This document shows, in pieces, positions 1 to 37,753 of a stretch of 37,753 nucleotides of DNA (position 1 is the stretch's first letter; every line of letters starts with the position of its first letter). The stretch comes from Candidatus Omnitrophota bacterium (GTDB lineage: Bacteria; Omnitrophota; Gorgyraeia; Gygaellales; Profunditerraquicolaceae). The DNA lies in assembly GCA_028716705.1 (NCBI GenBank), contig JAQUPI010000012.1, positions 1-37,753 of the forward strand. The letters run 5' to 3'. Position numbers and translations under genes: made by a program. The notes below the pieces were generated by a model that searched no databases, was not told the DNA's origin, and worked only from the letters and a program-made list of their open reading frames with translations.

Positions 1-519
1 ACATCGATTATTTCCAGGATCGCCTCTTCCGCTTCCCCTATCAAAAACAGGTCAAAGAACTCATGCATGGGCTCGGGATTTAACGCGCACGGCCCTCCCC
101 CTATTATCAGGGGGTGATCCGCGCTTCTTAAAGATGATTTTAGAGGGATGCCTCCCAGGTCCAAAAGGTTCAAAACATTTGTATAGCTTAGCTCGTGGCC
201 GAGCGAAAAACCGATTATGTCGAATTCCCTTAAGTTCCTGGCCGACTCAAGCGAAAATACGCTCATTTTATTTGCCCTAAGCGCCAGCTCCATGTCCCTG
301 GCCGGTGAAAAAAAACGCTCGCAGACGACATCCGGGATATTATTCAATATGGAGTATAAAACCCTTATGCCTAAATTGCTCATGCCTATCTCATACAGGT
401 CCGGGAAGCACAAGGCGAATTTTATCCGCGCCTTATCGAATTCTTTACGCGGAAGGTTCCACTCCTGCCCTATGTAACGGGCGGGCTTCTGGACCTGCAG
501 TAAAATATCTTTCAACATA
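1..519 (-). CDS. B12-binding radical SAM protein, TIGR03960-like, N-terminal part (truncated by window edge)
   Basis: Reverse complement from ATG at 519 reads MLKDILLQVQKPARYIGQEWNLPRKEFDKARIKFALCFPDLYEIGMSNLGIRVLYSILNN...IIGFSLGHELSYTNVLNLLDLGGIPL...PLIIGGGPCALNPEPMHEFFDLFLIGEAEEAI, open to the edge. FPDxYEIGMSNLG and GGGPCxxNPEP are typical of this family, which is often next to rodA. Absent from the ORF track because it runs off the window. Confidence 0.8.
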
Positions 520-531
520 AATTACACGTCA

Positions 532-1632
532 TTAAAATATCGCCCTTGTTTTACTGATGTTCGCCAAAATGCCCAGCGATATGAAAGTCAAGAACATGGA
601 AGAACCGCCGTAACTCATTAGAGGCAAAGGCAGGCCTACCACCGGAGCAAGCCCCATATTCATGGATATGTTCACGAAAACCTGCAAGGCCAGGCTGGAA
701 GATATCCCCAGGGCCAATAACCTCCCGAAATTATCCGCGCATCTCCTGGCAATCAGGATCCCTTCTTTGATCAATGAATAATAAAGAAATAATAAGGCCA
801 GGCATCCGGCGATCCCCCATTCCTCGGCGAATGTCGCGAAGATAAAATCCGTATGCGACTCCGGGAGAAAACGCAAGGAGGATTGTGTGCCCGAGAGCCA
901 CCCCTTGCCGAAAAGCCCTCCTGAGCCAATGGCTATCTTTGACTGGATAATGGTATATCCGGCTCCCAGGGGGTCAAGGTTTGGGTTTAAGAATACGAGC
1001 AGCCTGTCTTTCTGGTAATCTCTCATAAGATGCCACAATAAAGGCAGGCACAACACGATAGCCGATAAGATAAGGAAAATATATCTTTTCCTTACCCCCG
1101 CCAGGAAAAGCATGGCCAGGAATATGAAGAGCAGCATGGCCGCGCTGCCCAAGTCGGGCTGTTCGAGGACAAGTACCATTGGTATGGCGACGAAAAAAAG
1201 AGGAAGAAACAAAGAACGCGTGATCCCAAGCCGATTTACGTTCAGGGACAGGTCCTGGAGCGATTTCGTGCTGAAATACCTGGCCAGGAATATCACTGTC
1301 GCCAGCTTCGCGATTTCAGAAGGCTGCACGCTGAACCAGAAAAACCTCAGCCATCTTTGGGCCCCGAGGCGCACAATCCCCAGGACGAACACAAGCAGTA
1401 ACAGAAACAGGCATGTACCGTATAAGAAATAAGTGATATCCCAAAGCCCCCTGTAATTTATTTTCGACGCGAGGAAGAAAAACGCCAGGCCAAGAATAAA
1501 CCAGAGCAGCTGACGTTTGTAAACGAGCTGCCAGAACTCCCCTTCTTTTTGATAGGTACTGCTGTAAATGGAAAGTATGCCGATAACGGCTATTAAGACC
1601 GCGATGATCAATATTTTGAAATAGGGGGTCAT
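532..1632 (-). CDS. rodA: Rod shape-determining protein RodA (SEDS glycosyltransferase)
   Basis: Multi-spanning SEDS protein with QPDLGSA, GSGGLFGKG, LPESHTDFIFA, PLPLMSYGGSS. The track start (1821) is over-extended; ATG at 1632 (MTPYFKILIIAVL) overlaps the upstream stop as ATGA. Confidence 0.93.
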   Translation of the reverse strand: MTPYFKILIIAVLIAVIGILSIYSSTYQKEGEFWQLVYKRQLLWFILGLAFFFLASKINYRGLWDITYFLYGTCLFLLLLVFVLGIVRLGAQRWLRFFWFSVQPSEIAKLATVIFLARYFSTKSLQDLSLNVNRLGITRSLFLPLFFVAIPMVLVLEQPDLGSAAMLLFIFLAMLFLAGVRKRYIFLILSAIVLCLPLLWHLMRDYQKDRLLVFLNPNLDPLGAGYTIIQSKIAIGSGGLFGKGWLSGTQSSLRFLPESHTDFIFATFAEEWGIAGCLALLFLYYSLIKEGILIARRCADNFGRLLALGISSSLALQVFVNISMNMGLAPVVGLPLPLMSYGGSSMFLTFISLGILANISKTRAIF

Positions 1633-3341
1633 TGGATTATCCGCTGCTTGTCCATCTCTTCTATTATCGCTTTGGCTACCGCTGTCGCCGCGTGTCCCGA
1701 GCCTCCGTTCTCCAGGAACACGCATATGGCGTATTTCGGTTCTTGATAGGGGAAGAAACCCGTAAACCACCCGTGAGAGGCCCTGCGGGAAACTTCGGCG
1801 GTGCCTGTCTTCCCGGCGCAAGCTACTTTCAGGCCGGATAACATATTGGCGGTGCCGCGGGGATCGGAAACCGCCTTTCTCATCCCCTGCCTAATATAAT
1901 TTATGGTGCTGTCTTTCAGGTTTAAAGCCGTTTTCCTTTTCTGCCCGGAGAGCTCCTGCCCGTCGATGGATTTAACGACGTAAGGATTCACTAAAAAACC
2001 CTTGTTCGCGAATGCCGCGGTCATACGTAAGACTTGCAGGGGCGTGACTAACAGCTCTCCCTGGCCTATTGACAGGTTAGCGGTATCGCCGTCAAACCAA
2101 TTTTTGAATTTAGTGATCTTCCTGGACAAAGGCGAAGGGACCTGGCCCCCGGATTCATAAGGCAGGTCTACGGACGTGGGCCGGGAAAACCCGAATTTTA
2201 CCGCGTAATCATATATTGCCTGCCCGCCGAGCAGAAGGCCTGTCCTGTAAAAGAATACGTCGCAGGAATCAGCGATGGCGGCGGTGAGGTCTTGCTTATT
2301 ATGCGTATCCCAGCAGCGAAAGTCCCGGTTTCCGATGCGCATCTTTCCCGCGCATACGTAGGTTTTGGACGAATTCATCTTTCCGGTTTCAAGCGCCGCG
2401 CAAGCCACGACCGGCTTAAAAACCGACCCCGCCGGATACAAGCCGCTGATAGCCCGGTTGATGAAAGGCGCATGGGCGTCAAGAAAGAGCCGCGCGATCG
2501 AATCAAAGGATTTATTTACAAATATCGAAGGGTCAAAATTCGGGAAATTGGCCATGGCTAAGATCTGGCCGTTGTTTGGATCCATAATGATCACGCTGCC
2601 TTTTCTCCCCCCGAGGGCGGCTTCGGCAATTTTTTGTATCCGCAGGTCAAGGGTTAATTCTATGTCTTTGCCGTTCGAGGGAGGCCTGAAACCCAAAATG
2701 CCCGCCGATCTGCCCCGGTGGTCCACTTTAACCGAGAGCCCTCCGGTCTCCTGCCGCAGGAAATAATCGTATTTCTCTTCTATCCCCCCGAAGCCGACTA
2801 TATCCCTGGTTTTGTATCCGTAATTCGCCAGTTTCGTCAGCCGCCAGAGGTCGATCTCGCCCAGATAGCCCAGCACATGGCAGGCCAGCCTCGCGTAAGG
2901 ATAACTCCTCAAAGGATAGGGCTGTATCATTATGTTATCGAGCTCCGGTTTTAGCTCTTCCAGGGCGATAGCTTTCTTTATATCCACATTCCTGGCGATA
3001 GTCACCGGCATAAAAGAAACCGCGCCCTTTTTCCCGAAATTCTCTTTCAAACTTTTAAAATTACCGTCGAGTATCCTGGATGCCGCCTGCAGCGCCTTAT
3101 CCACCTGGCCGTTTTCCGCCGGCGAGACCATCACGTTGTAGGAAAGGCCGTTATCGACGATCACGCTGCCCCAGCGGTCGAGTACCCTTCCCCGGCTGCC
3201 TTCCTGCGGCACCAGCCTGATGCAATTCTGGCTGCTTAATTCAGAGAACCGTTTTCCCTGCATTAACTGCATGTTCAAAAGGCCGGAAAAGATAAACAGG
3301 AAAACAAGGATTACGGTCCAATTAAGTATCTTGATTCTCAT
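1629..3341 (-). CDS. mrdA: Penicillin-binding protein 2 (peptidoglycan transpeptidase)
   Basis: N-terminal TM segment, YPAGSVFKP (SxxK), ADSCDVFFY, AGKTGTAEV (KTG); between mreD and rodA. Confidence 0.93.
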   Translation of the reverse strand: MRIKILNWTVILVFLFIFSGLLNMQLMQGKRFSELSSQNCIRLVPQEGSRGRVLDRWGSVIVDNGLSYNVMVSPAENGQVDKALQAASRILDGNFKSLKENFGKKGAVSFMPVTIARNVDIKKAIALEELKPELDNIMIQPYPLRSYPYARLACHVLGYLGEIDLWRLTKLANYGYKTRDIVGFGGIEEKYDYFLRQETGGLSVKVDHRGRSAGILGFRPPSNGKDIELTLDLRIQKIAEAALGGRKGSVIIMDPNNGQILAMANFPNFDPSIFVNKSFDSIARLFLDAHAPFINRAISGLYPAGSVFKPVVACAALETGKMNSSKTYVCAGKMRIGNRDFRCWDTHNKQDLTAAIADSCDVFFYRTGLLLGGQAIYDYAVKFGFSRPTSVDLPYESGGQVPSPLSRKITKFKNWFDGDTANLSIGQGELLVTPLQVLRMTAAFANKGFLVNPYVVKSIDGQELSGQKRKTALNLKDSTINYIRQGMRKAVSDPRGTANMLSGLKVACAGKTGTAEVSRRASHGWFTGFFPYQEPKYAICVFLENGGSGHAATAVAKAIIEEMDKQRIIQ

Positions 3342-3873
3342 CTCTTACCTGTTTTTGCTGGATCCTTAAAATTATTCCAGCTATAAAAGCCGTATATAAT
3401 GCCTCGAGAAAAAGGATGCGTAAAAAAATACCCCACGAAACCATTTTCCCGGAAAACAAAAACACCGCGCGTACGCTTATATTGTTCAGTATCGACGCCG
3501 CGGTTATAAGGGCAAAACGGACGTAATCATTTTCAAATGATATCTCGCGGGATAATCTTACCGCTAAAAAACCCCAGATAAAGAAAAGGCAGGTATGCAA
3601 GCCGAACGCGTTAATGGAAAGGGTATCTTTTAAGAACCCCGCGAAAACGCTTAAAATAACGGCCGGCACAGGCTCAAAGAAAATACAAGCCAGCATCGCA
3701 CAGATCAAAAGAAGGTCCGGCTTGACATTGAATAAAGCGAGGTAATTTAATGCCGTCGCCTGCAAGATCGCGCATACGGCGATCACCGCCGCGAAAAACA
3801 ACCTGTCACTCCCGACCTTCGCGATAATTATACCCCCAAGCCCTTGAGAAGGGCGGGGTTTACGGTATGACAA
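3322..3873 (-). CDS. mreD: Rod shape-determining protein MreD
   Basis: Small multi-TM protein (LFNVKPDLLLICAMLACIFF...) located between mreC and mrdA. Confidence 0.82.
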   Translation of the reverse strand: MSYRKPRPSQGLGGIIIAKVGSDRLFFAAVIAVCAILQATALNYLALFNVKPDLLLICAMLACIFFEPVPAVILSVFAGFLKDTLSINAFGLHTCLFFIWGFLAVRLSREISFENDYVRFALITAASILNNISVRAVFLFSGKMVSWGIFLRILFLEALYTAFIAGIILRIQQKQVRDENQDT

Positions 3874-4633
3874 TCAATACCTCTTCTATACTGGAGAGAT
3901 CGACCACCGGCCTAATGACCGCGTAGCGGCTCAAGCCCGAGAATTCTTCGCCTATGCCGGTCACACTGCCTATGAGCAGGCCCTTGGGATAGACTTCGGT
4001 CAACCCCGAACTGATGACCATGTCGGAAACCTCGATATCGGCGTCTTTCGGCAGGTATTTCATGATCAAGGAACGGCCCAGCGTCCCCGAGACAAGCCCT
4101 TCCTGGCGGCTCCTCTGTACCATCGCGGATACCCCGAGGTTCGGGTCGTTGATAAGGATAATTTTACTGGTAAAAGCGGAAACTTCCGCTACCCTTCCCA
4201 CCAACCCGGCCGGGTCGATCACGGCAAAACCGCGCTTGACGCCGTTGCGGCTGCCCTTGTCAGCAATGACCACCGAAGACCAGTTGTCCGCGGAACGGGC
4301 TATAACACGCGCCGCGACCACCTTCAAGGCAGACGCCTGTTTAAAAGACAGAAGATCTTTCAGGCGTTTATTTTCATATTGCGTTTCGGCGGCAGCGTTT
4401 AATTTCTGCGTTAAAAAACCGATTTCTTTCTTCAGCCGTTCGTTCTGGGCCATATTCCTGTGAAAAAAAACAATGCCCGCGGCTTCACGGCCGATCAATG
4501 TCAAAAGCGTCAGCGGAAATTTTAGAACGTTTAATGCCGGAACTCTTGTGGCGGGGGTTAAACCGGAGAGTATAAAAAGGAATAAAACAAAGACTGCCGC
4601 ATGGATTATGTTTCTCTTTTTAATTTTAAACAC
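3860..4633 (-). CDS. mreC: Rod shape-determining protein MreC
   Basis: N-terminal TM, coiled coil, then VVAARVIARSADNWSSVVIADKGSRNGVKRGFAVIDPAGLVGRVAEVS, typical MreC core. Confidence 0.92.
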   Translation of the reverse strand: MFKIKKRNIIHAAVFVLFLFILSGLTPATRVPALNVLKFPLTLLTLIGREAAGIVFFHRNMAQNERLKKEIGFLTQKLNAAAETQYENKRLKDLLSFKQASALKVVAARVIARSADNWSSVVIADKGSRNGVKRGFAVIDPAGLVGRVAEVSAFTSKIILINDPNLGVSAMVQRSRQEGLVSGTLGRSLIMKYLPKDADIEVSDMVISSGLTEVYPKGLLIGSVTGIGEEFSGLSRYAVIRPVVDLSSIEEVLIVIP

Positions 4634-4646
4634 ATCTTATTCCCGG

Positions 4647-5720
4647 CTATGAGTGCATCTCAGACTTCACCGGAACAGTTACTTTTTTCAAATAACGTAT
4701 CTCGTCTAAGACCTTGCCTGTGCCTACGGCCACGGCAGTCAACGGGTCGTCGGCTATATGCACGGGAAGCCCGGTTTCTTCAGAAATTATCTTATCCATA
4801 CCCCTGAGCAAAGACCCTCCGCCGGCCATCACGATGCCGTGTTCAATGAGGTCCGCGGCAAGTTCAGGCGGGGTCCTTTCCAGGGATATTTTTGTCATTT
4901 CCAGTATAGCGCGTAAGGGCTCCTGCAGCGCTTCTCTTACTTCTTCCGAAGTAATAGTTACCGCCTTGGGTAAACCCGCCACCAAGTCCCTCCCTTTCAC
5001 CTCAAGGGACATCTCTTCCTCCATAGGGAATGCCGAACCGATCTTGATCTTGATCTCCTCGGCCGTACGCTCTCCGATCATGAGGTTGTAGGTTTTTTTC
5101 AAATATTCTATAATGGCTTCATCCATCTCGTCTCCGCCGATACGTATGGACTTTGAGAAAACAATGCCTGCCAGCGAGATCACGGCTATCTCCGTCGTGC
5201 CGCCTCCGATGTCAATGATCATATTGCCGATAGGCTCTTGTATGGGTAATCCTACTCCTATCGCGGCGGCAACCGGCTCTTCGATCAAAAATACCTCTCT
5301 CGCGCCGGCGCGCTCGGCGGAATCCTTGACCGCGCGCTTTTCGACTTCTGTGATCCCGGAAGGGATAGCGATGACTATCCTGGGCCTCACCAAAACCCTG
5401 CGGTGGTGGACTTTTTTTATGAAATACCTCAACATGGCCTCGGTAATTTCGAAGTCAGCGATAACCCCGTCTTTCATGGGCCTTATCGCGATAATGTTAC
5501 CGGGGGTACGGCCAAGCATGCGTTTCGCTTCCTCACCCACCGCCAAAACGTGAGAAGAACCCCGTTCTATCGCCACTACTGAAGGTTCGCAAAGGACCAC
5601 ACCTTCCCCCTTGACATACACAAGCGTGCTTGCCGTGCCAAGGTCGATACCCATGTCATTGGAAAATAAGCCGAGAATATAATTGATCCCGTACTTCAAT
5701 ATATCTCTCAATTTTGCCAT
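4647..5720 (-). CDS. mreB: Rod shape-determining protein MreB (actin homologue)
   Basis: [60 protein letters not shown]. Confidence 0.97.
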
Positions 5721-5748
5721 AAGGCTCCTTAGGGGTTATTTAAGGAAA

Positions 5749-5777
5749 ATTTTAGCAGACATTAAAACCCTTGTCAA
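5749..5777 (-). promoter_or_regulatory. Predicted sigma70-type promoter of mreBCD-mrdA-rodA
   Basis: Minus strand TTGACA (5777-5772), 17 nt, TAAAAT (5754-5749); followed by AAGGAG upstream of the mreB ATG. Confidence 0.7.
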
Positions 5778-5796
5778 ATAAAAATTTACCTCAAAT

Positions 5797-7161
5797 CTAC
5801 TTTACGATGGTCCTCAGCAGGCTTAAAAATCCCGGGAAGGACTTGCTTATACAGTTAACGTCATCCAGGCATGTCCGCCCTTGGGCTCCCAAGCCGGCTA
5901 TAACCATACTCATCGCTGTCCGGTGGTCGGAAAAGCTTTTTACTTTCGCGCCTAAAAGGGGGGTACCGCCATGGATTATTATTTTCTCATGGCGGGAGAT
6001 CTTTGTAAGTCTAATATCCGCACCCATTTTCATCAAATTCTCCGACATCGACCGGATACGGTCAGTCTCTTTTACCCGCAGCTCTTCGGCTCCTTCAAAT
6101 ACGGTCCGGCCTTTCGCGAAACAGGCGGCCACCATCAAGATCGGTATTTCATCTATCAGGGCGGGGATTTCCGCTCTTCTAACAAGGGTGCCTCTCAATT
6201 TACTGCTTTCGACTTGCAAATTTCCCACCGGCTCCCAACTTGTGGCTTGTGGCTTGTGGCTTTGCCTGTCGGAAGGCAAACCACGGCCCCCTGGACAGTG
6301 GCTTGTGACCTTAATACGGCCCCCCATCCTCTTTAAAATGGTGATTATCCCCGCCCGGGAGGGATTTAAGTTTACGTTTTTTATCAAGATGCGCGATCCG
6401 GGCAGGATCGTTCCCAAAACCAGGAAGAAAGCGGCGGAAGAAATATCACCGGGAATAATAATTTTAGCGGGAGGGGCCAATTCCCTGCCGCCTTTTATAA
6501 CTACAGAGTTTTTATGGACTTTTATCTCTGCCTTAAATAAACGCAGCATACGCTCGGTATGGTCGCGGGTAGGGATAGCTTCGATAACAGTGGTCTTACC
6601 TTCGGGATAAAGCCCGGCCAATAAAACAGCTGATTTTACCTGCGCGGAAGCGACCGGCAACCGAAATGTAATAGGTTTAAGATCCGCGCCGGTTATAGTT
6701 ACCGGCGGATATTCGTCTTTGCCGAGTTTACATCCCGAATTTATGGCAGCTCCCATTGCCCTTAGGGGAGAGATGACACGCAGCATCGGCCTCTTGCTCA
6801 AAGAGCTTCCCGCGGTTAAGACCGTACGGAAACGCTGGCCGGCCAAGACGCCCAGGGAAAGCCTGAACGTAGTGCCCGAATCCCCGGTATTGATTGGCCC
6901 GCGCGGGGCCTTCAGGCCGTAAAGCCCTTTACCGAGAACACGGACAGATCTGTTTTTCGGATCTTGTATTATTTTTATTCCGAAACGCTTGAAAGTTTGT
7001 ACCGCGTAAAAAGGGTCTTTTCCGGGAGGGAAATTCTTTATTGTGGTCTTACCTTTGCTGAGAGAGCTTATTATTATCGAACGGCAGGCTATGGATTTAT
7101 CGCCTGGTAAACTGACCTTCCCCTTGGCATGCCTGGCGGGATTGACTGCGAAAAAACTCAT
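5797..7161 (-). CDS. aroA: 3-phosphoshikimate 1-carboxyvinyltransferase (EPSP synthase)
   Basis: GDKSIACR, GDSGTTFRL, PLRAMGA, LIDEIPILMVAACFAKGRTVFEGAEELRVKETDR, SFSDHRTAM. Contains a repeat-bearing insertion (see findings). Confidence 0.95.
   Translation of the reverse strand: MSFFAVNPARHAKGKVSLPGDKSIACRSIIISSLSKGKTTIKNFPPGKDPFYAVQTFKRFGIKIIQDPKNRSVRVLGKGLYGLKAPRGPINTGDSGTTFRLSLGVLAGQRFRTVLTAGSSLSKRPMLRVISPLRAMGAAINSGCKLGKDEYPPVTITGADLKPITFRLPVASAQVKSAVLLAGLYPEGKTTVIEAIPTRDHTERMLRLFKAEIKVHKNSVVIKGGRELAPPAKIIIPGDISSAAFFLVLGTILPGSRILIKNVNLNPSRAGIITILKRMGGRIKVTSHCPGGRGLPSDRQSHKPQATSWEPVGNLQVESSKLRGTLVRRAEIPALIDEIPILMVAACFAKGRTVFEGAEELRVKETDRIRSMSENLMKMGADIRLTKISRHEKIIIHGGTPLLGAKVKSFSDHRTAMSMVIAGLGAQGRTCLDDVNCISKSFPGFLSLLRTIVK
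6240..6309. repeat. Heptanucleotide repeat cluster inside aroA: 3 x TTGTGGC (6240-6260) and one TTGTGAC (6303-6309), with an intervening hairpin
   Basis: Plus strand TTGTGGCTTGTGGCTTGTGGC, then TTTGCCT-GTCGGA-AGGCAAA (6261-6280), then TTGTGAC. Confidence 0.8.
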
Positions 7162-7973
7162 TTAGCTTTAAGCACGACCCTGTCCCCTTCGCTGACCGCG
7201 TCTTTTACGGATGGCGAAGCAAAATCAGCCGCGGACATGGATTCGTGGACTTTTTGCACGATAATATCTCCTATGTAATTCTCGTTATGGAACACTGAAA
7301 AAGTATCCCCCTGGCTCACTCTGTCATTGCTGCCAAGGTTTATAACCGCGAAATTATACTCTTTATTGACCACAAGGACGCCGCCTTCCAGGGGTTTGGC
7401 GCTCTTTTGAGCGGATTGTCCCGACGGTGGCTGTGTTGTCCCGGCGGCTGTCTCCTGGCCGACAACGATCGTGCCGAGTTCGACTCCGGGCGCCTGCACT
7501 TTCTGCAATTGCGATTCCAGCTCTTTAAGCCTCGACTCCAGCTGGCCCCTTCGCGATTCCATGTCCTTTAACTGGGCCTGCGCTTTTACGGCGTCTTTTT
7601 GCGCCAGCGCGAGTTTCGCTTCCAGGCCGCTTCTTAATTCTGTCTGTTCTTCCAGGTTCTTCCTGAGTTGTTGCGCCATTGTCAAGGCTTCTTCTTTGGA
7701 CCTTGTCTCGACTTGAAGGTTTTCGTTTAGGTCATCCATCTGGGATTGAGCGTCCTTAAGATTGGTTTCCAGCTGGAAGATCGTCTTTTTGTGCTCCTCG
7801 AGTTTGGCTTCGGTGGCGTTTTGCTTTATCCTTAAACTGTCTAATTCCTCCTGAAGCCCAAGGTTCTTTATCTTTTCCTTTTGTAAAAGATAAAAACCGA
7901 TACCCGCGAAAGCCAGCGAAACGGCTATTATTAAGACAAGTATCATGATGGAAGATTTCGCTTTATCCGGCAT
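7158..7973 (-). CDS. Membrane-anchored coiled-coil protein with C-terminal beta-rich (FlgT-C/SH3-like) domain, function unknown
   Basis: N-terminal TM (SIMILVLIIAVSLAFAGIGFYLL), long heptad coiled coil, C-terminal VVNKEYNFAVINLGSNDRVSQGDTFSVFHNENYIGDIIVQKVHESMSAADF. Confidence 0.75.
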   Translation of the reverse strand: MPDKAKSSIMILVLIIAVSLAFAGIGFYLLQKEKIKNLGLQEELDSLRIKQNATEAKLEEHKKTIFQLETNLKDAQSQMDDLNENLQVETRSKEEALTMAQQLRKNLEEQTELRSGLEAKLALAQKDAVKAQAQLKDMESRRGQLESRLKELESQLQKVQAPGVELGTIVVGQETAAGTTQPPSGQSAQKSAKPLEGGVLVVNKEYNFAVINLGSNDRVSQGDTFSVFHNENYIGDIIVQKVHESMSAADFASPSVKDAVSEGDRVVLKAK

Positions 7974-7999
7974 CTCTCCTCCTTATTTATTAAAAATTT

Positions 8000-8028
8000 A
8001 TTATATCAGCCGGGCCTTTTAAAATCAA
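8000..8028 (-). promoter_or_regulatory. Predicted sigma70-type promoter upstream of the coiled-coil gene/aroA
   Basis: Minus strand TTGATT (8028-8023), 17 nt, TATAAT (8005-8000); AAGGAGGAGAG precedes the ATG at 7973. Confidence 0.65.
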
Positions 8029-8031
8029 GGT

Positions 8032-8940
8032 TTATTTTGGCCGCATTTTTTGAAAATCAGGCGGGATTTGGCTTGAAAATTCCATAAATTTGCCGGTTCG
8101 GGGGTGCGTGAAGCCGATGGATTTCGCGTGCAGGGCAAGCCGGATAAATTCGTTATTCTTGCCGTATTTCGTGTCACCCAGGACAGGGTGCCCTATGAAA
8201 GCGAGGTGCACCCTTAATTGATGCGTCCTCCCCGTAAAAGGCTCTAATTCAACAAGGCTCCAATTCTCCGAGCGCTTGACCGTGCGGTAATAAGTCTTCG
8301 CGTATTTTGTTTCTTTGCCGAAACCTACCGACATGCTTTTTCTCTTGTATGGGTGCCTGCCTATCGGCGCCTCTATGATATTCTCATCGAATTCCATCTT
8401 TCCCTTTACTAAAGCCACGTATTTACGCTTTATGCTGTGCGCGGCGAACTGTTTCGCCAGCTCAAGGTGGGCGGGGTTATTTTTCGCGATCAAAAGAAGC
8501 CCGGAGGTGTCTTTATCGAGCCGGTGTACGATCCCGGGCCTGGCAGGGTTGACGCTGGAAAGCCCGCTGAACCGGTGCATCAGGGCGTTCACCAGCGTGT
8601 GCTCGTAATTCCCGGGGGCGGGATGCACAACTAGGCCCGGCTGCTTGTTGATCACCGCCAGGTCCTGGTCTTCATAAACTACATTCAGCGGGATATCCTC
8701 CGCCTTAGGGCCTTCGCGCGGTTTATCCTCCGTGGCAAATCCTATATCGTCCCCTTTTCTTACCTTGGAATTGGCCTTCAGGCAAATTGACCCGTTGACC
8801 GAGACTTTCCCGCCGGAGATCAATTTCTGTACGGAAGTGCGGGAAAGCCCCAGGTTATTACCGGATGAAAATTCCACCAGGAATACATCCAGGCGGATAT
8901 CCGGGCGGGCCTCTTCTACTTTTATTGAGTATTGCCCCAT
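8032..8940 (-). CDS. rluD: Pseudouridine synthase, RluD family
   Basis: S4-like N terminus (SRTSVQKLISGGKVSVNG), PGIVHRLDKDTSGLLLIAK, FTGRTHQLRVHLAFIGHPVLGD. Confidence 0.9.
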   Translation of the reverse strand: MGQYSIKVEEARPDIRLDVFLVEFSSGNNLGLSRTSVQKLISGGKVSVNGSICLKANSKVRKGDDIGFATEDKPREGPKAEDIPLNVVYEDQDLAVINKQPGLVVHPAPGNYEHTLVNALMHRFSGLSSVNPARPGIVHRLDKDTSGLLLIAKNNPAHLELAKQFAAHSIKRKYVALVKGKMEFDENIIEAPIGRHPYKRKSMSVGFGKETKYAKTYYRTVKRSENWSLVELEPFTGRTHQLRVHLAFIGHPVLGDTKYGKNNEFIRLALHAKSIGFTHPRTGKFMEFSSQIPPDFQKMRPK

Positions 8941-8965
8941 GGGAGTTGTAGGACCTAAAAAATGT

Positions 8966-9649
8966 TCAGCGGCGTGAAACCTTCCAGGCAGAAAACAAAA
9001 ATAACAGGATGCTTATGATCTGGAATAAAGACAGGTTGAACATTAACGGCGGGTTATCTGCGCGCCAGAATTCGATAAAAAATCTTTTAGTTGAATAAAG
9101 GATCAGGTAGGCGAAGAATATCTTCCCCTCTTTATGGGGCTTCTCCTGCAGGAACCTTAAGAACGCGAAGATAAATACCAGAATGAAAGAAGAATAGATC
9201 TGGATGGGAATAAGGAGCGAGGCCTTCCCGAAGCAGCACCCGTTCAATAAGCAGCCTATCCTGCCTATCGCCTGGCCGAGCGCAAGGAAAGGCGCCATTA
9301 AGTCAAGCACGCGGTAAATGGACGCCTTCTTTTTCTTTAAGTAGGCTGCCCCGCAAAGAGTGCCTGTGATCAAGCCTCCGAAAAAGGATAATCCGCCGCG
9401 CTGGAACATGATCGTTTCCAGCGGCTTTTTGAGAAAATAATCCGCGTTTTCGATCACATAAAAAACACGCGCGCCGGCGATCCCTGAAATAACGGCGATC
9501 AAGGAAAGGTTCATGATCATTTCCGGGTCGATGGATTCTTTTTTAGCGCGGGATACCGCTAACCAGGACCCCGCCAGAAAAGCCGCGGCGAGCATAAGGC
9601 CGTAGGAAAAGACTGTAAAAGGGCCGATCTGGCAGATTACGGGATGCAT
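8966..9649 (-). CDS. lgt: Prolipoprotein diacylglyceryl transferase
   Basis: MHPVICQIGPFTVFSYGLMLAAAF, FFGGLITG, GQAIGRIGCLLNGCCFGK. Confidence 0.93.
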   Translation of the reverse strand: MHPVICQIGPFTVFSYGLMLAAAFLAGSWLAVSRAKKESIDPEMIMNLSLIAVISGIAGARVFYVIENADYFLKKPLETIMFQRGGLSFFGGLITGTLCGAAYLKKKKASIYRVLDLMAPFLALGQAIGRIGCLLNGCCFGKASLLIPIQIYSSFILVFIFAFLRFLQEKPHKEGKIFFAYLILYSTKRFFIEFWRADNPPLMFNLSLFQIISILLFLFSAWKVSRR

Positions 9650-9652
9650 AGG

Positions 9653-10141
9653 TTACCTCGGAGATCCGGATTTATCAGCGAACAATATTTTCCATCCTAA
9701 AAGAACCGCCCCTACGGTTATGGCGCTGTCGGCGACATTGAATACCGGCCAGACACGAAGATCCAAAAAATCGACAACATAACCCAGGCGCAGCCTGTCT
9801 ATGAGGTTGCCGGCGGCGCCGGCCAGGATCAAGGACAGGGAAACGGTATAAACGCCGAGCTTGCGGCTATGGCTGCGCAAGGTCAAAATGGCCATTATTA
9901 CCGCCGACGCGGAAACAAAGATGAAAAGCGGCAGTTGATTTTTGAATATCCCGAATGCCGCTCCGCGGTTATGAACAAGGGTCAGATGAAGGGCCCCTTC
10001 GATCAAAGGGACGGACTGGTGCAAGGACAGTTTATTCAAGGCGATCAGCTTAGTGGACTGGTCCAGGAAAAGAATGGACAGGGTGATAATAAAAACCATG
10101 AGGGGTGAAGCCTTTAGCGCTTCTCCTTCTTCTGTTGGCAT
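9653..10141 (-). CDS. lspA: Lipoprotein signal peptidase (signal peptidase II)
   Basis: LDQSTKLIAL, LTLVHNRGAAFGIF, GAAGNLIDRLRLGYVVDFLDL, FNVADSAITVG. Confidence 0.95.
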   Translation of the reverse strand: MPTEEGEALKASPLMVFIITLSILFLDQSTKLIALNKLSLHQSVPLIEGALHLTLVHNRGAAFGIFKNQLPLFIFVSASAVIMAILTLRSHSRKLGVYTVSLSLILAGAAGNLIDRLRLGYVVDFLDLRVWPVFNVADSAITVGAVLLGWKILFADKSGSPR

Positions 10142-10497
10142 TTAATGCAGAACTTTGCGAATGGGACGGCCTTAAGCCTGGTCTTGGCGATCGCGGACTT
10201 GCACTCTTCGCAAAAACCGAAAGTGCCTTCTTCGATCTTCTTGATGGCTTCGTCTAATTCATACAGGGACTGCCTTTCGTTTGAGGCGAGACCGAGGGAG
10301 AATTCCCTGTCATATGTATCGGTGGCGACATCAGCCATATGGTATGTGTAACCGGATATATCCCCGGACGCGTCTTTCTGGGATTTCTTGAGCGTGTCTT
10401 CGGATATCTGTTTTATTTCATCAGTGATCTTTTCTTTGGTCTTTATGATCAATTTCTTGAAATATTCCAATTCTTTTTTAGTGAATTTCTTTTTCAA
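10114..10497 (-). CDS. DksA/TraR C4-type zinc finger family protein
   Basis: Coiled-coil N-terminal half, ALDEAIKKIEEGTFGFCEECKSAIAKTRLKAVPFAKFCIKCQ-like region with CxxC...CxxC. Confidence 0.88.
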   Translation of the reverse strand: MKKKFTKKELEYFKKLIIKTKEKITDEIKQISEDTLKKSQKDASGDISGYTYHMADVATDTYDREFSLGLASNERQSLYELDEAIKKIEEGTFGFCEECKSAIAKTRLKAVPFAKFCIKCQQKKEKR

Positions 10498-10500
10498 ATT

Positions 10501-13257
10501 CTACTCCTCTCCGATAGCGGATATACATTCTTCGCAAATTGTAGGATGCGTTTTGTCACGGCCGACGGAGGCCTTATAATTCCAGCAACGGGCGCATTTT
10601 GTTCCGTCGGCTTTCGCGGCTTCTATTTCCAGCTCTGAAGAACCCGTTTTTTCAATATCGACCAGCGAAACCTTGAGGATCTCGCAAAGGTCGTCCTTCA
10701 GGCTTGCTAAGAATTTACAACGCTCTTCGTTATTTGTCAACAATTTTATTTTGGCGTCAAAGGAACTGCCGATCAGCCCTTCCTGGCGCTTTTCTTCCAG
10801 GATCTTGGCGGCATCCGGGATCAATTGGATCATTTCGGAAAAACGCTTGAAATCGGGCTCTTCCATATATGAGAAATTTTGCGCGGGCCAATCCAAAAGG
10901 TGCACACTCGCGGCGGCCTCATCTTTACCTTTAGGCATATGCTGGCGGATCTCTTCGGCGGTAAAAACCAATATCGGCGCCATAACCCTGGACAGGGCGT
11001 CCAGGATCTCATACAGCGCGGTCTGGGCGGCCTTTCGCTCGGGAGATTTCGCCGCGCAGGTATAAAGCCTCCCCTTTACCATATCCAGGTAATACATGGA
11101 AAGGTCCTCGTTGCAAAAATTATAGATCAGCTTATAGGCTTTATGGAATTCAAAGCTGTCGAAACTTTTCTCCAGGGAAGGCAAAAGCTCCGTTCCCATT
11201 TTAGTCAGTATGTATTGGTCTATCTTCTTCAATTCGCGCGGCGGGAGCTTATCCGTATCCGGATCAAAATCATAGAGGTTGCTCAGGATGAACCTGGCGG
11301 TGTTGCGTATTTTCCGGTACGCTTCGGAAAGCCTAGTCAATATCTCCTTGGATATCCTTATGTCTTCATTATAATCGCTGGAAGCCACCCACATCCTTAA
11401 AATATCCGCCCCGTAATCTTTGATGATCTCCAACGGCGAGATCACATTGCCCAGGGATTTAGACATCTTCCTGCCTTCCCCATCCACGACGAAACCGTGG
11501 GTAAGCACGCTCTTGAACGGAGGCTTTCCGTCGATACATACCCCCGGTATCAACGAAGACTGGAACCATCCCCTGTGCTGGTCGGAACCTTCCAGGTATA
11601 AAGCGCAGGGTACGCCTCCCAGCCCGGGCCTTTTTTTCAGCACGGCCTGGTGGCTCACTCCGGAATCAAACCAGACATCAAGTATATCCGAGCCCTTGGT
11701 GAATTTGTCGCCGCCGCATTTACATCTGAAACCGGGCGGGATAAAATCCTCGATCTTTCTGCTGAACCAGGTATCAGAACCTTCTTTCGCGGCGAATCCG
11801 GCGAATTTCCTGACCACCGCGGCGTCCAAAGTCTCTTCCCGGCAGTTTTCACAGATCAACGCCGGTATCGGGACTCCCCAATACCTTTGCCTGGAGAGGC
11901 ACCAATCAGGCCTGAGCTGGACCATGGCAGAAATACGCTCAGCTCCGGAAGAAGGAACCCACGTAACCTCATCTTTGATCGCGTCGAGCAATTTTTCTCT
12001 TAAGCCGGAATGGTCAATATTTAAGAACCACTGTTTTGTCGCCCTGAATATTACGGGATTTTTACAGCGCCAGCAATGGGGATAAGAATGGTTGATCTTC
12101 CCCGAATAAAGTAAAAGACCGAGTTTTTGCAGTTTTTCAAGTATAAGCGCGTTGGCGTCATAAACATTCATTCCGGAAAATTCCCCCGCGCCGGCGTCAA
12201 ATTTTCCTTTGGGATCGACGGGCATGATTATATCCAGCTTGTATTTTATACCCGTGAGGTAATCATCGCTGCCGTGTCCGGGGGCGGTATGCACCAGGCC
12301 GCTCCCCTCTTCTCCAGAGACATAATCCGCCAGGACTACCCTGCCCTGTCTTAGCCCGAAAGGATGCGCGTAACCGGAGCCTTCCAGTTTTACGCCCTTG
12401 ATCTCCCGGATCAACTCGTATTTCTCTATGCCGGCCCTGGCCAGGAACGTATCCAGCAGACCCTTGGCGACGATCAGGTTCCCCTTGTCCGTCTTAATAT
12501 AAACGTAAATAAAATCAGGATGCACCGCCACCGCGACGTTGGCAATAAGCGTCCAGGGAGTTGTCGTCCAGATCACCAGAAAAGTATCTTTCTGAAAATC
12601 CTCTTTATCGTCCAGCTTGAATTTTACGAATATCGAAGGAGAGGTATGCTCTTCATATTCCACCTCGGCTTCGGCCAGCGCCGTTTCGCATTTAAAACAC
12701 CAATTTACCGGCTTTAAGCCGCGGTAAATATAACCATTTTCCAGGAGCGTGGCCAGCGACGAAGCTATGGCTTCCTCGTAATCGGCGGTGAGAGTCAAAT
12801 AAGGATTCTCCCAGTCGCCGAATACTCCCAGTCGCTTAAATTCTTCCTTTTGCACGGCAACGAACCTCAAGGCGTACTCATGGGCCTTCTTCCGGAACTC
12901 AAGCCGCGGTATCTGGTGCTTGGATATCTTTAGTTCTTTAAAAAGCTGGTGCTCTACCGGTAATCCATGGCAATCCCATCCCGGCACGTAAGCCGAATCA
13001 AAACCGCGCATGGTCTTGTATTTCACGATTATATCCTTTAAGGTCTTGTTCAGGGCGTGGCCGATATGGATATCGCCGTTTGCGTAAGGAGGCCCGTCGT
13101 GAAGTATGTACCCGGTCTTTCCTCGCGACTTCTCGCGGATGAGGCGGTATAAATCCCGCGCCTGCCATGAAGCCAGAAAACCCGGCTCTCTTACAGGCAG
13201 GCCCGCCTTCATCGGGAAATCAGTCTTCGGAAGATTAAGCGTATTTTTATAATCCAT
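10501..13257 (-). CDS. ileS: Isoleucyl-tRNA synthetase
   Basis: DGPPYANGDIHIGHALNK, GWDCHGLPVE, WTTTPWTL, GRKMSKSLGN, C-terminal zinc-binding CARCWNY...CEEC. Confidence 0.97.
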   Translation of the reverse strand: MDYKNTLNLPKTDFPMKAGLPVREPGFLASWQARDLYRLIREKSRGKTGYILHDGPPYANGDIHIGHALNKTLKDIIVKYKTMRGFDSAYVPGWDCHGLPVEHQLFKELKISKHQIPRLEFRKKAHEYALRFVAVQKEEFKRLGVFGDWENPYLTLTADYEEAIASSLATLLENGYIYRGLKPVNWCFKCETALAEAEVEYEEHTSPSIFVKFKLDDKEDFQKDTFLVIWTTTPWTLIANVAVAVHPDFIYVYIKTDKGNLIVAKGLLDTFLARAGIEKYELIREIKGVKLEGSGYAHPFGLRQGRVVLADYVSGEEGSGLVHTAPGHGSDDYLTGIKYKLDIIMPVDPKGKFDAGAGEFSGMNVYDANALILEKLQKLGLLLYSGKINHSYPHCWRCKNPVIFRATKQWFLNIDHSGLREKLLDAIKDEVTWVPSSGAERISAMVQLRPDWCLSRQRYWGVPIPALICENCREETLDAAVVRKFAGFAAKEGSDTWFSRKIEDFIPPGFRCKCGGDKFTKGSDILDVWFDSGVSHQAVLKKRPGLGGVPCALYLEGSDQHRGWFQSSLIPGVCIDGKPPFKSVLTHGFVVDGEGRKMSKSLGNVISPLEIIKDYGADILRMWVASSDYNEDIRISKEILTRLSEAYRKIRNTARFILSNLYDFDPDTDKLPPRELKKIDQYILTKMGTELLPSLEKSFDSFEFHKAYKLIYNFCNEDLSMYYLDMVKGRLYTCAAKSPERKAAQTALYEILDALSRVMAPILVFTAEEIRQHMPKGKDEAAASVHLLDWPAQNFSYMEEPDFKRFSEMIQLIPDAAKILEEKRQEGLIGSSFDAKIKLLTNNEERCKFLASLKDDLCEILKVSLVDIEKTGSSELEIEAAKADGTKCARCWNYKASVGRDKTHPTICEECISAIGEE

Positions 13258-13259
13258 TT

Positions 13260-14123
13260 TCAGGAATTAATGTATTTTCCAATGATTATATCCAGCTCTT
13301 TTTTGACCTTCGACGGTATCAGTTTCTTATCTGTAATGATCGCGAACCTTAATGTATCTTTGCAGGCGCAGTTCCTCTCGGGCGGCAAACCGCGGACCGC
13401 CTCTGAGATAAGGCGTTTCGCGTTCTCGACATTTTTATTCAGGTTATTGATGATCATCTCCACGGTCACGGATTCATGCTGCGGATGCCAGCAGTCATAA
13501 TCGGTCACGCAGGCTAAGGTTGAGTAGCAGATCTCCGCCTCTCTCGCCAGTTTTGCCTCAGGCATATTGGTCATACCTATGACATCGATGCCCCAGCTGC
13601 GGTAGAGGTTTGATTCGGCCAGGGTAGAGAAAGCCGGGCCCTCCATATTTATATATGTCCCGCCTTCGTGCATCTTCAAATTTAATTTCTTTCCCGCCTC
13701 ATATAACGACTTGGAGAGGCCGCCGCACACAGGATGGGCAAATACGATATGCGCGACTATGCCGCCTTCAAAAAAAGTCATGTTCCTGGCATGGTTGGTG
13801 CGGTCAACAAATTGGTCAACTACCACAAAATCCAAAGGCTTTAGTTCTTCCTTAAGGCTGCCGCAGGCGGTGACAGAGATTATCCTCTCCACTCCCAGCT
13901 TCTTCATCCCGAAGATATTCGCCCGGTAATTGATCTCACTGGGGGAAATCCTGTGGCCCCTGGCATGCCTGGGGAGGAATACTACCTCTTTGCCCGCGAG
14001 CTCTCCAGTAATAAATTTATCCGATGGTTTTCCGAAAGGAGTGGTAACGCTTATCTCCTTGATATTTTTGATCCCCTCTATTTTATATAATCCGCTTCCG
14101 CCGATAATCCCGATCCGCGACAT
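13260..14123 (-). CDS. mtnP: S-methyl-5'-thioadenosine phosphorylase
   Basis: IGIIGGSGLYKIEGI, PRHARGHRISPSEINYRANIFGMK, GGTYINMEGPAFSTLAESNLYRSWGIDVIGMTNMPEAKLAREAEICYSTLACVTDYD. Confidence 0.94.
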   Translation of the reverse strand: MSRIGIIGGSGLYKIEGIKNIKEISVTTPFGKPSDKFITGELAGKEVVFLPRHARGHRISPSEINYRANIFGMKKLGVERIISVTACGSLKEELKPLDFVVVDQFVDRTNHARNMTFFEGGIVAHIVFAHPVCGGLSKSLYEAGKKLNLKMHEGGTYINMEGPAFSTLAESNLYRSWGIDVIGMTNMPEAKLAREAEICYSTLACVTDYDCWHPQHESVTVEMIINNLNKNVENAKRLISEAVRGLPPERNCACKDTLRFAIITDKKLIPSKVKKELDIIIGKYINS

Positions 14124-14143
14124 TCTATCTCCTTTTCGCTTAA

Positions 14144-14977
14144 TTACGTACTCCTGGATAATGCTTCCGCACGGTCAACCGCGGCTTTCAGGGCTTCGTT
14201 CAGGGAGCCGCCTTCACGCAGCGCCTTTAAGGCCGCCTCGGTTGTCCCGCCTTTTGAGGTGACCTGCTCCCGGAGTTTAACCGCTGGAAATCTTTCTTTA
14301 TTCAAAAAACCTATAGTACTCTTAAATGTGTTATCAGCCAAAAAAGCCGCTTCCTGCGCGGAGAAACCGAGGTTTACCGCGGCCTTCCTAAAATCGGCCA
14401 AAAAACTTTCATTTTCCGGATTGTGGATATTATTAGGATCTATCCGGCCGTTTTCGATAAAATAACAAATATAACCCGGGCCGCTCCCGGAAACGGCTGT
14501 GGCCGCGTTCATCATCTCTTCTTTTATTGTCAGGATTTCTCCCATATAGCCGAATAAGTTTTCCGCGAATTCGAGGTCCTTCTCGGCGGCAAACCTGCCT
14601 GCGCACAAACATGTTACGGCCTGGCCCGCTTTCAAGAGTATATTTGGCATCGCCCTTATAACCCTGACTATATTTAAGCGCCCTTCTATATGGCCGGTGC
14701 TTATGCCGGCCGCTATCGAGATGATCAATTTGTCCGCCGAAAGGCTGTCCTTTATTTCGCCAAGAACGCCGTCGAATTCCTGGGGTTTGACGGCGAATAA
14801 TAAATTATCGGAGCTGCTTACCAGATCGTTATTTGTCTCTACGGCCGTAATACCGGGGATGCCCGCTGTCTTCGCCTTATCTTTATCAAAAGCGTAGATA
14901 CGGAAATCGTTTTTAAGCTGCCTGGCGATGGCGCTTCCCATGTTCCCAAAACCGATGATACCTAATTTTTCACGCAT
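14144..14977 (-). CDS. proC: Pyrroline-5-carboxylate reductase
   Basis: LGIIGFGNMGSAIARQL, VRVIRAMPNILLKAGQAVTCLC, TAVSGSGPGYICYFIE, EQVTSKGGTTEAALKALREG. Confidence 0.94.
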   Translation of the reverse strand: MREKLGIIGFGNMGSAIARQLKNDFRIYAFDKDKAKTAGIPGITAVETNNDLVSSSDNLLFAVKPQEFDGVLGEIKDSLSADKLIISIAAGISTGHIEGRLNIVRVIRAMPNILLKAGQAVTCLCAGRFAAEKDLEFAENLFGYMGEILTIKEEMMNAATAVSGSGPGYICYFIENGRIDPNNIHNPENESFLADFRKAAVNLGFSAQEAAFLADNTFKSTIGFLNKERFPAVKLREQVTSKGGTTEAALKALREGGSLNEALKAAVDRAEALSRST

Positions 14978-14995
14978 ATCTCCCGCCCCCGACTT

Positions 14996-15676
14996 CTAGC
15001 CAAATATCGCCCTGCCTATCCTGACCATGGTAGCCCCTTCCTCGACGGCAGTCTCGAAATCATCGGTCATCCCCATGGATAGCACGGACGCGTCTGTCTC
15101 CGGATGTCTGCCGAATAAATTTTCGGAGATCTCCCTTAGCTTTCTGAAAAACTGCCTGGCCTGTCCGGGATCTTCCACGATAGGAGCGATGGTCATCAAG
15201 CCTTTTACATTGATGTTTTTGAGCCTGCCCGCCTCTTTCATGACTTCGGCCGCTTTATCCGGATCCACCCCGGTTTTAGTCTCCTCCGGAGAAGTCTTTA
15301 TTTCAAAAAGGATATCCTGGACCTTATTTATCTTACTTGCCTGCCTGTCAATTTCTTCCGCGAGGCGCAGGCTGTCCACGGATTGGATCAAGTCAAAGAT
15401 CCTTACGGCGTCTTTTACTTTATTAGTTTGAAGGTGCCCGACCATATGCCATTTTATAACCAGGCCCGAGTCGCGCAACTGATCATACTTTAGCAAGGCT
15501 TCCTGGACCCTGTTTTCCCCTATATCCAAAATGCCCGCGCCCAAGGCTTCTTTTACCTGTTCCGCGGGCCTGCCCTTGCTCACCGCGACAATGGTCACCG
15601 CGGAAGGTTCTCTTTTAGCCCTCAAACAGGCCGCGTCAACGCGCTCTCTTACCTTAAATATATTGTCCCTGATCAT
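14996..15676 (-). CDS. PLP homeostasis protein, YggS/YBL036C family
   Basis: TIVAVSKGRPAEQVKEALGAGILDIGENRVQEAL, WHMVGHLQTNKVKDAV, VLSMGMTDDFETAVEEGATMVRIGRAIFG. Confidence 0.94.
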   Translation of the reverse strand: MIRDNIFKVRERVDAACLRAKREPSAVTIVAVSKGRPAEQVKEALGAGILDIGENRVQEALLKYDQLRDSGLVIKWHMVGHLQTNKVKDAVRIFDLIQSVDSLRLAEEIDRQASKINKVQDILFEIKTSPEETKTGVDPDKAAEVMKEAGRLKNINVKGLMTIAPIVEDPGQARQFFRKLREISENLFGRHPETDASVLSMGMTDDFETAVEEGATMVRIGRAIFG

Positions 15677-15688
15677 ATGAACTTAAAT

Positions 15689-15716
15689 ATTATATACCAT
15701 AAACGCCAAGGGTCAA
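15689..15716 (-). promoter_or_regulatory. Predicted promoter upstream of yggS-proC
   Basis: Minus strand TTGACC (15716-15711), 16 nt, TATAAT (15694-15689), in the ftsA-yggS gap. Confidence 0.55.
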
Positions 15717-15763
15717 TTTAAATCCGCCGCGGGCAAGAGGTAACGGATTTGATCTCAAGGGAT

Positions 15764-17029
15764 TTAAAAATATTCCTGGTATATCTCTTTAACCCTATTT
15801 ATAAGATTAACGATAGGGTTTTTGCTTGGCTGGTAAGCGGGCGGCGCCTGCAGGCGCGGCTTGGGGAAGAGTACATTGCAGATTATGCCTAAACAGGTGA
15901 CGTAAGCCAGGTATCTTTGCCCGCTGATGCTGCTTTCTTTACTGGCCCATGACATGATATTGTGGTTATGGATCCTGGCCAGCTTGACGGGCATGCCGAG
16001 CGTATTTTCCAATGTTTCTAGAAACCCTTCGAGCAGCACCGTCCTTCCGCAGGCGACGAAATTATCTACTTTAGCGCAGGGTATGATCTTTTCCATCCCT
16101 GATTTTATTGACTCGCAGATGGACCTTGATCCCGGCGTCAATATCTCCGAGATCAGTTTTTGGTTTATCGGGGTATAGGTGTTATTCTGTTTTATCAGTA
16201 TCTCTTTCGCGTTTTCCGCCTGGGAAAAATCCCCCGCGCTTCCATAAGATTTTTTTACGTCTTCAGCCAGGTCAAAAGATATCTTGAGTTTTTCTTCGAG
16301 CCGTTCCGTCAGATACCTCCCTCCTGAAGGCAGTATCTGGACATTTTTGAGGATACCGTCATTAAAAAACAGGGTCTCCGTCAGGTCAGCCCCTAAATCG
16401 CAGAGAACGGTAGCGCCTTCCCTTAGTTTTTTATTGAATACCGCTTCGCTGGTTGCCAGGCCGGAAAGGAAAATATCCTTTATTTCGTAGCCCGCGTGGT
16501 TTACCGCCCTGGTCAGCCCCTGCATAAACGCGATCTTCGCGCACACCAGGTATAAGTCCACCTCCAACCGGTGGCTGTATAAACCGAGGGGATTTAATAT
16601 GCATTCGTTAGAGTCGATCGCGTAATTTTGAGGTACCATATGGATGATCTCTTCTTCGAGGCTGGAACCCAGTATCCTGGCCTGCTCATTGACTTCGTGG
16701 ATATCGGATAAAGTGATAACCTTGTTCCCGCGCTCCGCGAGAGGGATGATGGCCCGGCTGTGCTTGGTAACGATGTCGGATCCCGAGGCGTTGGCGTAAA
16801 TGTATTTGATATTTACCCCGGACGCCGCCTTTAAATTCTTTAACGCGCTCCCTATGGATCCGGTCAGGTCTATAGAGTCCACGATCGAGCCATTCTTTAT
16901 CCCGGTATTCGAGCTTTGGGTCGCGAAGAAGATATCGATGATGCGCCTGTTTTTAGTCAGCGCGACCGCCGCCGCTACTTTGCTTGAGCTTATATCCAGG
17001 GCGCAAATATAATTACGCAGCATGTTCAT
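15764..17029 (-). CDS. ftsA: Cell division protein FtsA
   Basis: ICALDISSSKVAAAVAL, EIIHMVPQNYAIDSNECILNPLGLYSHRLEVDLYLV, CDLGADLTETLFF, C-terminal amphipathic-like tail NPIVNLINRVKEIYQEYF; downstream of ftsQ. Confidence 0.93.
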   Translation of the reverse strand: MNMLRNYICALDISSSKVAAAVALTKNRRIIDIFFATQSSNTGIKNGSIVDSIDLTGSIGSALKNLKAASGVNIKYIYANASGSDIVTKHSRAIIPLAERGNKVITLSDIHEVNEQARILGSSLEEEIIHMVPQNYAIDSNECILNPLGLYSHRLEVDLYLVCAKIAFMQGLTRAVNHAGYEIKDIFLSGLATSEAVFNKKLREGATVLCDLGADLTETLFFNDGILKNVQILPSGGRYLTERLEEKLKISFDLAEDVKKSYGSAGDFSQAENAKEILIKQNNTYTPINQKLISEILTPGSRSICESIKSGMEKIIPCAKVDNFVACGRTVLLEGFLETLENTLGMPVKLARIHNHNIMSWASKESSISGQRYLAYVTCLGIICNVLFPKPRLQAPPAYQPSKNPIVNLINRVKEIYQEYF

Positions 17030-17802
17030 TTCTTTCCTTGGGTTTTGTCTTCGCTGAATTTTATCACGGGTTCCTTAAATCTCAGGTCGACATATTTTAT
17101 CTTAGCGGTATCATCCTTAAGCTGGTTTAAAAGCCTCGACAGCACGCTTATTTTACCGCTTAGGCCGTTACGCCCGATCTTTACTTCAAGGTGGGAAGAA
17201 TCACCCGCGCGCATAAAACATGAGAGGCTTTCCGGGTCTGAAACGCTGATCCTTTCGAGCCTATACCTTTCCGGGAGGCCCTCCCTGCCTATCTCTTCTA
17301 TTATATTTAAAGCGGCGGTCAATTCACCGATATTATACCGCCTTCCGGACTTTGGGGCGGGGATCTTTCTTTCCAGCCCCGTGATCAACGGCAGGCCCTC
17401 CGCTTCGCCGTTATCGGCCTCAAAAAAAACCCCGTCGCTGTCCACGTGAAAAACCCGGTAACTTTTTACCGCGGCGAGCGCCTGGCGGTCGGTGAATACT
17501 ATATAAATGCGGTCGGGGAATATCCTGAATATCCTGATATTTTTATACACCGGATATTGGTCAGAAATATACCGCGATTCCTTCTTCAAGTCAACATGAA
17601 ATATGCTTCGGCCAAGAAGATGTGAAAAATCCGTTTTTCCCATGGGCTTATTGACAGAAATATCCTTTATCCTAAAATAGTCCAGCCCGCAAAGCCCGGA
17701 AACAGCCAACCCTAGAGCCAAAAAAACGGCCGTAACCAGAAGTATGCCGGATATGACCGGCTTAACCGGAAGTTTTTTTAATTTGCCCTTTTTCATAAGC
17801 AA
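17026..17802 (-). CDS. ftsQ: Cell division protein FtsQ/DivIB (POTRA-containing)
   Basis: Single N-terminal TM, POTRA-like YFRIKDISVNKPMG...IRIFRIFPDRIYIVFTDRQALAAV; between ddl and ftsA. Confidence 0.87.
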   Translation of the reverse strand: MLMKKGKLKKLPVKPVISGILLVTAVFLALGLAVSGLCGLDYFRIKDISVNKPMGKTDFSHLLGRSIFHVDLKKESRYISDQYPVYKNIRIFRIFPDRIYIVFTDRQALAAVKSYRVFHVDSDGVFFEADNGEAEGLPLITGLERKIPAPKSGRRYNIGELTAALNIIEEIGREGLPERYRLERISVSDPESLSCFMRAGDSSHLEVKIGRNGLSGKISVLSRLLNQLKDDTAKIKYVDLRFKEPVIKFSEDKTQGKK

Positions 17803-18733
17803 GTTCTATCAATCTAACGCAAAGCGCGGGAAAATCCATGCCTGTAACCTTAGCCGCTTTCGGCAAAAGGCTTGTCGCGGTCATGCCCGGGATGGTATTT
17901 ACTTCCAGGATAAAAGGAATATTCTCGCCGCTTAATATCAGATCTACCCTTGAGCATCCTGAGCAACCCAGCAATTTATGCGCGTCTAAAGCCGCGGCCT
18001 GGACCATTGCGCGTAAGCCTTCTTCCAGTTCAGCGGGGACCAGGTATTCTGTCATGCCCGGATGATATTTTGCGTCATAATCGAAAACGCCCTTTTTGGG
18101 AACTATCTCTATCACAGGCAGCGCCCTCTCGCCTAAAATGCCCACGGTTAATTCCCTTCCCGCTATGAATTCCTCGATAATTATCCTTGTGTCAAAACTA
18201 AGCGCCAGATTTACGGACCTGTCCAGGAATTCCTCTTTTTCAACTATGCTTAAACCAATGCTTGAGCCGTGTGTGGCGGGCTTAACCACAAGGGGAAAGC
18301 TGAAATCGCTGTGCAGGCCGGCCCAGCCGGCGCCGTAGGTAGATCTTTCTTCCTCCTTGTATTTAGGGACGGCTAAACCCGACCTTTCGAATATCCGGCG
18401 GGAGGCGGTTTTATCCATCGCCAGCCTGCTCGCCTTTACTCCCGAGCCCGTATAAGGTATCCCCAGGCCTTCCAGGACCGCTTGTATCTGGCCGTCTTCT
18501 CCAAAATGCCCGTGAAGGGCGATAAAGGCGATATCTATCCCGGACGAAGTTATTAAGCGGGCGTTATCTTCGATGCCGTCGGTTTTTATATCGATGCAGA
18601 CCGCGTTTAACCCTATTTGCGCCAGGTTTTCATGCACGGCCTTTCCGGATTTTAACGAGATATCCCTCTCCGAAGACGGCCCGCCCATCAGTACGCCTAT
18701 TTTCCCAAAATTCCTTGTTGATGTCAGCGCCAT
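17762..18733 (-). CDS. ddl: D-alanine--D-alanine ligase
   Basis: GVLMGGPSSERDISLKSG, ALHGHFGEDGQIQAVLEGLGIPYTGSG, VVKPATHGSSIGLSIV, FILEVNTIPGMTATSLLPKAA. Confidence 0.96.
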   Translation of the reverse strand: MALTSTRNFGKIGVLMGGPSSERDISLKSGKAVHENLAQIGLNAVCIDIKTDGIEDNARLITSSGIDIAFIALHGHFGEDGQIQAVLEGLGIPYTGSGVKASRLAMDKTASRRIFERSGLAVPKYKEEERSTYGAGWAGLHSDFSFPLVVKPATHGSSIGLSIVEKEEFLDRSVNLALSFDTRIIIEEFIAGRELTVGILGERALPVIEIVPKKGVFDYDAKYHPGMTEYLVPAELEEGLRAMVQAAALDAHKLLGCSGCSRVDLILSGENIPFILEVNTIPGMTATSLLPKAAKVTGMDFPALCVRLIELAYEKGQIKKTSG

Positions 18734-19617
18734 ATTTTTATCTCGGGCTCTAAATGTATATTAAATTCGGCCTCTACTTTTTCTATTATCGAGTCCATCA
18801 ATTTCAGCACGTCCTTCGCTTTGGCGCGGCCGGAATTCAAAATGAAATTAGCGTGCTTGCGGGAGACTTGCGCGCCTCCCGCCCTTTTCCCTTTCATGCC
18901 GCAAAGGTCTATCAGCCTGCCCGCGGAACCGGATCGCGGGTTTTTAAAAATACACCCAGCGGAGGGCTTCATCAGCTCCTGCGTGGACTTACGGCGCTCA
19001 AGATACGAGCGCATCTTTTCCTCTATTTTACGTTTATCCTGTTTTTTCAGTATCAAAACCGAGCTTAAGATCAGGTATTCGGAGAGCGACGATTCCCGGT
19101 AGCCGAATTTTATGTCTTTTTTCTTAAGGGCCTTGATATTACCTTCGCGGTCCATCACCTTGACTTCTTTAACCAGGTCCCCTATGCTCCTGGCGGCGGG
19201 CCGGGTTACCCCGGCGTTCATCGCCAATGCCCCTCCAACCGTTCCCGGTATGCCGGCAAGGAATTCCGCTCCCGATAAGCCGCGTTCTTTAGCGAAGGCG
19301 AGAAGCTTGTTCAGCATTATCCCGGAGGCCGCATAAACGCTTTCATTTTCGCGGGAAAGTTTCCTGAAATAAGGCGCGCTTAACCGGACGACCATGCCTT
19401 TTATCCCTTTATCGCTTACCAGAAGATTACTGCCCGCGCCGATGATAAAAAAAGGCAACCGCTTCTTTTTGGATATCCTTAAAAGCGTTTTTATATCGCC
19501 CGGGCCTTCCGGCTCAATGAAAAACTCTGCCGGGCCCCCGATCTTAAAGGCCGTATGTTTTGAAAGGGGCTCGTTTAGGCTAATCCTGCCTTTTAAGCTT
19601 TTGCGCCAGCTCATCAC
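18724..19617 (-). CDS. murB: UDP-N-acetylenolpyruvoylglucosamine reductase
   Basis: NEPLSKHTAFKIGGPAEFFIEP, IGAGSNLLVSDKGIKGMVVRL, GAEFLAGIPGTVGGALAMNAG, AGCIFKNPRSGSAGRLID. Confidence 0.95.
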   Translation of the reverse strand: MMSWRKSLKGRISLNEPLSKHTAFKIGGPAEFFIEPEGPGDIKTLLRISKKKRLPFFIIGAGSNLLVSDKGIKGMVVRLSAPYFRKLSRENESVYAASGIMLNKLLAFAKERGLSGAEFLAGIPGTVGGALAMNAGVTRPAARSIGDLVKEVKVMDREGNIKALKKKDIKFGYRESSLSEYLILSSVLILKKQDKRKIEEKMRSYLERRKSTQELMKPSAGCIFKNPRSGSAGRLIDLCGMKGKRAGGAQVSRKHANFILNSGRAKAKDVLKLMDSIIEKVEAEFNIHLEPEIKIWR

Positions 19618-20947
19618 AAATTTTTACTATATCGCCCGCTCCAAGAGTGACCAAAAGGTCACCGGGCTTCGCGATCTCTAATACATGCGGCACTATTTTT
19701 TCTTTAGGGAGAAGACATATCTGCTTGCCCGGAAAACGCGCCTTCATTTTATCAAGTATGATCCCGGCATTGACCCCTTCTACCGGAGGTTCTCCGGCAG
19801 AATATATATCCGTAAGGATAACCTGATCGGCCGAATCAAAACTTTTCGCGAATTCTTCGTAAAGCAGGCCTGTGCGGGTATAACGGTGCGGCTGGAATAC
19901 GGCGATGATCCGGCGGGATTTAAAATTCATCAAAGCGCTTAACGCCGCCTGTATCTCGGTGGGATGATGCGCGTAGTCGTCGACCAGAAGCAGGCCGTTG
20001 TCATTGAACTTTACCTCGAGCCTTCTTTTCGCGCCTTTATAGCCGCTTAAGGCGTCTTTTATGAACCTGGTGGATATTCCCAGCTCTAAACCCAGCGCGA
20101 TAACCGCGAGGGCGTTGGAAATATTATGTTTTCCTCCCAGCGCCAGGACAAATCTTTCTATGAATTTGCCCTTATAAACGCAATCAAACGCGCTTGAAAG
20201 CCCGTTCATTTCTATCTTCTCCGGATATATATGCGCCCCGGGCTTAAGGCCGAAAAGAACGTGCCTCTTACCGTAATCACGCAAAAGCGTTCGTAGGTTT
20301 TGATCGTCGCCGCAGGCAAAAACGCATCCGCCGGGCCTGGTATTGTTGATGAATTCCTTGAACGCGGCGACCTCATTTTTAAAATCCTTATAATAATCGA
20401 GGTGCTCAAAGTCTATATTGGTAATGATAGAGTATTCCGGCCGGTAAAATAAAAATGACCCATCGGACTCATCCGCCTCGGCAACGAAGAACTTTCCCGC
20501 CCCTAATGAGGCGTTAGCGCTTATATTGCCTATTACGCCGCCCACAGCTATCGTCGGGCAAAGGCCGGCCTTCAGCAAAAGGCAGGCCGATAAAGAAGAG
20601 GTGGTGGTTTTGCCGTGGCTGCCTGCCACGGTAATGGCTGTTTCATCCTCCATAAGGCGGGCCAACGCCTGCGCCCTTTTGATCAAAGGCAGGCCTTTTG
20701 ACCTTGCCTGAAGGATTTCAGCGTTATCTTCCCTTATCGCCGAAGAATAGACGATCACGTCGGCCCCGCCGATATTTTCCGCTCTGTGCCCGGAAAATAT
20801 CTGAGCTCCTAATTCTTTAAGCTCCTGTGTGATATTATTTTCTCTCAGGTCGGAACCGCTTACTTTTTGGCCTTTGTGCAAAAGGAGGCGCGCGATACCG
20901 CTCATCCCGATGCCGCCGATCCCGATCAGATGATAATGGCTGGTCAT
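19580..20947 (-). CDS. murC: UDP-N-acetylmuramate--L-alanine ligase
   Basis: HLIGIGGIGMSGIARLLLHKGQKVSGSD, VAGSHGKTTTSSL, VDDYAHHPTEIQAAL. The track start 21052 is over-extended; ATG at 20947 overlaps the upstream stop (ATGA). Confidence 0.95.
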   Translation of the reverse strand: MTSHYHLIGIGGIGMSGIARLLLHKGQKVSGSDLRENNITQELKELGAQIFSGHRAENIGGADVIVYSSAIREDNAEILQARSKGLPLIKRAQALARLMEDETAITVAGSHGKTTTSSLSACLLLKAGLCPTIAVGGVIGNISANASLGAGKFFVAEADESDGSFLFYRPEYSIITNIDFEHLDYYKDFKNEVAAFKEFINNTRPGGCVFACGDDQNLRTLLRDYGKRHVLFGLKPGAHIYPEKIEMNGLSSAFDCVYKGKFIERFVLALGGKHNISNALAVIALGLELGISTRFIKDALSGYKGAKRRLEVKFNDNGLLLVDDYAHHPTEIQAALSALMNFKSRRIIAVFQPHRYTRTGLLYEEFAKSFDSADQVILTDIYSAGEPPVEGVNAGIILDKMKARFPGKQICLLPKEKIVPHVLEIAKPGDLLVTLGAGDIVKICDELAQKLKRQD

Positions 20948-21717
20948 TGCAGGTTCTTTCGCCAGGCCGTTTCCAGCTCGGCGATGTTCCGGAAAGGATA
21001 AACGTAGCTTAAGGCCCTTTCCAGGTCCCGTTTGTCCCTTAAATTTTGGCAAAAGAGCATAAAATTATCCTTGCCAAATTCGTTCACCAGGTATCCTATC
21101 AGGCATTCGACCTCGGCGTAAAAAATAAGGACTGCCGCGTCATTTTCGGCCAAATAGGGATTTATGCCCGGGATGCTTTCCAGGCCGATGAACTTCCCGG
21201 AGGCAAGCGCATCCTTGACGATACTGCAGGCGGATGAATGCGCCCGCTCTTCCACGTAAGTAGCGACCGCTTCATCCAGCCACCAAGGCACTGCCCGGTT
21301 GTTAAAGCCCACGAATTCCCTGAAGATAATATGCCCCATTTCGTGCGGCAGGGTGCCGTCGAAGAAACCGTGCGCGTAGGGGAACGAATGTATTATTTTT
21401 TCGTTTACCATGGCGCATCCGGCGGACCAGCTTTGCTGGCCGGTCGCCTCCTGAAAGGCCCTCGCGTCGTCATGGATGTAAATTTTGGCGCGGTCATCCC
21501 AAAGCCAGAAATCAAATCTCCTGAAACCCAGCTTATCCGCTATCTCATTGTAATAATTTTCGGATTTTTCTATGAGCTCGCCGATAAACCCGGCAGGCGC
21601 GTTCTTATAATACACTAAAAAATGCGTGCTTTTTTCCACCGACCAGTCCCCGTCGGCGGCAAAAACGCGCGGCACGCACAAAAAAACAAACGCTGCTGCC
21701 AATAAATATCGCTTCAT
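20944..21717 (-). CDS. Secreted gluzincin-type metallopeptidase (peptidase MA-like), uncharacterised
   Basis: Signal peptide MKRYLLAAAFVFLCVPRVFAA; LPHEMGHIIF (HEXXH) followed by VPWWLDEAVATYVEE, typical peptidase-MA-like arrangement. Confidence 0.82.
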   Translation of the reverse strand: MKRYLLAAAFVFLCVPRVFAADGDWSVEKSTHFLVYYKNAPAGFIGELIEKSENYYNEIADKLGFRRFDFWLWDDRAKIYIHDDARAFQEATGQQSWSAGCAMVNEKIIHSFPYAHGFFDGTLPHEMGHIIFREFVGFNNRAVPWWLDEAVATYVEERAHSSACSIVKDALASGKFIGLESIPGINPYLAENDAAVLIFYAEVECLIGYLVNEFGKDNFMLFCQNLRDKRDLERALSYVYPFRNIAELETAWRKNLQ

Positions 21718-22791
21718 CTAATTTAACGCGGCCTCTATAAGCAAAACCCTGGCGTCATGTCCGGGAAAACGCGCGTAAGAGGAACGCATCCTTTCAAGTT
21801 CCGGTTGATTATGAATAAGATCGCCTATACGCCCGCCCAATTCGCCGCTTCCTAACCGGTTTTCCTCGATCACTATCGCGGAACCCATCTCCTCCAAGAT
21901 CCCGGCGTTAGCTTTCTGATGCCCGTATGCGAGAGGGTAAGGGATAAGGATCGCCGGGAGAGCGAAATGGATCATTTCCGCGATCGCCGTCGCTCCGGCG
22001 CGGGATACGGCCAGGTCGCAGGCGCTGTAGGCGTATTCCATCTGCTGGAGGAATTCAAATAAGCGAAAATCCACCTTCAATTCCCTGTACCCGTTCTCCA
22101 GGAATTCCCTGTCTTTATTCCCGCAGAGATGGATGACCTGCAGGCCCGTTTTATCCGGGATCCCCGCTGTCGCGCTTAAAAATCCCGCGTTCACCGCGCG
22201 GCTCGATTGACTGCCCCCCATCACAAGGATAGTGAACCGGCCGGATTTAAACCCGAAAAAATCCAGGGCTTTATTTTTATCTATCCTGGCCAATCCAGGG
22301 CGCAGGGGATTACCCGTGAAAACCACTTTATCCTCGTTACGCTTAAGGTACTGCCTGGTCCCTTCAAACGATACCGCGACTTTGTCCGTAAAGCCGGCGA
22401 GGAACCTGGTGGCCCTGCCCGGGACTACGTTCTGCTCATGTATCATGGTCTTGATCTTGAACAGATGGGCGATAAAGACCATGGGGACAGAGGCGATGCT
22501 GCCGAACCCCACAACCGCGTCCGGCTTGAATTTAATGAGGATAGAAAGACTTTCTATCGACCCCCTAAAGAAGTTAAAAACGGCGGGTATGGCTCCGGGC
22601 CCCGGCCTGAAATTCGATATCGAAATAAAATTCATTTTATGCTTCCGGCTTTCCGCCAAACCGGCCGCGTTCTTTTTCGGTAAAACCAAAAGCGTTCCTA
22701 TATCCTTATTCCTGTCTTTTAGCGCGTCCAGAAAACCCAGGGCCGGAAATATATGCCCGCCGCTATGCCCGCTTACCGCCAATATCTTCAT
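21718..22791 (-). CDS. murG: UDP-GlcNAc:lipid I GlcNAc transferase MurG
   Basis: SGHSGGHIFPALGFLDAL, KPDAVVGFGSIASVPMV, IHEQNVVPGRATRFLA, VMGGSQSSRAVN, AVSRAGATAIAEMIHFALPAILIPYPLAYGHQKANA. Confidence 0.95.
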   Translation of the reverse strand: MKILAVSGHSGGHIFPALGFLDALKDRNKDIGTLLVLPKKNAAGLAESRKHKMNFISISNFRPGPGAIPAVFNFFRGSIESLSILIKFKPDAVVGFGSIASVPMVFIAHLFKIKTMIHEQNVVPGRATRFLAGFTDKVAVSFEGTRQYLKRNEDKVVFTGNPLRPGLARIDKNKALDFFGFKSGRFTILVMGGSQSSRAVNAGFLSATAGIPDKTGLQVIHLCGNKDREFLENGYRELKVDFRLFEFLQQMEYAYSACDLAVSRAGATAIAEMIHFALPAILIPYPLAYGHQKANAGILEEMGSAIVIEENRLGSGELGGRIGDLIHNQPELERMRSSYARFPGHDARVLLIEAALN

Positions 22792-22794
22792 CGA

Positions 22795-23889
22795 TTAAGG
22801 GTACTCCCCCGTCCTTCCTATATTCATCAATATACCCAGGCTTACCATATCAAAAACAAAAGAGGAGCCTCCGTAGCTTATGAACGGCAGGGGAAGCCCC
22901 TTTGTGGGCAATACGCTGCAGGCAACGCCTATATTTATCGCCGCCTTCAGAGAGATCATCGAAATAAGGCCGAGGCTTAAAAAATACCCGAATTTATCCG
23001 GAGCGTTTTTTACCAATTTAGTCCCCTGATGGACAAACGCTATGATCAGTATTATTACGCCTATCGTGCCTATCAACCCTAATTCTTCCCCGATTATGGA
23101 AAAAACGAAATCGGTGTGCGCGGCAGGCAGATAGAATAATTTCTGTTTTGAATGCCCGAGCCCTACTCCGAATATCCCCCCGGAACCCAGCGCGACTTGC
23201 GACTGGATCACCTGAAAACCTGTGCCCTTAGGGTCGAGCCAGGGATTCAGGAAAGCCAGGATGCGCGCGCGGCGGTAGGGTACGCTGAATATCAACACGT
23301 AAAGGGCCGGCAGGCTGGCCAGGATCATCGATACAAGGTAGGATGTACGCGCCCCCGCGACCCACAGCATAATGAACATCACGATCGCCAGGGCCATCAC
23401 CGTCCCCAGGTCCGGCTGCGCCAGGATCAAGACCGCGGTCGCGCCCAACGCCATCACCGGGGGAAGAAATCCCCGCATGAAGGTCCTTATGTAATCGCCT
23501 TTGCGGGCGATAAAATCCGCCGCGTAAATTATCACGGCAAGGCTGGCGAATTCGGAAGGTTGAAAACTTATGAATTTGAACCTGAACCATCGACGCGCTC
23601 CTGAAACCTCTCTGCCTATCCCCGGGATCAGGACCAGGACAAGCAAAAGAAGCGCTAAGGCCATCAGGGGTTTCGCCCACTTGCGGAATTTCTTGTAATC
23701 AAAACTCATTACCCACAGCGCCAGGATAGAGCCTATAAGAAGAAAGCTTAAATGCCTTTTCAGGAAAAAGAAGCTGTCCCCGTATCTTTCCCAGGCGTAA
23801 ATACTGGACGCGCTGTAGATCATCACCGTACCTATGCATATCAGGATGAATGAAACCGTAAAGATGTTTATTCTTGTATTACGCGCCAT
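22795..23889 (-). CDS. ftsW: Lipid II polymerase FtsW (SEDS)
   Basis: VMIYSASSIYAW, QPSEFASLAVIIY, AQPDLGTVM, GSGGIFGVGLGHSKQKLFYLPAAHTDFVFSIIGEELGLIG, PLPFISYGGSS. Confidence 0.95.
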   Translation of the reverse strand: MARNTRINIFTVSFILICIGTVMIYSASSIYAWERYGDSFFFLKRHLSFLLIGSILALWVMSFDYKKFRKWAKPLMALALLLLVLVLIPGIGREVSGARRWFRFKFISFQPSEFASLAVIIYAADFIARKGDYIRTFMRGFLPPVMALGATAVLILAQPDLGTVMALAIVMFIMLWVAGARTSYLVSMILASLPALYVLIFSVPYRRARILAFLNPWLDPKGTGFQVIQSQVALGSGGIFGVGLGHSKQKLFYLPAAHTDFVFSIIGEELGLIGTIGVIILIIAFVHQGTKLVKNAPDKFGYFLSLGLISMISLKAAINIGVACSVLPTKGLPLPFISYGGSSFVFDMVSLGILMNIGRTGEYP

Positions 23890-25159
23890 GGCTTATCGCC
23901 TTTTTTGCCAGATCAATGACAGATTTCTTGAATACCCTGCCCCTCTCTTCATAATCGCGGAACATATCATAGCTTGAGCACATGGGAGAAAGCAGCACGC
24001 AATCCCCGCGTTTGGCCGAAAGATAAGCCAGGCCAACCGCTTCCTCCAGGGTAGAAGCCTCTTTGATATCCGCGGTACCCCTAAGCGCCGATTTTATCTT
24101 ACCCTTAGCCTCTCCGATCAGAATAACGGCCCTGGCCTTCTGCCGGATCAAATCAGAAACGGCTCCATAATCGCTCCCCTTGTCCTTGCCCCCCGCTATC
24201 AGCAATATGGGCCGCGAGATATTTTTAAATGCCCACAGGGTGGAGTCAACGGTTGTGCTCTTGGAATCATTTATGAATTGCACGTCATTTATCATTTGGA
24301 CATCTTCTAAACGGTGTTCTATGCCCTTAAAGCCGCTAAATACCCGCAAGCATAATTCTTTGTCTATGCCTAATATTGACGCCACAGCCAAAACCGCGGC
24401 GTAATTCGGATTTGATCCGGGCGCGCTTGAGAAATACGCTGTTTTCGGCAAGGCGCCCTGAGCCAAGCCCCTGCAAACAGGGTCTTCTCCGTTCAAAACC
24501 AGATAGTCCCCGCCATCCTGGTTCATAAATACGCGCTTTTTTGCCTCCAGGTACTCTTCCATATCCCTGTATCTGTCGAGATGGTTGCGCGTAAAATTCA
24601 ATATCAGCGCGATCCTCGGCTTAAATCCGCGGATCTTTTCCAGCTGGAAAGAGCTTATTTCCAAAGACACGAAATCCTCCGCCGCCATTTTTTCCACTTC
24701 GCCGCAAAAGGGGTTGCCGATATTCCCGCAGACAAAAGCCTTCCTCCCGGACGCCTCCAAAACCCTGCCGATCAATGTTGTTACCGTGGTTTTCCCGTTC
24801 GAACCTGTTACCGCGATCACATAAGAAGGGCATAACATCCAAGCAAGCTCTATCTCGCTTATGACCGGAACGTTAAATTTCCGGGCCCATATAACAGGCA
24901 GCGCGGTATCGGGTATCCCGGGCGAGAGTATAAGCATATCTTTTCCTTTTATAAAACCCTCGGTATGCGCGCCTATCTCGACTTTTATATTTTTTTGTTT
25001 CAACTGGTCCGCGTAACCGCGCGTCAGATCGCTGGACTGATTATCCGTCACGCTTACCCGCGCCCCTAAACCCTCGATCAGTTTAGCGCAGGCAAACCCC
25101 GAGCGGGCAAGCCCGGCCACGGCTACGTTTTTGCTCCTGAAATAATCGGCGTTCCTCAT
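23879..25159 (-). CDS. murD: UDP-N-acetylmuramoylalanine--D-glutamate ligase
   Basis: GLARSGFACAKLIEGLGARVSVTDN, ILSPGIP, VTGSNGKTTVTTLIG, GNIGNPF, NDSKSTTVDSTLWAF, LIAGGKDKGSDY. Confidence 0.96.
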   Translation of the reverse strand: MRNADYFRSKNVAVAGLARSGFACAKLIEGLGARVSVTDNQSSDLTRGYADQLKQKNIKVEIGAHTEGFIKGKDMLILSPGIPDTALPVIWARKFNVPVISEIELAWMLCPSYVIAVTGSNGKTTVTTLIGRVLEASGRKAFVCGNIGNPFCGEVEKMAAEDFVSLEISSFQLEKIRGFKPRIALILNFTRNHLDRYRDMEEYLEAKKRVFMNQDGGDYLVLNGEDPVCRGLAQGALPKTAYFSSAPGSNPNYAAVLAVASILGIDKELCLRVFSGFKGIEHRLEDVQMINDVQFINDSKSTTVDSTLWAFKNISRPILLIAGGKDKGSDYGAVSDLIRQKARAVILIGEAKGKIKSALRGTADIKEASTLEEAVGLAYLSAKRGDCVLLSPMCSSYDMFRDYEERGRVFKKSVIDLAKKAISHGA

Positions 25160-26244
25160 CTGATCTTTAAGGTGACTATCGTGAAAAGGGAAAGTAAGGC
25201 CGCTATTATCCAGAACCTTACGATCACCTTGCTTTCCGGCCAGCCAAGGAATTGAAAATGGTGGTGCAGCGGAGCTATTTTGAATATGCGTTTTCCGGTG
25301 AGCTTAAAAGACGCGACCTGTAAAATTACCGAAAGGGCCTCGATAACAAAAATACCTCCTACTATGATCAAAAGCAGCTCTTTCTTTATCAATAACGCGA
25401 CGGTACCTAAAGCCCCTCCCAGGGCCAAAGACCCGACATCTCCCATAAATATAGAAGCCGGGTAACAGTTAAACCAGAGAAAACCCAGTCCCGCGCCGAG
25501 GATGCTCGAACAGAATACGGTAAGCTCCCCGCTGCCTTTTAGGTACGGGATAAAAAGGTATTCACTGAACCGGATATTCCCTGAAACATAGCTTAAAACA
25601 CTGAACGCCAAAGCGGCCATGATCACCGTGCCTATGGCCAAACCGTCCAAACCGTCAGTCAGGTTAACCGCGTTAGAGGAGCCTGTCACCACAAGGATGA
25701 CAAAAAAGATATAAAAGATCCCCAGCTCCAGGGAAACATCCTTAAGAAAAGGCACATCCACTCTGGTGGGGTTATCAGGGGTCAAAAAGAGGATAGTCCC
25801 TATAACCAGGCCTAATATTATCTGGCTCATGAATTTTGAGGCGGCGGTAAGACCTTTTGATTTCTTCCTGATATGCTTCAGGTAATCATCCGTAAAGCCG
25901 GTTATACCCAGCCATACCGTGCTGAAGAAAACGAGCTGTATATAACGGTTGGACAGGTCAGCCCAAAGCAGGGACGCAGATAATACGGCAGACAGGATCA
26001 ATAAGCCGCCCATCGTGGGGGTATCTTGTTTTCTTCCGTGCAGCTCGTAAAGTTTCACGCTGTCTTCCTTCCTTACGTTCTCCCCTATTTTCAGGCGGGT
26101 CAAAAACCTGATGATCACGGGCCCAAGGGCAACGCTGATCAAAAAGGCGGTAATGGTCGCCATCGCGGCGCGGAAGGTAATATAGCGGAAGATATTGAAG
26201 AAGGAGATCGACTGGTGTAACGGATAAAGTAAATGATAAAGCAT
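25156..26244 (-). CDS. mraY: Phospho-N-acetylmuramoyl-pentapeptide transferase
   Basis: GRKQDTPTMGGLLIL, GFTDDYLKHIRKKSKGL, NAVNLTDGLDGLAIG, NCYPASIFMGDVGSLALGGALG, APLHHHFQFLGWPESKVIVRFWI. Confidence 0.97.
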   Translation of the reverse strand: MLYHLLYPLHQSISFFNIFRYITFRAAMATITAFLISVALGPVIIRFLTRLKIGENVRKEDSVKLYELHGRKQDTPTMGGLLILSAVLSASLLWADLSNRYIQLVFFSTVWLGITGFTDDYLKHIRKKSKGLTAASKFMSQIILGLVIGTILFLTPDNPTRVDVPFLKDVSLELGIFYIFFVILVVTGSSNAVNLTDGLDGLAIGTVIMAALAFSVLSYVSGNIRFSEYLFIPYLKGSGELTVFCSSILGAGLGFLWFNCYPASIFMGDVGSLALGGALGTVALLIKKELLLIIVGGIFVIEALSVILQVASFKLTGKRIFKIAPLHHHFQFLGWPESKVIVRFWIIAALLSLFTIVTLKIR

Positions 26245-26250
26245 ATTTTT

Positions 26251-27615
26251 TTATTTTCCCGGAAAAATATTTTCCATTTTCATGGAGCGGGAACCCTTAA
26301 CCAGCACAAAATCGCCTTTTCCCAGCGATAGACGGGAAAAAATGATATCACGCGCGTTATCGGAGGTATCGCAGGAAAAGATCCTGCCTCTGTCAAAATA
26401 GGCGTCTTCGGCCGCTTTTGCCGCCATTCTCGATAAGGGCCCTACCGTTATAAATACATCGCAGCATTGCGCCGCGCGGCGGCCGGCCTCATAATGGAAT
26501 TTTTGGCTGTCCCTGCCCAGCTCCAGCATATCCCCCATGACAAAAACCTTCTTTCCCTTTACCGGTATACGGGTGAAGGCATCCAATGCCTGCTCTAGAG
26601 AAAGAGGGTTAGAATTATAGGTGTCGTCAATAAATCTGATACCGCGTAATACCCTGATCTTAAGCCTGCCTTGAGGAAAATCAAATGTCTTTAACCTTGA
26701 GGCGATATGTTTATGGGGAATGCCAAATACCCGCCCGGCCGTTATCGCGGCCAAGGCATTATAGATATTATAATACCCTGGAGTATTCAATGTAAATTTA
26801 TATTTTTTATTAACGTAAAAGCTGTGGCTTCCGCGGAGGCTGATTATATCCGAAGCCGAGAAGTCCCCGCCATTGTTTATCCCAAAGCTTAAAACAAAAG
26901 TTTTACCGCCTTTGGCCGCTATCTTGCTTTTTAATAAGCCGTCGTCCGAATTCAGTATACAGATGCGGGGGTTCTTCAGCCCTTTTACGACATTGTATTT
27001 TTCCCTCAAAACTCCCGCTATGGTCCCGAAATGCTCCAGGTGGCTAGGCCCGATATTTGTGATAATTCCTATATTCGGCTCGCATATGCCGGCGAGGTAC
27101 CCGGCTTCCCCAAAATGGTTTGTGCCTATTTCGAGCACGGCGATCTGGAAAGACTTGTCCAACCTAAGCAGCGTTAAGGGCAGGCCTATATGGTTGTTTT
27201 TAGTGCCTTCGTTTTTCAATACCTTGAAATTATTCGAAAGGACATGGGCGGCCATATCTTTTGTAGTGGTCTTCCCATTACTGCCCGTAACCGCGATAAC
27301 CGGGATATCGAATCTTCTCCTGTGGAACCTGGCAATATCGCCCAGCGCCTTTGTCGTATCCTTTACTTTAATGACAGGTAATTTGTGACTTGTGACTTGT
27401 GACTTGTGACTTGTGACTATTACGGCCTTTGCTCCCCTCTTAATCGCCTGGCCGACAAAATCGTGCCCGTCAAAATTGTCCCCCTTTACCGCTATGAAGG
27501 CGTCGCCTGGTTTCAGGGTCCTTGAATCTATGGATATGCCCTTTACGCGCCCGTTTGAAACTCCGCCGGAGAAATATCCCCCAGACGCTTCCGTTAATTC
27601 ATCGAGCGTAAACAT
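26251..27615 (-). CDS. murF: UDP-MurNAc-tripeptide--D-Ala-D-Ala ligase
   Basis: SIDSRTLKPGDAFIAVKGDNFDGHDF, VTGSNGKTTTKDM, EIGTNHFGEAGYLAGI, FIDDTYNSNPLSLEQAL, GDMLELG. Contains a heptad repeat insertion. Confidence 0.96.
   Translation of the reverse strand: MFTLDELTEASGGYFSGGVSNGRVKGISIDSRTLKPGDAFIAVKGDNFDGHDFVGQAIKRGAKAVIVTSHKSQVTSHKLPVIKVKDTTKALGDIARFHRRRFDIPVIAVTGSNGKTTTKDMAAHVLSNNFKVLKNEGTKNNHIGLPLTLLRLDKSFQIAVLEIGTNHFGEAGYLAGICEPNIGIITNIGPSHLEHFGTIAGVLREKYNVVKGLKNPRICILNSDDGLLKSKIAAKGGKTFVLSFGINNGGDFSASDIISLRGSHSFYVNKKYKFTLNTPGYYNIYNALAAITAGRVFGIPHKHIASRLKTFDFPQGRLKIRVLRGIRFIDDTYNSNPLSLEQALDAFTRIPVKGKKVFVMGDMLELGRDSQKFHYEAGRRAAQCCDVFITVGPLSRMAAKAAEDAYFDRGRIFSCDTSDNARDIIFSRLSLGKGDFVLVKGSRSMKMENIFPGK
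27383..27417. repeat. 5 tandem copies of TTGTGAC inside murF
   Basis: Plus strand TTGTGAC x5 with no mismatch; coding strand GTCACAA x5. Confidence 0.95.
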
Positions 27616-29057
27616 TCTCTGGCAACCTTGCTATCGTTAAAATATACCGTCTTCCCTTTTAACACCTGGTAATTCTCATGGCCCTTGCCGGCTATTAACA
27701 CGATATCCCCTTTCTTAGCCAGGAAGAGCGATTCCCTGATCGCCTTCTCGCGGTCAAAAATAACCCGGTAATTATCCTTCTTTATCCCTTTTATTACGCC
27801 GTTTATTATTTCTTCCGGGTCCTCGGACCGGGGATTATCGCTGGTAATAATAACGCGGTCCGCCAGTTCAGAAGCCGCGCGCCCCATCTTTGGCCTTTTC
27901 CCCTTGTCGCGCTCGCCCCCGCACCCGAAGACGACAATTATCCTTCCTTCGGATACCTGCCTTAAGGAGCTTATTACATTGGTAAGGGCGTCATCAGTAT
28001 GCGCGTAATCCACAAAAACGGAAAAACCTTTGTCGCACCTTATCCGCTCCAGCCTTCCGGGCACAGAATAAAATTTCTCAAAAACGCTTTCTAACGCCTC
28101 CCTGGGCAATCTTTCCCCTAGGGCCCAGGCGCAAGCCGCAAGGACATTGTAAACATTATGGCGGCCTATAAGCCTGGTTTTAAGGCGTATATTTTCTTTA
28201 AGCAATTTCAGATCGAATTCGGTACCCAAAATGCCCAGCTCTATGTCGCCGGCGCGCACATCGGCGTCGTTTTCTATGGCGTAAGTAATTACCCGGCGCC
28301 CCTTAACCATGCCCTTAAGCCTGCGGCCATATTTATCGTCAATATTGATCACGGCGAACGCGTCGCGGCCTAAAGACTTAAAAAGCTTTGATTTGGCCAG
28401 GAAATAATCCGCGAATGTACGGTGATAATCCAGGTGGTCCTGCGTCAAATTGGTAAAAATAGCGGAATGGAAATCGATATCGGCTGTCCTGTCCTGGGAA
28501 AGGGCGTGCGACGAAACTTCCATTATCGCGTGGGTTAGTTTACTTTTTACCATTTCCTTAAGGAAGGATTGCAGCTCGACCGCGCCCGGGGTGGTATTCC
28601 TGGAAGGTAGGATTTTATTCTTAAGGCGGTAATTAATCGTACCTATGACAGCGGGTTTAAAACCGGAACTCTTTAATAACGCTTCCAAAAGGTAAGTTAT
28701 GGTGGTCTTGCCGTTTGTCCCGGTGATACCCGCGACTTTTATCTTTGAGGAAGGATAACCGTAAAATCCAGCGGCCAGCCTCGCCAGCGCCCCGCGCGCG
28801 TCTTTTACCTGAATAAACGCTGCTCTTTTGCTTGTGTCTTGTGACTTGTGTCTTGTGACTATTATCGCTTTTGCTCCCTTTTCTATCGCCTCTTCGATAA
28901 ATTGCCGTCCGTCTAAACGCGTCCCTTCTATAGCGACAAAAATAAAGCCATCGGAAATTTCCTTGGAATTGCAGCTGATGCCTTTTACTTCGAAATCCTC
29001 AAAACCTCGGGCGGTTATTGGCTTATCCAGCGCGCTAATCAGTTCTTTGGCTTTCAT
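27594..29057 (-). CDS. murE: UDP-MurNAc-L-Ala-D-Glu--diaminopimelate ligase
   Basis: GITGTNGKTTITYLLE, NTTPGAVELQSFL, MEVSSHALSQDR, VDYAHTDDALTNV, ITSDNPRSEDP (DNPR motif associated with meso-DAP). Confidence 0.96.
   Translation of the reverse strand: MKAKELISALDKPITARGFEDFEVKGISCNSKEISDGFIFVAIEGTRLDGRQFIEEAIEKGAKAIIVTRHKSQDTSKRAAFIQVKDARGALARLAAGFYGYPSSKIKVAGITGTNGKTTITYLLEALLKSSGFKPAVIGTINYRLKNKILPSRNTTPGAVELQSFLKEMVKSKLTHAIMEVSSHALSQDRTADIDFHSAIFTNLTQDHLDYHRTFADYFLAKSKLFKSLGRDAFAVINIDDKYGRRLKGMVKGRRVITYAIENDADVRAGDIELGILGTEFDLKLLKENIRLKTRLIGRHNVYNVLAACAWALGERLPREALESVFEKFYSVPGRLERIRCDKGFSVFVDYAHTDDALTNVISSLRQVSEGRIIVVFGCGGERDKGKRPKMGRAASELADRVIITSDNPRSEDPEEIINGVIKGIKKDNYRVIFDREKAIRESLFLAKKGDIVLIAGKGHENYQVLKGKTVYFNDSKVARECLRSMN
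28832..28859. repeat. 4 tandem heptads (TTGTGTC/TTGTGAC alternating) inside murE
   Basis: Plus strand TTGTGTC TTGTGAC TTGTGTC TTGTGAC. Confidence 0.93.
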
Positions 29058-30759
29058 TGGACGCTAAGACCTCGTTTACGGGATTCTTGTTTTTTAGGTA
29101 CCGCAGGACATCAGCCGCTACATTTTTAAACACAGGCGCCGCCACGACCCCGCCGAAATAATAAGGCCTGGGCTCATCCAGCGTTACGACAATGGCGATC
29201 AGCGGCTCTTCGGCGGGAGCGAATCCGATAAAAGAAGCTATGAATTTCCTGTGCGAATAAGCTCCGTTCGGCTCTAATTTTTGCGCGGTGCCGGTTTTGC
29301 CGCCTGCCGTAAAACCGGGGATTTTCGCCATCCTTCCCGTTCCCGTTTCCACGACCCCGGTCAAGATCTTCTTTACCCTGTTGGCCGTATCTTCGGAGAT
29401 GACCCTGCGCACAGAAACTGGGGAAAAAGATTTGATCGTTTCTCCTTGTTTATCTCTTATCTCTTTAACGATATGCGGCTTCATCAACTGGCCGCCATTG
29501 GCAATTACCGATATAGCGCTGGCTAACTGCAGCGCGGTCACCCCTACTTCCTGCCCCATTGGAATGGCGGACATAGTTGTCTTGGACCAGAACCTGGGCT
29601 CCTTAGCCATCCCAGAGATCTCTCCCGGAAGATCGATCCCCGATTTTGCGCCGAAACCGAATGACTTTACATATTTGTAGATGATCTCCGGACCCAGGAC
29701 CTGCGCCACCTTGGCCGTCCCGATATTGCTGGATTGCTCTATGACCTCCCTGAAGGTGAGCCAGCCGTGCGGCCGGTGGTCATGCAGTATGTGCCCGCCC
29801 ACCTTATAAGCGCCATTTTCGCAGAAGAATTTATCCTGCTCAACTACTTTCTTCTCTTCGAGGGCGGCAGACGCGGTAACTATCTTGAATACCGAACCGG
29901 GCTCAAACAGATCGGAGACCGAGCGGTTGCGCCGCCTGTCTTTATCTATGTTGTTATACTGGTTCAGATCGAATGTGGGCCGGTTAACCATCGCCAATAT
30001 CGCCCCTGTCCGCGGGTCCATGACGATAATGCTGGCCGCGAAAGCGCGGTAAACCTTAAACGCCTTTTCTAATTCCCTTTCGGCTATATACTGGATCACT
30101 TCATCAATGGTAAGGACCACATCATATCCGTCTACGGGAAGCGCCATCTTCTGTTCAAGGTCCAGCCTCTTCTGGCGGGCGTCCCTCAGGATCAAAGACC
30201 AACCCTGGGAACCCTTAAGGTATTTATCATAGCGTAACTCGATGCCTTCCAATCCCACATTATCCAGGCCGCAGAAACCTACAATATGGCTGGCGAGATA
30301 ACTGTTAGGATAGGAGCGCTTGCTCTCCTTTAGAAATCCCAGCCCCTTTATGCCAAGCTTCTCGATCGCTCCTTTTTGCGAAGGAGAGATCTTCCTGGCC
30401 AGCCAAACGAAGGATTTCTTCCGGTATAGCCTATCTTTTAAAAACGAGTGGTCGAGATTTAATATGGAGGGGAGGCTTTTTATGGCGGTATCCTTGTCCC
30501 TGTCCGCCATCCCGTTGGGGGAGGCGTAAAGGGAATCCGCGGATACGTTTACGGCCTGCGGCTTGAGGTTCAAATCGTATATAGCGCCCCGGCGCGGCTC
30601 AAGCTCCACAAAAAGATTATGTTGCTTCTGCGCGATTTTCGCGAAATAATCCGCTCGGAAAAACTGGATCAGAGACAGGCGGGCGATACAAAATAAGAGG
30701 AACGCGAAGAAAAATAAAAATACCGCATTAACTCTGCGGCGGTTATTGACTATATGCAC
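29035..30759 (-). CDS. ftsI: Division-specific transpeptidase FtsI/PBP3
   Basis: N-terminal TM, RGAIYDLN, LFEPGSVFKIVTA (SxxK), EQSSNIGTAKVAQ (SxN), TAGGKTGTAQK (KTG). Confidence 0.94.
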   Translation of the reverse strand: MHIVNNRRRVNAVFLFFFAFLLFCIARLSLIQFFRADYFAKIAQKQHNLFVELEPRRGAIYDLNLKPQAVNVSADSLYASPNGMADRDKDTAIKSLPSILNLDHSFLKDRLYRKKSFVWLARKISPSQKGAIEKLGIKGLGFLKESKRSYPNSYLASHIVGFCGLDNVGLEGIELRYDKYLKGSQGWSLILRDARQKRLDLEQKMALPVDGYDVVLTIDEVIQYIAERELEKAFKVYRAFAASIIVMDPRTGAILAMVNRPTFDLNQYNNIDKDRRRNRSVSDLFEPGSVFKIVTASAALEEKKVVEQDKFFCENGAYKVGGHILHDHRPHGWLTFREVIEQSSNIGTAKVAQVLGPEIIYKYVKSFGFGAKSGIDLPGEISGMAKEPRFWSKTTMSAIPMGQEVGVTALQLASAISVIANGGQLMKPHIVKEIRDKQGETIKSFSPVSVRRVISEDTANRVKKILTGVVETGTGRMAKIPGFTAGGKTGTAQKLEPNGAYSHRKFIASFIGFAPAEEPLIAIVVTLDEPRPYYFGGVVAAPVFKNVAADVLRYLKNKNPVNEVLASNESQRTD

Positions 30760-30809
30760 ACGTTTATATCGAGGTTAATAATTGAAAGGTTAGGTATCTT
30801 TCGCTGAAA

Positions 30810-31178
30810 CTAACGACGGTCGATGGTCCTGGCTTCAGCTTGCCTTTTGATGCCGAAAACCGAAGCGGCTAAACTTTTGAGGCTCGAAGATCTATGATCG
30901 GCCGTCGTGCCTTGTGAGACGCCGGGGACTTTTACCACACGATAACTGTCAGGCATCTCGAAATTACTCGCGGTTATCCTGTCGTTGAGCAGCACGAGCG
31001 ACGTATTTTTGTTTATATTATACCTCAGCATGGTATTTTTATCAAGCGAATCCCGCAGCAATACGGACCTTTTTTGCCCCACATAAGCCAGGCGGAATAT
31101 CTCTGTCTGCTGGCAGACATAAAGAAGGCAAAGGCAGGTGACAGAGGCAACCAGTAACATGAATTTAGGCAGTTTCAT
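30810..31178 (-). CDS. FtsL-like small bitopic protein
   Basis: Short protein MKLPKFMLLVASVTCLCLLYVCQQTEIFRLAYVGQKR... with one N-terminal TM and a helical stretch, between rsmH and ftsI; start at 31178 rather than 31256 because the longer form overlaps rsmH. Confidence 0.65.
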   Translation of the reverse strand: MKLPKFMLLVASVTCLCLLYVCQQTEIFRLAYVGQKRSVLLRDSLDKNTMLRYNINKNTSLVLLNDRITASNFEMPDSYRVVKVPGVSQGTTADHRSSSLKSLAASVFGIKRQAEARTIDRR

Positions 31179-31179
31179 C

Positions 31180-32073
31180 TTATATTTTCTCAGCGACCCT
31201 GAACTTACTGCTCCTGCTCGCGGGGTTTTCAATGACCTCGGCTTCCCTGGGAACAAGCGGTTTCTGGGTAATTATTTTTATCCTCTCTTGGGAGGCGAAT
31301 TTACGGAAAGCGAACTTGACTATCCTGTCCTCGAGAGAATGAAATGAGATCACGCAGATCCTTCCGGAAACCCCTAAAAGTTCTATGGCTTTACTTATAC
31401 CGGTTTCTATGGTCTCCAGTTCCCTGTTTACGGCGATGCGCACAGCTTGAAAAGTGCGGGTGGCCGGGTGTATCCGGTAATGCCTGTACTTGGGAGGTAT
31501 TGCCCTGACCACGATATCGCTTAATTCCTTTGTCGTGGTAATGGCGCGGCGTTCCCTTTCCTGTACGAGCGAACGCGCGATACGATTGTGCCATCTTTCT
31601 TGCCCAAAAGTCCAAAGCATGGAAGAGATCTCCTCCTCATTCAGGTTATTTATCAGGTCATAGGCGCTGATGAAACTGCTCCTGTCAAAGCGCATATCCA
31701 ATGGCCCTTCGCTTTGGAAGCTGAAACCCCTCTCCGGGTCTTCCAGCTGGTAAGAGGAAAGCCCCAGGTCAAAAAGCGCTCCGTCTATCTTTGATATTCT
31801 CAGCTCACGCATTACCGCGTCGATATCGGAAAAGTTCCCGTGCACGAATTCGCACGCTGAGCCAAAATCGCTTAACCTGCTTTTGGCTATCATAAGCGAA
31901 TCCTCGTCCCGGTCAATACCGATAAGCCTTCCGCCCGGCAGAATGCGTTCGATCATCGCGCGTGAATGCCCGCCCGTGCCTATAGTCGCGTCGACTATAG
32001 TCTTGCCGGGGCTAAGCATGAGATAATCTACCACTTCAGATAACATAACTGGGATATGATATTTCTGAGCCAC
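31180..32073 (-). CDS. rsmH: 16S rRNA (cytosine(1402)-N(4))-methyltransferase
   Basis: HIPVMLSEVVDYL, VDATIGTGGHSRAMIE, GIDRDEDSL, FDLGLSSYQLEDPERGFSFQSEGPLDMRFD, ISFHSLEDRIVKFAFR. Confidence 0.96.
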   Translation of the reverse strand: MAQKYHIPVMLSEVVDYLMLSPGKTIVDATIGTGGHSRAMIERILPGGRLIGIDRDEDSLMIAKSRLSDFGSACEFVHGNFSDIDAVMRELRISKIDGALFDLGLSSYQLEDPERGFSFQSEGPLDMRFDRSSFISAYDLINNLNEEEISSMLWTFGQERWHNRIARSLVQERERRAITTTKELSDIVVRAIPPKYRHYRIHPATRTFQAVRIAVNRELETIETGISKAIELLGVSGRICVISFHSLEDRIVKFAFRKFASQERIKIITQKPLVPREAEVIENPASRSSKFRVAEKI

Positions 32074-32088
32074 GGAATAAACTCGACA

Positions 32089-32526
32089 CTAAGTGTCCAT
32101 TAATTTTTCAGCGATCTCTTCGAAAGACTGCTGGGAGCTGCCGTAAAATTCCTGCCATTTATCCTTTGCCCAGATCTCTACCCTGTTGGATACGCCTACG
32201 ATGACCACGTCCCTTTTTATCTGGGCGAAATCTTTCAGGTATTGGGGTATAAGGATCCTGCCTTGTTTATCGGCAATGACATCTACCGCCCCGGAAAAAT
32301 ATAAACGGTTAAAGGTCCTGGATTGCTGTTTAGTGAAAGAAACGGCCTTGAATTTGTTTTCCTGAGAACGCCACTCCTCTTCAGAAAACATGAAGAGGCA
32401 TTTATCCAATCCCCGGGTAACGAAGAATTTTTCCACGAAATGCGCCTTGGCGGCTTCGCGGAATTTGGCGGGCAAGATGACACGTCCCTTGCGGTCTATG
32501 GAATGAATATACTCCCCATAGAACAT
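32089..32526 (-). CDS. mraZ: Transcriptional regulator MraZ
   Basis: MFYGEYIHSIDRKGRVILPAKFRE and second repeat VDVIADKQGRILIPQYLKDFA. Confidence 0.95.
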   Translation of the reverse strand: MFYGEYIHSIDRKGRVILPAKFREAAKAHFVEKFFVTRGLDKCLFMFSEEEWRSQENKFKAVSFTKQQSRTFNRLYFSGAVDVIADKQGRILIPQYLKDFAQIKRDVVIVGVSNRVEIWAKDKWQEFYGSSQQSFEEIAEKLMDT

Positions 32527-32540
32527 AATTTATGTCCTTT

Positions 32541-32570
32541 CCACTTTCCTCCACTTATATCCACTTTGTA
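32541..32570 (-). promoter_or_regulatory. Predicted MraZ-box array (three direct repeats, 10-bp phasing)
   Basis: Plus strand CCACTTTCCT / CCACTTATAT / CCACTTTGTA; minus strand carries three AAGTGG units exactly 10 bp apart between the promoter and the mraZ ATG. Confidence 0.8.
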
Positions 32571-32575
32571 TGCCA

Positions 32576-32604
32576 AGTATAGATAAAACAGGCATCCTTG
32601 TCAA
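32576..32604 (-). promoter_or_regulatory. Predicted sigma70-type promoter of mraZ/dcw operon
   Basis: Minus strand TTGACA (32604-32599), 17 nt, TATACT (32581-32576), immediately upstream of the MraZ-box array. Confidence 0.78.
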
Positions 32605-32680
32605 GAAGAAAATTTCCGTAACTTACTATAACACAACAAGTAGTGGTATTATTTGAGAACGATGGGCATATATTGTGGCA

Positions 32681-33607
32681 TTAAGAATGGGGGGGAAAAG
32701 CCTTACTCGCGGAAAACACGTCTTTTTTGATCTGGAGGGCCAAAGCTTCTTTTGTGGCGAATTTCTTGTCTTTCCTTATCTTTTTCACAAAATGAACTTC
32801 TAAATCTTTTCCATAAATATTCTTTTTAAAATTAAAAAGATGTACTTCTACGCGTTTTACCTGTGACCCGTGACCTGCGGCCCGTGACCTTATTGTCGGC
32901 CTCGTGCCGATATAACATACTCCTTTGTGTTTTTTATTATCCAGAACGGCTTTCACCGCGTAAATCCCCGCCGGCGGCAGTATTTCGTGGTGAGGATTTA
33001 TATTAGCGGTGGGAAAACCCAGCCTTGCGGCCAAAGAATCGCCCTTGACCACCGTCCCCAGGATACTCACCGGTTTTGAAAGCAATCTCTCGGCGGAACT
33101 TAATTCTCCATTCGCGATCAGCTTGCGTATGTATGTGCTGCTCACCGGCCGACGGTTCTTTTTTATGATATTGAATGCCTTGGCTTTAAAATGACAGGTA
33201 TCTGACAGCTTATTTAGAAGTCTAAAATCGCCCGACGCGTGTTTACCGAACCTGTAATTACTCCCGGTATAAACATAGTGTACGCCGAGCCTCTTGACCA
33301 ATATATCTTTTACGAAATCTCGCGCGGATAAACCCGAAAACGCCTTGTTGAAATTTATGACGACGCTTACATCCAATCCCAGTTCCCCTATTAATCTTAG
33401 GCGGTGTTCCAAAGAATAAAGGCTGCTTTCTTTGTGCGGGTCAGGCCAGAAGGTCACGACCACGCTCGTGCCATTTATACGCCTGGCTTTTTCCACCGCC
33501 GCCTTTAATATCCTGCGATGCCCCAGGTGCACCCCGTCGAAAACCCCCAGCGCCACCACGGGCTTCTTGAATTTCTTGATCTTATTGACACCGTATATGA
33601 TCTTCAT
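32681..33607 (-). CDS. ribF: Bifunctional riboflavin kinase/FAD synthetase
   Basis: VALGVFDGVHLGHRRIL, STYIRKLIANGELSSAERLL, GDSLAARLGFPTANI, GVCYIGTRPTI, VEVHLFNF. Contains a heptad repeat insertion. Confidence 0.94.
   Translation of the reverse strand: MKIIYGVNKIKKFKKPVVALGVFDGVHLGHRRILKAAVEKARRINGTSVVVTFWPDPHKESSLYSLEHRLRLIGELGLDVSVVINFNKAFSGLSARDFVKDILVKRLGVHYVYTGSNYRFGKHASGDFRLLNKLSDTCHFKAKAFNIIKKNRRPVSSTYIRKLIANGELSSAERLLSKPVSILGTVVKGDSLAARLGFPTANINPHHEILPPAGIYAVKAVLDNKKHKGVCYIGTRPTIRSRAAGHGSQVKRVEVHLFNFKKNIYGKDLEVHFVKKIRKDKKFATKEALALQIKKDVFSASKAFPPHS
32861..32888. repeat. 4 degenerate heptads (CTGTGAC CCGTGAC CTGCGGC CCGTGAC) inside ribF
   Basis: Same 7-bp period and YYGTGAC core as the repeats in murF/murE/aroA. 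Confidence 0.75.
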
Positions 33608-33614
33608 CTTATCT

Positions 33615-33806
33615 CAGGGACTGTCCCCCTCTGCAACTTTACTGTAGACCACAGCGGGACTGTCCCAAACAATTAGCTATGTAAGAATTTTATGTTCATT
33701 CTCGCGTCGAAATATTTTTGCCGTCTGCTGCGGTTTACTCCTCGCCTACGCAACGACTTACGCGGGTAAGATACTGCTCCGGATCGTCGTAATCCCTTGC
33801 AGACTC
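33615..33806. repeat. Left terminal inverted repeat arm (imperfect)
   Basis: Aligns by eye with the reverse complement of 34903-35105, colinear through GGGACTGTCCCAAAC, CTCGCGT, CGGTTTA, ACTTACGCGGGTAAGATACTGCT and TCGTAA. Confidence 0.75.
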
Positions 33807-33911
33807 AAATTCATAGCTTAAGCAAAAAATTTCTTACCGCTTCGAACGAACCATAAAATTCTTTAACTGATTTAAAACAATTTCTTTCTAGAAAATTTTC
33901 CTTTTTATTAT

Positions 33912-34841
33912 TCATTTGGTAAGCCAACTTTTAAGCGCAAACTTAAGAGTTTCATTTAAGTTATAATAATCAAAGGGTTCATAATAAATTCCTAACATAT
34001 CTGCTCTAATAATATTCTGAAATTTATTTTCTTTTAAGATTAATACCTTCTTATCTAGCGCTCTCATAAATCCATATTCTACAGCAATGTTAGGGTTAAA
34101 TTCATCTGACTTGAAATTCTCAAGCAAGGCTATCCCTCTAGAACATCCAATCATATAAACGCATACATTATTCCAAAAGCTTCTATCGCCAAGATACATC
34201 TTATCTTCTGCTAATAAACCGTTTAATCCGAAATCATTAGAAAGAATTTCTTTCATTTTATCTGTACATTCTTTTAATTTATTATCAGTCTTGTCGAATC
34301 TACACATAATAAAAACATTTTTTTCATAATCCTTATTATCATTAAAGAAGACTTTTAAATTTTCTTTTAGAAAATCATAACCTCCGGGAATGTTGAAATC
34401 TAATATTCCTAAAAATTTCATGTGATTACTTATATTAAATTCAACTTGATAACGCCATAACTCTTGATCTTCTTGGCTCCATTTCTTATATTCTTCTTCC
34501 ACTTTTCCGGGTTCATCAACAAGAGGAATAATGAAAAAGGCATCTTGAATTCTAATATTATACTGCTTGATTATATATTTATACCATAAGAAAAGCGAAT
34601 CCTTTGTCGGTCTTAATTTAGGGGCATCCGGTTCATCTAATGGTTTAATCGCTCCAATATGGGGTATACCAGAAGTTTTATCCCGTAATATAATAATCCA
34701 ATGTGTTTTATTCCACTCTAAGCATTCTGCGTTAAAGTGATGGATTATTGGCCATCTATGAGCTTCATGCGGGAAGTTTTCAGTAACTGTTTTTTCAATG
34801 TATTGTTTTGCAGCAGAAGTCCAATTAAGTTGTCTATCCAT
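33912..34841 (-). CDS. Hypothetical protein with C-terminal TIR/nucleoside-deoxyribosyltransferase-like domain; candidate defence effector
   Basis: C-terminal half NVFIMCRFDKTDNKLKECTDKMKEIL...FWNNVCVYMIGCSRGIALLENFKSDEFNPNIAVEYGFMRALDKKVLILKE resembles folds with an NxNxxxExG....KxVxIL motif. ATG at 34841 (MDRQLNWTSAAK) preferred over the GTG at 34910, which lies inside the inverted repeat. Confidence 0.6.
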   Translation of the reverse strand: MDRQLNWTSAAKQYIEKTVTENFPHEAHRWPIIHHFNAECLEWNKTHWIIILRDKTSGIPHIGAIKPLDEPDAPKLRPTKDSLFLWYKYIIKQYNIRIQDAFFIIPLVDEPGKVEEEYKKWSQEDQELWRYQVEFNISNHMKFLGILDFNIPGGYDFLKENLKVFFNDNKDYEKNVFIMCRFDKTDNKLKECTDKMKEILSNDFGLNGLLAEDKMYLGDRSFWNNVCVYMIGCSRGIALLENFKSDEFNPNIAVEYGFMRALDKKVLILKENKFQNIIRADMLGIYYEPFDYYNLNETLKFALKSWLTK

Positions 34842-34902
34842 TCTCTTGATCGGGTTATTTTTGCGGAGGGTTTGTGAGCGTGCGTTAGAAAACTTTTTGC
34901 AA

Positions 34903-35105
34903 GAGTGCACAAGGATTTACGAGTCGCTGTAGCAGTATCTTACCCGCGTAAGTAGTTGCGGAAGCGATGAATAAACCGTAGTGCACGGAAAAAGTTTTCA
35001 GCACGCGAGCAAATCCCGCAGCAAAATATATTACGAACTGTTTGGGATAGTCCCCTATGTAATTTATTGCCAGATAAAGAGTTGCGTTAAGAGGGAACGT
35101 CCCTG
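34903..35105. repeat. Right terminal inverted repeat arm (imperfect)
   Basis: See left arm; also a large imperfect palindrome in its own right (about 34855-35031). Confidence 0.75.
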
Positions 35106-35113
35106 CTCTTGCT

Positions 35114-36088
35114 CTACAAGGATTTCTTTATCTTGGCTAAGACGCGGCGGCGGATGACGTCGATCTTGCCTTTAACAGTCGCTCCGGCGGCGGTCCTATG
35201 GCCTCCGCCCCCGAAATATTGCGCGATCTTATTCACATCCACTTTTCCTTGCGAACGGAAATTTATCCTGATCTCGTTGGTCACGCCAAGGTTCTCTTTG
35301 AATAAAACCACGACTTCCGCGTCCTTTATCGCCCTGCCGAAACTCAAAATATGTTCAGAAAGATCGAAAGAGAGTTTCTTGTTCCTTAATAAATTATGTT
35401 TGATCTGGAACCAGATCACCCTTCCTCCTGCCTCCCGCCTCATACCCGGCAAGATCTTCGAGAGGATACGCATATCTTGAAAAGGTATGTTCTCATACGC
35501 GTTCTTATATACCTGCGGGACATCCAAACCGAATTTCATCAGTTCCGCGATCGCCTGATGCGTAAAACCGGTAGTGTTGGAATAACGGAAAGATCCGGTA
35601 TCTGTAAGTATCCCTGTATATAAAAGGAGGGCGGATTCTTTGTCGAATGGCACGCGCAAATCCTTATAGAGCTTATAGACCATCTCCGAACATGAAGCCG
35701 CGGCGGGCTCTACCCAGTTGATATCACCGAAATTCCGGTTGCTGATATGGTGGTCAATATTTAATATTGTTTTCCTCGCGGAATTCATCCTGTAAACTTC
35801 CCCTGTCCTGCTCAAGTCAGAGCAATCCATGACCGCGAAACAATCAAATTCTATGTTCTTTAAGTTATCTCTGTATTTTACGATCTTCTCATTGAAGGGC
35901 AAAAAATCATACCCGTAAGGAAGGTCATCCTCGTTAACGACCACGGCGGATTTGCCTAATTTATTGAGGAGGGCATAAAAAGCCAGCTCCGAACCCAAGG
36001 CATCGCCTTCGGGATTAGTATGGCTGGTGATCAGGAACCGTTTATAATTTTTATTTTTTAGAAGCGCGCTTACGTTTTTTAGGCTCAC
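35114..36088 (-). CDS. nrnA: DHH-family phosphoesterase, NrnA-like
   Basis: SHTNPEGDALGSELAFY, AVMDCSDLSRTG, NIDHHISNRNFGDINWVEP, TDTGSFRYSNT, GGGGHRTAAGATVKG. Confidence 0.92.
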   Translation of the reverse strand: MSLKNVSALLKNKNYKRFLITSHTNPEGDALGSELAFYALLNKLGKSAVVVNEDDLPYGYDFLPFNEKIVKYRDNLKNIEFDCFAVMDCSDLSRTGEVYRMNSARKTILNIDHHISNRNFGDINWVEPAAASCSEMVYKLYKDLRVPFDKESALLLYTGILTDTGSFRYSNTTGFTHQAIAELMKFGLDVPQVYKNAYENIPFQDMRILSKILPGMRREAGGRVIWFQIKHNLLRNKKLSFDLSEHILSFGRAIKDAEVVVLFKENLGVTNEIRINFRSQGKVDVNKIAQYFGGGGHRTAAGATVKGKIDVIRRRVLAKIKKSL

Positions 36089-36452
36089 TTTCTTCCTTTC
36101 TCTTCTCTTCCGCGGTCAGTTCTTTAACCTCATCCAACGCCTTCTGTATCTGTACGGAATACTCCGCTGACCTGTCTTCCTTGAAACTGATCTCCGGGAC
36201 AAACCTCAGGCGTATCCTCTGCGCGATCAGCCTCCGTATAAAACCCAGGCCTGAATCCAGCGCTTCCTTGGTCTTCTTATAATCCTCTTCCTGGCCAAGG
36301 ACGCTGAAAAAAACTTTCGCGTACCTTAGGTCGTGGGTTATCTCTACGCGCGTAATAGTGATAAAACCCAGGCGCGGGTCTTTCAATTCTGATTGGATTA
36401 TGCTGCTTATTTCCTGTTTTAAAGCTTCGCTTACCTTTTCTTGCCTTGCCAT
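36051..36452 (-). CDS. rbfA: 30S ribosome-binding factor A
   Basis: ALKQEISSIIQSELKDPRLGFITITRVEITHDLRYAKVFFSVLG, IRLRFVPEISFKEDRSAEYSVQI. Confidence 0.93.
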   Translation of the reverse strand: MARQEKVSEALKQEISSIIQSELKDPRLGFITITRVEITHDLRYAKVFFSVLGQEEDYKKTKEALDSGLGFIRRLIAQRIRLRFVPEISFKEDRSAEYSVQIQKALDEVKELTAEEKRKEESEPKKRKRASKK

Positions 36453-36733
36453 CAGATCAACTCCATTTCGCTGTCTATCAATTCCGCTTTTTTAAATTCT
36501 CCGATAAAATTGACCACGTTCGATAAAATACTGTTTATCGTGTCTCTATCTTTCTCCACTCCGACCACAGCCAGCGTCGCTCTCTGCCACTTGTCCTCCT
36601 CGTCTATTTGAGTAACGGCGACATTGAAACTATTACGCAGCCTTGCCTTTAGGCTATGCAGCACCATTCTTTTTTCTTTCAGGGAGTTGCTCTCGTGAAT
36701 AAATAAATTTACCCTCAAGATCCCGACCGTCAT
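36452..36733 (-). CDS. DUF503 family protein (YlxP-like)
   Basis: VGILRVNLFIHESNSLKEKRMVLHSLKARLRNSFNVAVTQIDEEDKWQRATLAVVGV. Confidence 0.9.
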   Translation of the reverse strand: MTVGILRVNLFIHESNSLKEKRMVLHSLKARLRNSFNVAVTQIDEEDKWQRATLAVVGVEKDRDTINSILSNVVNFIGEFKKAELIDSEMELI

Positions 36734-37753
36734 TTTTTTCCCGCTATTTTAGAGACCAGCTTCAATTCGTCATCTTTTGTTTTAACTCGCCCGTCGAGTT
36801 TCGCCTCGAGGACGCGGCGAAGGATCTTTTGATAAACGGGCCCCGGGGTAATACCCAGCCTTGCCAGGTCCTCCCCCGTAACGTGCACGCGGGTGCCGTT
36901 ATATATTTTCAGGAAATCTTCGACATTCTTCCTGAGGCTTGAGTTCTTAAATACCGCCTTGAGCAACACAATATTTTCATAGCTTAACGGCTCGAGCATC
37001 CCGAACAACCGCGAAGGTTTTATATCCTTGCGGCTCAGATCCCTGATAAACGCGGGTTTAGCGCTTTTATGCGCCAGCATCCGTTTTTCCTCGCCTTTGC
37101 GTAACGCGAATTTCTTACATATCGATTTGATATCCCCGCTGCTCATCTGGCCTGTCAGGCCGATAAAATACATCAGCCATTTTTCCAGCTGCCTGCGGGC
37201 AGCGTGGGCGCCCCCGAACCAGCTTATCTGTTTTTCGATCGATTTCAGATCCTCGACGATCTTATTGGATAATCTTATTTTGGGGTGGATAAAATCAAAC
37301 CCGATGAGCTCTTTAAGGCGCTTGAGCGGCCTTAAAGGCTTATCTTCGTTTAACATCAGGATAAGCTCGTCGCGTAAACGGTGCGGCTGGACTTTATGCA
37401 GCATATCCAGCCTGTCGGCTTCTTTTAACAACCTGAGCGTTTTCGGCTCGATCCTGAAGCCGTATCTTTGCTCAAACCTGATCGCCCGTAATATCCTGGT
37501 AGGGTCGTCAATGAAGCTTAAGTCATGCAATACGCGGATCTTCTTTTCCTTCAGATCCTGGGCGCTCTTAAAGCAGTCTATCAGGCCGCCGAAATCCTCC
37601 CTGTTCAGGCTTATGGCCATGGAATTTATGGTAAAGTCCCTGCGCGTCAGATCGTCATCCAGGATGCCGCAGATAACCACGGGTAAATGCGCCGGCTGGG
37701 GATAATGTTCCTTGCGGGCGGTAGCGACATCGATCTTCAAATTATTTTTCAGG
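36730..37753 (-). CDS. cca: CCA tRNA nucleotidyltransferase/poly(A) polymerase family protein (N terminus beyond window)
   Basis: IDVATARKEHYPQPAHLPVV...DDDLTRRDFTINSMAISL...IDCFKSAQDLKEKKIRVLHDLSFIDDPTRILRAIRFEQRYGF. Frame is open to the window edge (LKNNLKIDVATARKE), so the listed start is not the true start. Confidence 0.88.
   Translation of the reverse strand, partial: LKNNLKIDVATARKEHYPQPAHLPVVICGILDDDLTRRDFTINSMAISLNREDFGGLIDCFKSAQDLKEKKIRVLHDLSFIDDPTRILRAIRFEQRYGFRIEPKTLRLLKEADRLDMLHKVQPHRLRDELILMLNEDKPLRPLKRLKELIGFDFIHPKIRLSNKIVEDLKSIEKQISWFGGAHAARRQLEKWLMYFIGLTGQMSSGDIKSICKKFALRKGEEKRMLAHKSAKPAFIRDLSRKDIKPSRLFGMLEPLSYENIVLLKAVFKNSSLRKNVEDFLKIYNGTRVHVTGEDLARLGITPGPVYQKILRRVLEAKLDGRVKTKDDELKLVSKIAGKK

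Follow-up and report, generated by a model that had tools for sequence, protein, structure and literature searches.

Why do two neighbouring, paralogous Mur ligase genes carry the same seven-base repeat in the same loop? The interior of conserved bacterial genes is generally assumed to be closed to tandem repeats, and in a Candidatus Omnitrophota bacterium such a repeat follows the GAKAxIVT strand of both murE and murF. A first-pass annotation of this DNA proposed that a repeat had targeted a shared sequence twice or that gene conversion had spread it between the paralogues. These proposals were examined in the window (the whole stretch of 37,753 nucleotides that was analysed), in about 1.48 of 1.87 Mb of this genome (G000), assembled from stretches, and in 110 murE and 104 murF genes (214 in total) of the order.

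Heptad arrays in the window

The window is a dcw-type cluster with mraZ-, rsmH-, ftsI-, murE-, murF-, mraY- and murD-like ORFs (names beyond MurE and MurF were read from the translations), and the nearest named genome by MurE is an Omnitrophica MAG with 52% identity. The presence of one heptad family after the GAKAxIVT strand in both Mur ligases was confirmed by the sequence and by Tandem Repeats Finder (Table 1). On the minus strand the DNA at the array is ATAGTCACAAGACACAAGTCACAAGACACAAG in murE, translated as VTRHKSQDTSK in the loop after GAKAII, and ATAGTCACAAGTCACAAGTCACAAGTCACAAG in murF, translated as VTSHKSQVTSHK in the paralogous loop after GAKAVI. The DNA identity claimed earlier also holds, as 32 nt (ATAGTCACAAG[A/T]CACAAGTCACAAG[A/T]CACAAG) are alike save for two positions, both of them the seventh base of a unit, which alternates between A and T in the murE array and is T throughout the murF array. 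With ≤ 2 mismatches, CACAAGTCACAAG had 9 matches in the window against 0.23 expected, and 0 of 100 shuffles reached 9.

Two more arrays of the window, in aroA and ribF, were absent from the first-pass annotation; the degenerate repeat in ribF is possibly a decayed member of the CACAAG family. The aroA array encloses a palindromic element whose 39-bp core (TGGCCAGAAGGCCGTGGTTTGCCTTCCGAYAGGCAAAGC) is near-identical in aroA and in porA-like and rnfC-like genes. In all three genes the core is in frame and the heptad register is preserved: with CACAAG units on both sides of the 39 bp, the CAC-to-CAC spacing becomes 42 bp, i.e., six units or 14 codons.

Table 1 Features in the window and related features elsewhere in the same genome (G000)
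Feature	Position	Strand	Description
murE heptad array	28831..28860	(-)	~4.1 units CACAAG[A/T]; Tandem Repeats Finder, 7/14-bp period
murF heptad array	27383..27418	(-)	5.1 units CACAAGT, 100%; Tandem Repeats Finder
murE (UDP-MurNAc-tripeptide synthetase)	27594..29057	(-)	ORF; Pfam Mur_ligase, Mur_ligase_M, Mur_ligase_C; PDB relatives
murF	26251..27615	(-)	ORF; Pfam
Third CACAAG-family array, aroA hairpin loop (QSHKPQATS)	6239..6262	(-)	3.4 units CACAAGC
aroA (EPSP synthase), host of the third array	5797..7161	(-)	ORF; Pfam
Palindromic element (~39 bp) inside the aroA heptad array	6261..6300 (approximate)	(-)	
Degenerate 7/14-bp repeat in ribF (RSRAAGHGSQV)	32859..32890	(-)	Tandem Repeats Finder
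Palindromic core copy, porA-like gene	G000 C2:81570-81610		
Palindromic core copy, rnfC-like gene	G000 C1:96150-96195		
Signal peptide from inverted heptad pair, exported protein (L162)	G000 C37:2856-2943		
Signal peptide from inverted heptad pair, exported protein (L099)	G000 C2:66233-66316		

A dispersed family and a recurrently filled loop

CACAAG-N stands in both Mur loops because the two arrays belong to a repeat family that is dispersed through the genome. When CACAAGNCACAAGNCACAAG was searched with ≤ 3 mismatches, 65 overlapping matches were obtained that cluster into about 29 places, and the reversed control gave 0. In a scan for tandem segments, lag 7 yielded 26 segments with a score of at least 12 in 1.48 Mb, a Markov-3 copy of the sequence yielded 0, and the count was 1–9 at most of the other lags up to 13. 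The lag-7 excess recurred in two relatives (21 segments in 288 kb of G010 and 9 in 99 kb of G053), in which other short lags yielded 0–5. Lags 23 and 24 also showed an excess in G000 (17 and 4 segments with a score of at least 12), and a long poly-C run that ends a contig (G000 C8:49382-49441) is probably an assembly artefact. The CACAAG arrays sit chiefly within ORFs, with VTSHKSQ as the in-frame reading, and their in-frame hosts beyond the Mur ligases and aroA include purD, ispG, prmC, truA, hisS, argC, and gltB-like genes. MurE, MurF, AroA, IspG, PurD, PrmC, TruA, HisS, ArgC-type and aconitase-family hosts were confirmed by Pfam, while the names GltB, PorA, RnfC, and Gmk were read from translations.

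Across the order, 15 of the 16 lag-7 tracts in the 214 Mur genes lie within the loop after GAKAxIV, which makes up 6.7% of the Mur sequence (binomial P about 4e−17), and an outgroup control of 104 murE/murF genes from other phyla held 0 lag-7 tracts in this loop. The unit differs in nearly every array-bearing species: CACAAGT in G000, AGTGGCC in G053, CAGTCCA in G052, GTATCAG in G020, GAAGACA in G033, AATTCAA in G027, CGGTACA in G073, ATACGAC in G055, TTCAGCT in G012, and TTCAGCC in G010. The loop of G004 is filled by octads, and two genomes carry dissimilar repeats in the two paralogues (CGTCGTC in murE and TTCAGGC in murF of G044; octads in murE and GGACAGA heptads in murF of G123). The idea of a shared sequence targeted twice thus survives in part, since the loop is recurrently filled in both Mur ligases order-wide and the genome holds about 29 arrays, but what the sites can be shown to have in common is a homologous, structurally permissive loop, not a DNA target. 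Most relatives do have ordinary divergent DNA in the loop, the outcome that had been named as speaking against a repeat expansion, yet 15 loops contain other heptads. In loops without strong arrays, the periodicity that remained in a codon-shuffled test was only weak (z = 3.3 at lag 14 and 1.6 at lag 7).

Other dispersed palindromic repeats also occur in frame in the Mur loop (L269 in the murF of G063, L283, L270, L267, L248, and L256), so this loop is a general landing site, beyond heptads. In the murF loop of G010 the array is duplicated with its halves in different reading frames (C5:29890-30010), which may reflect frameshifting by slippage or a fault of the assembly.

The abundance of a unit follows the genome in which it is found. 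TTCAGCC (≤ 3 mismatches) had 54 matches in G010, 11 in G055, and 0 in G000, while CACAAG had 38 in G000 and 0 both in G010 and in four genus-mates; GTATCAG and TTCAAAA, which were also tested, are less abundant in their own host genomes. At the level of the phylum the CACAAG family is patchy (50 of 286 genomes). Unit families are thus largely genome-specific, and as the units track the abundant family of each genome, the Mur-loop arrays are local members of that family. In the whole genome of a genus-mate (G003), the reversed control pattern was matched 15 times, by GAACACN heptads, which suggests another heptad family there, and inverted TCAGC array pairs that could form hairpins lie outside ORFs of ≥ 120 aa in G010 (C5:2821-2874, C5:15770-15823, and C12:3512-3570), like the convergent pairs described in Xanthomonas.

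Refilling is not confined to the Mur ligases. The aroA hairpin carries AATTACC units in G003, TCAGCTN in G010, AATGTCA in G013, and AAGCCAC in G000, and the same loops are reused in rnfC (G000, G010), recG (G010, G053), and two loops of prmC (G000, G053). For purD, the empty loop has 20 codons and is common to 11 relatives, whereas the loops with arrays in G000, G014, and G028, each of another heptad, reach 27 codons and are thus longer by exactly 21 bp, which corresponds to three units or seven codons; a fourth carrier (G034) has 24 codons. The ispG loop gained 21 bp as well (28 codons in G000 against 21 at the shortest), and a genus-mate (G002) has a different heptad in it. The dispersal, the preference for loops, the genome-specific units, and the gains in purD and ispG are direct readings of the sequences compared. 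Array-bearing loops are no longer than other loops among the Mur genes of the order or in aroA, therefore simple insertion is insufficient for them and insertion with deletion, or overwriting, is assumed. An empty site with matching flanks was not seen for murE or murF among the relatives, because MurE identity to genus-mates is only about 65%.

Tolerance of the arrays and their probable origin

In the AlphaFold model of this MurE (mean pLDDT 92.4) the array residues form a coil (68–79) with strands on either side (62–67 and 80–83), and this coil falls in the lowest-confidence block of the model. Lying between two strands and bound to no fixed sequence, the first loop in the N-terminal domain of Mur ligases is permissive. 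A 7-bp repeat yields one and the same heptapeptide in every frame, and therefore orientation alone matters. Read forward, CACAAG-N is stop-free for any N and polar; read in reverse, it contains a stop if N is T and is hydrophobic if N is A. The three reversed in-gene arrays that could be assigned are all of the CACAAGA type and all lie in signal peptides, and two of these are paired with a forward array that provides the charged or polar start, the reverse CACAAGA array providing the hydrophobic core. These two inverted pairs (Table 1) were recognised by eye, and a scan for inverted pairs with exact cores found none. The in-ORF TCAGC arrays of G010 are in the stop-free orientation in 9 of 9 cases. 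The pattern of orientation and frame fits purifying selection on a dispersing repeat, and it is from this pattern that we infer the selection.

Probably, then, a dispersed heptanucleotide family lands in permissive loops or overwrites them, and is filtered by frame, stops, and the tolerance of the loop. For the spread itself we infer the following course. In murE and murF alike, and across many species of the order, the Mur loop would have been filled time and again by the heptad family, or now and then the octad family, that the genome has in abundance; existing arrays would give rise to new copies through replication slippage, or through template switching, at short homologies, and these copies would then lengthen through slippage. 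The copies that survive in genes would be those that keep the frame, by adding 21 bp (three units) or by a length-compensated replacement, that contain no stop in the given orientation, and that lie in tolerant segments, where a polar reading may suit loops and a hydrophobic one signal peptides. Slippage with template switching is favoured because units common to unlinked loci require copying between loci, and their homogeneity within arrays suggests later slippage. Against this course stands that no enzyme or template for the copying was found. A stronger version, in which a copying process of this order actively rewrites the permissive loops of core enzymes with the current heptad family while length is kept, so that unrelated units overwrite orthologous loops in parallel and palindromic elements ride along in register, is tentative and, on balance, somewhat doubtful.

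A dedicated mobile element or a templated-addition enzyme is an unlikely source; on this view the arrays could be what remains of a small palindromic element like those of Rickettsia, or its borders, or else products of telomerase-like addition. Such a source would account for the palindromic core with CACAAG units on both sides in the aroA, porA-like, and rnfC-like genes, for similar palindromes nested in Mur-loop heptad or octad arrays of G055, G066, G064, and G053, for the larger dispersed element in the murF loop of G063, and for the fixed core word of heptads in which one or two positions vary. The majority of arrays are, however, without a palindrome, full cores number only three in 1.48 Mb, no target-site duplication was seen, and four perfect units retrieved one contig in a viral scan and nothing in a plasmid search. 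Gene conversion across the homologous GAKAxIVT stretch, carrying the repeat from murF to murE or in the reverse direction, appears improbable, although ATAGTCACAAG stands in the same phase in both genes. The check for conversion tracts gave a divided picture: the 21 nt upstream of the array, where a short tract may lie, show 86% identity of murE with murF, which places this genome at rank 2 of 85 against a median of 48%, but the downstream flank is ordinary (61%, rank 15), and the two arrays differ in their units (alternating A/T against pure T). The CACAAG-N family is not restricted to the murE/murF pair, with about 27 of its places being non-paralogous to it (among them aroA, purD, ispG, and prmC), and the murE and murF units of G123 and G044 differ from each other, so conversion between the neighbouring paralogues is unneeded and is not a likely general route.

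That the heptads serve as contingency loci, with phase variation by slippage frameshift, is very improbable: one unit gained or lost does shift the frame, and the halves of the duplicated murF array of G010 are in different frames, but this case may be an assembly error, the hosts are essential or housekeeping enzymes and not genes for surface proteins or antigens, the arrays are neither long nor fully regular, and lengths preserve the frame in nearly all orthologues. Hardly credible at all is that protein-level selection for a Ser/Lys/Gln/Thr-rich loop, or chance, gave similar codons in the paralogues. The array peptides are polar and suited to surface loops, yet the period-7 repeat is out of phase with the codons, an identical DNA unit recurs in unrelated genes, relatives have quite different peptides in the same loop, and chance is ruled out by the shuffles; as an explanation of the likeness of murE and murF, protein selection alone is refuted by the periodicity at the DNA level.

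Comparison with known repeat systems

On the preferred reading, this lineage appears to draw new loop sequence for its essential enzymes from repeats pooled across the genome, in steps of 21 bp where a length change can be read. One loop, many species, and many units make up a natural replicated experiment on the spread of repeats without a known enzyme and on how loops acquire sequence, and SHKSQVTSHKSQ-like peptides in metagenomic proteins should be taken with caution as repeat DNA and not as functional motifs. A literature search, largely without subscription papers, returned no such repeats in Omnitrophota/Omnitrophica and no repeated refilling of one enzyme loop.

Rickettsia palindromic elements and other bacterial MITEs fuse in frame to genes (reviewed in PMC2229807), and the CACAAG arrays share with the former the trait of being in frame and tolerated within conserved protein genes (PMC2229807); gmk is a host of Rickettsia palindromic elements, and in this genome a gmk-like ORF likewise contains an array. 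These elements are palindromes of 100–150 bp with terminal inverted repeats, whereas the murE and murF tracts are direct repeats of 30–36 bp with no palindrome, unlike some other arrays of this genome in which palindromic cores are nested. In Geobacter metallireducens, the available part of one report describes an element of four GGACCGG heptads in 49 copies which, like CACAAG-N, occurs both within and between genes (PMC2700814). It was read there as a regulatory RNA, and that part of the report describes no preference for loops and no turnover of units between orthologues (PMC2700814).

In unit length the arrays resemble the LSSR/STRR heptads. Long simple repeats most often have a unit of seven nucleotides in many bacterial genomes (Mrazek 2007, as cited in PMC4679880). 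Examples include the TAACTGA family of Beggiatoaceae (PMC4679880), the GGGAATC heptads of Xanthomonas along with families in Nostoc (PMC4692102), and the STRR repeats of cyanobacteria (mentioned in PMC2670836). Like these, CACAAG-N has a 7-bp tandem unit above chance at many unlinked loci, forms short arrays at tens of loci with one or a few units dominant per genome, is patchy among relatives, and sometimes occurs as close inverted array pairs. The tendency of LSSR/STRR-type repeats towards intergenic sites is not matched, as the TAACTGA and Xanthomonas repeats are described as mainly intergenic and as depleted from the coding strand of ORFs, while CACAAG-N lies mostly within conserved genes. 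A further difference from these heptads is that here the same enzyme loops are refilled with other units in other species.
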